Shown: one piece after another, positions 1 through 64,000 of the stretch | Numbering within the stretch: position 1 is the stretch's first letter | How the letters are laid out: every line of letters begins with the position of its first letter | Source of the DNA: Rubrobacter xylanophilus | GTDB taxonomy: Bacteria; Actinomycetota; Rubrobacteria; Rubrobacterales; Rubrobacteraceae | DNA: 64,000 nt | Assembly (NCBI RefSeq): GCF_007164525.1 | Contig: NZ_AP019791.1 | Span: 2,653,501 to 2,717,500, forward strand | Reading direction: 5' to 3' | The notes under the pieces: generated by a model | Told to the model about the DNA's origin: nothing | The model's database searches: none | Seen by the model: only the letters and a program-made list of their open reading frames with translations | Translations under genes and position numbers: made by a program

Positions 1-345
1 CTGCGCGAGCGTCTTCTCGCGCACGAGGCCCGTGCAGTCGCCCGGCCCGGACTCGGCCGTCGGCCTGGCGGTGCGGTCCAGCGTCTCGTCATGCAGGACG
101 ACGAGCACGCCGTCGCGCGTCATCTGCAGGTCCTGCTCGATGTAGTCGGCGCCCATCCTGAGCGCCAGGTCGTAGGCGGCGAAGGTGTGCTCCGGCGCGT
201 ACCCGGAGGCGCCCCTGTGCCCGACGTTCAGCACCACGTCCTCGGGCTGCTTCGCCCCGGCGGGCGCAGCCGCGAGCAGGACGGCCGCCAGCGCCGTCGC
301 GAGCAGGGCGGAGAGCGCCCCCCTTCTCGTCGTTGCTCCGTGCAT
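1..345 (-). CDS. Glycerophosphodiester phosphodiesterase, C-terminus cut by window edge
   Basis: Hydrolyses glycerophosphodiesters to sn-glycerol 3-phosphate and an alcohol, freeing phosphorus from lipid headgroups outside the cell. Only the first 115 residues lie in the window; the reading frame is open to base 1. A TRR followed by a hydrophobic run (about residues 7-31, ending APAGA) looks like a Tat or Sec export signal. Family signatures follow in order: HRGASG (His43, Arg44), PEHT, the ExD pair Glu70/Asp72, and LHDETLDRT with His85. The ATG at 345 sits 45 bp after the phoD stop, so it is probably the third gene of the phoX-phoD run. The family assignment is firm; the exact substrate is not known. 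Confidence 0.9.
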
Positions 346-390
346 GGTCTCCCCCCTTCTCTCGGTTTGTCGCGCCGGCGCGGTGACCCG

Positions 391-1947
391 TCACCGCGCC
401 GGCTCCAGCTCGACGGAGTAGAGCGTCTCTCCGTAGAGATCCTTGAGGCTCACGGTCATGACCCCGGTGTCGCCGTCGATGGCGGCGTGGCCGTAGAACT
501 GCAGGCCGTCGGAGGGTGGCTGGTTCGGGTAGTCGGCGGCCCTCTGGAAGACGACCCGCGGGCCGAAGGTCGCATCGAGCTCGTTTGGCCCGAAGGTGCC
601 CGCGTGCAAAGGTCCGGAGACGAACTCCCAGAAGGGGTCGAAGTCCCGGAAGGCTGCCCGGGAGGGATCGTAGTAATGCGCCGCCGTGTAGTGCACGTCG
701 GCGGTGAGCCAGACCGTGTTCCTTATCCTCTCGCGCTTGATGAACGAGAGGAGGTCGGCGACCTCCAGCTCGCGCCCCAGCGGCGTGCCGGGCCGGGCGT
801 TGGCTATGGCCTCGAAGGCCGCGCCGTCGGGGACGACGAGGCCGACGGGCAGGTCGGAGGCGATGACCTTCCAGGTGGCGCGCGAGGTCTTCAGCGCGCG
901 CTTCAGCCAGCGGAGCTGGCGCTCGCCGAAGAGCTCGGTCGTCTCGCTCCGGACGGGCTGGTCGTTCGTGGTGTTGGGGCCGCGGTAGGTTCGCAGGTCG
1001 AGGAAGAAGATCTCCAGCGAGGGACCGTAGCTTACCTTGCGGTAGATCTCGCCGCGCCGCCGCAGCGGCAGGTACTCCCGGAAGGCGCGGCGGGCCCGCG
1101 CGGCGAGCACGTCCACATCCTTGACGGTGTAGCGCGGGTCCTCGAGCACCTCGCCCGGGTACCAGTTGTTGGTGACCTCGTGGTCGTCCCACTGGGCGAA
1201 GGTGGGGACGGCGGCGTTGAAGCGCAAGAGGTTCTCGTCCAGGAGGTTGTATTTGTAGTTGCCGCGGAACTCGTCGAGCGTCTCGGCGACCTTGGCCTTC
1301 TCCTCGGTGAGGACGTTGCGCCAGAGGGTGCCGTCGGGCAGCACGACCCTCTCCTCCAGGGGGTTGTCGGCGTAGATGTTGTCGCCGCTGTGGACGAAGA
1401 AGTCCGGCTCCTCCCGGAGCATGGTCTCGTAGATCCTCATCCCGCCGAAGTCGGGGTTGATGCCCCAGCCCTGCCCGGCGGTGTCCCCGCCCCACACGAG
1501 GCTCACGCCGCGCCTGCGGTCGGGGGCGGTGCGGAAGCGGCCGTAGGCGGGCTCCCCCACGCGCCCCGGCCGCTCCTCGTCCTCGAAGCTGATGCGGTAG
1601 AAGACCTCCTCGCCCGGGGGCAGCCCCCGCAGCTCGAGCCGCGCGGTGAGGTCGGTCTGCGGGGTGGCGACGGGACCGCGGTAGCGGCGGACCCTGCGGA
1701 ACGACTCGGTGGGGGAGACCTCCACGATCATGCGGGCGGGCCGGTCGGCGCGTGCCCAGACCACCCCGCCGCGGAGACCCACGTCGCCGCTCTGGACGCC
1801 GTGGGTGACGTGGGGACGCCCCGGTGCGCCGACCCGCCTCGGCCGCGCCCACACCGGGGAGCCGGAGATCAGGATCAGGCCCGCCGCGGCGCCGAGAAAG
1901 CGGCGGCGGGTAATCCCCGCCCGGGGGCGGCTATCTCGCTGTGCCAT
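391..1947 (-). CDS. phoD: Tat-exported alkaline phosphatase/phosphodiesterase, PhoD family
   Basis: Predicted extracytoplasmic metallophosphatase of 518 residues that releases phosphate from phosphomono- or diesters. The N-terminus carries a Tat signal (TRRRFLG followed by a hydrophobic stretch ending in VWA). A beta-sandwich N-domain (about 45-150) precedes the metallophosphatase core. The core has the family metal-site motifs in order: VWGGDTAGQGW, HSGDNIYADNP, WDDHEVTNNWYPG and, near the C-terminus, TADVHYTAAHYYDP. PhoD enzymes typically use Ca and Fe. It starts 11 bp after the phoX stop (1959-1961), so the two are probably co-transcribed. A second PhoD-like protein lies at 4370-5863 but has a different leader and low similarity. 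Confidence 0.92.
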   Translation of the reverse strand: MAQRDSRPRAGITRRRFLGAAAGLILISGSPVWARPRRVGAPGRPHVTHGVQSGDVGLRGGVVWARADRPARMIVEVSPTESFRRVRRYRGPVATPQTDLTARLELRGLPPGEEVFYRISFEDEERPGRVGEPAYGRFRTAPDRRRGVSLVWGGDTAGQGWGINPDFGGMRIYETMLREEPDFFVHSGDNIYADNPLEERVVLPDGTLWRNVLTEEKAKVAETLDEFRGNYKYNLLDENLLRFNAAVPTFAQWDDHEVTNNWYPGEVLEDPRYTVKDVDVLAARARRAFREYLPLRRRGEIYRKVSYGPSLEIFFLDLRTYRGPNTTNDQPVRSETTELFGERQLRWLKRALKTSRATWKVIASDLPVGLVVPDGAAFEAIANARPGTPLGRELEVADLLSFIKRERIRNTVWLTADVHYTAAHYYDPSRAAFRDFDPFWEFVSGPLHAGTFGPNELDATFGPRVVFQRAADYPNQPPSDGLQFYGHAAIDGDTGVMTVSLKDLYGETLYSVELEPAR

Positions 1948-1958
1948 TCTCTGCGACC

Positions 1959-4004
1959 TCAGCTCCCGATGCGCCTCTCGCCGCGGCCGGTCTTGAAGAC
2001 GCTCACGACCGAGGGGCGGGGCTGGCCGCCGTCGGGCCAGCGGCTCGCGGGGTTGTCGGGCGAGGCGCCATCCACCTCGCCGGGGTGCTGCACCGCGCAG
2101 AAGATGGTCCTCTGGTCGGGGGTGATGCGCGGCCCGCAGGCCTCGGCCCCTACGGGGACGGTGAGGAACTGGCGCAGGTATCCCCGCTCGGGGCCCTCGA
2201 CGGGGACGGCGAAGAAGCCGTCGTTCTGCCCGAGCGCCCCGCCGCTGTCCGTGGCGATCCAGAGGTTCCCCCGCCGGTCGAAGGCGAGGTTGTCCGGCGA
2301 GGAGATGGGGCTGACCTGGTCCTTGTCGTAGCCGGCGAAGTAGGTTGAGGGGTCGTCGGGGTCGCCGCAGAGCAGGAAGACCCTCCAGCGGAAGCGGGTC
2401 GCCGCCGGGTCGTCGCCCTCCTCGGAGATCTCCAGCACGTGCCCGTGCTTGTTGTTGGTGCGGGGGTTGGCCTCGTCGGGGCCGGGGTTGCCGGCGGCCC
2501 CGCGCCGGGTGTTGTTGGTGAGCGCGGCGTAGACCCTGCCGTTGACCGGGTTGCGCTCGATGTCCTCGGGCCTGTCCATCTTGGTCGCCCCCACCCTGTC
2601 GGCGGCGAGCCGGGTGTTGATGAGCACCTCGGCCGCGCTCATCCCGGGCACGAAGCTCTCCTCGCCGCTGACGAGCGGTACCCACTCGCCGGTGCCGTCG
2701 AAGGCCCCGTCGGAGGGCAGCTCTCCGCTGCCGTCTATCTCCTGCTGCGGGCTGTCGCCGCTGAAGCGGGCGACGTAGAGGGTGCCCTCCTCGAGGAGGG
2801 TGAGGTTGTGCTCCCGGGCGCGCCGGCTGTTGCCCCTCGCCATCCGCCTGGAGCTTACGAACTTGTAGACGTACTCGAAGCGCTCGTCGTCGCCCATGTA
2901 GGAGACGGCCCGCCCGTCGCGGGAGAGCGTGGTCTCGGCCCCCTCGTGCTTGACGCGCCCGAGCGCGGTGTGCTTGCGCGGGACGGACTCCGGGTCGAAG
3001 GGGTCTACCTCGACCACGTATCCGAACCGGAAGCCCTCGTTGGGCTCTCTGGCGAGGTCGAAGCGCTCCTCGACGCGCTCCCAGCCGCGGTAGCCGAAGT
3101 CCGGAAGCGTCTCCCCGAAGCCGTAGCGCTCGTAGGAGGCGCGCTTGGCGGGGTCCTCCACGGCGCCGGCGTTGACGAAGTACTGGTTGAAGTTCTCCTC
3201 CCCGGAGAGGTAGGTGCCCCACGGGGTGAGGCCGCCGGCGCAGTTGTTGAGGCACCCGAGCACCGTGCGGCCCCCGGGGTCGGCCTCGGTGCGGAGCCAC
3301 TCGTGTCCGGCGGCGGGGCCGGTGAGGCGCATCGGGGTCATCGCGGTGATGCGGCGGTTGTAGCGCCGGGAGCGCACCATCTCGTAGCCGCCCCTCCGCC
3401 GCCCGCGGACCTCGACCACCGAGATGCCATGGGCCATGAGCTCTACCCGGATGCGCTCGGGGTCCTCGGGGGAGGTGCCCGTGGCGGGGTTGAAGCCACG
3501 GAACATAAGCTCGGTGTTGGTGTACTCGTGGTTTACGACGAGCAGGGCCCGGCCGCTGCCGCGCAGGGGGAAGAAGGCCACGTAGTCGCAGTTGTAGCCG
3601 AACTGCTTGGATTGGGCCTCGGCGGTCTGGTTCTCGAAGTCGAACTCGGGGGCGCCGGGCAGGATCGGGTCGCCCCACCGCACGACCACCTCGTAGTCGT
3701 AGCCGTCCGGCACGACTACGTCATCCAGGCTGTTGGGCGGTACCGGCTCGAAGGTGAGCCCGCTCCTGCGCCCGCCCCTCCTGGCCTCCGCAGGACGCGC
3801 GCCCGCGTACAGGACGACCGCTGCCGCCGCTCCCAGCTTGAGGAAACTCCTGCGGCTGAGCGCCCTGCCCAGGATGTCGCCGAAGTACGGGTTGTCGCTG
3901 GTGTTGGGCGCCTCGTGGGCGCAGGCGTTCCCGCAGCGGTAGATGCAGGTCATCGCCGAGCGGCCCCCGGTATGCCCTGCGAGCGGTAGCGCCCTCCCGA
4001 TCAC
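1959..4004 (-). CDS. phoX: PhoX family alkaline phosphatase (DUF839)
   Basis: Exported phosphatase of the PhoX family, which uses Ca and Fe and is normally induced by phosphate starvation. The mature part shows family signatures LLVVNHEYTN, NNCAGGLTPWGTYLSGEEN, AFDRRGNLWIATD and FCAVQHPGE. A Tat motif SRRSFLK precedes a hydrophobic run ending PAEARRG. I place the start at the GTG at 4004 because a strong GGAGGAG lies 6 nt upstream of it; this gives 681 residues. An ATG at 3953 (664 residues) has no comparable ribosome site. The long N-region before the Tat motif, containing CIYRCGNACAHE, is typical of PhoX precursors. It leads the operon phoX-phoD-glycerophosphodiesterase, a coherent extracellular phosphate-scavenging set. 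Confidence 0.92.
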   Translation of the reverse strand: MIGRALPLAGHTGGRSAMTCIYRCGNACAHEAPNTSDNPYFGDILGRALSRRSFLKLGAAAAVVLYAGARPAEARRGGRRSGLTFEPVPPNSLDDVVVPDGYDYEVVVRWGDPILPGAPEFDFENQTAEAQSKQFGYNCDYVAFFPLRGSGRALLVVNHEYTNTELMFRGFNPATGTSPEDPERIRVELMAHGISVVEVRGRRRGGYEMVRSRRYNRRITAMTPMRLTGPAAGHEWLRTEADPGGRTVLGCLNNCAGGLTPWGTYLSGEENFNQYFVNAGAVEDPAKRASYERYGFGETLPDFGYRGWERVEERFDLAREPNEGFRFGYVVEVDPFDPESVPRKHTALGRVKHEGAETTLSRDGRAVSYMGDDERFEYVYKFVSSRRMARGNSRRAREHNLTLLEEGTLYVARFSGDSPQQEIDGSGELPSDGAFDGTGEWVPLVSGEESFVPGMSAAEVLINTRLAADRVGATKMDRPEDIERNPVNGRVYAALTNNTRRGAAGNPGPDEANPRTNNKHGHVLEISEEGDDPAATRFRWRVFLLCGDPDDPSTYFAGYDKDQVSPISSPDNLAFDRRGNLWIATDSGGALGQNDGFFAVPVEGPERGYLRQFLTVPVGAEACGPRITPDQRTIFCAVQHPGEVDGASPDNPASRWPDGGQPRPSVVSVFKTGRGERRIGS

Positions 4005-4104
4005 GGATCTCTCCTCCACCTTCTGCCCTCCTGTCTCCGTCTGGATGCCTGAAAAAGGACTGCCGCCAGGGATACTGGCAACCTTAAGGCCCGTCGCGGC
4101 TGTT

Positions 4105-4135
4105 CCTTCCCAAGATCTCCCCTGCCTTCCCAAGA
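4105..4135 (-). promoter_or_regulatory. Direct repeat, possible regulator site for phoX operon
   Basis: Two identical 11-bp units, CCTTCCCAAGA on the plus strand, lie at 4105-4115 and 4125-4135, exactly 20 bp (about two helical turns) apart and about 100-130 bp upstream of the phoX start. PhoP-type response regulators bind 11-bp direct repeat units, so a Pho-box-like role is plausible. The unit does not match the Streptomyces consensus GTTCACC, so this is inference. Confidence 0.4.
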
Positions 4136-4324
4136 GACCCTCTCGGATCACCGGGGTAACTTAGCACAATTTCTGATGTTTTTGTTACAGGAGTCGCCCG
4201 CCCGGGCTGCGGGAAAGCCGCAGTACCCCACGGAAGCTCCTGCCGCTCATCCTGGAGAACGCTGCTCAGGTTCCCACCTCCGCCGGATTCAAGACCACCG
4301 GTCCGGATGTATACCAGCGGCAGG

Positions 4325-4347
4325 ACCGGCCTTTGTTGCAGGCCGGT
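4325..4347 (-). terminator. Possible terminator hairpin after the second PhoD-like gene
   Basis: A perfect 8-bp stem (ACCGGCCT pairing with AGGCCGGT) closes a 7-nt loop, 23 bp beyond the stop codon of the 4370-5863 gene. No T-tract follows in either direction, so intrinsic termination would be weak or of the U-less kind. It could also be a simple mRNA-end structure. Confidence 0.35.
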
Positions 4348-4369
4348 GAATGGGACTTTAAAATTCTTC

Positions 4370-5863
4370 TCAGGCCCGCCGGGCCGCGGGGCTTCCCTCC
4401 TCCACCGCCCACGAAGCGTCGGTCTTTATCCTCCCGGCACCGCGAAGGAACCTGAAATCGGCCCGGAGCAGGTTCTCCCGGAGGGTGCAGCGGACGTACC
4501 CCCGGCGGTCGCCCCCGAAGTACCTGACGTGCGGGTTCTCGCCCAGCGCCCGCTCCACCCGGTCCGCCCACGGGCAGCCGGAGCTTATGGAGGTGGTGAC
4601 GAGCTCGGGGGCCACCGTCTCCGAAGCGGGGTCTCCGAAGTCTGCCTTGAGGTCGTTGACGAAACCGGCGTGCCAATCGCCGGAGAGGACCACCGGGCCC
4701 CGGGGCCCGCGCTCTCTCAGGAACCGGAGCAGCCCCTCCCGGGCTGCCGCGTAGCCGTCCCACTGATCGTGGTTGACGCTCACGCCCGCTCCGGTGTCGT
4801 AGTCGTAGCGGGCGAGCATGGTCTGCTGGGCGATAAGGTTCCAGCGGGCCCCGGAGCGCTGGAGGCTGGAGAAGAGCCAGCGGCGCTGCTCCTCGCCGAG
4901 CATGGAGCGGCCCGGCTCCAGGGCCTCCGGCTCCTGGGGGGCGATGAGCCTGCCGGTGGGCTGGTCTTCCCGGTGCTGTCGGGTGTCGAGGAGGTAGAGC
5001 TCCGCCAGCCTCCCAAACCGGAGGCGGCGGTGGAGGCGCATGCGAGGTCCCCGCGGCAGAGCGGAGGGCCTGAGGGGCATGTGCTCGTAGTAGGCCCGGA
5101 AGGCCGCCGCCCGGATGCGCAGGAACTCGTCCTTCCCAAGCTCCGGGTAGTCCTCTGGGTAGGCCCCGGCCCAGTCGTTGTCTACCTCGTGGTCGTCCGG
5201 AACGGCGACGAAGGGTAAGGCGGCGTGGGCCTCGCGCAGTCCCGGGGCGCTCTTGTACAGGCCGTACAGTCGACGGAAGTCCGCGAGGGTGCGGGTGTCC
5301 TCCTCCTCGTAGATGTAGTCGCCAAGGTGGATGACAAGGTCCAGATCCTCCTCCGCCATCCGCCGGTAGGCCGGGTAGTCTCCCCCGGCCCAGGCCTGGC
5401 AGGAGGCCACCGCGAATGAGAGTCCCTCGCCGCTCCCGGGGGCTGGAGCGGTCTTCGCCCTGCCCACGGGGCTCACCTCACCCCCAGCTTTAAACCTGTA
5501 CCAGTACCACCTCCCCGCCTCAAGACCCCCAACCTCAACGTGCACCGCATGCCCAAGCTCGGGCCGCGCCTCCACCCTGCCCCGCCTCACCACCCTCCTG
5601 AACCCCTCATCCCTTGCAACTTCCCAGCGCACCCCAACCTTCCTGTCTGGCGGCATCCCGCCCAGACCGTCCTGAGCGAGGGGCTCTGGGGCGAGGCGGG
5701 TCCAGATGACAAACCCGTCGGGCAGCGGGTCTCCCGAGGCCACCCCAAGCCGGAACGGGTAGTCCGGCAGCCTCTCCCCGCCGCACCCGCCGAACAGGGG
5801 CAGGAGCGCAAGCGCCGCCCCAGCCCGCAGGAAACGCCCGCGATCCATCCGGGTCTCGCCCAT
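4370..5863 (-). CDS. PhoD-like phosphatase, predicted lipoprotein
   Basis: A 497-residue metallophosphatase of the PhoD superfamily. The leader MDRGRFLRAG plus a hydrophobic run ends in the lipobox LFGGC (Cys27), so it is probably anchored on the outer face of the membrane. RGR replaces a strict twin arginine, so export could be Tat or Sec. Core motifs are SCQAW, IHLGDYIYEE, PDDHEVDNDWAG and LSGDWHAGF. The ATG at 5863 is chosen because it keeps the short charged n-region; a GTG-initiated form four codons longer (5875) is also possible. It lies 42 bp behind the secreted glycosidase gene and is probably co-transcribed with it. The substrate may be a phosphodiester or a nucleotide; the sequence does not say. 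Confidence 0.88.
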   Translation of the reverse strand: MGETRMDRGRFLRAGAALALLPLFGGCGGERLPDYPFRLGVASGDPLPDGFVIWTRLAPEPLAQDGLGGMPPDRKVGVRWEVARDEGFRRVVRRGRVEARPELGHAVHVEVGGLEAGRWYWYRFKAGGEVSPVGRAKTAPAPGSGEGLSFAVASCQAWAGGDYPAYRRMAEEDLDLVIHLGDYIYEEEDTRTLADFRRLYGLYKSAPGLREAHAALPFVAVPDDHEVDNDWAGAYPEDYPELGKDEFLRIRAAAFRAYYEHMPLRPSALPRGPRMRLHRRLRFGRLAELYLLDTRQHREDQPTGRLIAPQEPEALEPGRSMLGEEQRRWLFSSLQRSGARWNLIAQQTMLARYDYDTGAGVSVNHDQWDGYAAAREGLLRFLRERGPRGPVVLSGDWHAGFVNDLKADFGDPASETVAPELVTTSISSGCPWADRVERALGENPHVRYFGGDRRGYVRCTLRENLLRADFRFLRGAGRIKTDASWAVEEGSPAARRA

Positions 5864-5905
5864 GCCGCCTCCCACGGGACGAGTCTACCACCACGGGGGA
5901 CGGGT

Positions 5906-8500
5906 CTACCTCGTGCGGATGACCACCTCCTGCTCGCCCTCGGTCCCGGCCTCCACGAGCACCTCCTTGCCGCGGTTGGTCTCCTCGACCTCGTAGCGGA
6001 CCCTCTCGCCGTTGAGCCTCACGCTGCGGACCTTCGCGCCGCGCGGGAGGGTGTGCCCGACGACGAGCTCCTCGAGAGGTACGTCCGGCTCGACGGTGGT
6101 GCGGTAGGTGTTCCTGCCTCGCTCCGCGGAGACGGAGCCGGAGCCCTCCCCGAGGCGGATGTTCTCGCCGGAGATGGGGGAGGAGCCCTCGGGGACCTGC
6201 GGGACGACCGTGAGCTCGCCGCGGCCCATGTCCGGGCGGACGCCGAGCCACTGGTGGACGACCGGCCAGATGGTGCCGTAGGCGCCCCAGGCCTGCAGCA
6301 CCATCGCCCGCTCGTTGAGGGGCCGGTCTATGGAGCGGCCGTAGTCTGGGGAGGGGGCGATCTCGGGCATCGCCCCGGGCTGCTCGTCGGGGATGAGCTG
6401 CAGGGCGGCGTTTGCGTCTGTGTAGTGCCGCTGCTGGTCCTCGCCGAGCCTGCCGTAGTTGCCCTCGCCGACGGCCATGATCGCGGTGTTCAGCGTGAAG
6501 ATGTTGCGCTCGGAGGGCACCTCGGAGACGTGCTCGTCGCAGCTTGGGCCCGGGTTGCCGCCCTCGGCCTCCGTCGGGCCGGTGCCGGTGTGGTACATCC
6601 CGAAGCGGTCGGTGTAGCAGGCGAGCTCGCGCTCGCGCAGGGCGGCGAGGCCGTGCTCGCGGGAGGCGAGCCCCGGCATCGTCTCGCCCTTGCGGTCCAC
6701 GAGCTCGACCTCCATTGGGGTCGCCCCGATCCAGTGCCGCTGGAAGACCTGCCCGTTCTCCGGGTTCCTCAAGGAGTCGGCGTACTGCGCCGCCCCCTCG
6801 CGCCCGAACCACCAGGCCCGCTCGAAGCGCCGCTCCATCGCGCGGGCGCGCTTCACGGCCCACCTCTCGGTCTCTTTGTCGCCCCTGCTGCGGGCCATGT
6901 CCGCGAGGTCGTAGAGGCCGCGCATCGTGTAGACGGCGACGTCCAGCTTCTCCTCGCCCATCCCCTCGCGCTCGACGTTGCCTAGGCCCTCGGGCCAGAG
7001 GTCGCCGTCCTCGTCGAGCTCGCGGAAGATGTACTCCATGTTTCGCCGGGCGAAGCCGTACATCTCCTCGAGGAAAGCGTCGTCGCCGGTCCAGCGCCAG
7101 ACGAGGGCGACGGCGGAGGGGAACTTGGCGGTCTCGTCGGTGTTGCCGGGGTCGGCGTTGGAGCCGAAGTAGACGCTGCCGTCGGTTACGACCTCGTGGA
7201 CGACCTTGCCGGAGCGACCGTTGTCTATCTCGCTCACGTCCCGGAGCGCCCGTAGGTGGTCCTTTATGGGCTCGAACTGCCCGGCGGCGACGCTGGCGAA
7301 GGCGGTGTACTCGCCGTCGGTGGCGAAGAGCCACTGGTAGTCCGGGAAGCCGGCGCCGAGGAAGCGGGCCCGGTCGAGCTCCCCCTCGGGGGCGGGGTAG
7401 TTCTTCCCGGCGTTGGTCTCCCTTATCTCCAGGTCTTCTGCGGCCTGCACGGAGTCGGCGAGGTTCTGCTTGCTCCACTCTATGCCCCGCTCGAGCCGCC
7501 GGTCGCCCGGGAGGTCGAGGCGCGTGTACCCCGCCAGCGCGAGCCGCTCCGAGACCTTCTCCTCCAGCAGCGCCTCGGGGTCCGCGAGCGCCGCCTCGTG
7601 CTCCTCTATGGCCGCGGCCACCGCGTCTGCGGGGCTCTCGCCGTCGAAGTCCGCGCCGGCGACGGCGAACCACACGGTCCTCGTATCCCCGGCGGGGACG
7701 GTGATCTCGTAGCGGAGCTGGCCGCCCTTGCCCTTGCCGTAGGCGGTGTCGTCGCAGCGGTCCGGGGCTTCTTCGGGGGAGGCGGGGCAGATCACGGGCG
7801 GATCCTGCGGGCCGCGGAAGCCCTCCCCCGTCTCGCTGCCCACGGGCTCGAGGCTCGAGCCGACGACCGCCGCCCAGTCGTGCGGGAGGGCGTTGGGGTG
7901 GGGCGGAGTCCCCCTCTCGCGGAAGACGAGCCTGCCGTCCTCGACGGAGACCTCGTCTTCGAGGTTGTAGGTCTTCTGGCTCGGGGTGGTCTCTCCCCAG
8001 GGGTAGGCGCCCATGAGCTCGGAGTGGGCGTCCACCTCGAGGGTGAGGCTCTGGTCGGTCTCGGCGCCGAAGGTGAGGCCGAAGAGGGCCGCGCGGAGCC
8101 CGTCGGGGACGAAGTCGGTGCGGGTTATGGTGAGCCCGTTGCGGCCCGGCAGCTCCATCCTCACGTACCCGTAGCCGCTGGTGAAGCGGGTCGCCGGGCC
8201 GATCCACTCGCCGTCTACGGCGAACCAGAGGCCGTCGAGGAGCTTTATCGGGGGGCTCCAGACGCCGCCCATCTCGCCTCTGGTGTGGAAGCCCATCGCC
8301 GGGAAGCGCCCGTCCTCGGTGCCCACGACGTAGGCTCGCTCGCCCGTCACCACGTAGCGCCTCTCCTCGAGGCGGTCGCTCACCGAGAGCGTGGGGGAGT
8401 CCGGAGCGCCCTGCGCGGAGGCCGGCAAGGCCGACAGGAGCAACGCCAGCGCGGTGAAGAGCCCCCACGCGAGCGGACGCGAACGCACCGACGATGCCAT
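5906..8500 (-). CDS. Secreted six-hairpin (alpha/alpha-barrel) glycosidase
   Basis: An 864-residue protein with a Sec signal peptide (about residues 9-29, ending ASAQG). The N-terminal half is a beta-sandwich; from about residue 330 it has the helical-barrel pattern of glycogen-debranching/GH15/GH63-like enzymes, with segments such as FLGAGFPDYQWLFATDGE, ALVWRWTGD and DGDLWPEGLGN. Acidic residues in these segments are candidates for the catalytic pair, but I cannot assign them firmly. The ATG at 8500 follows GGGGGAGAGGC closely. Being exported, it probably degrades external oligosaccharide and is not part of the cytosolic glycogen cluster at 11-25 kb. It lies between an S9 peptidase and a PhoD-like lipoprotein on the same strand. 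Substrate unknown. Confidence 0.75.
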   Translation of the reverse strand: MASSVRSRPLAWGLFTALALLLSALPASAQGAPDSPTLSVSDRLEERRYVVTGERAYVVGTEDGRFPAMGFHTRGEMGGVWSPPIKLLDGLWFAVDGEWIGPATRFTSGYGYVRMELPGRNGLTITRTDFVPDGLRAALFGLTFGAETDQSLTLEVDAHSELMGAYPWGETTPSQKTYNLEDEVSVEDGRLVFRERGTPPHPNALPHDWAAVVGSSLEPVGSETGEGFRGPQDPPVICPASPEEAPDRCDDTAYGKGKGGQLRYEITVPAGDTRTVWFAVAGADFDGESPADAVAAAIEEHEAALADPEALLEEKVSERLALAGYTRLDLPGDRRLERGIEWSKQNLADSVQAAEDLEIRETNAGKNYPAPEGELDRARFLGAGFPDYQWLFATDGEYTAFASVAAGQFEPIKDHLRALRDVSEIDNGRSGKVVHEVVTDGSVYFGSNADPGNTDETAKFPSAVALVWRWTGDDAFLEEMYGFARRNMEYIFRELDEDGDLWPEGLGNVEREGMGEEKLDVAVYTMRGLYDLADMARSRGDKETERWAVKRARAMERRFERAWWFGREGAAQYADSLRNPENGQVFQRHWIGATPMEVELVDRKGETMPGLASREHGLAALRERELACYTDRFGMYHTGTGPTEAEGGNPGPSCDEHVSEVPSERNIFTLNTAIMAVGEGNYGRLGEDQQRHYTDANAALQLIPDEQPGAMPEIAPSPDYGRSIDRPLNERAMVLQAWGAYGTIWPVVHQWLGVRPDMGRGELTVVPQVPEGSSPISGENIRLGEGSGSVSAERGRNTYRTTVEPDVPLEELVVGHTLPRGAKVRSVRLNGERVRYEVEETNRGKEVLVEAGTEGEQEVVIRTR

Positions 8501-8579
8501 GCCTCTCCCCCTTGTCTTCCCGATCCGGTTGGGGAGCAGTCTACAGGGTCGTAAGATGCGTGGCAATGCGGCTGCGCCG

Positions 8580-10349
8580 CTACGCCCCGAGGTGCTCGTC
8601 GAGAAAGGCGGCTATGCGGGGGTAGGCGTCGAGGCGGTTCTTGAGCTTGGCGAGGCCGTGGCCCTCGTCATCGTAGAGGAGGTACTCCACGGCGCCGCCG
8701 CTTCTCCGCACGCGCTCGACGATCTGCTCGGCCTCCCCGACCGGGACGCGCGGGTCGTTCTTGCCGTGGATCACCATGAGCGGCGCCCTTATCCTCTCTG
8801 CCTTGTGGATCGGGCTTATGGACTCGAGGAACTCCCTGTCTCTCTCCAGCGAGCCGTACTCGGCCTCGCGCAGCGCCCGGCGGTAGCTCCCGGTGTTCTC
8901 CAGGAAGGTGACGAGGTTGGCGATGCCGACGATGTCCACCCCGGCGCTCCAGAGGTCCGGGTACTCGGTGAGCGCGGCGAGCACCATGAAGCCGCCGTAA
9001 GAGCCGCCCATGACGGCTATCTTCTCGTAGCCGTTCTCCCTGAGCCAGAGGGCGGCGTGGGCGAGGTCTCTTACCGAATCCATCCGCTTTCTCACGTCGT
9101 CGAGGTGAGTGTAGGTCTTGCCGTAGCCGGTCGAGCCGCGGACGTTGGGCGCGAAGACGGCGTAGCCGCGGTGGACGAGGTACTGGGTGACGGGGTTGAA
9201 GTCCGGACGCTCCTGCGCCTCGGGCCCCCCGTGGACGTCCACGATCACGGGGGCGTTCTCGGCCTCCGGCTCGTAGAAGAGGGCCGGTATCTCGCGGTCG
9301 TCGAAGGTGGGGTAGCGCACGAGGCGCGGCCGGCGGAAGACGCCGCGCGGGATGCCGGCGGTCGTGGAGCGGGTGAGGCGCCGCGCCTCGCCGTCGGGCA
9401 GCTCCAGCACCCAGATATCCGGGTTGCGGTCGGGGCCGGTGAGGGTGAAGGCGAGCCGCCTGGAGTCCGGCGAGAAGGCGAAGCCGCCGAAGACCCCCTC
9501 GGGCACCTGCGGGTCGGGCATCCTGCGGCCCTCCCCGGTGAACAGCATGAGGTCCGAGTATCCCTCGACGTTGCGGGTGGCGACGAGGTAGCGGCCGTCG
9601 CGCGAGAGCTCCACTTCTTCGACGTCGTGGTCGTCGGGGGTGAGGTACTCGATCTTTTGCGTCGCGAGATCCAGCCGCGCGAGCCTGAGGAAGTCCCCGT
9701 CGCGGTCGGTGGCGAGGAAGACGCTCCGCCCGTCGGGCGTCATGCGCGCCGAATGGAAGCGGGCCTCGCCCTCGTGCGGCGTGAGCAGGGTCGCCTCGCC
9801 GCTGGCGAGGTCCAGGAGGTACAGATCCCCGTCCATGTTGGAGCGGTGGCGGGAGACGAGGAGGGAGGAGCCGTCCGGAGCCCAGTCGGCGACGGCGTGG
9901 TAGCCCTCGGTCTCCCACACCAGCTCCGGCTCCCCGTCCGGCAGCCGCTGTACGTAGACGTCGAAGTCCGTCCCGTTGCGGCGGGTGGCGGTGTAGGCGA
10001 TGGCCTGCCCGTCCGGCGAGAAGGCCCCGAACTGGTGTATGGCGTCGGGTTGCCGGGTGAGGTCCCGCTCGAGCCCCGTCCGCCGGTCGAGTACGAAGAG
10101 CTGCATCCGCTCGTTGCCCCCCGCGTCCATCGAGTAGAGGAGCCTCTCCTCGGCCGGGGAGTACTCCGCCTGCGCCACCCGCTCCTCGTGGAAGGTCAGC
10201 TGCTCGGGCCAGCCCCCCTCCGCCGCCACCTCCCAGGCCTGGGGTACCCCGGTGATGCTCGTTATGAACGTTACCCGACGGCCGTCCGGAGACCACCCGG
10301 CCCCGTAGGCGCCCCGGATCTTCAGAAAACGACCGAAATCGTAGCCCAT
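8580..10349 (-). CDS. S9 family (prolyl oligopeptidase/acylaminoacyl-type) serine peptidase
   Basis: Cytosolic serine peptidase of 589 residues. The N-terminal ~330 residues form a seven-bladed beta-propeller with repeated SPDG, APDG and TPDG blade motifs and a WD40-like pattern. The alpha/beta-hydrolase domain follows with the full triad: Ser450 in GGSYGGF, Asp532 in HGKNDPRVP and His564 in DDEGHGL. VDVHGGPEAQ supplies the oxyanion loop. There is no signal peptide. The ATG at 10349 has an AGGGAGGGAGATC ribosome site. Enzymes of this type trim short or N-acylated peptides. It is 79 bp upstream of the glycosidase gene on the same strand, but a functional link is not evident. Confidence 0.92.
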   Translation of the reverse strand: MGYDFGRFLKIRGAYGAGWSPDGRRVTFITSITGVPQAWEVAAEGGWPEQLTFHEERVAQAEYSPAEERLLYSMDAGGNERMQLFVLDRRTGLERDLTRQPDAIHQFGAFSPDGQAIAYTATRRNGTDFDVYVQRLPDGEPELVWETEGYHAVADWAPDGSSLLVSRHRSNMDGDLYLLDLASGEATLLTPHEGEARFHSARMTPDGRSVFLATDRDGDFLRLARLDLATQKIEYLTPDDHDVEEVELSRDGRYLVATRNVEGYSDLMLFTGEGRRMPDPQVPEGVFGGFAFSPDSRRLAFTLTGPDRNPDIWVLELPDGEARRLTRSTTAGIPRGVFRRPRLVRYPTFDDREIPALFYEPEAENAPVIVDVHGGPEAQERPDFNPVTQYLVHRGYAVFAPNVRGSTGYGKTYTHLDDVRKRMDSVRDLAHAALWLRENGYEKIAVMGGSYGGFMVLAALTEYPDLWSAGVDIVGIANLVTFLENTGSYRRALREAEYGSLERDREFLESISPIHKAERIRAPLMVIHGKNDPRVPVGEAEQIVERVRRSGGAVEYLLYDDEGHGLAKLKNRLDAYPRIAAFLDEHLGA

Positions 10350-10465
10350 GATCTCCCTCCCTTGTGCCGAAAACCGCATTAAAACACACAAAACCCCCGC
10401 CCCCGAATCCCACCGGAGCCCGTGAACCCATTCACCACAGCGTATATGCAACACCTTGTTCGTGC

Positions 10466-10493
10466 TTGACACCGCTTGTTGCCGTGTTAGGGT
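10466..10493 (+). promoter_or_regulatory. Sigma-A-type promoter for rlpA
   Basis: A perfect -35 TTGACA (10466-10471), a 16-bp spacer and the -10 TAGGGT (10488-10493). The start codon follows 43 bp after the -10 and is preceded by GGAGGGGG. Confidence 0.7.
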
Positions 10494-10536
10494 CTCGCGC
10501 CTGTGTAGTGAAAGCGACTTTGGAGGGGGACTCCTT

Positions 10537-10902
10537 TTGAGGTCTTTGCTCAAAGTCTTTGTGTTGGCCGGTGCGCTGGCGGTTGCGGTCGCCTTCGCCG
10601 GTGAGGAGGCCCAGGCGGAGCCCGTGGTGGCGAGCTGGTACGGGCCCGGGTTCGAGGGGGCGCTCACGGCGAGCGGCGAGCCCTTCAACCCCTACGCCTA
10701 CACGGCGGCTCACCCGTATCTGCCCTTCGGGACGCAGCTGGAGGTCTGCTACCAGGGTTGTGTGACGGTCACGGTCAACGACCGCGGTCCGTTCGTGGCG
10801 GGCCGGGGACTCGACCTCTCGCAGGCTGCCGCGGCGGCCATCGGCCTCACCTACGTCGGCGCCGACGTGGTGGACGTGCGGGTGGTTAGCTACCCGTACT
10901 AG
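10537..10902 (+). CDS. rlpA: RlpA-like double-psi beta-barrel protein
   Basis: Exported 121-residue protein. The TTG at 10537 is chosen because GGAGGGGG lies just upstream and a signal peptide starts at once (RSLLKVFVL, cleavage near AQAEP). The rest is a single double-psi beta-barrel domain with the RlpA hallmarks ASWYGPGFEG, TASGEPFNP, LPFGT, VTVNDRGPF with the conserved Asp, and GLDLSQAAA. A CYQGC pair could form a disulfide. RlpA proteins act on denuded septal peptidoglycan or bind cell wall. No SPOR domain is present, so wall targeting would have to be intrinsic. Confidence 0.85.
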   Translation: MRSLLKVFVLAGALAVAVAFAGEEAQAEPVVASWYGPGFEGALTASGEPFNPYAYTAAHPYLPFGTQLEVCYQGCVTVTVNDRGPFVAGRGLDLSQAAAAAIGLTYVGADVVDVRVVSYPY

Positions 10903-10926
10903 GCCTGCCGGAGGGCCCTGTGAGGG

Positions 10927-10964
10927 CGGGCGCGGCGGGGAAAACCGCCGCGCCCGTTCTTTTT
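10927..10964 (+). terminator. Rho-independent terminator after rlpA
   Basis: A 12-bp GC stem (CGGGCGCGGCGG and its complement) closes a GGAAAA loop and is followed by TTCTTTTT. It lies 24 bp after the rlpA stop and next to the stop codon of the convergent rubredoxin-like gene. Confidence 0.9.
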
Positions 10965-10965
10965 G

Positions 10966-11106
10966 TCAGTAGTCCGGTTTCGGGACCTCTTCGAACTCGC
11001 CTCTGTCCGCCCCGCACTCCGGGCACTTCTCCGGCAGTTCGCCCTCTACGTGGTAGCCGCAGGCGGTGCAGGTCCAGAGGAGGGGTTCGGCTCTCTCTCC
11101 GTCCAT
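10966..11106 (-). CDS. 46-residue rubredoxin-like (zinc-ribbon) protein
   Basis: A small complete reading frame: MDGERAEPLLWTCTACGYHV, then residues including CPECGADRGEF and a C-terminal KPDY. The pairs CTAC and CPEC with the spacing and Gly/Tyr context of rubredoxin/rubrerythrin C-terminal domains imply one Fe or Zn bound by four Cys. Electron transfer or redox sensing is likely if Fe is bound. It is convergent with rlpA, with the terminator at 10927-10964 abutting its stop. The ribosome site is weak (GGGGA about 10 nt before the ATG). Confidence 0.75.
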   Translation of the reverse strand: MDGERAEPLLWTCTACGYHVEGELPEKCPECGADRGEFEEVPKPDY

Positions 11107-11134
11107 GGCCGGTTCGTTCCCCGGTGGGGGGAGT

Positions 11135-11162
11135 TTGAAACCCGCGGATATATCGGTATCCT
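11135..11162 (+). promoter_or_regulatory. Candidate promoter for the glgE-treY cluster
   Basis: TTGAAA (11135-11140), a 16-bp spacer, then TATCCT (11157-11162), about 50 bp before the glgE start codon. It is the best sigma-A match in the gap and would serve the whole alpha-glucan/trehalose cluster. Confidence 0.55.
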
Positions 11163-11213
11163 AGCCGGGCTACGGAGGTCCTTGATAGGGAGCGAGCGAC
11201 GGGAGGCCCGGAG

Positions 11214-13154
11214 GTGTCCAAGGCCAGACCCCCCATCGTCATAGAGGACGTCTACCCCGAGCTGGACTGCGGGCGCTACCCCGTCAAGCGGGAGGTCGGC
11301 GACCGGCTGGAGGTGTGGGCGGACATCTTCAAGGACGGCCACGATCTCATCTCAGCGGTGGTCAAGTATCGGGAGAGGGGGGTGCGGCGCTGGTCCGAGG
11401 TGCCCATGCGCCACTACGAGAACGACCGCTGGACGGCGGGCTTCCCGCTCACCAAGAACACCCGCTACCAGTACACCATCGAGGCCTGGCCGGACGAGTT
11501 CGAGACCTGGCGGGCCGAGGTGGGGAAGAAGCTCGAGGCCGGGCAGCGGGTGGAGGTCGAGCTGCTGGAGGGGCGGGAGATCGTCGAGCGGGCCTACTCG
11601 CGCTCCAAGGACAAGCGCCTCCGGCAGACCCTCGACGCCTTCGACGCCGCGGGGTACGAGGGGCGGCTCGCGCTGCTGCGCTCCGAGGAGGTGCGGGGGC
11701 TGATGCGGGAGCATCCCGACCGTTCGCTCTCGAGCACCTACGGGAGGACGCTCGAGGTGGTGGTGGACCGGGAGAGGGCCCGGTATGGGGCCTGGTACGA
11801 GATGTTCCCCCGCTCCCAGGGGACCGTTCCGGGCAGGAGCGCCACCTTCCGGGAGGCCGAGGCGCGGCTGGACGAGATCTCCTGGATGGGCTTCGACGTG
11901 GTCTACCTCACGCCCATCCACCCCATCGGGAGGACCAACCGCAAGGGGCGCAACAACGCCCTCGTGGCCGGGCCCGGCGATCCGGGCAGCCCCTACGCCA
12001 TCGGGAGCGAGGAGGGGGGGCACAAGGCCGTCCACCCCGAGCTCGGGACGCTGGAGGACTTCCGGCGCTTCGTGGCGGCCGCCGGGGAGCGCGGGATGGA
12101 GGTCGCGCTCGACCTCGCCCTGCAGTGCTCGCCCGACCATCCCTATCTCAGGGAGCACCCCGACTGGTTCAGGCGGCGGCCCGACGGCACCATCAAGTAC
12201 GCCGAGAACCCGCCCAAAAAGTACGAGGACATCGTCAACGTGGACTTCTATTGCGAGGACTGGGAGAGTCTGTGGCGAGAGTGGCTGGAGGTCATCCTCT
12301 TCTGGGTCTCCCAGGGCGTCAAGATCTTCCGGGTGGACAACCCGCACACCAAGCCCTTCCCCTTCTGGGAGTGGGTGATCCGTGAGGTGCAGGAGCGGCA
12401 CCCCGACGTGATCTTCCTCTCCGAGGCCTTCACCCGGCCCAAGGTGATGAAGGCCCTCGCCAAGCTCGGCTTCACCCAGTCCTACACCTACTTCACCTGG
12501 CGCAACACCAAGCAGGAGCTCACCGAGTACCTCACCGAGCTCACCATGGACTGGCCCAAGGAGTACATGCGCCCCAACTTCTTCGCCAACACCCACGACA
12601 TCCTGCCGCACATCCTGCAGTTCGGGGGGCGGCCCGCGTTCATGATGCGCCTGGTGCTCGCGGCCACCCTCTCCCCGACCTACGGCATCTACAGCGGTTA
12701 CGAGCTCTGCGAGAACACCCCGCGCGGCGAGAGGGGCACCACCGTCTACTACCAGGACTCCGAGGTCTACGAGTACAAAGTCTGGGACTGGGACAGGCCC
12801 GGCAACATCAAGGGCTACATCCGGAGGGTGAACGAGATCCGGCGCGAGAACCCCGCGCTGCAGGAGCTCACCAACCTCTCCTTCCTCCCCGCCCCCGACG
12901 ACAACATCCTCTTCTACGGCAAGAGGAGCGGGGAGAACGCCGTCTTCGTCGCGGTCAACCTCGACCCGCACGACGCCCACGACACCCACGTGCAGTTTCC
13001 CCTGTGGGAGCTCGGGATCGGGGAGGACGAGCCCTACGTGGTCGAGGAGCTCATAACCCGCCGCGAGATCCCGGCGCGCGGCAGCTGGTTCTGGGTGCGG
13101 CTCGACCCCCACCAGAACCCGGCCGAGATCTTCCGCCTCAGGAGGGCGGTATGA
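11214..13154 (+). CDS. glgE: Alpha-1,4-glucan:maltose-1-phosphate maltosyltransferase GlgE
   Basis: Transfers maltosyl units from alpha-maltose 1-phosphate to the end of linear alpha-glucan, with retention (GH13 subfamily 3). The 646 residues match the usual GlgE length. The N-terminal beta domain (about 1-110) is followed by a helical insert and the GH13 barrel. The nucleophile is Asp375 in FRVDNPHTKPF and the acid/base is Glu404 in LSEAFTRPK; NTHDILP supplies the third carboxylate. FPFWEW and the HTKP context are GlgE hallmarks. The GTG at 11214 has a GGGAGG site. It overlaps treS-mak by 4 bp (ATGA), so supply and use of maltose 1-phosphate are translationally coupled. Confidence 0.96.
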   Translation: MSKARPPIVIEDVYPELDCGRYPVKREVGDRLEVWADIFKDGHDLISAVVKYRERGVRRWSEVPMRHYENDRWTAGFPLTKNTRYQYTIEAWPDEFETWRAEVGKKLEAGQRVEVELLEGREIVERAYSRSKDKRLRQTLDAFDAAGYEGRLALLRSEEVRGLMREHPDRSLSSTYGRTLEVVVDRERARYGAWYEMFPRSQGTVPGRSATFREAEARLDEISWMGFDVVYLTPIHPIGRTNRKGRNNALVAGPGDPGSPYAIGSEEGGHKAVHPELGTLEDFRRFVAAAGERGMEVALDLALQCSPDHPYLREHPDWFRRRPDGTIKYAENPPKKYEDIVNVDFYCEDWESLWREWLEVILFWVSQGVKIFRVDNPHTKPFPFWEWVIREVQERHPDVIFLSEAFTRPKVMKALAKLGFTQSYTYFTWRNTKQELTEYLTELTMDWPKEYMRPNFFANTHDILPHILQFGGRPAFMMRLVLAATLSPTYGIYSGYELCENTPRGERGTTVYYQDSEVYEYKVWDWDRPGNIKGYIRRVNEIRRENPALQELTNLSFLPAPDDNILFYGKRSGENAVFVAVNLDPHDAHDTHVQFPLWELGIGEDEPYVVEELITRREIPARGSWFWVRLDPHQNPAEIFRLRRAV

Positions 13155-16100
13155 CCCAGACGGCCCGCAGGGGGGCGGCGCGCCGGGAGGAGGCCTACCG
13201 GGAGGACCCTCTCTGGTACAAGGACGCCATCATCTACCAGCTGCACGTGAAGGCCTTCTTCGACTCGGACAACGACGGCATCGGGGACTTCAGGGGTCTG
13301 ACGCAGCGGCTGGAGTACATAAAAGACCTCGGGGCCAACGCCATCTGGCTCATGCCCTTCTATCCCTCCCCGATGCGCGACGACGGCTACGACATCTCCG
13401 AGTACAAGAACGTCCACCCCGACTACGGCACCCGCCGCGACTTCCGGGCCTTCGTGCGCAAGGCCCATGCTTTGGGCCTCAAGGTCATAACCGAGCTGGT
13501 CATAAACCACACCTCCGATCAGCACCCCTGGTTCCAGCGGGCCAGGAAGGCGCCCAAGAACTCCGTCTGGCGCAACTTCTACGTCTGGAGCGACACGGAC
13601 AAGAAGTACGCCGACGCCCGGATCATCTTCACCGACACCGAGACCTCCAACTGGACCTGGGATCCGGTCGCCCAGCAGTACTACTGGCACCGGTTCTTCA
13701 GCCACCAGCCCGACCTCAACCACGACAACCCCCGGGTCTTCGACGCCATCATGCGGGTGATGCGCTTCTGGCTGGATGCCGGGGTGGACGGGCTGAGGCT
13801 CGACGCCATCCCCTACCTCATAGAGCGCGAGGGGACCGACTGCGAGAACCTGCCGGAGACCCACGAGATCCTCAAGCGAATGCGGGCCGAGCTCGACGCC
13901 CGCTACGAGAACAGGATCTTCCTGGCCGAGGCCAACCAGTGGCCCGAGGACGTCCTGCCGTACTTCGGGGACGGCGACGAGTGCCACATGGCCTTCCACT
14001 TCCCGCTGATGCCCCGGATCTACATGGCCGTGGCCCAGGAGGACAGGCATCCCATCGTCGAGATCATGCAGCAGACCCCGGAGATTCCCTCCAGCTGCCA
14101 GTGGGCCATCTTCCTCCGCAACCACGACGAGCTCACCCTGGAGATGGTCACCGACAGAGAGCGGGACTACATGTACCAGACCTACGCCGCCGACCCCCGC
14201 GCCCGGATAAATTTGGGCATCCGGCGCCGGCTCGCCCCCCTCATGGAGAACGACCGGGCCCGCATAGAGCTGCTCAACAGCCTGCTCATGAGCATGCCCG
14301 GTACCCCCATCATCTACTACGGTGACGAGATCGGGATGGGGGACAACGTCTTCCTCGGGGACCGCAACGCCGTGCGCACCCCCATGCAGTGGACCTCCGA
14401 CCGGAACGCGGGCTTCTCCCGCGCCGACCCCCACGGGCTCTACCTGCCCCCGATCATGGACCCGGTCTACGGCTATGAGGCGCTCAACGTCGAGGCCCAG
14501 AGCCGCAGCCCGGGCTCGCTGCTGAACTGGATGAAGCGGATCATCGCGGTGCGCAAGGCCCACAAGGCCTTCGGGCGCGGAACGCTGGAGTTCCTGCACC
14601 CCGGCAACCGCAAGGTGCTCGCCTACCTGCGGGAGTACGAGGGGGAGACGATCCTCTGCGTGGCCAACCTCTCCCGCTCGGCCCAGCCGGTCGAGCTGGA
14701 CCTCTCCCGGTTCAACGGCCGGGTGCCGGTGGAGATGCTGGGCGGCAGCAGCTTCCCGCCCATCGGCTCGCTGCCGTACTTCCTGACCCTCCCCGGCCAC
14801 AGCTTCTACTGGTTCAACCTCACCATGGAGGCCGAGGCCCCGAGCTGGCACCAGGAGAGCCCCCGCTTCTTCGAGCCGCCGGTGGTGGTGCTGCCGGCCG
14901 GTCGCCAGACGGCCCGGGACATCCGCCGGCTGCCGCTCCGCCTGCAGCCCCGACAGATAGCCCAGCTGGAGCAGGAGGCGCTGCCGGCCTTCCTGAGCGT
15001 CCGGCGGTGGTTCGCGGCGAAGGGCAGCGAGATAGAGCGGGTGAGCCTCGTCGCGCAGGGGGAGTTCGGACCGGACCGGCTGCTGGCGCTGCTGCGGGTC
15101 GGGGCCGGAGGCGTGGAACACACCTACTTCCTGCCGCTCGCCGCCGCCTGGGAGGACGAGGGCGGAGATCGGGTCTCCTCCCTGATGCCCCACGCCTTGG
15201 CCAAGATCCGGCGTCGCTACCGGGTCGGCGTCCTTTTCGACGCCCTCTCGGACGAGGGCTTCTGCCGGGAGGTGGTGTCGGCGATGGCCGGGGGGCGGGA
15301 GCTCGAGATGGACGGGGGGCGGGTGCGCTTCTACGCGACCGGCGCCCTCGAGGAGCTGCTCGGGGAGGAGCCGGTGGAAGAGCTCGTCGTCCGGCGGGCC
15401 TCCGTGGAGCAGAGCAACACCTCCGTGATCCTGGGCGAGCGGCTGGTGCTCAAGGCCTACCGCCGGCTCGAGCCGGGCGTGAACCCGGAGCTGGAGATCG
15501 GGCGCTACCTCACCGAGGTGCGCCGCTTCCCCAACACCCCGCCGCTGGCCGGGGCCGTGGAGTACGAGGACCCGCAGTCGGGGACGGTCTCCCTCGCCCT
15601 CCTGCAGGGCTTCGTCCCCAGCCAGGGCGACGGCTGGTCCTACGTGCTGGGGTATCTGGACCGCTACCTGGAGCGGCGCCTGCTGGCCTCCTGGAGCCCG
15701 GAGGAGGAGTCCCCCGCCGAGCCCGCCGCGCGCGAGGGGCAGGAGGCCGAGGAGGGCTTCTTCATGGAGCTGATGCAGACCCTCGGGGTGCGCACCGGTG
15801 GGCTGCACGCGGCCCTCGCCGCTCCCACCGACGATGAGGCCTTCGCCCCCGAGGAGGCCCCGCAGGAGGAGGTCTCCCGCTGGGTGGAGGGGGTGCTGGA
15901 CGATCTGCGGCTCACCCTGAGCCTCCTGGAGCGCCACCGGTCCAGGCTGCCCGAGGAGGTGCGGCCCGACGTGGAGCGGCTGCTGCGGCTGGAGGCGCGG
16001 GCCTTCGACCGGCTGGAGTCGATCGCCGCCATGGGCATCCGGACCGTGAAGACCCGCCACCACGGGGACTACCACCTCGGGCAGGTGCTGGTGGCGGGCA

Positions 16101-16513
16101 ACGACTTCCAGATCATAGACTTCGAGGGCGAGCCCGCCCGCACCCTGGAGGAACGCCGCCGCAAGCACTCTCCGTTGCGCGACGTGGCCGGGATGCTCCG
16201 CTCCTTCGACTACGCCGCCCAGACCGCCCTCGCGAACCTGGGGGCCGACCGGGCGCTCGGGGAGGACCCGGAGCCCGTGGTGCGGCTCTGGGAGCGGGAG
16301 GTCCGGCGGGCCTTTTTGGAGGGCTATGCCGAGGGCGTCCGGGGGGCCGGGGTGCTCCCGGAGGACGGGGAGCAGGCCTCGGCCCTCATCGAGCTTTTCG
16401 CCCTGGAGAAGGCTCTGTACGAGATCCGCTACGAGCTGGACAACCGGCCGGACTGGATCGGGATCCCGGTCCGGGGTGTCCTGGACCTTCTGACGCGGGA
16501 GGAGGGACCGTGA
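13151..16513 (+). CDS. treS: Trehalose synthase fused to maltokinase (TreS-Mak)
   Basis: One 1120-residue polypeptide with two enzymes. Residues ~15-565 are TreS, a GH13 isomerase interconverting trehalose and maltose: Asp218 (LRLDAIPYL), Glu260 ([10 protein letters not shown]) and Asp326 ([10 protein letters not shown]). Residues ~580-1120 are maltokinase (Pep2/Mak), which phosphorylates maltose to maltose 1-phosphate: VRRWFAAKG near its start, His971-Gly972-Asp973 in HHGDYHLGQ, and Asp990 in IIDFEGEP. A low-complexity acidic patch lies around 850-865. Fusion lets maltose pass between the two sites. It overlaps glgE (ATGA) and glgB (GTGA). Trehalose to maltose to maltose 1-phosphate to glucan is the GlgE pathway. 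Confidence 0.96.
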
Positions 16514-18678
16514 GGTACGAAGAAGCCGTCCGCGCAGTGGTCACCGGCGACCATCCCGACCCCTTCTCGTTCCTGGGGCCGCATCCGGAGGCGGGACGGC
16601 GGGTGGTGCGGGCCTTTCTGCCGGGGGCCGCGCGGGTGCGGCTGGTCGCGCCCTCCGGGGGCATCCTCGGGGAGCTGGAGCGCGTCCACCCGGAGGGGCT
16701 CTTCTCGGGCCCCCTCTCCGGCAACGGCCGCTACCGGCTGCGGGTCCTCTGGGAGAGCGGGGGGGAGGAGGAGCTCGAGGACCCCTACCGGTTCCCGCCC
16801 GTCCTGAGCGACTACGACCTCTACCTCTTCGGGGAGGGGAACAACCACCGCATCTACCGGCACCTCGGGGCACACCCGGCGGAGATCGACGGCGTCTCCG
16901 GCACCACCTTCGCCGTGTGGGCCCCCAACGCCCGCAGGGTCTCGGTGGTGGGGGACTTCAACCTCTGGGACGGCCGGCGGCACCCCATGCGCAACCGCAA
17001 CGGGGTGTGGGAGATCTTTTTGCCCGGCGTCGGCGAGGGGGCGCTCTACAAGTACGAGATAAAGGACGCGGGTGGCTCCCTGCTGCCGCTCAAGGCCGAC
17101 CCCTACGGCTTCTTCGCCGAGCAGTACCCGGGCACCGCCTCCATCGTCTGGGACCTCTCCCGCCACCGGTGGGAGGACGGGGAGTGGATGGAGCGGCGGG
17201 GAAGCAGGAACGCCCCGGATGCTCCCATGGCCATCTACGAGGTTCACCTGGGCTCCTGGCGCCGCCACCCGGACGGCTCCCACCTCACCTACCGCGAGCT
17301 GGCCGAGGAGCTCGTCCCCTACGTCAGTGGGCTCGGCTACACCCACGTCGAGTTCCTGCCCCCCATGGAGCACCCCTTCGGCGGCTCGTGGGGCTACCAG
17401 CCCGTGGGGCTCTTCGCCCCCACCAGCCGATTCGGGCCGCCCGAGGACTTCAAGCACCTGGTCGAAGCCTTCCACCAGGCGGGCATCGGGGTCATCGCCG
17501 ACTGGGTCCCGGCACACTTCCCCGAGGACGCCCACGGCCTCGCCCGTTTCGACGGCACCCACCTCTACGAGCACGCCGACCCCCGCAAGGGCCGCCACCC
17601 GGACTGGGGCACCCTCATCTACAACTACGGGCGCAACGAGGTGCGCAACTTCCTCGTCTCCAACGCCCTCTTCTGGCTCGACGAGTACCACCTCGACGGC
17701 CTCAGGGTGGACGCCGTGGCCTCCATGCTCTACCTGGACTACTCCCGCAAGGAGGGCGAGTGGGTCCCCAACGAGCACGGGGGCAACGAGAACCTGGAGG
17801 CCATAGCCTTCCTGCGGCGGATGAACGAGGTGGTCTACGGGGAGGTGCCGGGGACCTTCACCGTCGCCGAGGAATCCACCGCCTGGCCGATGGTCTCCCG
17901 GCCCACCCACATGGGGGGCTTGGGCTTCGGCTACAAGTGGAACATGGGCTGGATGCACGACACCCTGCAGTACATGAAGGAGGATCCCGTCCACCGCCGC
18001 TACCACCACGACAGGATCACCTTCGGCCTCCTCTACGCCTTCGACGAGAACTTCATCCTGCCCCTCTCCCACGACGAGGTGGTGCACGGCAAGGGCTCGC
18101 TTTTGGAGAGGATGCCCGGCGACGACTGGCAGCGCTTCGCCAACCTGCGCGCCTACTACGGCTTCATGTACGCCCACCCCGGCAAGCAGCTGCTGTTCAT
18201 GGGCGGGGAGTTCGCCCAGGAGCGCGAGTGGGACAGCGGCTCCCAGCTCGACTGGCACCTGCTGGAGGGGGGCGAAAACCGGGGCGTGCGCGAGCTCGTC
18301 GCAGACCTCAACGCCCTCTACCGCGCCACCCCCGCCCTGCATCAGGTGGACTTCGAGCCGGAGGGCTTCGAGTGGGTGGAGGGCGGCGACGTCGAGCAGA
18401 GCGTGATCTCCTTTCTGCGCCGCGCCCGCAACCCGGAGGACTTCGTGCTCGTGGTCTGCAACTTCACCCCGGTGGTGAGGCACGGCTACCGGGTCGGGGT
18501 GCCGCGCGGGGGCGCCTACGAGGAGCTCCTCAACACCGACGATGCCCGCTACGGCGGGAGCGGGGTGACAAGCGGCGAACTCGAGGCCGAAGGGACGCCC
18601 TGGCACGGCAGGCCCTTCTCCCTCCCGCTCACCCTCCCGCCGCTGGCGACCGTCTTCCTGCGGCCCCGCCCGGTGTAG
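16510..18678 (+). CDS. glgB: 1,4-alpha-glucan branching enzyme GlgB
   Basis: Introduces alpha-1,6 branches into the linear glucan made by GlgE. The 722 residues comprise two N-terminal carbohydrate-binding sandwich domains (about 1-105 and 110-205; [10 protein letters not shown] and [20 protein letters not shown]), then the GH13 barrel. The catalytic residues are Asp401 in [11 protein letters not shown] and Glu454 in [20 protein letters not shown] gives the third Asp. EYHLDGLR and [10 protein letters not shown] are typical GlgB segments. The GTG start overlaps the treS-mak stop by 4 bp, so the three genes are coupled. Confidence 0.97.
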
Positions 18679-18764
18679 ACTTAGCCCTCCTTTGTCAAAA
18701 GGCAGCTGTCCCGGACGGCGGACGACCGGGTGCAGAGGACGAGAAGAGAAGGAGCCTGGATACC

Positions 18765-20908
<2,144 letters not shown>

Positions 20909-20912
<4 letters not shown>

Positions 20913-22702
20913 TCCGGCACCACCCCCTCCCCTTCGGCGCCGAGTACCTCGGGGACGGCCGGACGCGCTTCGCCCTGTGGGCCCCGGCGGCGGGCGGGGT
21001 GGAGCTGGTCCTGGAGGGCGGCGCCCACCGCATGGAGCGGGGCGAGAACGGCCTCTTCACCCTCGTCGCCGAGGCTCCCCCCGGCACCCGCTACCGCTAC
21101 CGGATGGAGGATGGGACCGAGGTTCCGGACCCCGCCTCCCGCTTCCAGCCGGAGGACGTCGGCGGCCCGAGCGTCGTCGTGGACCCGGCCTCCTTCGAGT
21201 GGGGCGACGAAGGCTGGCGGGGGCGGCCCTGGGAGGAGACCGTCCTCTATGAGCTGCACGTCGGCGCCTTCTCCCCGCAGGGGACCTACGAAGGGGTCGT
21301 GGAGCGCCTGGAACACCTCGCGGAGCTCGGGGTGACCGCCGTGGAGCTCATGCCCCTCTCGGATTTTCCCGGCCTCAGGGGCTGGGGCTACGACGGCGTG
21401 CTCCCCTACGCCCCCGACGCCTCCTACGGGACGCCGGAGGGGCTCAAGGGGCTCGTACAGGCCGCCCACGAGCGGAACCTCATGGTCTTCCTCGACGTCG
21501 TCTACAACCACTTCGGTCCGGAGGGCAACTACCTCCCCCTGTATGCGCCGCAGTTCTTCACCCCGGAGCACGAGACCCCCTGGGGGGACGCCGTGGACTT
21601 CGGCCGGAGGATGGTGCGCGAGTTCTTCCTGCACAACGCGCTCTACTGGCTGGAGGAGTACCACCTCGACGGCCTGAGGCTGGACGCGGTGCACGCGATC
21701 TTCGACGACCCCGAGCGCCACTTCGTGCGCGAGCTGGTCCGGAGGGTCCGCGAGGGCCCCGGCCGGGACCGGCACGTGCACCTGGTGCTGGAGAACGACG
21801 CCAACGCCGCCTCGCTCCTGCGCGGCCCCTCCGGGGCCACGGCCCAGTGGAACGACGACCTGCACCATGCCCTGCACGTCGCGCTCACCGGCGAGGATTC
21901 GGGCTACTACGCGGACTACGCTCCCTCCCCGGTGCGGCACCTGGGTCGGGCTCTGGCCGAGGGCTTCGCCTACCAGGGCGAGCCCTCCCGGCACCGGAGC
22001 GGAGAGAGGCGGGGGGAGCCGAGCGCGGATCTGCCGTCCACCTCCTTCGTGGCCTTCCTGCAGAACCACGACCAGGTCGGCAACCGGGCCTTTGGGGAGA
22101 GGATCACATCCCTCGCCCCCCCGAAGGCGGTGCGGGCGGCCGCCGAGATCTACCTGCTCTCCCCCCAGATCCCGCTGCTCTTCATGGGCGAGGAGTGGGC
22201 CGCCTCTTCGCCCTTCCTCTTCTTCTGTGATTTCGGGGGGGATCTGGCGCGGGCCGTCGCCGCGGGGCGCAGGGAGGAGTTCGCCGCCTTCCCGGAGTTC
22301 TCCGACCCCGCGACGCGCGAGCGCATCCCCGACCCGAACGCACCGGGCACGTTCGGGGCCTCGAGGCTCGACTGGGGCGAGCGGGAGGCTCCGGAGCACG
22401 CGGCCTGGATCGAGCTCTACCGCGCCCTGCTCTCCGTGCGCCGGGAGCGCATCGTCCCTCTGCTCTCCGGCGCCCCCGGAGCCGCCTCTTGGCGAACCGT
22501 CGGAGGGCGCGGCCTGGAGGCGCGCTGGGAACTCGCGGGCGGCGCCCGCCTCGCGCTGCGCGCGAACCTCGGCCCCGAACCACTTTCGGGCTTCGATCCG
22601 CCGGAGGGTGGGCTGCTCCACGCCACGGAGGGCGCCCGGAGCGCGGAGCGCGAGCTGCCGGGGTGGTCCGTCGTATGGCACCTGGCGGAGGGTCCCGCTT
22701 GA
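20909..22702 (+). CDS. treZ: Malto-oligosyltrehalose trehalohydrolase TreZ
   Basis: Cleaves trehalose from the end of maltooligosyl-trehalose made by TreY. The 597 residues contain an N-terminal sandwich domain ([16 protein letters not shown]) and a GH13 barrel with the TreZ-type region [15 protein letters not shown], the nucleophile Asp259 (LRLDAVHAI), the acid/base Glu295 ([10 protein letters not shown]) and [30 protein letters not shown] is a TreZ hallmark. The GTG start overlaps the glgX stop (GTGA), and the stop overlaps the treY start (TTGA), so GlgX, TreZ and TreY are made together. Confidence 0.96.
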
Positions 22703-25425
22703 AGGCTCCCCGCGCCACCTACCGGCTGCAGCTCGGGGAGGACCTCACCCTCCACGCCGCCGCCGGGCTCGTCCCGTACCTGGCGGAGCTCGGGGTGAGC
22801 CACCTCTACCTCTCCCCGTGCACCCGGGCGCGGGCGGGCAGCGGCCACGGCTACGACGTGGTCGACCACCGCACCATCGACCCCGCGCTCGGCGGGGAAG
22901 AGGGATATGCCGCCCTCCTGCGGGCGGTCCGGGAGCGCGGGATGAGCCTCCTGCTCGACTGGGTCCCGAACCACATGGGGCTCTCCCCGGAGAACCGGTG
23001 GTGGATGAGCGTCCTGGAGCATGGTCCGGCCTCCCCCTACGCCCCCTTCTTCGACGTCGACTGGGACCCTCCCGGCCGTCCCCACCTGCGCGGCCGGGTG
23101 CTGCTCCCGGTGCTCGGCGATCACTATCGGGCGGTGCTGGAGCGCGGGGAGCTAAAGCTGAGCCTGGAGGCCGGGGAGGGGGCTCTCTGTGTCCGCTACC
23201 ACGAGCACCGCTTCCCGCTGGACCCGGCGACCTACCCGGCGGTGCTCGCGGCCTCCGGCGAGCCGGAGCTCGTGCGGCTCGCCGCCGGGTTCGCCGCCCT
23301 GCCGGACCGCAGCCCGGGGCGGGGAGCGGAGCGTGCGCGGCGGGCCTCCGGTCTGCGGGAGCGGCTGTCCCGGCTGCTCCGGGAGTCCCCCGGAGCCCTC
23401 CGGGCGCTGGAGGGGGTGCTGGAGGGCCCGGCCCGCGACCCCGCGGAGCTGCACCGCCTGCTCGAGGAGCAGGCCTTCCGGCTGGCTTTCTGGCGCGTGG
23501 CCGACGACGAGGTCAACTACCGCCGCTTCTTCGCCATAAACGACCTGGTGGGGCTCCGGGCGGAGGACGGGCGGGTCTTCGAGGCTACCCACCGCCTGGC
23601 GCTGGACCTGCTGCGCCGGGGGGCGGCCGACGGCCTCCGGATAGACCACCCGGACGGGCTGCGCGACCCGGCGGGCTACCTGCGGCGGCTGCGGGAGGCG
23701 GCCGGCGGGCCCTTCTACCTGGTGGTGGAGAAGATCCTCGTCGGCGACGAGGAGCTGCCGGAGGAGTGGCCGGTGGAGGGGACGACCGGCTACGAGTTCG
23801 TAAACCGCGTGGGAGGTCTCTTCGTGGACCCGGAGGGGGAGAGGTTCCTGGACCGCGCCTACCGGCGGTTCACCGGGGAGGGGCGTTCCTTCGAGGAGGT
23901 CGCCCGCGAGGGCAAGCGGCTGGTGATGGACGGTGAGCTGGCCGGAGCACTCGACGCGCTCGCCCGGCGCATGCTGGAGCTCGCCCGGCGGCGCTACGAC
24001 TTCACGCTGAACGCGCTGCGCCGGTCGCTCGCCGGCGTCATCGAGCACCTCGGGGTCTACCGGACCTACGCCACCCCCGCGGGCGTCCCGGAACCAGACC
24101 GGGAGCGGCTCGCGGAGGCCATAGAGCGGGCGAGCGCCGAAAGCCGCGACGACCCGGCCCTCTTCGAGTTCCTCCGGCGGGTGCTGCTCCTGGAGGCGGA
24201 GGACCCGGAGGAACGGCGGGTCGCGGCGGAGCTCCTCATGGACCTGCAGCAGTACACGGGGGCGGTGATGGCCAAGGGCGTGGAGGACACCGCCCTCTAC
24301 CGCTACAACCGGCTCGCCGGGCTGAACGAGGTCGGGGGGGAGCCGGACCGCTTCGGTGTCTCGCCGGAGGAGCTCCACCGGTGGGCGCTGCGCCGCCGGG
24401 AGCGGCACCCGCACGGGATGCTGGCCGCCTCCACCCACGACACCAAGCGTGCGGAGGACGTGCGCGCCCGGCTGATCGCCCTCTCCTCCCTCGCGGAGGA
24501 GTGGGAGGAGAGGGTGGAGCGCTGGCACCGGATCAACACCCCGCACCGGGTGGAGCTGGAGGACGGGCGCGAGGCTCCCTCCCGGGAGGACGAGTACCTG
24601 CTCTACCAGACCCTCCTCGGGGCCTGGCCGTTCTGGGAGGAGTCCGGGTTCCCCGGCCGGATAAAGGACTACACGAGAAAGGCGGTCCGGGAGGCGAAGG
24701 TCAACAGCTCCTGGATGGCTCCGGACGGGGCCTACGAAAGGGCCCTGGAGGGCTTCGTGGAGGCGATCCTCGCGCCGGACGGCGGGTTTCTGGAGGACTT
24801 CTTGCCCTTCCAGCGCCGGGTGGCCCGTCTCGGGGCGCTGGTGAGCCTCTCGCAGACCCTGATCCGGCTGACCTTCCCCGGCGTGCCGGACGTCTACCGG
24901 GGAGCGGAGCTCTGGGACCTCTCCCTCGTCGACCCGGACAACCGCCGCCCGGTGGACTACGATCTCAGGAGGAGGTTCCTCGCGGAGCTGGAGCGGACGG
25001 TTCCCTCCGGGGCGCCCTCGCTCCTCGACGACGGCGTCTGGCAGAACGGGCTCCCGAAGCTCCACCTCCTCCGCCGGGCGCTGCGGCTTCGGGCCGAAAG
25101 CCCCGGGCTCTTCGCCCGGGGGGAATACGTACCCCTTGAGAGCGGGGGACCGCGGGCCGGCCGGATCTTCGCCTTCGCCCGGAGGCTCGGGGAGGAGCTG
25201 GCGGTGACGGTCGTCCCCCGCCCGGCGGCGGATGCCGTCGCCCCTTCAGGGCCTCTCGGGTTCCGGCCCGGCGCCTGGGAGGGAACCTGGGTCTCCGTTC
25301 CCTTCCGGGAGAGCGGCTACCGCGACCTGCTCTCCGGCAGGCCGTGCGGTCGCGGTCCGCGCCTCGCCGCCGAAGAGCTCTTCGGCCGCTTCCCGACGGC
25401 CCTGCTCGCCCCGAGCCGGCCCTGA
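22699..25425 (+). CDS. treY: Malto-oligosyltrehalose synthase TreY
   Basis: Converts the reducing end of a maltodextrin to an alpha,alpha-1,1 link by intramolecular transglycosylation. The 908 residues start with ATYRLQL and LYLSPCTRARAGSGHGYDVVD, the TreY N-terminal signature. Catalytic residues are Asp316 (LRIDHPDGL) and Glu344 (LVVEKILVGDEELP). Further signatures are GTTGYEF, QQYTGAVMAKGVEDTALYRY, STHDTKRAEDVRAR and FPGVPDVYRG. The TTG start overlaps the treZ stop. No glgA, glgC or otsA is in the window, so here trehalose would come from glucan (TreYZ) or maltose (TreS). Confidence 0.96.
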   Translation: MKAPRATYRLQLGEDLTLHAAAGLVPYLAELGVSHLYLSPCTRARAGSGHGYDVVDHRTIDPALGGEEGYAALLRAVRERGMSLLLDWVPNHMGLSPENRWWMSVLEHGPASPYAPFFDVDWDPPGRPHLRGRVLLPVLGDHYRAVLERGELKLSLEAGEGALCVRYHEHRFPLDPATYPAVLAASGEPELVRLAAGFAALPDRSPGRGAERARRASGLRERLSRLLRESPGALRALEGVLEGPARDPAELHRLLEEQAFRLAFWRVADDEVNYRRFFAINDLVGLRAEDGRVFEATHRLALDLLRRGAADGLRIDHPDGLRDPAGYLRRLREAAGGPFYLVVEKILVGDEELPEEWPVEGTTGYEFVNRVGGLFVDPEGERFLDRAYRRFTGEGRSFEEVAREGKRLVMDGELAGALDALARRMLELARRRYDFTLNALRRSLAGVIEHLGVYRTYATPAGVPEPDRERLAEAIERASAESRDDPALFEFLRRVLLLEAEDPEERRVAAELLMDLQQYTGAVMAKGVEDTALYRYNRLAGLNEVGGEPDRFGVSPEELHRWALRRRERHPHGMLAASTHDTKRAEDVRARLIALSSLAEEWEERVERWHRINTPHRVELEDGREAPSREDEYLLYQTLLGAWPFWEESGFPGRIKDYTRKAVREAKVNSSWMAPDGAYERALEGFVEAILAPDGGFLEDFLPFQRRVARLGALVSLSQTLIRLTFPGVPDVYRGAELWDLSLVDPDNRRPVDYDLRRRFLAELERTVPSGAPSLLDDGVWQNGLPKLHLLRRALRLRAESPGLFARGEYVPLESGGPRAGRIFAFARRLGEELAVTVVPRPAADAVAPSGPLGFRPGAWEGTWVSVPFRESGYRDLLSGRPCGRGPRLAAEELFGRFPTALLAPSRP

Positions 25426-25438
25426 TCCTACCCGGCCT

Positions 25439-25852
25439 TCAACTTCGCTCTCCGAAGATGCGCCTCAGGACCCGTCGCAGCAGCCCGCCCCGGTGCTCCC
25501 CGGTGCTGCGCCGGGAGGTGGTCTCCGCCTGTTGGTGCAGGAGATTCACGAGCATCTCCCGCTCAACCACCCGTACCTCCATGCCGCCCTCCCAGTTCTC
25601 GGGGGGCGGGCTGAGGACCACGTAGCGCACCTCCTCTCCCTGATGCTCCAGCAGCGCGGCGAGCGCGGCGGAGGAGACCTCCAGAGGACGCCACTCCCGG
25701 CCGAGGTCCCCGGTGGACTCCAGAAACTCCCGGGCCTCCTCCTCCGAGGAGAACACGGGGATGGCCTCGCCGTCGTCGAGAACGATGGCCAGAAGCTCGT
25801 CCTCCGGCTCCGGCCCCCCCACTATGACCACGTGAGACACCCCGCCGCTCAT
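25439..25852 (-). CDS. Hypothetical protein, 137 residues
   Basis: I do not recognise this family with certainty. It is an acidic alpha/beta-looking protein (VVIVGGPEPEDELLAIVLDD, then SSEEEAREFLEST) with a basic Arg-rich tail (LLRRVLRRIFGERS) and no signal peptide, Cys or transmembrane segment. Base composition and codon use match the neighbours. It converges on treY with 13 bp between stops. The start at 25852 has only a weak ribosome site; a GTG five codons in is an alternative. Confidence 0.6.
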   Translation of the reverse strand: MSGGVSHVVIVGGPEPEDELLAIVLDDGEAIPVFSSEEEAREFLESTGDLGREWRPLEVSSAALAALLEHQGEEVRYVVLSPPPENWEGGMEVRVVEREMLVNLLHQQAETTSRRSTGEHRGGLLRRVLRRIFGERS

Positions 25853-25899
25853 CCTCGATGTTTGAGGATAGCAGCCCGCGGCGGGGCGGTGTGGAGCTG

Positions 25900-26196
25900 C
25901 TAGGCGGTCGGCGGCTCCTGACCCGGGGCGGTTATCCCGATGCCGGGGCCCTCCGGGGTGTCCACGACGTTGAGGGTGCTCCCGTCCAGGGCCTCGCTCA
26001 CCGGCGCCGCGATGTGGAGCAGGGGCTCGCCCTGGTGTTCGACCACCTGGTCGTCCTCGCGCGGCTCGCCGGCCGCTATGCCGACCATGGTCTGGCCGGT
26101 GTTCTCGTCCACCATCGGGTCCAGCCGCAGGACGGTGCCCTCGGGATGCTCCACGTTGCGGAAGAGCTCCTTGGCCTCCTCGGTCACCTCTATCAT
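25900..26196 (-). CDS. HesB/IscA-fold-like protein lacking the Fe-S cysteines
   Basis: 98 residues starting IEVTEEAKELFRNV, which resembles the N-terminus of A-type Fe-S carriers (IscA/HesB/NfuA N-domain), followed by a beta-rich part (GTVLRLDPMVDENTG, ALDGSTLNVVDTPEGPG). It has no cysteine at all, so it cannot carry a cluster in the usual way. The ATG at 26196 has a strong AAGGAG site 6 nt upstream; ATGs further upstream do not. Its role is unknown. The fold assignment rests on pattern only. Confidence 0.6.
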   Translation of the reverse strand: MIEVTEEAKELFRNVEHPEGTVLRLDPMVDENTGQTMVGIAAGEPREDDQVVEHQGEPLLHIAAPVSEALDGSTLNVVDTPEGPGIGITAPGQEPPTA

Positions 26197-26334
26197 GGGT
26201 TCTCCTTCGGGAGCGTGCATTTCGCGTACCATCACGCTACCATCTTCCCGGCCGGTTTAAACCCGAACCCTGAAGCCGGGCTTCAGGTCGGCTGGAATCC
26301 CGGTGCGTCCGGGGTTAGGCTCTGTTCGCTGGAG

Positions 26335-27150
26335 ATGGAAGCGGGATCCAGGAAGACGGCGCTCGTCACCGGCTCGACGGACGGGCTCGGCAGAGGCGTT
26401 GCCCGGGAGCTCGCCCGCCGGGGGTACGCGGTGATCCTGCACGGCCGCAGCGAGGCGCGCTGTGAGGAGGCCGCGGCGGAGCTCCCGGATGGCGGGGCCG
26501 GCTATCTGGTGGCGGACTTCTCCTCCCTCGGGGAGGTCCGTAAGATGGCCGGGGAGATACTCGCGGGGCGCGAGCGCCTGGACCTGCTGGTGAACAACGC
26601 GGGGATCATCTCCCGTGAGCGCCGCGAGAGCCGGGAGGGAGTGGAGCTCACCCTCGCCGTAAACTACCTGTCCCACTTCCTGCTTACGCTCCTGCTCCTC
26701 CCGTTGCTGCGCCGCTCGGCGCCGGCCCGGGTGGTGAACGTAGCCTCGGCCGCCCAGAGCCCCCTGGACTTCAGCGATCCCATGATGGAGCGCTCCTACG
26801 ACCCCATGGAGGCCTACGCCCGCAGCAAGCTGGCGCAGGTCTCCTTCACCCTCGAGTTCGTGGAGCGCTTCGCCGGCAACGGGGTGTACGCCAACGCCCT
26901 CCATCCGGCCTCGCTCATGGACACCAAGATGGTGCGCGAGAGCTTCGGGCGTTCCATGAGCTCCGTGGAGGAGGGGGTCCGGGCGGTGGTGCACCTGGCC
27001 ACCTCCCCAGACCTCGAGGGGGTCTCCGGCCGCTACTTCGACGGTACCCGGGAGGCCCGCCCCCACCCCTGGGCCCGCGATCCCGGGGCCAGGGAGCGTC
27101 TGTGGGAGCTGAGCGAGGGGCTCTGCGGCGGGCTGCTGGAGCCCCTCTGA
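26335..27150 (+). CDS. Short-chain dehydrogenase/reductase (SDR) family oxidoreductase
   Basis: NAD(P)-dependent oxidoreductase of 271 residues with a classical Rossmann fold. The cofactor loop TGSTDGLGRG is near residue 12, VADFSS and NNAG follow, the catalytic Ser is in VNVASAAQS, and the Tyr/Lys pair is in YARSK. HGRSEAR after the second strand suggests NADP preference. The later part (LHPASLMDTKMV) is typical of retinol-dehydrogenase-like/WW-domain-oxidoreductase SDRs. The substrate cannot be told. It lies 17 bp upstream of an ABM-domain gene on the same strand; they are probably co-transcribed. Confidence 0.88.
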   Translation: MEAGSRKTALVTGSTDGLGRGVARELARRGYAVILHGRSEARCEEAAAELPDGGAGYLVADFSSLGEVRKMAGEILAGRERLDLLVNNAGIISRERRESREGVELTLAVNYLSHFLLTLLLLPLLRRSAPARVVNVASAAQSPLDFSDPMMERSYDPMEAYARSKLAQVSFTLEFVERFAGNGVYANALHPASLMDTKMVRESFGRSMSSVEEGVRAVVHLATSPDLEGVSGRYFDGTREARPHPWARDPGARERLWELSEGLCGGLLEPL

Positions 27151-27167
27151 GAGAGGGGAGGGAAGGG

Positions 27168-27461
27168 ATGGCTTACGTGGTGTGTGCGAAGTGGACGGCC
27201 AGGGAGGGCGCGGCGGAGAAGGTCGAGGCCGCCATCCGGAAGCTCGCGCCGCCCTCCCGGGAGGAGCCCGGGATGCTCCTCTACCAGCCCCACCGCGACC
27301 CGGAGAACCCCAACGTGTTCTTCTTCTACGAGCGCTACGAGCGCCCCGAGGCCTACCAGGCCCACCTAGACTCCGAACACTCCCGGCGCTACGGTCTCGG
27401 GGAGGCGATACCCCTACTGGAGAGCCGGGAACGGAAGTTCTACGAGACGCTGGACCTCTGA
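27168..27461 (+). CDS. ABM-domain (antibiotic biosynthesis monooxygenase-type) protein, copy 1
   Basis: A 97-residue single-domain dimeric alpha+beta barrel protein. Its features are VVCAKWTAREGAAEKVE, ending in IPLLESRERKFYETLD. Such proteins may be cofactor-independent monooxygenases, isomerases or heme-handling enzymes. A very strong ribosome site (GGGGAGGGAAGGG) precedes the ATG. It is a close paralogue of the protein at 61552-61845: 69 of 97 residues are identical by my alignment, and 43 bp are identical at DNA level. Here the partner is an SDR. Confidence 0.85.
   Translation: MAYVVCAKWTAREGAAEKVEAAIRKLAPPSREEPGMLLYQPHRDPENPNVFFFYERYERPEAYQAHLDSEHSRRYGLGEAIPLLESRERKFYETLDL
27184..27226 (+). 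repeat. 43-bp exact repeat, copy 1
   Basis: These 43 bp are identical to 61570-61612. Both copies lie in the same codons of the two ABM-domain genes (residues ~6-20). This level of DNA identity exceeds that of the rest of the two genes. Confidence 0.9.
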
Positions 27462-27467
27462 GGCGGC

Positions 27468-28403
27468 TCAGGGGGCATATTCTGCGAGCCGCAGGCTCCG
27501 GGCCTCCTCCAGGAGCCGCTCCTCGCTTTCGCCGGAGAGGTTCGTGAGCGGCGGGCGGAGGTTCCGCCAGCTCTCCTCGCCGGTCAGGCTCCGCATCAGG
27601 GATTTCAGCGCCGGGATCGCCGGGTAGGCCTCCAGGGCGTCCCGCAGCCCGGTCAGCCGCCTCTGGGCCGCGGCGGCTTCTCCGGCCTCACCCGCGGCGT
27701 GCAGGTCGTAGACCCGGCGGGCCAGCCGGACGGTTACGTTAGCCGTGGCGGAGATGCAGCCCGCCCCTCCGGCCCGCAGCGTGTCCAGCAGGAAGCGCTC
27801 GGTCCCGGCGAAGACCCCGAAGCCGGGCAGCTCCCGGCACAGCCGTTCGATCCGGGGCCAGCTCCCCTCGCTGTCCTTTATCCCCCGGACCGCCTCCGGG
27901 TAGCTCTCGACCAGCCGCCCGACGAGGGGCACGCCGATCCCCACGCCCCCGGTCATCTGGGGGAAGTGATAGAGGTAGAGGCGCAGCCGCTCGTCCCCCA
28001 CCCTCTCTACGAGCTCCGCGAAGAACCGGTAGAGTCCCTCGTCGCCGACGCCCTTGTAGTAGAAGGGCGGGAGCACCAGCACCCCGGCGGCGCCCGCCTC
28101 CAGCGCGTTCCGGGTCAGCCAGACCGCCTCCGTGAGGGCGCAGGAGCCGGTGCCGGGGAGCAGCCGCTCCCCCGGGATGCCGGCCTCGACCAGCGCCTCC
28201 AGGGCGGCGGCCCGCTCCTTCGCCGAGAGCGAGTTCGCCTCCCCGGTCGTCCCGAAGATGCCGAGGCCGTGGCATCCGGCCTCGAGCAGGCGCCGGCAGT
28301 GGGCGGCGAAGGCTTTGTTGTCCACGTTCAGATCCCCGTCCATGGGGGTGAGCGCGGCGGCGAAGACGCCGCGCAGGGTTTCATGAGGGTTGGTCTCTTG
28401 CAT
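27468..28403 (-). CDS. DapA/NanA-superfamily aldolase (dihydrodipicolinate synthase family)
   Basis: A class I aldolase/lyase of 311 residues. It has GIFGTTGEANSLS (the GxxGE pyruvate-binding loop), YLYHFPQMTG with the conserved Tyr and GIKDSEGSW with the Schiff-base Lys. The family includes true dihydrodipicolinate synthase, N-acetylneuraminate lyase and sugar-acid aldolases. The ...FPQMTG motif and the non-lysine neighbourhood favour a catabolic or sugar-acid role over lysine synthesis, but this is inference. The start (ATG 28403, GAGGAGGGA upstream) overlaps the end of the upstream membrane-protein gene by 23 bp, so expression is coupled. Confidence 0.85.
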   Translation of the reverse strand: MQETNPHETLRGVFAAALTPMDGDLNVDNKAFAAHCRRLLEAGCHGLGIFGTTGEANSLSAKERAAALEALVEAGIPGERLLPGTGSCALTEAVWLTRNALEAGAAGVLVLPPFYYKGVGDEGLYRFFAELVERVGDERLRLYLYHFPQMTGGVGIGVPLVGRLVESYPEAVRGIKDSEGSWPRIERLCRELPGFGVFAGTERFLLDTLRAGGAGCISATANVTVRLARRVYDLHAAGEAGEAAAAQRRLTGLRDALEAYPAIPALKSLMRSLTGEESWRNLRPPLTNLSGESEERLLEEARSLRLAEYAP

Positions 28404-29349
28404 CGCGTCCCTCCTCTCTTTCGGCGGGCCACAGGCGGGCGATGACGAACACCAGCGCGACCGCCGCGAGCAGACGGATGGCCAGCAGCGGCAGCACGTC
28501 TATCCCGAGCGGCACGAAGATCAGGGTGTCCTCGATGACCGCGTGGCAGGCGCACAGGAACAGGGCGATGAGCGTGATCTCCCGGCGGCTGAAGCGCTGC
28601 TCGCGCGCCTGCTCCAGGATGATGCCGGCCCCGAAGGCGAGCCCGAAGACGAGCCCGCCGGCCATGGTGACCGCCCCGCGGGGGGCGATGCCGAGCGGGC
28701 GCATGAGGGGCCGCATGAGCGCGGCGAAGCGTTGGAGGGCACCGAGATCCCTGAGGATCTGGATGAGGAACATCACGGGGACGACGATGAGGGCGAGCTG
28801 CAGGATGCCCTCCGCCGCGGTCCGCAGGGCATCGAAGAGCGCCTCACCCCACCCCGAGGGCTCCTCCGCGGCGGGGGCGGCGAGCCCGTAGCGGGCCCTC
28901 TGCCGCCCGCCGTCCCACAGCCACGCCACGGCGAGCCCGGCGGCCGCAGCGAGCCCCAGCCGGAACCCCACCACCAGCAGCACGCTCACCCCCACCCGGC
29001 GGCAGATGGCGCTCTCCACCGGGAGCATGTGCGAGAAGCCCAGCATGAGCGCCAGGGTGAAGACCTGCTTGACCGTCAGCTCCATCGCCAGGATGGCCCC
29101 TATCGCCGCGTAGAGGTTCAGCAGGTTGCCGAGCACCAGCGGCACCGCCGCCTCGCCCGGCAGCCCGAAGAGCCCCATCGCGGGGGCGAGCGCCTCCAGC
29201 AGCAGCCCGTAGGCCGGGGTGAAGCGCAGCAGGACCACCGCGACGGTGACCGGGAAGATCACGACCCCCAGCTCCCAGGTGGTCCTAAGGCCGCTCCTGA
29301 GCCCCTCCGCCCAGGAGACCGCGCGCAGCACCTTCGACACCGTGCCCAT
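28381..29349 (-). CDS. Nucleoside-recognition (Gate) domain membrane protein
   Basis: A 322-residue polytopic membrane protein with about eight hydrophobic segments and two copies of a Gate-type pattern. It resembles nucleoside-recognition proteins (spore maturation/YjiH-like) with GNLLNLYAAIGAILAMELT and AGGLVFGLAFGAGIILEQAR. It may transport or sense a small solute; the name does not prove nucleoside binding. The ATG at 29349 lacks a clear GGAGG. Its last 23 bp overlap the DapA-like aldolase gene, so the pair may import and process one substrate. Confidence 0.75.
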   Translation of the reverse strand: MGTVSKVLRAVSWAEGLRSGLRTTWELGVVIFPVTVAVVLLRFTPAYGLLLEALAPAMGLFGLPGEAAVPLVLGNLLNLYAAIGAILAMELTVKQVFTLALMLGFSHMLPVESAICRRVGVSVLLVVGFRLGLAAAAGLAVAWLWDGGRQRARYGLAAPAAEEPSGWGEALFDALRTAAEGILQLALIVVPVMFLIQILRDLGALQRFAALMRPLMRPLGIAPRGAVTMAGGLVFGLAFGAGIILEQAREQRFSRREITLIALFLCACHAVIEDTLIFVPLGIDVLPLLAIRLLAAVALVFVIARLWPAEREEGRDARDQPS

Positions 29350-29406
29350 GAGGAGAACCCCTCCCCCCGTTCCCCGCCGCACGTCCCGCCGTTTCGCGGA
29401 GCTCCC

Positions 29407-32625
<3,219 letters not shown>

Positions 32626-32633
<8 letters not shown>

Positions 32634-32931
32634 GCCCGTAGTGCCGGCGGACCGCCGCGTCGAACCCACCGGTGGGCGGGTCCTCCAGCGGCGGGGCCGA
32701 GCGCACCCTCTCCACCGGGTGGGGGAGCCGGATCCTCCGGTGGTCCGGCTCCGCGTTCAGGCCCTCGGCGGGGACCGCCCGGCCGTCGACGGAGAGGTAC
32801 TTCAGCAGCCCGCTCGGAGCGTCGTAGACCGTCCGATCGACCCTGCCCACGGGCTCGCCCGAGGCATCCAGTACCTCGTAGCCCTCCCACTCCGTGTAGG
32901 GGTTGTCCGCCCTGTGGTTCGCCTCTTCCAT
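32626..32931 (-). CDS. PRC-barrel domain protein
   Basis: A 101-residue cytosolic protein. WEGYEVLDASGEPVGRVDRTVYDA and LLKYLSVDGRAVPAE form the six-strand PRC-barrel pattern, followed by a proline-rich tail ending RRHYGLS. PRC-barrels occur in ribosome maturation proteins and photosynthetic reaction centres; short stand-alone forms in actinobacteria have no settled function and are often linked to stress. A strong site (GGAGGAGA) precedes the ATG at 32931. Confidence 0.8.
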
Positions 32932-32968
32932 GTTTCTCCTCCGGGTGGCGGGGAAAGCGCTATGCGCG

Positions 32969-32974
32969 TATGAT
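32969..32974 (+). promoter_or_regulatory. -10 element of the 32984 gene
   Basis: TATGAT (32969-32974) lies 9 nt before the GTG at 32984, with no ribosome site between. No good -35 is visible 16-18 bp upstream. A short-leader or leaderless transcript is implied. Confidence 0.5.
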
Positions 32975-32983
32975 ACGTCGGAC

Positions 32984-33970
32984 GTGAGCGGGGAGAGCAG
33001 CCACCGGAGAAACGCCCGGTGCCTCAAGGCGCTGGCTTTGCTGTACCTGGCGCTCGTGGGCGCTTCCTTTCTGCTGGTCTACGGGGATGCCTACGAGCCG
33101 GCGGTCCACCTGTTGCTCTTCCTCGCGGCCTGTTCCGTCGGGGTTACGGCCTCCGTGGCGGTGGTGCTTCTGCCGGCCGAGCAGTTCTCCTGGGGGTTCT
33201 CCGGGGGCGTCTACGCGCTGCTCGCCGCCTCCACCGCCATGATGACCTTCTTCTCCGGGGGGACCTCCAGCGAGCTTTATCTGCTCTTCTTTCCGTTGCT
33301 CCTCGCGGCGGCTCTGCACGGTTCGTGGCGGGTCGCGCTCTGGGCGTTCGTCTCCGTGCTGCTCTTCTACGCGCTCGCGGTTCTGCCGGGGCTCCTCAAC
33401 GAGGAGGCCGACGCCTCGGTGGCGGCTCCGGTTCTCTACCGGCTCGGGATCCTCGGGCTCACCGGCGTCTTCGTCGCGGTGGTCTACCGGCTCTCCGCCG
33501 GAGGCGGGGAGGAAGAGGACTCCATAGTCTCCGACGAGGACGGCTCGCTGCTTTTGGAGCGGGTGGAGCGTGAGATCTCCGCCCGCCGCGGGGTTCAGGT
33601 GGCCGTGATCCTGGTGGATCCCGGCCGGGGCGTGGAGGATGTCGAGGCGCTGCTGGAGCGGGTGCGGGCCAGGATAGCCGAGCCCGTGCTGCTCGGCGAG
33701 GGCACCGTCTTCGGTCTGGTGCTCTCCGGGGTGGGGGACAGGGAGATCGAGAGCGCGGCCCGGAGGGCACTCGCCGCGGCCGGTTCTTTGGGGGCCCGGG
33801 AGACCCGGGCCGGGGTTGCCGTATACCCGCGGGACGCCCGCTCGGCGGAGGATCTGCTGGTGGCCGCCGGCCGGGCGCTGGAGGCCGCCTTCGAGGTCGA
33901 CTCGCCGAGCGCCATAGTGCTGGCCGGGCGTCGGGTGACCCGGGAAGAGGAACGCCGGGCCGCCCGGTAG
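32984..33970 (+). CDS. Membrane protein with degenerate GGDEF-like domain
   Basis: A 328-residue protein. Residues ~14-175 hold about six transmembrane segments (for example LALLYLALVGASFLLVYG and ALWAFVSVLLFYALAVLPGLL). The cytosolic C-terminal ~140 residues follow the GGDEF fold order: VEREISARRGVQVAVILVD, a central loop, then GVAVYPRDARSAEDLLVAAG, which is the usual GGDEF tail. The GG(D/E)EF signature itself is replaced by GEGTVF, so diguanylate cyclase activity is not expected; a sensor or binding role is more likely. The GTG at 32984 is chosen from the -10 position. It precedes the pspA operon. Confidence 0.65.
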   Translation: MSGESSHRRNARCLKALALLYLALVGASFLLVYGDAYEPAVHLLLFLAACSVGVTASVAVVLLPAEQFSWGFSGGVYALLAASTAMMTFFSGGTSSELYLLFFPLLLAAALHGSWRVALWAFVSVLLFYALAVLPGLLNEEADASVAAPVLYRLGILGLTGVFVAVVYRLSAGGGEEEDSIVSDEDGSLLLERVEREISARRGVQVAVILVDPGRGVEDVEALLERVRARIAEPVLLGEGTVFGLVLSGVGDREIESAARRALAAAGSLGARETRAGVAVYPRDARSAEDLLVAAGRALEAAFEVDSPSAIVLAGRRVTREEERRAAR

Positions 33971-34033
33971 GGGAAACCCGCGGCATGGCTCCTGCGTAGG
34001 GTTTTGCGTGCCGTCGGGGGCGCGTTTGCCCGG

Positions 34034-34042
34034 TGTTATAAT
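34034..34042 (+). promoter_or_regulatory. Extended -10 promoter of the pspA operon
   Basis: TGTTATAAT (extended -10, with TATAAT at 34037-34042) lies 52 bp upstream of the pspA ATG. No matching -35 is seen, as expected for TGn-type promoters. No sigma-54 site is visible. Confidence 0.65.
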
Positions 34043-34093
34043 CGGCGGCGTACTGGCAGGGGCGCGAAAACTACCGGGAGCGGTGCGCAGGAT

Positions 34094-34819
34094 ATGGGAA
34101 GGCTTTTCAGGGCGATCCGCGGGTTCGTGGGGAGGTTTCTATCCGGGGTGGAGGAGCGCAACCCCGAGATCCTGCTGGAGAACGCCGTTCAGGACGAGCT
34201 GGAGAACCTGAAGAAACTGCAGGTCGCGGCGGCCCGCACCATGGCCTACGAGAAGATGCTCGCCAACGACGCCGCCGCCAAGCAGAAGCTGGTGGCGGCC
34301 CGGGAGCGCCAGGCGCAGGAGCTCCTAGCCCGCGGACGGCGGGAGGCGGCGATCGAGGTGATCCAGCAGAAGCAGGAGGCCCAGGCCTCGCTCGCCGAGC
34401 TGGAGGGCCGGCTGGAGGAGGCCCGCCGCAACTCGCAGGAGATGGAGCGCGCCTTCCGGGAGCAGGAGCGGCGCTACAACGAGGTGGTGAGGGAGCGGGC
34501 GGCGCTGATGGAGGAGCACCAGCGGGCCCGGGCGCTCAGGATGGCCAACGAGGCCCGTGCCAGCATCTCGCTCTCGGACTCCTCCCGGGATCTGGAGAAG
34601 GCCCGGCAGGCGATCCGGCAGGCCTCCTACGAGGCGCAGGCCGTGGGCGAGCTGAGCGTGAGCGAGACCGAGCGCCAGATAGCCGCCGCCGAGGTGGACA
34701 TCAAGCGGCTGGAGGCCGAGAGGGAGCTGGAGGAGATGGAGGTCCGGATGGGCCTGCGCGAGCCGGAGCGGCTGGAGCCCGGCTCTCCGGAGGAGCCGGA
34801 GGAGGAAGGCCGTGGTTAG
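34094..34819 (+). CDS. pspA: PspA/IM30 (Vipp1) family envelope-stress protein
   Basis: A 241-residue, almost wholly helical ESCRT-III-like protein that binds stressed membranes and forms rods or rings. An amphipathic N-terminal helix (GRLFRAIRGFVGRFLSG) is followed by NPEILLENAVQDELENL and long coiled coils (AAARTMAYEKMLANDAAAKQ, AAIEVIQQKQEAQASLAELE). The C-terminus is acidic and disordered (SPEEPEEEGRG). No pspF or pspBC genes are nearby. The ATG at 34094 lacks a strong ribosome site. The stop overlaps the next gene, and all four genes 34094-36696 overlap in series. Confidence 0.9.
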   Translation: MGRLFRAIRGFVGRFLSGVEERNPEILLENAVQDELENLKKLQVAAARTMAYEKMLANDAAAKQKLVAARERQAQELLARGRREAAIEVIQQKQEAQASLAELEGRLEEARRNSQEMERAFREQERRYNEVVRERAALMEEHQRARALRMANEARASISLSDSSRDLEKARQAIRQASYEAQAVGELSVSETERQIAAAEVDIKRLEAERELEEMEVRMGLREPERLEPGSPEEPEEEGRG

Positions 34820-35594
34820 GCGGGGCCTTCTCCTGCGCCTGCTGCCGCTCGGCTCGTTCACCGGGCTCGGGATGCTCGCGGTGGCGGGCGAGCAGTACGT
34901 GCTCGCCGGGCTGCTCGGGGCCGGGGCGGCCGCGGCCGGCTACCGGCTGCTGGACAGGGAGGGCAACGCCCGGCGGGAGCTCTCTCGCCGGGCCCGGGCG
35001 AACGTGAGGGCGCTGGAGCGGGTGGCGCGGGAGGATTCGGTCTCCGCGCCGCAGATGCGCCGGATAGCGGAGCTGCAGGGCGGGCTTTTGGAGAGCTGGG
35101 AGCTGTTGCCCGGGGAGTACCGGCCGCTGCTGGACGAGGACGTGTTCACCGTGATCGAGGAGGTGGAGGGCGCGGTCCGCCTGGCGCGTCGCCGGGCGGC
35201 CCTGCGGCGTCACCTGGACGGTATGGACCGCCGGGACATCCGGCGCCGGATCCGGAGCCTGCAGGAGGATCTTTCGCGTCTCGAAGAGGGCTCGCCGCTG
35301 CGGGCCACCTTCGAGCGGGCGCTGGAGGGCCGGCGGGCGGAGCTCGCCGGCTACGAGGAGATGCTCGACGGGATCAGCATGATCAACGCCCAGCTGGAGA
35401 GCGCCGAGAGCCTGCTCGGCGGCCTGCGGGGGGATCTTCTGACCCTGGAGGCCGGGTTGGCCCCGCAGGCGCTCGAGAGCGGCCTGGTCCGCCTGAAGGA
35501 GCGGGTGGCGCTCTTCAAGAAGAGCATGGACGAGGTCACCCGCGCGGTAGGCAAGCTGCACGAACCAGCGACGGAGGAGCTTCCGGCACGATGA
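34812..35594 (+). CDS. Membrane-anchored coiled-coil protein of the pspA operon
   Basis: A 260-residue protein of unrecognised family. Two hydrophobic segments at the N-terminus (about 6-23 and 26-43) are followed by a long cytosolic helical region (RRELSRRARANVRALERVAR, ending in leucine-rich heptads around LGGLRGDLLTLEAGL). The middle part (LPGEYRPLLDEDVFTVIEEVEGA) distantly recalls XpaC-type proteins often found near PspA or TelA; I am not certain. The GTG at 34812 has AGGAGGAAGG just upstream and overlaps the pspA stop. It could recruit PspA to the membrane. Confidence 0.7.
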   Translation: MVRRGLLLRLLPLGSFTGLGMLAVAGEQYVLAGLLGAGAAAAGYRLLDREGNARRELSRRARANVRALERVAREDSVSAPQMRRIAELQGGLLESWELLPGEYRPLLDEDVFTVIEEVEGAVRLARRRAALRRHLDGMDRRDIRRRIRSLQEDLSRLEEGSPLRATFERALEGRRAELAGYEEMLDGISMINAQLESAESLLGGLRGDLLTLEAGLAPQALESGLVRLKERVALFKKSMDEVTRAVGKLHEPATEELPAR

Positions 35595-36238
35595 GCGAGG
35601 AACACCAGGGCAGGCAGGGCTTTTTCTCCAGGATCTTCTCCCCGGAGCCGGAGGAGGAGTCCCGGACCACGATCTACTCCGCGGAGGAACTGGAGGTCGA
35701 GGAAGAAGACTTCGAGGAGGAAGAGCGCGAGGGGGCCCGGCGCTTCACGGTGGAGCGGGCCGCGGAGATCATCCGCAACCTGCCGCCGGAGGTGCCCCGC
35801 TCCAGCGCGGTGCGCATCGTGCGCCAGACGCTGATCGCCGCCGGGATAGACATCGAGGAGCTGGCCTCCTCCACCAGGGCCCGGGAGTCCAAGCTGAACT
35901 CGGAGATCTCCTTGCGCCAGAAGCGGATCCAGGACCTCAAGGAGCGCACCGAGGAGGTCGTCCGGCAGCTGGAGGAGGAGATCCGCAAGGCCCGCGAGGC
36001 CCGCAACACGGGGATAGCCGAGGAGGAGCGTCGGATCGCCCGGGCCAGAGAGGGGCTGGAGGACGTGGAGCGGGTGCGGGACTTCTTCGGCCTGCCCCGC
36101 GGCGACGCCGAGTACACCCCACCGCCGGAGCAGGGCGAGGAGACCCAGGTGCTGGACCGGGAGGACGAGGACGATACCCGCGTGATCCGCCGGCCGGGGC
36201 CGCTCTCGGAGGGCTGGGATAACCGCGAGGAACGGTGA
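35591..36238 (+). CDS. Hypothetical acidic coiled-coil protein of the pspA operon
   Basis: 215 residues, soluble. A Glu/Asp-rich stretch (about residues 30-48) is followed by a helical core, FTVERAAEIIRNLPPEVP and SSAVRIVRQTLIAAGIDIEE, then a coiled coil (KLNSEISLRQKRIQDLKERT) and a disordered acidic tail. The family is not recognised. The ATG overlaps the previous stop (ATGA) and the next gene overlaps its stop, so it is an obligate member of the operon. Its acidic coiled-coil nature fits a PspA-binding regulator, by inference only. Confidence 0.7.
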   Translation: MSEEHQGRQGFFSRIFSPEPEEESRTTIYSAEELEVEEEDFEEEEREGARRFTVERAAEIIRNLPPEVPRSSAVRIVRQTLIAAGIDIEELASSTRARESKLNSEISLRQKRIQDLKERTEEVVRQLEEEIRKAREARNTGIAEEERRIARAREGLEDVERVRDFFGLPRGDAEYTPPPEQGEETQVLDREDEDDTRVIRRPGPLSEGWDNREER

Positions 36239-36696
36239 GCATCCCGCGCCGCCTGGGACGCCTGGCGAGAGGCTTCGTCCTGAGCTTGCAGGAGGACGAG
36301 CGCCTGCGAGAGAGCCTCGCCGGGGCGCTGCGGGCAGGTCGCGAGCGCGGGGAGACGCTGCGGGGAGCCTTCGAGGCCGCCTGGCGCGGGGCCTCCGAGG
36401 AGTGGCGCTCCGCCGGAGAGCGCGACTCCCCAACCGATGAGGCGGGCTGGCGCAGAACCTCCGCGACGTTCCGTACCATGCGCTACCCGCCGGAGGTGCT
36501 CGAAGCCTACGAGCGGCTCGGCCTCTCCCCGGGTGTACCCATCGAAGAGGTGGACCGCCGCCGCCGGGAGCTCGTCAAGAAGTACCACCCCGACCGCTTC
36601 ACCGACCCCGCGAAGAGAGCCCGCGCCGAACGGGTGACCGCCGAGATAAACGCCGCCCACGACAGGATAGAACGCCACCTGCTGCGCCGCGGCTGA
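36235..36696 (+). CDS. J-domain protein, C-terminal type
   Basis: 153 residues. The last ~70 form a J domain: YPPEVLEAYERLGLSPGVP, then VKKYHPDRF with the HPD motif that stimulates DnaK ATPase, and AEINAAHDRIERHLL. The N-terminal ~75 residues are helical and basic. Unlike DnaJ it has no Gly/Phe region or zinc fingers, so it would recruit DnaK to a specific client. Its place as the fourth gene of a translationally coupled pspA operon suggests PspA polymers as client, as with the plastid J protein that acts on Vipp1. GTG start overlapping the previous stop. Confidence 0.88.
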   Translation: MSIPRRLGRLARGFVLSLQEDERLRESLAGALRAGRERGETLRGAFEAAWRGASEEWRSAGERDSPTDEAGWRRTSATFRTMRYPPEVLEAYERLGLSPGVPIEEVDRRRRELVKKYHPDRFTDPAKRARAERVTAEINAAHDRIERHLLRRG

Positions 36697-36699
36697 TCT

Positions 36700-36728
36700 T
36701 TGCACCCGGCCCCGGGCTGTGCTGTAAT
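36700..36728 (+). promoter_or_regulatory. Promoter of the selenium-binding-protein gene
   Basis: TTGCAC (36700-36705), a 17-bp spacer, and TGTAAT (36723-36728). It starts 4 bp after the J-domain stop codon and so separates the two transcription units. Confidence 0.6.
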
Positions 36729-36750
36729 TCCGACAAGAGATATAGGAATT
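36726..36750. promoter_or_regulatory. Inverted repeat, possible operator
   Basis: AATTCC (36726-36731) and GGAATT (36745-36750), 13 bp apart, overlap the -10 and the expected transcription start of the 36810 gene. The position fits a repressor site. Rrf2-type sulfur regulators use AT-rich TTCC/GGAA half-sites, but assignment to one is speculation. Confidence 0.4.
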
Positions 36751-36809
36751 CAAGCAAGGAGACGGGCATGGGTCGGGAGGACACTTCTCCTGGAAGGAGG
36801 GGCTTATAG

Positions 36810-38201
36810 ATGGCGAGCTGGAGGCCGGATCCCACGTTCTATCCCTCGCCGAAGATGGCGATGCGGGCTCCGCAGGAGCGGCTCGGGTACGTGGCGTTGC
36901 TGGATCCGAAGGGGGAGCGGCCCGATGCGCTCGGGGTGCTGGATCTCGACCCCGACTCCGGGACCTACGCCCAGATCGTGGGCCGGGTCGAGATGCCCAA
37001 CGCCGGCGATGAGCTCCATCACTTCGGATGGAACGCCTGCAGCGCGGCGCTGTGTCCGTACGCTCCCCACCCGCACGTGGAGCGTCGCTACCTGATCGTC
37101 CCCGGGCTACGCTCCTCCCGGATACACATCGTGGACACCAAACCGGACCCCAGGGAGCCCAGGATCGTCAAGGTCATAGAGCCCGACGAGCTGCACGGCC
37201 GCACCGGATACAGCCGGCCGCACACCATCCACTGCGGCCCCGACGGCATCTACGTCAGCGCCCTGGGGAGTCCCGAGGGTGAGGGGCCGGGGGGTGTCTT
37301 CGTCATGGACCACGAGAGCTTCGATCCTTTGGGGCGCTGGGAGGTCGACCGCGGTCCGCAGCAGCTCGCCTACGACTTCTGGTGGCACCTGGGCTACGAC
37401 ACCATGGTCACCAGCGAGTGGGGGACCCCCAACATGATCGAGAGCGGGCTCAACCCCGAGATCCTCCTCGGCAAGGGCTACGGGCACCGGATGCACCTCT
37501 GGGACCTCCGGCGCCGCCGGCACCTGCAGGCGCTCGAGCTCGGCGAGGAGCACCAGATGGTGCTCGAGCTGCGCCCCGCCCACGACCCCGCCAGGACCTA
37601 CGGCTTCGTCGGGGTGGTGGTCAGCGTCGAGGATCTCTCCGCCTCCGTGTGGCTCTGGCACCGCCAGAACGGCTCCTGGGGCATCCGGAAGGTCATCGAG
37701 ATCCCGGCCGAACCCGCCGAGCCCGACCAGCTCCCGCCGCTGCTCAAGGACTTCGGGGCGGTGCCGCCGCTGGTCACCGACATCAACCTCTCGCTCGACG
37801 ACCGCTTTCTGTACGTCTCCTGCTGGGGCACCGGCGAGCTCAGGCAGTACGACGTCTCCGACCCGTTCAACCCCCGCCACACCGGCTCGGTGCGTCTCGG
37901 GGGGATCGCCCGCAAGGCGGCCCACCCGGCCTCCGGCTCCCTCAACGGCGGGCCGCAGATGGTCGAGGTCAGCCGCGACGGGCGGCGGGTGTACTTCAGC
38001 AACTCGCTCTACGCCTCCTGGGACGAGCAGTTCTACCCCGAGGGGATACGGGGCTGGATCGCCAAGGCCGAGGCGGACCCCGGCGGCGGCCTCAGCCTCG
38101 ACCCCGACTTCTTCACCGAGGTCGGTGACGGGCTCCGGCCCCACCAGATAAGGCTCGAGGGCGGCGACTCCTCCTCGGACTCCTACTGCTACCCCTCGTG
38201 A
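36810..38201 (+). CDS. Selenium-binding protein 56 family (methanethiol oxidase homologue)
   Basis: A 463-residue beta-propeller protein of the SBP56/SELENBP1 family, whose characterised members oxidise methanethiol to formaldehyde, H2S and H2O2 and need copper. The sequence is full length: KMAMRAPQERLGYVALLDP, HHFGWNACSAALCPYAPHPH, then SRPHTIHCGPDGIYVSALG, TSEWGTPNMIESGLNPEIL, GYGHRMHLWDLRRR and LSLDDRFLYVSCWGTGELRQYD. Conserved His and Cys in these segments are the likely metal or substrate sites. GGAGGGG precedes the ATG. Its stop overlaps the start of a His-rich membrane protein gene (GTGA). Confidence 0.9.
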   Translation: MASWRPDPTFYPSPKMAMRAPQERLGYVALLDPKGERPDALGVLDLDPDSGTYAQIVGRVEMPNAGDELHHFGWNACSAALCPYAPHPHVERRYLIVPGLRSSRIHIVDTKPDPREPRIVKVIEPDELHGRTGYSRPHTIHCGPDGIYVSALGSPEGEGPGGVFVMDHESFDPLGRWEVDRGPQQLAYDFWWHLGYDTMVTSEWGTPNMIESGLNPEILLGKGYGHRMHLWDLRRRRHLQALELGEEHQMVLELRPAHDPARTYGFVGVVVSVEDLSASVWLWHRQNGSWGIRKVIEIPAEPAEPDQLPPLLKDFGAVPPLVTDINLSLDDRFLYVSCWGTGELRQYDVSDPFNPRHTGSVRLGGIARKAAHPASGSLNGGPQMVEVSRDGRRVYFSNSLYASWDEQFYPEGIRGWIAKAEADPGGGLSLDPDFFTEVGDGLRPHQIRLEGGDSSSDSYCYPS

Positions 38202-38827
38202 GCGGGGACTGGCCCTGGATCGCGCTCGCGGCGCTCGGGGCCTACCACGGTCTCAATCCGGCGATGGGCTGGCTCTTCGCGGTCGCGCTGGGGCTGCAGG
38301 AGCGGCGCCGGGGGGCCGTCCTCGGGGCTCTCCCTCCCATCGCGCTCGGGCACGCGGCCGCCGTCGCGGCCGCGCTGCTCGTCCTGGGGGCGGCGGGGCT
38401 CGCCGTCCCCGAGGAGATCCTCCGCTACGGCTGCGCGGCGGTGCTCGTCCTCTTCGGGCTCTACAGGCTCATCAGGCGCCGCCACCCGCGCTGGGTGGGG
38501 ATGCGGGTCGGGTTTCGGGACCTCGTGGCGTGGTCCTTCCTCATGGCCACCGCCCACGGGGCGGGCCTCATGCTCTTCCCGGTGCTGCTCGGGCTCGGTC
38601 ACGGGGGGCATGCCGGACACGCAGGGATGGAGGCCTCCGGCGGGGTCTCGGTCGGGCTTGCGGCGGTGGGGCTGCACACCCTGGCGATGTTCGCCGTCAT
38701 GGCCGCCGTGGCCGTGGTCGTCTACGAGAGGCTCGGGGTGATGATCCTCAAGCGCACCTGGTTCAACCTCGACCTTTTGTGGGCCGGGGTGCTCGTCGGG
38801 GCGGGCGTCCTCACCCTGTTCGTCTAG
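38198..38827 (+). CDS. His-rich integral membrane protein, possible metal transporter
   Basis: A 209-residue protein with about six transmembrane segments. Conserved-looking His and polar residues sit in the membrane: AYHGLNPAMGWLFAVALG, PIALGHAAAVAAALLV and MATAHGAGLMLFP. A loop contains HGGHAGHAG. The pattern recalls RcnA/NicO-like or LysE-like metal exporters, but I cannot name the family. It is translationally coupled to the SBP56 gene, so a role in copper or other metal supply to that enzyme is the simplest idea. Its stop overlaps that of the convergent sortase gene. Confidence 0.7.
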   Translation: MSGDWPWIALAALGAYHGLNPAMGWLFAVALGLQERRRGAVLGALPPIALGHAAAVAAALLVLGAAGLAVPEEILRYGCAAVLVLFGLYRLIRRRHPRWVGMRVGFRDLVAWSFLMATAHGAGLMLFPVLLGLGHGGHAGHAGMEASGGVSVGLAAVGLHTLAMFAVMAAVAVVVYERLGVMILKRTWFNLDLLWAGVLVGAGVLTLFV

Positions 38828-39450
38828 GACGGAGGACCGTCGACGAGCTCCCCGCGCACCACCAGCCGCCGCTCGAACGTCGGGACGGGGGTGCAGGTCT
38901 GCAGCGAGATCGTGGTCTTCCCCGCGACCGGGTAGGTTACCCAGTAGTCCTGCGGGCGGACCGTCAGCCGGTCGTAGACCCGGAAGACGTAGGCTCTCCC
39001 CCTCCGGTCCCGGACGACGATCTCGTCGCCCGGCCGCAGCCGCTCCAGCCGGTAGAAGACGTAGGGGACCCTCGTCTGCCGGAAGCCCAGGGCGTGTCCG
39101 GCGATGAAGGTGTTCGAGCCCTCCCGCCAGGGCGGTCCGGTGCCCGCAAGGTGCAGGATGCCCTCCCGGTCCAGCTCGCGCTGGGTGGAGCCGGTGGGGA
39201 CCGGCAGCTCGCGGATGCCCAGGCGTGGGACGGTGAGGGTCATCGCGGCGCCGCGCTGCGCCTCCGGGGGTGCCGGACGGGCGGCCCCTTGAGGGCCCGG
39301 GTTGACTCCCTCGCCGAGGAGCCGCGCGGGCTCGGCGAGGCGCACCGAGGCGGCGTCGGTGTCCGGGAAGACGGGAGCCGCGGCCAAAAACAGGAGGAGG
39401 GAGAGGGCCGCCGCGAGCGATGCGGTCGTGGGGCGCAGCCTGCCGGACAT
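38824..39450 (-). CDS. Sortase, class E-like
   Basis: A 208-residue transpeptidase with an N-terminal signal anchor (about 8-25) followed by a Pro/Ala linker. The sortase barrel has the catalytic His in FIAGHALG, PYVFYRLERLRPGDEIVV, the catalytic Cys in SLQTCTP and the Arg in FERRLVVRGEL. SLQTC matches the TLxTC box. Class E enzymes recognise LAxTG-like signals; no LPxTG or LAxTG protein is seen in this window. The ATG at 39450 lies inside a perfect 10-bp inverted repeat and 10 nt after TATACT. Confidence 0.85.
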   Translation of the reverse strand: MSGRLRPTTASLAAALSLLLFLAAAPVFPDTDAASVRLAEPARLLGEGVNPGPQGAARPAPPEAQRGAAMTLTVPRLGIRELPVPTGSTQRELDREGILHLAGTGPPWREGSNTFIAGHALGFRQTRVPYVFYRLERLRPGDEIVVRDRRGRAYVFRVYDRLTVRPQDYWVTYPVAGKTTISLQTCTPVPTFERRLVVRGELVDGPPS

Positions 39451-39462
39451 CCTGTCCGGCAG
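39440..39462. promoter_or_regulatory. Perfect inverted repeat over the sortase start codon
   Basis: Arms CTGCCGGACA (39440-39449) and TGTCCGGCAG (39453-39462) are perfect complements around a 3-bp centre. The repeat covers the sortase start codon and reaches the -10. It could be an operator or an mRNA hairpin that hides the start. Confidence 0.6.
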
Positions 39463-39469
39463 TATAACA
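39461..39469 (-). promoter_or_regulatory. Extended -10 of the sortase gene
   Basis: On the minus strand TGTTATACT: the extended -10 TGn, then TATACT (39461-39466), 10 nt before the ATG. There is no clear -35. It is 16 bp from the divergent -10 of the recombinase gene. Confidence 0.55.
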
Positions 39470-39485
39470 GCGGGCCGGGGGCGGT

Positions 39486-39491
39486 TAGAAT
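39486..39491 (+). promoter_or_regulatory. -10 element of the recombinase-like gene
   Basis: TAGAAT (39486-39491), then exactly 7 nt to the GTG start codon at 39499, with no ribosome site. This is the same geometry as ligA, so a leaderless transcript is likely. Confidence 0.55.
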
Positions 39492-39498
39492 ACGCGGC

Positions 39499-40332
39499 GT
39501 GAGAGTCGAGGAGCTGGTCGAGGAGTTCGCCGCCGGGCTGGCCGACGACCCGGACACCAGCCCGCGCACCGCTGAGTTCTACGCCGCCGACCTGCGGGAG
39601 TTCGCCCGCTTCCTGGCGGAGCGGGGGGTGGTGGAGGCCCGGGAGATCCGGGTCGGCCACGTCATGGAGTTCCGCAATCATCTGCTGGAGGGGCGGCGCA
39701 AGCGGTTCACCGTCTACAGGAAGGACGCCGCCGTGCGGCGCTTTCTGGACTGGGTGAGGACCTCCACGGAGGCTGGTCTGGAGCTCGACCCCATAGAGCC
39801 CGTCCACCAGCCGCTCGACCAGCAGATCGTCTTTCTGGAGGACGAGGAGGTCCGGCAGCTGCTCTCCTTCCCGCTCAATCGCCGGGAGGACCTGCGGGAC
39901 GCCGTCGTCATCCGGCTCATGCTGGAGACCGGGGTGACCGTCGGCGAGATCCGCGCGCTCCTCCGCTCGGACGTGGACCTCGAGGCCGCGCAGGTCAGGC
40001 TGGGCGGTCCCGGCTCGCACCTCGCACCGAGGACCCGCAGGATCTCTCCGGAGACCGTCCGGGTGATCGAACGGTACCTCGAGTCCCGCGACGACGACAC
40101 CCCGGAGCTCATAGTGGGGAGGGCGGCGAGGCCCGTGGCCACCTCCAAGGCGCTGCAGAACGCACTCTGGAAGCGCTGCGAACAGGTGGGCATGTGGCGG
40201 GTCTCGCCGATGAACCTGCGCCACACCTTCGCCGTCCGGCTCCTGAGGCGCGGCGCCACCCTGAACGAGCTCAGAGAGGCCATGGGGGTGCGGGACACCA
40301 CCAACATCGGGGTGTACAGGAAGTTCGTCTAG
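39499..40332 (+). CDS. Tyrosine recombinase (Xer) family protein with degenerate active site
   Basis: 277 residues with the two-domain Xer layout: an N-terminal SAM-like core-binding domain (SPRTAEFYAADLREFARFLA) and a C-terminal catalytic-fold domain. The Tyr (GVYRKF) and second Arg (NLRHTFAVRLL) are present. The first catalytic Arg, normally TGLRxxE, is Thr here (ETGVTVGEIRAL); the HxxR His is Met (SPMNLR); and the LGH His is replaced (AMGVRDTT). Strand exchange is therefore unlikely, and a DNA-binding or architectural role is more probable. The GTG at 39499 is 7 nt after TAGAAT. No phage or IS genes adjoin it. Confidence 0.75.
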   Translation: MRVEELVEEFAAGLADDPDTSPRTAEFYAADLREFARFLAERGVVEAREIRVGHVMEFRNHLLEGRRKRFTVYRKDAAVRRFLDWVRTSTEAGLELDPIEPVHQPLDQQIVFLEDEEVRQLLSFPLNRREDLRDAVVIRLMLETGVTVGEIRALLRSDVDLEAAQVRLGGPGSHLAPRTRRISPETVRVIERYLESRDDDTPELIVGRAARPVATSKALQNALWKRCEQVGMWRVSPMNLRHTFAVRLLRRGATLNELREAMGVRDTTNIGVYRKFV

Positions 40333-40361
40333 GGGACGCTTCCCTTTCCGTTGCGAACCGA

Positions 40362-40367
40362 TACAAT
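40362..40367 (+). promoter_or_regulatory. -10 element of the 40375 gene
   Basis: TACAAT (40362-40367), then 7 nt (GTCTGGG) to the ATG at 40375. An in-frame ATG at 40366 overlaps the -10 and could not be in the mRNA. Confidence 0.5.
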
Positions 40368-40374
40368 GTCTGGG

Positions 40375-40728
40375 ATGCGTATCCGGGAGGTCCTCACATT
40401 GGCGGGCGGAAGAGACTTCAAACGCGGTTCGGCGGAGATACTGGCCGACCTTCTCTCGGAGGAGAAGGTCCGGCGCGTCCGGGAGTACGTGCGGAGCGAA
40501 GAGTTCCGGGCCGAGCGCGAGCGGCTCAAGCGGGAGGCCGTAGACCGGCTGAAGGAGCTGCGCGAGCGCTACGCATCCCGCGGCCGCTCTCCCGAGGACG
40601 CCGCCCGCGAGCGCGAGCTCAACCTGCGCCTCGCCGAGATAGAGTCCGAGGCCGCCGAGCTGCGCCTCAGGCTCTCCGAGCTTTTGGAGGAAGAGGAGCG
40701 TCTCAGGCGCGAGCTATCCGGCCTTTAG
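40375..40728 (+). CDS. Hypothetical coiled-coil protein, 117 residues
   Basis: A small, highly charged, almost wholly helical protein with no recognised domain. ILADLLSEEKVRRVREYVRS is followed by a continuous coiled coil with Leu/Ile heptads (LRLAEIESEAAELRLRLSEL) to the end. The start at 40375 is chosen from the promoter position; an ATG at 40366 would add three residues. It follows the degenerate recombinase by 42 bp with its own promoter. Partner and role unknown. Confidence 0.65.
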   Translation: MRIREVLTLAGGRDFKRGSAEILADLLSEEKVRRVREYVRSEEFRAERERLKREAVDRLKELRERYASRGRSPEDAARERELNLRLAEIESEAAELRLRLSELLEEEERLRRELSGL

Positions 40729-40760
40729 GCCGGCGTTCCCTCGAATGATACAGGCTTGAT

Positions 40761-40810
40761 ACCCCTTGTAATTTGCTGATGGTTCGTGTAAAAAGTTGGG
40801 ACCCCTTGTA
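40761..40810 (+). promoter_or_regulatory. 10-bp direct repeat 40 bp apart upstream of gltB
   Basis: ACCCCTTGTA occurs at 40761-40770 and again at 40801-40810, exactly 40 bp apart (about four helical turns). TGATAC is also repeated just upstream (40746-40751 and 40758-40763). The block lies 34-83 bp before the gltB start and so overlaps its promoter. Same-face spacing suggests cooperative regulator binding. Confidence 0.5.
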
Positions 40811-40843
40811 TCCCGGCATCCAGATGAGGGAGGAGGCGGCCCT

Positions 40844-45306
<4,463 letters not shown>

Positions 45307-45307
<1 letters not shown>

Positions 45308-46734
45308 TGGGCGACCCGAAGGGCTTTTTGAAGATAGGGCGCAAGCCGGTCCCCAAGCGGCCCGTCTCCGAGCGCGTCCGGGACTACCGCCACGTGTATC
45401 TGCCGATGCCCGAGGGCGAGCTCAGGCAGCAGGCCTCGCGCTGCATGGACTGCGGGGTACCCTTCTGCAACACGGGCTGTCCGGTCAACAACCTCATCCC
45501 CGACTGGAACGACCTCGTCTACCGCGACCACTGGCGGCAGGCCATAGACCGGCTGCACGCCACGAACAACTTCCCGGAGTTCACCGGCATCCTCTGTCCG
45601 GCTCCCTGCGAGGCGGCCTGCGTGCTCTCCATAAACGACTCTCCCGTGACCATAAAGGAGATAGAGCGCTCGATCATCGAGCGGGCCTTCGAGGAGGGCT
45701 GGGTGGTCCCCGAGCCCCCGCCGCCGGGGAGGCGCACCGGCAAGCGGGTCGCCGTCGTCGGGAGCGGCCCCGCTGGGCTCGCCGCGGCGCAGCAGCTGAA
45801 CAGGGCCGGGCATACGGTCGTCGTCTTCGAGAAGGACGACCGCCTCGGGGGGCTTTTGCGCTACGGCATCCCGGACTTCAAGATGGAGAAGTGGGTCATA
45901 GACCGCAGGCTGCGCCAGCTCGAGGAGGAAGGGATAGAGTTCCGCACGAACGCCCACGTCGGGTACGACCCGACGGCGGAGGAGCTCAGGCGCGACTTCG
46001 ACGCGGTGGTGCTGGCGGTGGGGGCGCTGCAGGGCCGGGACCTCCCGGTGCCCGGGCGCGAGCTCTCCGGCATCCACCTCGCGATGGAGTATCTCGTGCA
46101 GCAGAACCGCCGGGTGGCCGGGCTCCCGGTGGAGGGGGAGGAGATCACCGCGCGCGGCAAGCACGTCATCATCCTCGGCGGCGGCGACACCAGCGCCGAC
46201 TGCCTGGGCAACGCCCACCGGGAAGGGGCCGCTTCCGTGAAGGTGCTCACCCACGGTCCGAGGCCGCCAGAGTCCCCCGATCCCCTGGAGTGGCCCGACT
46301 GGCCCTTCGTGCTGCACACTTACCCCGCCCACGAGGAGGGGGGAGAGCGCGGCTGGAACGTCGCGGTCACCGGGTTCTCCGGCGAGAACGGATGCGTGAA
46401 GAAGATGCACTGCGTGAGGACCCGGCGCGACCCCGACGGGCGCACCCACCACCTCCCCGGCACGGAGTTCGAGCTGGAGGCCGACCTGGTGCTGCTGGCC
46501 ATCGGGTTCATCGGGCCGGTGCAGGACCGGCTGCTGGAGGAGCTGGAGGTGGAATTCGGGCCGCGCGGGGCGATCGCAACGCGCGACGGCTTCGACACTG
46601 GGGTGCCCGGCGTCTTCGTGGCCGGGGACGCCCGGCGGGGGGCCGACCTCATCGTCACCGCCATCGCCGATGGCAGAAAGGCCGCCAGACAGGTGGATCG
46701 GTACCTGATGGGCCGCAGCCTGCTCCCAGGATGA
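45307..46734 (+). CDS. gltD: Glutamate synthase small subunit GltD
   Basis: The NAD(P)H-oxidising partner of GltB, 475 residues. The N-terminal Cys clusters for two 4Fe-4S centres are present ([14 protein letters not shown] and [11 protein letters not shown]). The FAD site is [17 protein letters not shown] and the NAD(P)H site [38 protein letters not shown] closes the FAD domain. Start and stop overlap (TGATG) with gltB guarantees coupled translation. Together with gltB it assimilates ammonia. Confidence 0.97.
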
Positions 46735-46772
46735 TCCGCCGGGGCTCCCGCGCGAGGCGTTAAGCCGGTTCT

Positions 46773-47519
46773 TTACCGGGGGCTTCTCGCGAGCACCACA
46801 AGGTGGTCGCTCGCCGCGGTGAAGGGCTCTCCGTCGAACCCTCCGTAGACCGACTCCACGTCGAAGCCCGCGAGGCGCAGCATGAGCTCCAGCTCGTCGC
46901 GGAAGGTGACCCTTATGGTCAGCTCGTGCGCCCGGCGGTCCCGCAGCTCGCCGGAGGGGCCGTAGAGCTCGTAGAACAGGCGCATGGAGAGGAGCTGCAG
47001 CGCCGGGTCGTAGCGGGAGACGCTGAAGCGGTCCAGGTGTCCGTCCTCCAGCTTGCGGGTGAAGTCGTGGCGGAGCACCGGTCCGCCGGGCGGGTCCGCG
47101 AGCTCCTCGGGGGAGAAGGCCGAGACCTCTATGCCGAGCAGCCCGCCCGGCAGCAGGTGCTCGCGGGCATTGCGCAGGAACGTGAGCGCGTCCTGCAGCC
47201 CGGTCAGGCACAGGAAGGAGTTGAAGGCGCAGACGGCGAGCCGGTAACACCGTCCGAGGCGGACGCCGCGCATGTCACCCCGCACCCACTCCACGCTCCC
47301 GTCCCTGGAGCGACCGCGCTCTATCATGCGTTCGGAGAGCTCCACCGCGGTCACCTCGAAGCCCCTGCGGGCCAGCGGGACACACACCCTGCCGGTGCCC
47401 GCGCCCCACTCCACCACCGGCCCTCCCTCCCGGTGGGCGAGCGAGATCCAGAACGGCACGTCGTATTCGTGGGGGTACTCAAGGTTGTAGAGATCGGCCA
47501 GGGGGTCGTACTCGGGCAG
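46773..47519 (-). CDS. Class I SAM-dependent methyltransferase
   Basis: A 248-residue methyltransferase. The SAM site is VVEWGAGTGRVCVPLARRG (motif I), with the acidic VTAVELSE next and FNSFLCL after it. The substrate is unknown. No ATG, GTG or TTG lies in frame near the conserved N-terminus (PEYDPLADLYNLEYP); instead a CTG at 47519 is preceded by GGGAGGAG with 6-nt spacing. I therefore propose CTG initiation. The alternative is a start inside the conserved domain or far upstream. It is divergent from lemA. Confidence 0.8.
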   Translation of the reverse strand: MPEYDPLADLYNLEYPHEYDVPFWISLAHREGGPVVEWGAGTGRVCVPLARRGFEVTAVELSERMIERGRSRDGSVEWVRGDMRGVRLGRCYRLAVCAFNSFLCLTGLQDALTFLRNAREHLLPGGLLGIEVSAFSPEELADPPGGPVLRHDFTRKLEDGHLDRFSVSRYDPALQLLSMRLFYELYGPSGELRDRRAHELTIRVTFRDELELMLRLAGFDVESVYGGFDGEPFTAASDHLVVLARSPR

Positions 47520-47585
47520 GATTCTCCTCCCTTCTCTCTCATCCTGCAGATCCGGTCCATGATAGCCGGGTCGTGGCCCGAAGGG

Positions 47586-47613
47586 TTCACGGGTGCGGCC
47601 GCGGGGATATAAT
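47586..47613 (+). promoter_or_regulatory. lemA-htpX promoter
   Basis: TTCACG (47586-47591), a 16-bp spacer, and a perfect TATAAT (47608-47613). A 44-nt leader follows with GGAGG 7 nt before the lemA ATG. Confidence 0.65.
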
Positions 47614-47657
47614 CCGGCGCAGAGAGAAATCCGCTCTTCGGTCCTGGAGGTCTGCGC

Positions 47658-48218
47658 ATGGGCACGGTCCTGACGATACTGATCGTGGTGGTCGCGGTGG
47701 TGATCGTGGTCTACGCCATCGCCACCTACAACGGGCTGGTGCGCCGGCGCAACGAAGTCGAGGAGGCCTACCGTCAGATAGACGTGCAGCTCAAGCGGCG
47801 CTACGACCTGATCCCCAACCTCCTCGAGGGCGTCAAGCGCTACTTCCGCCAGGAGCAGGACGTGCTCACGGAGATAACGCGGGCGCGCTCGGCGGCGATG
47901 CAGCCCCACTCCCCTAGGGAGCAGGCGCAGGCCGAGGCGCGGCTCTCCGGCGCGATAGGCAACCTCTTCGCGGTGGCCGAGAACTACCCCGAGCTGCGCT
48001 CCGAGCGGGTGCTCCTGGACTTCCAGGAGGAGCTCTCCTCGACGGAGAACAAGATCTCCTTCGCCCGCCAGCACTACAACGACTCCGTGCAGGCCTACAA
48101 CACGAAGATCCAGAGCTTCCCGGCCGTGATCTTCGCCCGCGCGATGGGTTTCACCGAGCGTGAGTACTTCGAGGCCGCGGGCCCCGAGCGGGAGTCGGTG
48201 ACGGTCTCCTACGATTGA
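47658..48218 (+). CDS. lemA: LemA family membrane protein
   Basis: A 186-residue protein with a single N-terminal transmembrane helix (about 4-23) and a helical-bundle domain carrying the LemA core: YNGLVRRRNEVEEAYRQIDV, LKRRYDLIPNLLEGVK, and SSTENKISFARQHYND ending in FPAVIFA. The molecular role is poorly known; it is often encoded with a membrane protease, as here with htpX 4 bp downstream. Together they probably form an envelope quality-control unit. Confidence 0.92.
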   Translation: MGTVLTILIVVVAVVIVVYAIATYNGLVRRRNEVEEAYRQIDVQLKRRYDLIPNLLEGVKRYFRQEQDVLTEITRARSAAMQPHSPREQAQAEARLSGAIGNLFAVAENYPELRSERVLLDFQEELSSTENKISFARQHYNDSVQAYNTKIQSFPAVIFARAMGFTEREYFEAAGPERESVTVSYD

Positions 48219-48222
48219 TCGG

Positions 48223-49182
48223 ATGCCGGCTCCGGCCGAGAACGTCGGCACCTTCCGCGACCGCATCGCGGTCAACCGGCGCAACAGCCTGCTTCTGATC
48301 CTGATCTTCCTCGCCTTCGTGACCGTTCTCGGCTACGTCATCGGCTACGCGTGGGTCGGGGACCCCGCGGGTGCCGTCTTCGGGCTCCTCCTGGCCTTCG
48401 CCGCCGGGACCGTCTCAGGGCTCGCCACCTACTACGCCGGCGACAGGATGGTGCTCGCCGCCTCCCGGGCGCGGGAGATCACGCACGACGAGGCCCCCGT
48501 GCTCTTCAACGTCGTCGAAGAGATGGCGATAGCCGCCGGGCTTCCGATGCCAAAGGTCTACATAATCGAGGACTCGGCCCCGAACGCCTTCGCCACGGGC
48601 CGCGACCCGGAGCACGCCAAGATCGCCGTCACCCGCGGTCTGCTCGAGAAGCTCGACCGGGACGAGCTGCAGGGCGTGGTAGCGCACGAGATGGCCCACG
48701 TCGGTAACTACGACATACGCTACGCGATGCTGGTGGGCATCCTCGTCGGCACCACGGTCCTCATCTCGGACTTCTTTCTGCGGACGCTGTGGTTCGGCAG
48801 GGGGCAGCGCCGCGGCGAGGGCGGCGGGCAGATACAGCTCATCATGTTCCTCATCGCCCTGGTGCTCGCCGTCCTTGCTCCGCTCTTCGCCCGCCTGTTG
48901 CAGCTCTCCATAAGCCGCCAGCGCGAGTACCTCGCGGACGCCACAGCCGTCTCCCTCACCCGCAACCCGAAAGGGCTGGCCGACGCCCTGCAGAAGATAA
49001 GCTCCGACAGGGAGGTGCTGGAGGTCGCCAACCGGGCCACCGCTCACCTCTACATCGCCAACCCCATAAAGAAGTTCGAGAGGCGGGCGAAGGGTCTCTT
49101 CTCCACCCATCCGCCCATAGAGGAGCGCATAAGGATCCTGCGCGCGATGGAGACCGGCGGAGTCCCGCAGCAGGCCCCCTGA
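48223..49182 (+). CDS. htpX: Zinc metalloprotease HtpX (M48B)
   Basis: A membrane-bound endoprotease of 319 residues that degrades damaged membrane proteins. Two transmembrane segments (about 22-42 and 45-65) precede the catalytic domain, with HEMAH at His155-His159 (Zn ligands and catalytic Glu156). Two more hydrophobic segments follow (about 168-188 and 205-225). REYLADATAVSLT holds the third Zn ligand Glu, and LFSTHPPIEERI is the C-terminal signature. The ATG at 48223 is 4 bp after the lemA stop. Confidence 0.95.
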   Translation: MPAPAENVGTFRDRIAVNRRNSLLLILIFLAFVTVLGYVIGYAWVGDPAGAVFGLLLAFAAGTVSGLATYYAGDRMVLAASRAREITHDEAPVLFNVVEEMAIAAGLPMPKVYIIEDSAPNAFATGRDPEHAKIAVTRGLLEKLDRDELQGVVAHEMAHVGNYDIRYAMLVGILVGTTVLISDFFLRTLWFGRGQRRGEGGGQIQLIMFLIALVLAVLAPLFARLLQLSISRQREYLADATAVSLTRNPKGLADALQKISSDREVLEVANRATAHLYIANPIKKFERRAKGLFSTHPPIEERIRILRAMETGGVPQQAP

Positions 49183-49189
49183 CGCAGAC

Positions 49190-49218
49190 TGGACGGATCG
49201 CCGCCGAGCGGTTAAACT
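49190..49218 (+). promoter_or_regulatory. Promoter of tRNA-Gln
   Basis: TGGACG (49190-49195), a 17-bp spacer and TAAACT (49213-49218), 20 bp before the tRNA 5' end. Confidence 0.5.
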
Positions 49219-49238
49219 CTGTACCTGCTTGGCACGAT

Positions 49239-49309
49239 TGCCGGGTGGTGTAACGGCAGCACGACTGACTCTGGATCAGTTAGTCCTGGTTCGAATCCAG
49301 GCCCGGCAG
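49239..49309 (+). tRNA. tRNA-Gln (anticodon CUG)
   Basis: A 71-nt cloverleaf. The acceptor stem is TGCCGGG/CCCGGCA with U1-A72, as usual for bacterial tRNA-Gln. The anticodon stem ACTGA/TCAGT closes the loop CTCTGGA (anticodon CTG), and the T arm is CCTGG-TTCGAAT-CCAGG. The discriminator is G and CCA is not encoded. It stands alone, at the left edge of a decayed zone. Confidence 0.95.
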
Positions 49310-49389
49310 CTTTCCCAAATCCCCCGCAAGCGGATCTTTCGTTCTGCCCGTTGGCGCTCGAGCTTCTATTCTCCCGGAGGTGCGGGCTA

Positions 49390-49652
49390 CCGCCGCCGCT
49401 CCAGGCGGTGTCGAGCGGCATCACCTCCCGCTCCATCTTCGCCGTCTCCAGGCCGTAGCCGCTCTGGAGGTTCAGCCAGAAGCTGTTTCTGGCTCCGGAC
49501 CAGCGGGCGAGATGCTCCTCTTCTTATATAGATCGTAGACGCTCTGGCGGGGCATCCCGAGGGCCTTCGCGAGCTGGTCGGCGTTCATCTCGAGCGGAAC
49601 CAGCCTACTCCTCGCGCAGGATCTCACCGGGATGCACCGGGGGGTAGGCCAT
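49390..49652 (-). pseudogene. HigA-type antitoxin remnant
   Basis: Pieces of an XRE-family HigA antitoxin can be read on the minus strand in different frames. The start MAYPPVHPGEILREE is at 49652 with a good GAAGGAG site, and is followed at once by a stop. Then, one base shifted, comes LEMNADQLAKALGMPRQSVYDL. After a deletion, in another frame, come FWLNLQSGYGLETAK and MPLDTA. At least one frameshift and one internal deletion are needed to explain this. No higB toxin gene remains. Confidence 0.75.
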
Positions 49653-49754
49653 ATCGGCTCCTTCTCTATCTCCTCGCTCCAGTCTCCCATCTTCTCCTGG
49701 TGGGTAGTCCGTAGCCTACACGTCGGGGGCTTTCGAGGTCGGGATTTTCTTTCT

Positions 49755-50465
49755 TCAGGGCAGCCTGCGCCCGAGATGTTCCAGATGCGTCCGGGCGGAG
49801 AGCCTGGCGTAGGGGCGCATCTCCTCCGTCACCTCTGGGTAGGCGAGATTTACCACCTCCTCGAGCGAGGAAGCACCGGCCTCCAGCGCGGCGAGGACCA
49901 TCCTTTCGCGCTCTTTGCGGTGTGCGATGTACTCCTCGACCTTCGCCGTGCCCTCCGCGACCTCCGGGCCGTGGCCGGGCAGGATGCGGGCAGGGGAGAG
50001 GGTCCTGACCCTCTCCAGAGAGGCCATGTACGACCCGAGGTCGCCCTCCGGCGGGGCGATAATGATGCTCCCCCTGCCGGCGATGAGGTCTCCGGAGAGC
50101 AGGGTGCGGCTCTCGGGGTGCCAGAAGCAGAGATGGTCGGGGGAATGTCCCGGCGTGTGGAGCGCGATGAGCTCTCCCACCCTCTCGCCGTCCCCGAGGC
50201 CGGCTCCGAAGGCGAGCACCGGCGCCCCGCAGAGTCCGGAGAGCCGGGCGGCCCCGGCCGAGTGGTCCGGGTGGGAGTGGGTGAGGAGTATGACCTCGAC
50301 CGGAGCCTCGGAGGCCACCCTCTCGAGGTGCCCTTCGTCGTCCGGGCCCGGGTCGACGACCGTACCCGCGAAGACGTAGGTGTTCGTGCCTTCGAGCGTG
50401 AGCGGGGAGGGGTTGGGGGCCGTGATCTTGCGGAACCCGCGCGGAGTGCACTCGCCGGTCATCAT
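49755..50465 (-). CDS. MBL-fold metallo-hydrolase
   Basis: A 236-residue metallo-beta-lactamase-fold hydrolase. It has a short strand (GTVVDPGPDDEGH), the metal motif THSHPDHSAGAARL, HTPGHSPDHLCFW, SGDLIAGRGS, and the final LPGHGPEV. The C-terminal HRKERERMVLAALEAGASSL helix is typical of the LACTB2-like/ribonuclease Z-related group. The natural substrate is not clear. The ATG at 50465 overlaps the upstream methyltransferase stop (TGATG); a second ATG follows at 50462. Confidence 0.88.
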   Translation of the reverse strand: MMTGECTPRGFRKITAPNPSPLTLEGTNTYVFAGTVVDPGPDDEGHLERVASEAPVEVILLTHSHPDHSAGAARLSGLCGAPVLAFGAGLGDGERVGELIALHTPGHSPDHLCFWHPESRTLLSGDLIAGRGSIIIAPPEGDLGSYMASLERVRTLSPARILPGHGPEVAEGTAKVEEYIAHRKERERMVLAALEAGASSLEEVVNLAYPEVTEEMRPYARLSARTHLEHLGRRLP

Positions 50466-51385
50466 CAGTCCTGACGGCTCGCCGCGAGATGCACCCGGGG
50501 ACCGTGACGGTTGTCCGGGAGCAGGGCAATGGTCTCTATGCGGGTGTAGCCGCTCTCGGAGAGCAGCCGGTGGAGCTCGTCCAGCGTCGGCCAGAAGGCC
50601 GTGGGAGAGAGGCCGCTCTGGGGATCTTCGGGGTCTTCCTCGCGCACCCAGCCCGTAAGTCCCTCTCGCTCGGTGAGGTCCCATTCGGGACGGGCGTACT
50701 GGGTGTCGAGGTAGAGGTTTGGGGAGACGGATGCCAGGCGCTGCACGAAGCGCCGCGGGCGCGCGAGGTGGTAGAGAATCCCACAGCAGAAGACGGCGTC
50801 GAAGGTGCCGTAGGAGGAGAGGTCGTCTTCCTCCAGGTCGGTCGTGTGGAACGTCGCGTTCTCCACACCGAAGAGACCTTTCAGGAACTCCGCCCGCTCC
50901 ACGTTTTCGGGCCTTCCCTCGAGCCCGACCACCTCCCGGGCCCTTCTGGCGAGCTCGAGCGTCATCGCCCCCTCCAGAGAGCCGGGCTCGAGCACCCGAC
51001 CCCGGGAGGCCTGTGGGAAGGCCTCGAAGAACTCTCTGAGCCGCGGGCTCGTGTGGCGGGTGGCACGGCCGTAGACCCTGCCATCTATCCTCACGCCCGT
51101 GACCCACGGCCCGCGCCGCTCGAAGGCGTCGGCGAGCAGGTAGTGGAGCATCCTCCTCTCCTCGTCGCGGGTTCGCTCTAGCTCCCCGAGCCGGGTTTTC
51201 AGGCTGGAGATCCTCTTCGCCCGCTTCTGGGAGGTCCTGCGGGCGGCGTGCAGGCCCTGCTTCAGGGTTCGGACGTGGTCCTGCGGCAGATCACGCCCAA
51301 GCCCCGCCTTGAGCCTCAGGAAGGCCTCGAGCGGGCCCAGGGAGAGTCTCCTGTCCACAGAGATGTGAGGCACGATGGACTCCAA
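50465..51385 (-). CDS. SAM-dependent methyltransferase, CmoB/DUF1698-like
   Basis: 306 residues. The N-terminal ~95 are helical and basic (RTLKQGLHAARRTSQKRAKR). The Rossmann methyltransferase domain follows: GRVLEPGSLEGAMTLELARR (motif I), VVGLEGRPENVERAEFLK, FDAVFCCGILYHLARPRRF and LYLDTQYARPEWD. The CCGILYHL motif recalls CmoB and glycosyl/lipid methyltransferases. The substrate is unknown. The start is a TTG at 51385 with a weak AGGCGG site. It is coupled to the MBL hydrolase and intact in a decayed neighbourhood. Confidence 0.8.
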   Translation of the reverse strand: MESIVPHISVDRRLSLGPLEAFLRLKAGLGRDLPQDHVRTLKQGLHAARRTSQKRAKRISSLKTRLGELERTRDEERRMLHYLLADAFERRGPWVTGVRIDGRVYGRATRHTSPRLREFFEAFPQASRGRVLEPGSLEGAMTLELARRAREVVGLEGRPENVERAEFLKGLFGVENATFHTTDLEEDDLSSYGTFDAVFCCGILYHLARPRRFVQRLASVSPNLYLDTQYARPEWDLTEREGLTGWVREEDPEDPQSGLSPTAFWPTLDELHRLLSESGYTRIETIALLPDNRHGPRVHLAASRQD

Positions 51386-51450
51386 ACCGCCTGACCGAGA
51401 AGATGTTAACAGGATGTGAGGGGTTTGCCCCTCGCGAGAAGGGATTTATC

Positions 51451-52222
51451 TCATTCCCGGGAGACCACGAGCAGGGTCTTCCCGAAGGCCTCGCGAGACT
51501 CTATGGCGGCGTGAGCCTCGGTTGCGCGTTCGAGAGCGGGAAGGTCTGTCCTATTGCCAGATGTATACGCTTTTCCGCGGCCAGAGAAAGCTCCCGGTGG
51601 ACCAGGCGCTTAGCCTCCGCGGGGGCGAACTGCACCTGTTCGATCCCGCACAGGGTTATCCCGCGCCGATGCGCCTCCTTGGGGGCTATCCCGGCGAACC
51701 CGCCGCCGGGCGCCCCATGGGCGGAGAACCATCCGCCGCGGGCCGCCCGGCCGAGCTGCCCTCCGGCCCGTCGAATGCCACCTCAAGCCCGGCGTCGCCG
51801 GTCATCTCACGCACCCGCTCGGGCCAGCCCGGCTGTGAGTAGTCTAACGTACGTCGGCGTCCAGCTTCCGCTCTGTGCGAGCCGCTCCGACGACCAGGGC
51901 GCCCGCCGCGTGCGCCAGCTGCACCAGCAGGGTGCCGAGGCCGCCGGCCACAGCCAGGACTAGCACCCATCGGCCCGGACCGATCGGGGCCTTCTCGGCG
52001 AGGCCGAACGCGGTGGCCCCGTCATGCAAGAGCGCTGCAGCCTCAAGCAGACCGAGCCCATCCGGCGGCGGGATCAGAGCCTACTCCGGAACCGCGGCCT
52101 GCTCCGTGTGGCCGCCGTCGATCCTGGCGACGAAGCGCCGCCCGACCCAACCGGGGTCCACGCCCTCGCCGGTCGAGATCACTTCTCCCGCAGCCCCGAC
52201 CTCCCGGCACGTACGGCGGCTC
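51451..52222 (-). pseudogene. Zinc-type quinone oxidoreductase (MDR superfamily), broken
   Basis: An NADPH:quinone reductase can be reassembled from the minus strand only by changing frame several times. Near 52222 PPYVPG and VDPGWVGRRF, then GGHTEQAAVPE followed by an in-frame stop, PPPDGLG, HDGATAFGLAEKAPIGPG, VLAVAGGLGTLLVQLAHAAG, TLDYSQPGWPERVREMTGDA, and finally AFGKTLLVVSRE ending at 51451. At least three frameshifts and one stop are present, and the extreme N-terminus is missing. Clearly non-functional. Confidence 0.85.
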
Positions 52223-52223
52223 T

Positions 52224-53034
52224 ACCGGGAGCTACTCCGTACTCCATCCGTGTCGGATCTGGGTCCCGAGGAACAGCACCGGCGCGACGGCCACCTCGAC
52301 CTCTCCCGCTACAACCTCAGCACCCTGCGCAAGGCACTGTGGGGGGCCTCGATCGCGCCGATGCGGGTGCTGGAGGGGATGGCCGAAGCCTTTCCCGACG
52401 TCGAGATCGTCAACGCCTTCGGCCAGACCGAGATGTCCTCGAACACCACCTTCCTCAAAGGCGAAGATGCAGTGAGGAAGATGGGCTCCGTCGGGCTTCC
52501 CGCGGTAAACGTCGAGGTCCGGATCGTGGACGACCGGAACAGGGACGTACCCGACGGGGAGGTCGGGGAGATCGTCTACCGCGGCCCCACGTGTTCAAGG
52601 GCTACCATAACAACCCCGAGGCCACGGCAGAGGCCTTCGAGGGCGGATGGTTTCACTCCGGGGACCTGGTGCGCCGGGACGAGGAAGGCTACATCTACGT
52701 CGTGGACCGCAAGAAGGACATGTTCATAAGCGGCGGCGAGAACATCTATCCCGCAGAGGTCGAGCGTGTGATCTCCATGCACCCCGCGGTCGCGGAGGTC
52801 GCCGTGATCGGGGTTCCCCACGAGAAGTGGGGCGAGACGCCCAAGGCCCTCGTGGTTCCCAGAGAGGGCAAAACCCTCACCAAAGATGAGATCGTAGAGC
52901 ACTGCCGCAAGCACCTCGCCGGCTACAAAAAGCCCACCTACGTAGCCTTTGTGAGCGAGCTTCCCCGTAACGCCTCAGGGAAGGTGCTCAAGCGGGAGTT
53001 GAGGCGATCACACGGTGGGAGCGATGACTCGTGA
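52224..53034 (+). pseudogene. Acyl-CoA synthetase (AMP-forming), truncated and frameshifted
   Basis: Only the C-terminal half of an acyl-CoA synthetase remains. LRKALWGASIAPMRVLEGMA and NAFGQTEMSSNTTFLK run in one frame to about 52590, where YRGP should be followed by HVFKGYHNNPEATA; that segment is in another frame, so one or two bases have been lost. The rest is intact to the stop: GWFHSGDLVRRDEEGYIYVV, DRKKDMFISGGENIYPAEVE and NASGKVLKRELRR. The N-terminal half, including the P-loop, is absent. The 5' end abuts the broken oxidoreductase, which marks a deletion junction. Confidence 0.88.
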
Positions 53035-53240
53035 ACCGACCTCCCGTCAATAGAACCCGTGATCGCTAGCACCTTCGCCCCGGCCGGAAGCGCCGACTCG
53101 ACCCGCCCGATGGAGCCCTCCTGCGAATTGAGGTCGGCTGATGGCCACTCTTGCATTTCGATTAAAGATAATCGATAATCGTTGAAGGCAGGAAGAACGG
53201 TGTTTGGCGCGGGTGGCCAGCACGAGGGAGAGGAGGCAGG
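53035..53240. promoter_or_regulatory. Intergenic region before the dikinase operon
   Basis: The first ~110 bp can be read on the minus strand as an uninterrupted peptide (including ALPAGAKVLAITGS), possibly another gene remnant; I cannot assign it. The remainder holds the promoter/operator at 53151-53181 and a 60-nt leader with GGAGG 6 nt before the ATG at 53241. Confidence 0.5.
53151..53181 (+). promoter_or_regulatory. Promoter with embedded operator of the 53241-63267 operon
   Basis: TTGCAT (53151-53156), a 17-bp spacer, then GATAAT (53174-53179). Within it lie GATTA (53160-53164) and TAATC (53169-53173), 4 bp apart, and a further TAATC at 53176-53180. This dyad over the spacer and -10 is a good candidate site for the GntR regulator encoded as the second gene. 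Confidence 0.55.
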
Positions 53241-54974
53241 ATGGAGACGGATGCCAGGGAGGTACTTGGCACTTTCTATGGGGACGAGAGCTTTCCGGTG
53301 GAGTGGAGGGAGGGGGAGCGGGATCTGTTCTGGATCCTGGACGATCTCCACTGTCCGAACCCGATCTCCCCGATGTTCTTCGATATCGGGGGGTGGTGGC
53401 TGACCTGCGACCATATGTTCCGCCGCTTCGGAACCCCCTTCGCCTCGGACTGGATCGCCAAGCGGGTGAATGGGTATCTGTATACCGCCGCCGTTCCGGC
53501 TGACCCTTCGACCTACGCGGAGGCGAGCGAGTATGGCAACCGCTACGTGCCCCGCGTGCCCGAGAGCGGGGAGTACGCCGGTAAGATCGGGGCTTACCTC
53601 GGCGCCGTGCTGCCGCACTACGCGTACAACTTCCTCGACTGGTGGCGCGAGAGGCTCAGGCCGGAGATGGACCGCAACTTCGCCTACCTCGACGGGCAGG
53701 ATACCGACAGCATGAACATGGTCGAGCTCGCGGTCTTGCTCGAGGACGCCATAGACATCCACGACCGGCACTGGAAGATCCACTGGATGCTCAACTTCGC
53801 CCAGTTCTCGGCCACCACCGCCCTCAATGCCACCATCGCCGAGGTCAAGGGCGACGTGGACCCGGACCTCGTGGGGAGGCTGCAGAGCTCCACCGAGGAT
53901 CGCAACTGGGACGCCGTAGAAGACCTGTGGAAGATGAAAGAGGAGATAAAAGACGACGAGGAGCTGCGCCGCGCCTTCGAGGCGGACACCGCTTCCGGCA
54001 TCCTCGAAGCCCTGAACGCCACGGAGCGGGGCCGGCACTTCGTCTCCGAGCGGCTCGCGGCGCACCAGCAGGAGTTCGGGTACAAAGCCATCTGGGCGCA
54101 CGAGTTCCAGTACCAGACCTGGAAGGAGAACCCGGCGCCGATCTTGGAGGCCGTCCGGGGATACCTCGCGACCGACTACGACTACAGAGAGGCCATCCAG
54201 GCGGTCAGAGACGACCTCGAGGCCGCCAAGCGCGAGCTCATGGAAGACGTGCCGGAAGGGGAGGGCAAAGAGAAGCTCCGGAACGCCCTCGAGCTCTCTC
54301 TGCGGATGAACCCGCTCACCCCGGACCACCACTTCTACATCGACCAGGGCACCAACGCCCGCGTGCGGCTCGTGCTCATCGCCATCGGCAGGAAGCTCGT
54401 CGAGGCCGGGCTGCTCGACGACCCCGAGGACGTCATGTTCCTCCGCTACAACGAGCTCAGGGTGCTCATGTTCGACCCCGGGCAGATAGACGCCCGCGAG
54501 ATCGTCTCCGACCGGCGCGACGAGATGGAGCAGGCCTACGACCTCCGGCCGCCCGAGTGGCTCGGCACCGCGACGCGGCGGGCGCTCGAGTTCCCGTACA
54601 ACGCGCTGTGGGGCTTTCCGGAGAAGTTCTACCGGAAGCCCTCCGAGAAAAAGGACGAGGTCGTGGGCCTCGGTGCATCGGCGGGCGTGATCGAGGGTAC
54701 GGCGCGGGTGGTCACCTCCATCGAGGAGTCGGATCAGGTCGAAGAGGGCGACATCCTCGTCTGCCGCATGACCAACCCGGCGTGGGTCGTCCTCTTCACC
54801 AAGGTCAGCGGGCTCGTCACCGACGCGGGAGGCACCACTTCCCACCCGGCGGTCGTCAGCCGCGAGTTCGGCATCCCGGCGGTGGTCGGCACCTCCGACG
54901 CCACCCGGAAGATAAAGACCGGGGACCGCATCCGGGTCAACGGCTCGAGCGGCGTCGTGGAGATCCTCGGATGA
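53241..54974 (+). CDS. Dikinase subunit A: substrate-binding and phosphohistidine (PEP-utilising mobile) domains
   Basis: A 577-residue protein. Residues ~1-470 are helical, rich in Trp/Tyr/Asp, and resemble the substrate-binding part of PEP-synthase-like phosphotransferases (HCPNPISPMFFDIGGWW near the start, NPLTPDHHFYIDQGTNARVR later). Residues ~485-577 are the swivelling phosphohistidine domain: GLGASAGVIEGTARVV, then GGTTSHPAVVSREFGIP with His535 as the phosphorylated residue. There is no ATP-grasp domain, which is encoded separately at 56328, and no PEP-binding barrel. Phenylphosphate synthase and rifampin phosphotransferase have comparable parts. Predicted reaction: ATP + substrate + water to AMP + Pi + phosphorylated substrate. 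Substrate unknown. Confidence 0.85.
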   Translation: METDAREVLGTFYGDESFPVEWREGERDLFWILDDLHCPNPISPMFFDIGGWWLTCDHMFRRFGTPFASDWIAKRVNGYLYTAAVPADPSTYAEASEYGNRYVPRVPESGEYAGKIGAYLGAVLPHYAYNFLDWWRERLRPEMDRNFAYLDGQDTDSMNMVELAVLLEDAIDIHDRHWKIHWMLNFAQFSATTALNATIAEVKGDVDPDLVGRLQSSTEDRNWDAVEDLWKMKEEIKDDEELRRAFEADTASGILEALNATERGRHFVSERLAAHQQEFGYKAIWAHEFQYQTWKENPAPILEAVRGYLATDYDYREAIQAVRDDLEAAKRELMEDVPEGEGKEKLRNALELSLRMNPLTPDHHFYIDQGTNARVRLVLIAIGRKLVEAGLLDDPEDVMFLRYNELRVLMFDPGQIDAREIVSDRRDEMEQAYDLRPPEWLGTATRRALEFPYNALWGFPEKFYRKPSEKKDEVVGLGASAGVIEGTARVVTSIEESDQVEEGDILVCRMTNPAWVVLFTKVSGLVTDAGGTTSHPAVVSREFGIPAVVGTSDATRKIKTGDRIRVNGSSGVVEILG

Positions 54975-55612
54975 GCCTGACCCGGACCGTCCTGCGGGAG
55001 CAGATCCGGGAGCTCCTGCTGGAGCGCATCATAAAGGGCGAGCTCAGACCCGGCGACAGGATCGTGGAGCTCCAGATCGCCCAGGAGCTCGGAACCAGCC
55101 AGGCCCCGGTGCGGGAAGCGCTGCGGGAGCTCCACGCTTTGGGCTTCGTCGAGCACGAGCCCTACCGCGGGACGCGGGTGCGCCGCGTCACCGAAGAGGA
55201 GCTGGCCGAGATCTACCCTGTCCGCGCTGCGCTGGAGGAGCTCGCGGCCCAGGAGGCGGCGAGGAGGCTCGGCGGCAACGTCGAGGGGCTGGAGGAGGAG
55301 TTCGAGGCGATGCGCGAGGCCGCCGACCGCGAAAGCCTCCACGACCTCGCCGTCCACGACACCGCCTTCCACCGCCGGATCGTCGAGGCCGCCGGAAACC
55401 GGGTGCTGCTCGACACGTGGAAGACGCTCCGGGTCGAGGCGCGGGTGGTCGTCACGGCGCTCAAGACCGACGTGGACCTGCACGAGCTGGTCGAGCTGCA
55501 TCGGCCCCTGCTGGAGGCCATAAGGGAGGGGGCCCCCGAGAAGGCCGGCGCCGCTCTCCGGCAGCACTTCGAGACTTTGCGAACCATGATGAAGAGAGGA
55601 GAGAGCGCATGA
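54971..55612 (+). CDS. GntR family regulator with FCD domain
   Basis: A 213-residue repressor or activator. The N-terminal winged helix has IIKGELRPGDRIVELQIAQE and SQAPVREALRELHALGFVEH. The C-terminal FCD effector domain carries the usual metal/ligand Asp and His residues (VHDTAFHRRIVEAAGN, LVELHRPLLEAI, LRQHFETL). FCD regulators bind carboxylates and control catabolic operons. It is translationally coupled to the dikinase A gene (ATGA) and to the following cyclase gene (ATGA), so it probably autoregulates the operon through the dyad at 53160-53180. Confidence 0.93.
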   Translation: MSLTRTVLREQIRELLLERIIKGELRPGDRIVELQIAQELGTSQAPVREALRELHALGFVEHEPYRGTRVRRVTEEELAEIYPVRAALEELAAQEAARRLGGNVEGLEEEFEAMREAADRESLHDLAVHDTAFHRRIVEAAGNRVLLDTWKTLRVEARVVVTALKTDVDLHELVELHRPLLEAIREGAPEKAGAALRQHFETLRTMMKRGESA

Positions 55613-56328
55613 GCAGGGTCGTGGACCTCTCCATGCCGGTCCACCGCGACATGGTGACCTTCCCGCGCATCAACCCCCCGATGATGATGATGTACGACTC
55701 GTGGGAGGACTTCGCGAAAGGGGTCGGCGCGGACGAGTACGGCGTGGACAAGCTCACCGCCTCATACATCGTGATCCAGAGCGACCACGCCGGAACCCAC
55801 ATCGACGCCCTCAAGCACATCCGCCCCGATGCCCCTGGAGCGAGCGAGATCCCCCTGGAGTACTGCTTCTCCGACGGCGTCGTGCTGGACTTCAGACACA
55901 AGGAATACGGCTCGGGCATCAGCGCGGACGAGATAGACGGGGCACTGGAGAAGATCGGCTACGAGCTCAAGGAGAGGGACATCGTCCTGATCCAGACCGG
56001 CGCCTCCGCCTACAACGACGATCAGGAACGCTACCTGCGCGACCACTGCGGTATGACCCGCGAGGCCACGCTGCATCTCATCAGTAAAGGCGTGCGCGTG
56101 ATGGGCATAGACGCCGTGACCTTCGACCCGCCGGTGTGGGCGATGTTCGAGCGCAAGCAGTTCTGGGAGGCCCACCGCGTGATGTGGGAGGAGGACTACT
56201 GGCACCTGGAGAACCTCTGCAACCTGGACCAGCTCCCGTCCCACGGCTTCAAGCTGGCCGTGTTCCCCATCAAGTGGGTCGGGACGACCGGAGCCCCGGT
56301 CCGGGCCGTCGCGATCCTGGACGAGTGA
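55609..56328 (+). CDS. Cyclase family protein (kynurenine formamidase-like), copy 1
   Basis: A metal-dependent hydrolase of 239 residues. The signature SDHAGTHIDALKH supplies the His/Asp metal ligands; VVDLSMPVHRDM opens the fold, and VMGIDAVTFDPP and HGFKLAVFPIKWVG follow. Family members hydrolyse N-formylkynurenine, isatin, cyclic amides or lactones, or dehydrate cyclic intermediates. It overlaps the genes on both sides (ATGA, TGATG). A second, diverged member is at 61856-62542, which suggests two successive hydrolytic steps or two related intermediates. Confidence 0.88.
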   Translation: MSRVVDLSMPVHRDMVTFPRINPPMMMMYDSWEDFAKGVGADEYGVDKLTASYIVIQSDHAGTHIDALKHIRPDAPGASEIPLEYCFSDGVVLDFRHKEYGSGISADEIDGALEKIGYELKERDIVLIQTGASAYNDDQERYLRDHCGMTREATLHLISKGVRVMGIDAVTFDPPVWAMFERKQFWEAHRVMWEEDYWHLENLCNLDQLPSHGFKLAVFPIKWVGTTGAPVRAVAILDE

Positions 56329-57209
56329 TGAAAGAGCCCGCGAGCACCGTGCGCGCCGCCTCCGCCATCCTCTGGTTTACCGACGAGGCCTGCCGGGACG
56401 TGAGGGTGGCCGGCGGCAAGGGCGCGAGCCTGGCACGCATGATCGCCGAGGGGCTCCCGGTCCCGCCGGGCTTCGTCGTCCCCGCACACGTCCTGGAGGA
56501 CGCCCTCGACACCGAGCGCGCCCGGGCGCTCGCCGCCTCCCGCTCCACGGACGAGCTGAGGAAGCTCGTGGCGTCCGTCGAGCCGCCGGAGGAGGAGATA
56601 AAGGCCGCCTACGAGAACCTGGTCGGCGCGCGGCGCACCGCCACGTACAAGCTGGTCGGCGGCGGGAAGGTGGCCGTTCGCTCCTCCGCCGTCGCCGAAG
56701 ACTCCGAGGCGGCGAGCTACGCCGGGCAGCAGGAGACCTTCCTCTACGTCGAAGGTGCGGAGGAGGTCTGCCGGCGGGTCGTGGATTGCTGGGCCTCGTT
56801 CTTCTCCGAGCGGGCGCTCTTCTACCGCGCGCAGAAGGGCTCGCTCGAGGACCTGCGGATGGCCGTCGTGGTCCAGAGGATGGTCGACCCGGAGAAGTCC
56901 GGCGTGATCTTCACCGCAGACCCCGTCAGGCGCCGCCGCGACCGGATGGTCGTCGAGGCCGTCCGGGGCGTCGGGGAGCAGGTAGTCTCCGGCGAGGTGA
57001 CCCCGGACCACTACAGCCTCGACCGCAAAGGAAAGATCAAGCGCGAGAAGATAGTGGCCGACCGCGTCCTGACTAATGAAGAGCTGGCGAAGCTCGCCGA
57101 ACTGGGTAGACGGCTCGAGGAGCTGCACAGCGTACCGCAGGACATCGAGTGGGCGATAGTCGGCGGGGAGGTCTTCCTCCTCCAGTCCCGGCCCGTAACG
57201 ACGCTGTGA
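56328..57209 (+). CDS. Dikinase subunit B: ATP-grasp (PEP synthase N-terminal) domain
   Basis: A 293-residue stand-alone pyruvate phosphate dikinase ATP/AMP-binding domain. In order: VAGGKGASLARMIAEGLPVP (Gly-rich start), VAVRSSAVAEDSEAASYAGQ, VVVQRMVDPEKSGVIFTADP, GVGEQVVSGEVTPDHY and IEWAIVGGEVFLLQSRPV, all as in PEP synthase. It lacks a phosphohistidine domain and a substrate domain, so it must work with the 53241 protein. Length and split are like the small subunit of phenylphosphate synthase, where the N-terminal domain of PEP synthase is a separate protein. ATG overlaps the cyclase stop (TGATG). Confidence 0.88.
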   Translation: MKEPASTVRAASAILWFTDEACRDVRVAGGKGASLARMIAEGLPVPPGFVVPAHVLEDALDTERARALAASRSTDELRKLVASVEPPEEEIKAAYENLVGARRTATYKLVGGGKVAVRSSAVAEDSEAASYAGQQETFLYVEGAEEVCRRVVDCWASFFSERALFYRAQKGSLEDLRMAVVVQRMVDPEKSGVIFTADPVRRRRDRMVVEAVRGVGEQVVSGEVTPDHYSLDRKGKIKREKIVADRVLTNEELAKLAELGRRLEELHSVPQDIEWAIVGGEVFLLQSRPVTTL

Positions 57210-58039
57210 TGGCAGCTCCGGAATGGCACGAGCCCCGCTCGCTGGAGGAAGCCCTCTCTTTGCGCGCCGAGCACGGGGAGGAGGCCACCCTCGTCGCGGG
57301 CGGCTCGTTCCTCGGGATCGTCATGAACCAGAGGCTCTTCTCCCCGACGATGCTCGTCGCCCTGCGCGGCATCCCTGAGCTGGACTTCATCGAGGCCGAC
57401 GAAGACCTCCTGCGCCTCGGGGCGATGACCACCCACCGGGCGGTCGAGCGCTCGCCGGTGGTGCGGGAGGGCTGGCCGTCGCTGGCCTACACCTTCTCGG
57501 TCGTCGCCAGCCCGCGCGTCAGGAACCAGGCGACGGTGGGCGGGGTGGTGGCCGATGCGGACTACGCCTCAGATCCCCCGGCGATGCTCGCGGCTCTGGG
57601 CGCACGGGTCGTCGCCCGCAGCGTGCGGGGTGAACGCGAGATCCCGATGCAGGACTTCGTCCTCGGCCACTACGAGACCGCGCTCGGGGAGGACGAGATG
57701 GTGACGGAGGTCCGCATCCCCCGCAGCGGGGGGCGCTCCGTCTACCGCAAGTTCCGCTCGCGCTCGGGAGAGGATCGGCCCTGCGTCTCGGCCGCTGCGG
57801 CGCGGGACGGCGGCCTGCGGGTCGTCGTCGGAGCCGTCGCCGGAAGGCCGCAGTACTTCCCGGAGATCTGCGAGCTGGCGCGGGGAGAGACCATGAGCGG
57901 CGGGCTCGCGGCGGAGATCGGGCGCCGCTACGCCGACGCGATAGAACCCCTCTCCGACGCGCGCGGCTCGGCCCGCTACCGCAGGCGCGTGATCGCCGTG
58001 GAGGTCAGGCGCGCTCTGGAGGATCTGTACGATGGCTGA
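57209..58039 (+). CDS. Molybdenum hydroxylase FAD-binding (medium) subunit
   Basis: 276 residues of the xanthine dehydrogenase/CO dehydrogenase medium-subunit family, passing electrons from Fe-S centres to FAD and on to the acceptor. The FAD loops are LVAGGSFLGIVMNQR and NQATVGGVVADADYASDPPA. The C-terminal CO_deh_flav_C region contains YRKFRSRSGEDRPCVSAAA. The start overlaps the dikinase B stop, and the end overlaps the large-subunit start by 8 bp. Confidence 0.93.
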   Translation: MAAPEWHEPRSLEEALSLRAEHGEEATLVAGGSFLGIVMNQRLFSPTMLVALRGIPELDFIEADEDLLRLGAMTTHRAVERSPVVREGWPSLAYTFSVVASPRVRNQATVGGVVADADYASDPPAMLAALGARVVARSVRGEREIPMQDFVLGHYETALGEDEMVTEVRIPRSGGRSVYRKFRSRSGEDRPCVSAAAARDGGLRVVVGAVAGRPQYFPEICELARGETMSGGLAAEIGRRYADAIEPLSDARGSARYRRRVIAVEVRRALEDLYDG

Positions 58040-60242
58040 TCCGCGCGTCACCGGAGCCCTGCGTTACTCGCAGGACGTCTCGGCGGAGGGGATGTTCCAC
58101 GCCCGTCTCGTGCGCTCCCCGCACGCCCACGCCCGCATCCTGCGGGTCGACGCCCCGGCGCTTCCGGAGGGTGTCGTCGCGCTGCTGCCGGAGGACGTGC
58201 GGGATCTCGGCTCCTACGGCCCGCAGATAAAGGACCAGCAAGTCTTGCCGCAGGAAAGGGTCCGCTACGCCGGGGACGTGGTCGCCGCCGTCGCCGCAGA
58301 GACCCCGGAGGAAGCCGCGGAGGCCGTCGGCCTCATAGACATCGAGTACGAGGAGCTCCCCGCCGTCTTCGACGAGGTCGAGGCCGCCTCGAAGGAAGCG
58401 CTGCTGGTCCACGAGGACATAAGCATCTCTGAGAACGACGCGGCGTACTTCGGCATCCGGCCCCAGCGGGGGACGAACGTCTGCCACCTCTTCCGCCTCC
58501 GCCACGGCGACGTCGAGGCCGGCTTCGAGGAGGCCGAGGTCATCGTCGAGGAGACCTACCGCACCGCGGGGGCCAACCACGCCGCGATGGAGCCGCACGC
58601 CGCGCTCGCCCGCTGGGTGGGGGACCGCCTGGAGGTCGTTACGGGAACCCAGACCCCGTTCAACATGCGCTCCGACCTCGCCGCCCTCTTCGGCATGGAC
58701 GAGGAGAGGGTTAGGATCGTCTCCCCCCCGATGGGCGGCGCGTTCGGGGCCAAGACGTTCGTGCGCGTCGAGGCCATAGCCGCCTGCCTCGCCCGCAAGG
58801 CCGGAAGGCCCGTGAAGCTCGTGCTCGGGCGCGAGGAGGAGTGGATGACGCTGAACCGCCACCCGGCCACGATCCGCATCAGGCTCGGTGCTCGAAACGA
58901 CGGGACGCTCATCGCCGCCGAGATAGAGTGCTGGGCCAACACCGGCGCCTACGCCGACTGCGGCCCCGGCGTCGCCCAGAAGATGGGCTTCGCCGCCCCG
59001 GGGCCGTACAGGATCCCGCACGTAAAAGTGGACTCCCGCTGCATCTACACCAACCTCCCGCCCGCGGGGGCCTTCCGCGGCTACGGCCAGATGCAGTGCA
59101 CCTGGGCAAGGGAGCGCACCATCGACCTCCTCGCCGACAGGCTCGGTATGGACCCGCTCGACCTGAGGCTCAAGAACCTCCTCAGAGACGGCGACACCTA
59201 CTGCACCGGCGAGAGAATGCACGACGTCCACTTCGAGGAGCTGCTCCTCCGCGCCGCCGACGCCGTGGACTGGTCCAAAGGGCGGAGGAACAAGGGGCTG
59301 TGCGTCATGCTCAAGGGCATGCAGACCCCAAGCCGCGCCTCCATCGTCGTGGAGAGAGACGGCGACGAGACCTACACCGTCCGCTGCGCCACCGCCGAGA
59401 TGGGGCAGGGCGCGAAGGCGGCGATCCGAAAGCTCGCCGCCGAGCTTCTCGGTGTGGGCGTGGAGAGGGTCTCCTTCCCCGACCCGGACACCGACCTCGT
59501 CCCGTACGACACCCGCACCACCTCCAGCCGCTCCACGCACATGATGGGCCGGGCGCTCGAGATCGCCGTCGCAGATTTGAAGGAGAACGGTGTGCGCGGC
59601 TACGGGGAGGTCATGGACGAGGGCGGCCTGGACCCGGACACCGGACAGGGGATCGCCTCTTCGCACTGGCACCAGGGCGCGGCGGCGGCCGAGGTCGAGG
59701 TGGACGAGGAGACCGGCAGGTTCCGGGTCGTCAGGCTGCACGCGCCGGTCTACGCCGGGAGGGTCGTCGACCGCCCCGCGGCCGAGCTCCAGAACGAGGG
59801 GTCCATGATCATGGGGCTGGGAACCGCCCTCTTCGAGTCCAACGAGTTCACCGGGGGCCAGATCTCGAACCCCAACCTCTCCGACTACAACCTCCCGGCG
59901 ATGGACGACATGCCCGAGGCTCTGTCGCACGATCTGTTGGAGCGCGAGGGTGCCGGGATACACGGCCTCGGTGAGACGGCGCTCCCTCCGGTCCCGCCCG
60001 CGATCGGCAACGCCCTCTACTCCCGCGGCATACACGTGAGGGACCTGCCCATCTCCGCCGAGAGCGTCCTCGACGCGATAGAAGCCCGGGATAGCACGCC
60101 CGCTCCGGTGTCCGACGCCCGGGCGGGGGCTTCGTCCGACGGGAGACCCTCGCGCGTGCTCCTCGCCACGCTCGGAGCAGGGCTGCTGGCGCTCGCGCTC
60201 TACCGGCTGCTCAAGCGCAGACGAGTCCGGGAGGTCATATGA
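58032..60242 (+). CDS. Molybdenum hydroxylase large (molybdopterin) subunit with C-terminal membrane anchor
   Basis: A 736-residue catalytic subunit of the xanthine dehydrogenase/4-hydroxybenzoyl-CoA reductase family. Features are LVRSPHAHARI, PPMGGAFGAKTFV, PPAGAFRGYGQMQ, AEMGQGAKAA and the base Glu648 in GLGETALPPVPPA. The last ~31 residues are unusual: after a disordered Ser/Pro/Ala linker comes a hydrophobic helix (VLLATLGAGLLALALYRLL, about 709-727) and a basic tail KRRRVREV, so the complex is probably tail-anchored with the enzyme in the cytosol. The substrate is likely an aromatic or N-heterocycle. Confidence 0.92.
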   Translation: MADPRVTGALRYSQDVSAEGMFHARLVRSPHAHARILRVDAPALPEGVVALLPEDVRDLGSYGPQIKDQQVLPQERVRYAGDVVAAVAAETPEEAAEAVGLIDIEYEELPAVFDEVEAASKEALLVHEDISISENDAAYFGIRPQRGTNVCHLFRLRHGDVEAGFEEAEVIVEETYRTAGANHAAMEPHAALARWVGDRLEVVTGTQTPFNMRSDLAALFGMDEERVRIVSPPMGGAFGAKTFVRVEAIAACLARKAGRPVKLVLGREEEWMTLNRHPATIRIRLGARNDGTLIAAEIECWANTGAYADCGPGVAQKMGFAAPGPYRIPHVKVDSRCIYTNLPPAGAFRGYGQMQCTWARERTIDLLADRLGMDPLDLRLKNLLRDGDTYCTGERMHDVHFEELLLRAADAVDWSKGRRNKGLCVMLKGMQTPSRASIVVERDGDETYTVRCATAEMGQGAKAAIRKLAAELLGVGVERVSFPDPDTDLVPYDTRTTSSRSTHMMGRALEIAVADLKENGVRGYGEVMDEGGLDPDTGQGIASSHWHQGAAAAEVEVDEETGRFRVVRLHAPVYAGRVVDRPAAELQNEGSMIMGLGTALFESNEFTGGQISNPNLSDYNLPAMDDMPEALSHDLLEREGAGIHGLGETALPPVPPAIGNALYSRGIHVRDLPISAESVLDAIEARDSTPAPVSDARAGASSDGRPSRVLLATLGAGLLALALYRLLKRRRVREVI

Positions 60243-60715
60243 GGCTTCGTTTCATCCTGAACGGGGAGGCGGTGGAGGTCGAGGCGCGGCCCGACGAGAT
60301 GCTTCTCCCGGTGCTCCGGGAGAGGCTCGGCCTGGCGAGCGTGCGCCACACCTGCGGCATCGGGGTCTGCGGGGCGTGCACGGCGCTTCTGGACGGGGAG
60401 CCGATCTCCACCTGCATCCTGCTCGCCCCGCTCGCGGCAGGGAGGGAGATAACGACGGTAGAGGGGCTAGGCGGCAACCACTCCGTCCAGCGGGCATTCG
60501 AGGAGGCTCGGGCCTTCCAGTGCGGCTATTGCACCCCCGGCATGATCCTCACGGCCAAACGGCTCCTCGAGGAGCACCCCTCGCCGACGCGCGAGAGGAT
60601 ACGCGCCTACATGGGCGGCAACCTGTGCCGCTGCGGGTGCTACGTAAAGATAGAGCGGGCCGTGGAGCTGGCCGCCGCCTCGAGGCTCGCCGCGGCAGAG
60701 AAAGGAGGAGCTTGA
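60239..60715 (+). CDS. Molybdenum hydroxylase 2Fe-2S (small) subunit
   Basis: A 158-residue ferredoxin-type subunit with two 2Fe-2S sites. The plant-type site is Cys39, Cys44, Cys47 and Cys59 (CGIGVCGAC); the helical-domain site is Cys95, Cys98, Cys130 and Cys132 (FQCGYCTPG, NLCRC). After the last ligand the sequence is GCY where TGY is usual, giving an extra Cys134. It relays electrons from the Mo centre to the FAD subunit. The ATG overlaps the large-subunit stop (ATGA). Confidence 0.95.
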   Translation: MRLRFILNGEAVEVEARPDEMLLPVLRERLGLASVRHTCGIGVCGACTALLDGEPISTCILLAPLAAGREITTVEGLGGNHSVQRAFEEARAFQCGYCTPGMILTAKRLLEEHPSPTRERIRAYMGGNLCRCGCYVKIERAVELAAASRLAAAEKGGA

Positions 60716-61548
60716 AGCTGGTTACCTACGACGCCGGGAGGGGCCCCAGGGTGGGACTCCTCGAGGGCGAGGCCGTCCTCGACGCCGGCTTCGAGGGCGA
60801 CATGGTGGCGTTCATCGAGGCTGGGGCCCCGGTCGGGGAGACCCGCCCGGTCGAGGGCGCCCGGCTGCTCGCCCCCCTGCGCCCGCGCTCGATGCGGGAC
60901 TTCCTCGCCTTCGAGGGGCACCTGAAGAACGCCTTCCGGCGGCTGGGACGCCCGATCCCGGAGGAGTGGTACGAGGTGCCCGCCTTCTACCGCGGGATGC
61001 CGGACACCGTCATCGGGCCGGAGGAGACCATCCCCTACCCGTACTACACCGGGAGGCTCGACTTCGAGCTGGAGCTCGCCGCCGTGATCGGGCGCCGGGG
61101 AAAGGATATCCTCCGTGAAGAGGCCGAGGGGTACATCTTCGGCTACACCATCTGGAACGACCTCTCGGCCCGCGACGTGCAGGCCCGCGAGCTTCCGATC
61201 GGGATGGGCCCGGCCAAGGCCAAGGACTGGGACGGCTCGAACGTCCTCGGGCCGTGCATAGTCACCGCCGACGAGCTGGACGCGGGCGACCTCGCGATGC
61301 GCGTGCGGGTCAACGGCGAGGAGTGGGGCGAGGACAGCTCGAAAAACATGCACCACGAGTTCGCGGACATGATCTCCTACGCCTCCCGGGCACAGACGCT
61401 CTATCCGGGAGAGGTCTTCGGCTCGGGGACGGCCGAGGGCGGCGCCGGTATCGAGACCGACCGCTACCTGAACGAAGGGGATGTCGTCGAGCTGGAGATA
61501 GAGGGCATAGGAGTTTTGCGGAACACCGTCGGAAAGAAAGGAGAGTAG
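60712..61548 (+). CDS. Fumarylacetoacetate hydrolase family protein
   Basis: A 278-residue metal-dependent C-C bond hydrolase, decarboxylase or isomerase of the FAH superfamily. MRDFLAFEGHLKNAF, then LDFELELAAVIGRRGKDI with the ExE metal ligands, FGYTIWNDLSARDVQ and KAKDWDGSNVLGPC are family signatures. GSGTAEGGAGIETDRYLNEG near the end closes the active site. Such enzymes process ring-opened beta-diketo acids or oxo-dienoates late in aromatic degradation. TTG start at 60712 overlapping the previous stop (TTGA) behind AAAGGAGG. Confidence 0.9.
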   Translation: MKLVTYDAGRGPRVGLLEGEAVLDAGFEGDMVAFIEAGAPVGETRPVEGARLLAPLRPRSMRDFLAFEGHLKNAFRRLGRPIPEEWYEVPAFYRGMPDTVIGPEETIPYPYYTGRLDFELELAAVIGRRGKDILREEAEGYIFGYTIWNDLSARDVQARELPIGMGPAKAKDWDGSNVLGPCIVTADELDAGDLAMRVRVNGEEWGEDSSKNMHHEFADMISYASRAQTLYPGEVFGSGTAEGGAGIETDRYLNEGDVVELEIEGIGVLRNTVGKKGE

Positions 61549-61551
61549 CGG

Positions 61552-61845
61552 ATGGCTTTCGTCGTCGTCGCGAAGTGGACGGCCAGGGAGGGCGCGGCGG
61601 AGAAGGTCGAGGAGTGCATAAGGAAGCTCACGCCCCTCTCGCGGGCCGAGCCGGGCAACCTCTTCTACCAGGCCCACCGCGATCCCGAGAACCCCAACCT
61701 GTTCTTCCTCTACGAGCAGTACGTGGACGAAGACGCCTACAAGGCCCACGGCGAGTCCGAGCACTTCCAGAAGTACGGCTTCGGGACCGCCATACCGCTG
61801 CTGGAGAGCCGAGAGCGCGAGTTCTACGTGACGCTCGACGAGTAG
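61552..61845 (+). CDS. ABM-domain (antibiotic biosynthesis monooxygenase-type) protein, copy 2
   Basis: 97 residues, a dimeric alpha+beta barrel: VVVAKWTAREGAAEKVEECI, HRDPENPNLFFLYEQY and AIPLLESREREFYVTLDE. A close paralogue of 27168-27461 with a 43-bp identical DNA segment. In this operon it could oxidise a hydroxylated aromatic intermediate without a cofactor, or act as an isomerase or lactonisation helper. It lies 3 bp after the FAH-family gene, with a GGAGAGTAGCGG site overlapping its stop. Confidence 0.87.
   Translation: MAFVVVAKWTAREGAAEKVEECIRKLTPLSRAEPGNLFYQAHRDPENPNLFFLYEQYVDEDAYKAHGESEHFQKYGFGTAIPLLESREREFYVTLDE
61570..61612 (+). repeat. 43-bp exact repeat, copy 2
   Basis: Identical to 27184-27226; both copies are inside ABM-domain genes 34 kb apart in the same orientation. 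It could be a substrate for homologous recombination. Confidence 0.9.
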
Positions 61846-61855
61846 GGCGCGGTAA

Positions 61856-62542
61856 ATGAAGATAGTCGACCTCAGCCCGGCGGTGCCCCACGGCTTCAAG
61901 GGACCGCCCTCCACGAACCTCGGGGTGCAGCTCAACGTCAGGACGAAGAACGGCACCGGCTACTGGCAGTCCACGCAGCTCGACCTGATGAGCCTGCACA
62001 CCGGGACGCACGTGGAGAGCGCGCTGCACACCGTCGAGGGCGGTGAGCCCATAGACCAGGTGGCGCTCGAGCGCGTGATCGGGGAGGCGGTCGTCCTCGA
62101 CCTCACGCCGGTCGAGCCCATGCAGATCCTGGACGTCCAGGATCTGGAGCGGGCAAACGAGGGATTGGAGGCTGCGGGCGAATCGATCCGTCCCGGAGAC
62201 ATCCTGCTCCTCCGGACCGACTGGGCACAGGAGCATATCGGGACGCCGGAGTACTTCCGGGAGTCGCCCGGCCTGACGGAGGCGGCGGCCCGCTGGGTCG
62301 TGGAGCGGGCTCCGAAGGCCGTCGGCTGCGACTTCTTCGAGGAGCCCGCCGCGCGGGAGCCCGGCTGGGAGGCGGGAGAGTTCGTGGTGCACGGCGCGAT
62401 CCTGGGCGCGGGCATCCCGCTCATCGAGGGGCTCGTGAACCTGAGGGAGCTGCCGCCGCGGGTCTCCTTCTTCGCTCCCTTCTACAAGTTCGCCGGGGTG
62501 GAGAGCGCCCCGGCCCGCGCGTTCGCCCTGCTCGAGGACTGA
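61856..62542 (+). CDS. Cyclase family protein (kynurenine formamidase-like), copy 2
   Basis: 228 residues with the metal-binding signature SLHTGTHVESALH, IVDLSPAVPHGFKG at the N-terminus, and VGCDFFEEPA and IPLIEGLVNLRELPPRV later. In the signature the usual Asp after HxGTH-x is Glu here (HTGTHVES), unlike copy 1 (HAGTHID), so the metal site or substrate may differ. It lies 10 bp after the ABM gene and 5 bp before the histidine phosphatase gene. Confidence 0.87.
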   Translation: MKIVDLSPAVPHGFKGPPSTNLGVQLNVRTKNGTGYWQSTQLDLMSLHTGTHVESALHTVEGGEPIDQVALERVIGEAVVLDLTPVEPMQILDVQDLERANEGLEAAGESIRPGDILLLRTDWAQEHIGTPEYFRESPGLTEAAARWVVERAPKAVGCDFFEEPAAREPGWEAGEFVVHGAILGAGIPLIEGLVNLRELPPRVSFFAPFYKFAGVESAPARAFALLED

Positions 62543-62547
62543 CCCGG

Positions 62548-63267
62548 ATGCCGGACGTAACGGTCCACTGGGTGCGCCACGGGGAGATCCCCTCCCACAG
62601 GGGAGACGTGCCGCTGACGGAGAAGGGGCTCGCCCGGGCCCGGGAGTGGGGGCGCTCGCTCGCCGGAGAGCTCTCCCCTGGTGAGACCGTCCACTTCATG
62701 TACGCCCCCACCTTGAGGACCCGCCAGACGGCCGAGGGTATCCACTCCGGCATCGCCGGGTGCCACAACTCCGGCGGCTTGGATCTCCACGAGCCCGCCG
62801 AGCAGTATGCCGTCCGCAACCCGGACCTCTACGTCGCGGGGCAGCGGGTCGAGATGGTCAGCACGCCCGAAGCGCTGGCGCGGCAGCTCTCCGATCCGCC
62901 GCTGGACGCCAGGACGCTCTCGGATCATCCCTTTTTCCGCGAGTTCTGGGCCTCGCCAGACCGGGTGGGCTACTGGGTACGCCACCCCGACCCGCCCGGC
63001 GAGGACGCTGCGGCCGTCGCCCGGCGGCAGATGACGTTCGTCATGAGCCTGCGCGAGAGGCCGGGGCACGCACCGGTCCGCTACGTGCTCTCCACCCACT
63101 CGCCGGTGATGCGGGCGGTTCTGCTGTTCTGCGCGGGAGAGGACCCCGGCGAGCCGGAGTTTTTGGAGTCGTTGGATCTCTTCCTCTCCGATGGAGGGCC
63201 AGCGGTGCTTTGCTTCCGTGATGCACGGAGAGTCCTTCCCCCCGCCGGATCGGCGCGGGATCGTTAG
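62548..63267 (+). CDS. Histidine phosphatase family protein
   Basis: 239 residues of the phosphoglycerate-mutase-like superfamily. WVRHGEIPSHRGDVPLTEKG carries the RHG with the catalytic His, YAPTLRTRQTAEG the second Arg, and VLSTHSPVMRAVLLF the second His. It is the last gene of the operon whose first step is a predicted ATP-dependent phosphorylation, so it may remove the phosphate from a late intermediate; this is inference. Its stop overlaps that of the convergent tetR by 3 bases. Confidence 0.88.
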   Translation: MPDVTVHWVRHGEIPSHRGDVPLTEKGLARAREWGRSLAGELSPGETVHFMYAPTLRTRQTAEGIHSGIAGCHNSGGLDLHEPAEQYAVRNPDLYVAGQRVEMVSTPEALARQLSDPPLDARTLSDHPFFREFWASPDRVGYWVRHPDPPGEDAAAVARRQMTFVMSLRERPGHAPVRYVLSTHSPVMRAVLLFCAGEDPGEPEFLESLDLFLSDGGPAVLCFRDARRVLPPAGSARDR

Positions 63268-63908
63268 CCCGCTGCGGCACGCCATCCACGGGCGGCGAAG
63301 GCGGCGAAGATGTCGATTATCTCCTCGTCCGTGAGGCGGCCGTCGCCCCTGTACCACGCACCCACGGAGTTGCAGAGCCCCAGGATGGCGAAGGTGAGCA
63401 TCTGGGGATCGGTCTTCCGTACCACCCCGGCGGCCATCCCTTCCTCCACGAGCCGCTGGAAACGCCGGGTGTACTCCCTGCGGGCCCGGAGCGTCTCCTC
63501 GGAGAACTCGAAGTCCCCGAGCAGCGTGCCGGCTATGGAACGATCCCGCAGCACCGTCCTGAGGTGGTTGCGGATCGCCGCGTCCAGCCGGGCGCCGGGC
63601 TCTCCCTCCTCCTTCATGACGGCGTCCAGCTGCGCGTTCATCAGCGCCATGCCCCGGTCGTGGATCTCCTGCACGATCTCCCGCTTGTTCTTCCAGTAGT
63701 AGTAGAAGACCTTCTTGGTGAACCCCAGCTCCCCGGCGATGTCCTCCACCGAGGTGTTCTTGTACCCCTTCTCCTCAAAGAGCCTCACCGCCGCCTCCAG
63801 AAACCGCTCCCGCCGCTCCTCGAAGCTCAACTCGCTCAAAGGGTTCGCCTCCGCCTCCGGACCGGAGAGCGGCGGACGCCCTATCCCACGCCGCCGAAGC
63901 CCGCTCAT
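63264..63908 (-). CDS. TetR family transcriptional regulator
   Basis: 214 residues. The N-terminal HTH is FLEAAVRLFEEKGYKNTSVE, then DIAGELGFTKKVFYYYWKNK. The C-terminal ligand domain (LLGDFEFSEETLRARREYTR and VVRKTDPQMLTFAILGLCNS) resembles KstR2/FadR-type TetR proteins that often bind acyl-CoA. It is convergent with the catabolic operon and divergent from an unseen gene to the right, whose promoter it may control through the palindrome at 63937-63950. Confidence 0.92.
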   Translation of the reverse strand: MSGLRRRGIGRPPLSGPEAEANPLSELSFEERRERFLEAAVRLFEEKGYKNTSVEDIAGELGFTKKVFYYYWKNKREIVQEIHDRGMALMNAQLDAVMKEEGEPGARLDAAIRNHLRTVLRDRSIAGTLLGDFEFSEETLRARREYTRRFQRLVEEGMAAGVVRKTDPQMLTFAILGLCNSVGAWYRGDGRLTDEEIIDIFAAFAARGWRAAAG

Positions 63909-63936
63909 CCCTCTCCGTCTATCCCCTCAATCTCAA

Positions 63937-63950
63937 TATTGTTGACAATA
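63937..63950. promoter_or_regulatory. Palindrome, probable TetR operator
   Basis: TATTGT-TG-ACAATA is a perfect 6-bp-arm palindrome 29 bp upstream of the tetR start and 3 bp before the -35 of the rightward promoter. GTTGACA is also repeated 12 bp apart (63941-63947 and 63953-63959). Confidence 0.65.
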
Positions 63951-63953
63951 GCG

Positions 63954-63983
63954 TTGACAGGGTTCTGAGACCCACTGTAGAAT
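63954..63983 (+). promoter_or_regulatory. Strong rightward promoter at the window edge
   Basis: A perfect TTGACA (63954-63959), an 18-bp spacer and TAGAAT (63978-63983). It points out of the window to a gene divergent from tetR that cannot be seen here. Confidence 0.7.
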
Positions 63984-64000
63984 ACCAGACGTTAATTCAC

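Follow-up and report, generated by a model that had tools for sequence, protein, structure and literature searches.

The locus described here bears on the question of how bacteria without a Vps4-type partner take PspA coats apart. PspA, a membrane-repair protein, is the bacterial ESCRT-III, and in the window, a 64,000-nucleotide stretch of the Rubrobacter xylanophilus genome, its gene heads a block of four that continues with P2 and P3 and ends with a J protein. The original prediction, made on this DNA before any searches, described the block as a self-contained system of anchor, regulator and DnaK recruiter. We propose that it encodes a PspA (ESCRT-III) remodelling module of Rubrobacteria in which P2 would be the anchor, the J protein and DnaK the remodelling arm, and P3 the adaptor, a reading to which we give an even chance. 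The block is a compact four-protein set suited to reconstitution.

The four genes lie on the forward strand and, as originally described, their starts and stops overlap, by 8, 4 and 4 nt, respectively. The first, pspA (34094..34819, +), encodes 241 aa and was identified by family alignment and by a match to PspA_IM30 (PF04012) over residues 3-216 (E 4e-16, 59.6 bits against a cut-off of 33.9); a whole-genome search showed it to be the sole PspA (PF04012) in the 3.02-Mb genome. Its N-terminal alpha0 is amphipathic and basic, with a conserved RxIRGFFGRF. P2 (34812..35594, +) is a protein of 260 aa with a hydrophobic hairpin at residues ~5-45 followed by an extended helical bundle, as judged from the alignment, the hydropathy of 28 members and an AlphaFold2 model (pLDDT 82). 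P3 (35591..36238, +) is an acidic coiled-coil protein of 215 aa (pI 4.4), comprising a small helical domain (53-83), a single 79-residue helix (88-166) and disordered acidic tails that are of low confidence in the predicted structure. The J protein (36235..36696, +; 153 aa, pI 11) has an amphipathic N-terminal helix, a variable linker and a C-terminal J domain (91-143). Codon-position GC and dN/dS mark all four as protein-coding genes under purifying selection, with dN/dS against the nearest relative of 0.14, 0.22, 0.18 and 0.23 for pspA, P2, P3 and J, respectively.

The expectation that P2 is membrane-anchored agrees with its anchor features, an N-terminal hydrophobic hairpin with two TM segments, and we regard it as a putative PspA membrane anchor. 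Both middle proteins had been called unrecognised, and neither matches a Pfam or NCBIfam family above cut-off, nor do their orthologues match any such family consistently across members. Searches with the orthologue families gave no LiaI-, LiaF- or PspB/C-type match for P2 or P3, and hhalign comparison of PspA, P2, P3 and J with one another, including P2, P3 and J against PspA, gave probabilities that were all ≤1%. The P2 fold had no Foldseek match below 1e-3, and its VIA-align scores (Z up to 16) were mostly to designed helical repeats and thus hold no family information; the P3 fold search returned no structural match, and neither P3 nor the protein encoded upstream of pspA has a convincing solved relative by sequence. 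By these sequence comparisons, P2 and P3 are two new protein families. A comparison of P2 as a divergent PspM with five mycobacterial PspM-position proteins gave an hhalign probability of 0.5%, a value that does not fully exclude distant homology. In one metagenome-assembled genome (G034, L044:5649-7001), P2 and P3 lie in one 450-aa open frame with the C-terminus of P2 and the N-terminus of P3 shortened, possibly a natural fusion or an assembly error.

The block was compared across 39 Rubrobacteria genomes. Of these, the present one and 31 others carry the specific J protein, and none of the 22 high-quality genomes lacks it. Gene order pspA-P2-P3-J is collinear in all 31 of these others (the contig ends before pspA in two), and the overlaps recur, P3-J being exactly 4 nt in 29 of the 31 and P2-P3 4 nt in 25, a regularity greater than chance would give. 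In the seven genomes without J, pspA is at a contig end or missing too and none meets the quality bar, so that these absences are attributed to contig ends or to incomplete MAGs without pspA. Wherever a Rubrobacteria genome allows a judgement, J is thus linked to pspA, and the refuting case named in the original prediction, relatives with J away from pspA, does not arise. Conservation of the block in actinobacteria, which had been suggested as a check, holds for the class Rubrobacteria and does not extend across the phylum: profiles of P2 and P3 run over 396 Actinomycetota genomes found Rubrobacteria only, save one weak partial P2 match, and no J-domain ORF was found near pspA in 48 loci from actinobacteria outside the class, covered with flanks of 1.5 to 5 kb, with all positive controls recovered. 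A P3 scan of an 84,980-species collection found the same group only, its matches being Rubrobacter, Rubrobacteraceae, or vaguely labelled actinobacterial MAGs with contigs already placed in the family; very distant relatives could escape the initial filters of these P2 and P3 profile searches. The block thus appears to be a variant of the psp response confined, on present searches, to Rubrobacteria. Two published surveys of psp neighbourhoods make no mention of DnaJ in their main text, supplements aside (PMC11237479, PMC9239133), and priority is accordingly not certain. One MAG (G033) carries two extra P3-like matches on contigs C363 and C233, which are paralogues or contamination.

Comparison among loci also revealed a promoter, which, together with the gene upstream of it and the threonine motifs of P3, had no place in the original prediction. 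All 29 loci have a perfect TATAAT 45-67 nt upstream of pspA, and in 25 of them TG stands ahead of it; the mean for shuffled sequence is 0.25. In the window the hexamer is at 34037-34042 and the extended -10 element of the pspA operon, TGTTATAAT, at 34034..34042 (+). A consensus promoter scan before pspA found nothing because it requires a -35 hexamer, and the element emerged through cross-locus comparison. This conserved extended -10 argues for a pspA-P2-P3-J transcript from a housekeeping-type promoter, which looks constitutive. Upstream, at 32984..33970 (+; GTG start assumed from relatives), lies a gene for a membrane protein of ~328 aa with about six TM helices and a cytosolic domain, and a homologue precedes pspA in 26 of the 27 loci with enough flank, usually 40-400 nt away. 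The cytosolic domain resembles a degenerate GGDEF domain that has lost its signature, a weak match made by a single member out of 25 (E 0.003). This protein may be a candidate envelope sensor, linked to pspA by position only.

The last gene of the block had been read as encoding a J-domain protein, and the HPD motif (118-120) and the basic helix II (RRELVK) expected of an Hsp40 of the class C type are both present. PF00226 matches 28 of 29 J orthologues at E 0.01, HPD is invariant and C-terminally placed in all 29, and the copy in the window scores close to the family cut-off of 27.8 bits, just under it by hmmscan (27.2) and above it in the genome search (28.9). The N-terminus of J is amphipathic in 29 of 29 orthologues, with hydrophobic moments of 0.36-0.52 that are comparable to the 0.39-0.44 of alpha0 in 28 PspA members (0.37 marks the 95th percentile for ORFs of the window). 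The idea that the J N-terminus copies the alpha0 sequence was rejected, since the profile score of 11.2 lies within the window background (best unrelated ORF 18.5), and the likeness is claimed for amphipathicity alone. In Synechocystis, PspA binds membranes via R6, R9 and K12 and a kink at G8 (PMC12358876); the invariant R6, G8 and R9 of J are a suggestive parallel to these residues.

The genome encodes one DnaK (two further short hits are partial) and four J proteins, the others being DnaJ-like or 264 aa in length. With a single DnaK, the J protein must work with that DnaK, and the PspA module would borrow the housekeeping chaperone. The system is therefore not fully self-contained, as DnaK is a single housekeeping copy encoded elsewhere; what endures of the earlier interpretation is the linkage of J to pspA, the anchor features of P2 and the HPD and helix II of J, while the actinobacteria-wide spread and full self-containment are given up.

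In the proposed mechanism, PspA would bind stressed membrane via alpha0, and P2, held by its membrane hairpin, would dock it at the inner membrane. J would sit on the membrane by its own amphipathic helix, or be held by P2 or P3, and would hand PspA to the housekeeping DnaK, which would spend ATP to break or reshape PspA polymers, taking the part played by Vps4 in eukaryotic ESCRT-III systems. P3 would serve as an elongated adaptor between PspA or P2 and J. The J protein has no known client domain and accompanies pspA in every relative, so the simplest reading is that it recruits Hsp70 to PspA or to its complex with P2 and P3. Operon membership is not proof that PspA is the client, and the contacts among the proteins, like the disassembly step, are inferred. 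Counted in favour of the module are the collinearity, the conserved promoter, the invariant HPD, the amphipathicity of J, the single DnaK, the P3 motifs, the kinases and FHA proteins of the genome, and the Hsp70 precedents of VIPP1 and Vipp1; counted against it are a J domain that lies at the family cut-off in the window copy, a J N-terminus that is like alpha0 in amphipathicity only, and two proteins, P2 and P3, whose models and sequences yield no informative relative.

The closest precedent is the Chlamydomonas chloroplast, where HSP70B/CDJ2/CGE1 assembles and disassembles VIPP1 and where rods are stated to be fully disassembled in vitro (PMC10602608). Both systems pair a polymer of the PspA family with an Hsp70-recruiting J protein; they differ in that in Rubrobacter the pspA operon itself supplies J, along with a putative anchor and a coiled-coil partner, that the polymer is PspA rather than VIPP1, and that the Rubrobacter pairing is one of gene linkage. 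In Synechocystis, Vipp1 associates with DnaK2 and DnaK3 and is likewise a bacterial PspA-family protein associated with Hsp70, whereas the association there was found by pull-down and an operon-encoded J is unreported (PMC4297356). The genes suggest that Rubrobacter may dismantle PspA coats with Hsp70 in a chloroplast-like manner; if so, a class-wide operon would be a genetically encoded bacterial counterpart of the chloroplast VIPP1-Hsp70 pairing. Bacillus LiaIH and E. coli PspABC also combine a PspA-family effector with a membrane anchor in a small operon (PMC9239133), although P2 and P3 resemble none of the LiaI, LiaF or PspB/C types.

The linkage data cannot separate PspA, other membrane proteins, and P3 or P2 as the DnaK client, and three further readings were weighed. 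It is possible, though we doubt it, that J brings DnaK not to PspA but to membrane proteins that have misfolded or stalled where PspA covers the membrane, with PspA, P2 and P3 as the scaffold and J as a quality-control arm. J has its own amphipathic helix, all four genes share one operon, and a membrane J could be needed in a genome whose remaining J proteins are DnaJ-like or have 264 aa; yet the client in the VIPP1 precedent is the polymer itself (PMC10602608), and general quality control leaves unexplained that all relatives keep J with pspA and not with general chaperones. Rather unlikely is that P3 or P2 is the client of DnaK and J, which would thereby control the availability of a regulator, PspA turnover being an indirect consequence. 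Chaperones exert such control over certain transcription or anti-sigma factors, the disordered tails of P3 are long, and J (pI 11) and P3 (pI 4.4) are electrostatically complementary and adjacent, with the 4-nt overlap noted above; however, charge complementarity is weak evidence, the block has no transcription regulator, and its conserved promoter looks constitutive. Very improbable is a reading of the block as a diverged ClgR-PspA-PspM-PspN operon in which P2 would be an altered PspM and the presence of J incidental. Although mycobacteria share the phylum and their pspA also precedes a two-TM membrane protein of similar length in an operon (PMC11237479), P2 is not detectably PspM-related, the gene upstream of pspA encodes the six-TM protein and not ClgR, no DUF3046 is found in P3 or J members, P3 and J have no mycobacterial counterpart, and the invariance of HPD means that J is not incidental.

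Within the preferred reading, a remodelling module acting on PspA, the conserved threonine motifs of P3 give its supposed role as a regulator a concrete basis and make this a candidate role. P3 proteins carry on average 1.9 copies of the motif [DE]-T-x-[VI]-hydrophobic, where shuffles predict 0.07, and the motif is absent from members of the other four families compared. The three threonines of the window copy (T26, T185 and T196) lie in the acidic tails, T196 being invariant in the alignment and T26 and T185 almost invariant. The logo of M. tuberculosis PknA has an acidic residue at -1, Leu/Val at +3 and Lys/Arg at +4 (PMC7164672), and FHA preference is read at pT+3 (PMC5549992); the C-terminal site of P3, DDTQVLRR, is compatible with both, and the N-terminal site, e.g. 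DETMVFS, is similar to the ETTS site of GarA (PMC12321487). These motifs resemble Ser/Thr-kinase/FHA sites, and P3 shares acidic-Thr motifs, a flexible tail and a hydrophobic +3 residue with GarA/OdhI and other actinobacterial PknA/B-FHA substrates; P3 differs in having no FHA domain and in carrying the motifs on a coiled-coil protein of a PspA operon. The genome encodes seven Ser/Thr kinases of this type and three FHA domains.

P3 would be an adaptor that is probably phosphorylated, with a PknA/B-type kinase modifying its threonines and an FHA protein recognising them, and phosphorylation would couple PspA turnover to envelope signalling. The motifs thus suggest a direct path from envelope kinases to PspA. 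A fuller version, in which a bacterial ESCRT-III system has an Hsp70 disassembly engine recruited by an operon-encoded J and gated by kinase phosphorylation of an FHA-docking P3, is tentative and on balance doubtful; if true, it would amount to a counterpart of the Vps4 step carried out by Hsp70 under kinase control. Elsewhere in the genome (~2.306 Mb; L187:405-2868), genes for an FhaA-like protein, an FhaB-like protein and a PP2C-type phosphatase are consecutive and flanked on each side by kinases, and the linker of the FhaA-like protein contains GQTRIFR, which is like the N-terminal motif of P3.

Just downstream of the block, at 36810-38201 (+), is a gene for a protein of the SBP56 selenium-binding/methanethiol-oxidase family; a homologue is near the block in just 3 of 31 relatives, which places it outside the module. 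On the other side, a divergent small protein that is PRC-barrel-like by eye is encoded at 32626-33027 (-) and is near pspA in 11 relatives too. Farther downstream, at 38824-40332, a sortase-like frame (-) and a tyrosine-recombinase-like frame (+), both assigned by eye only, lie in long overlapping ORFs.
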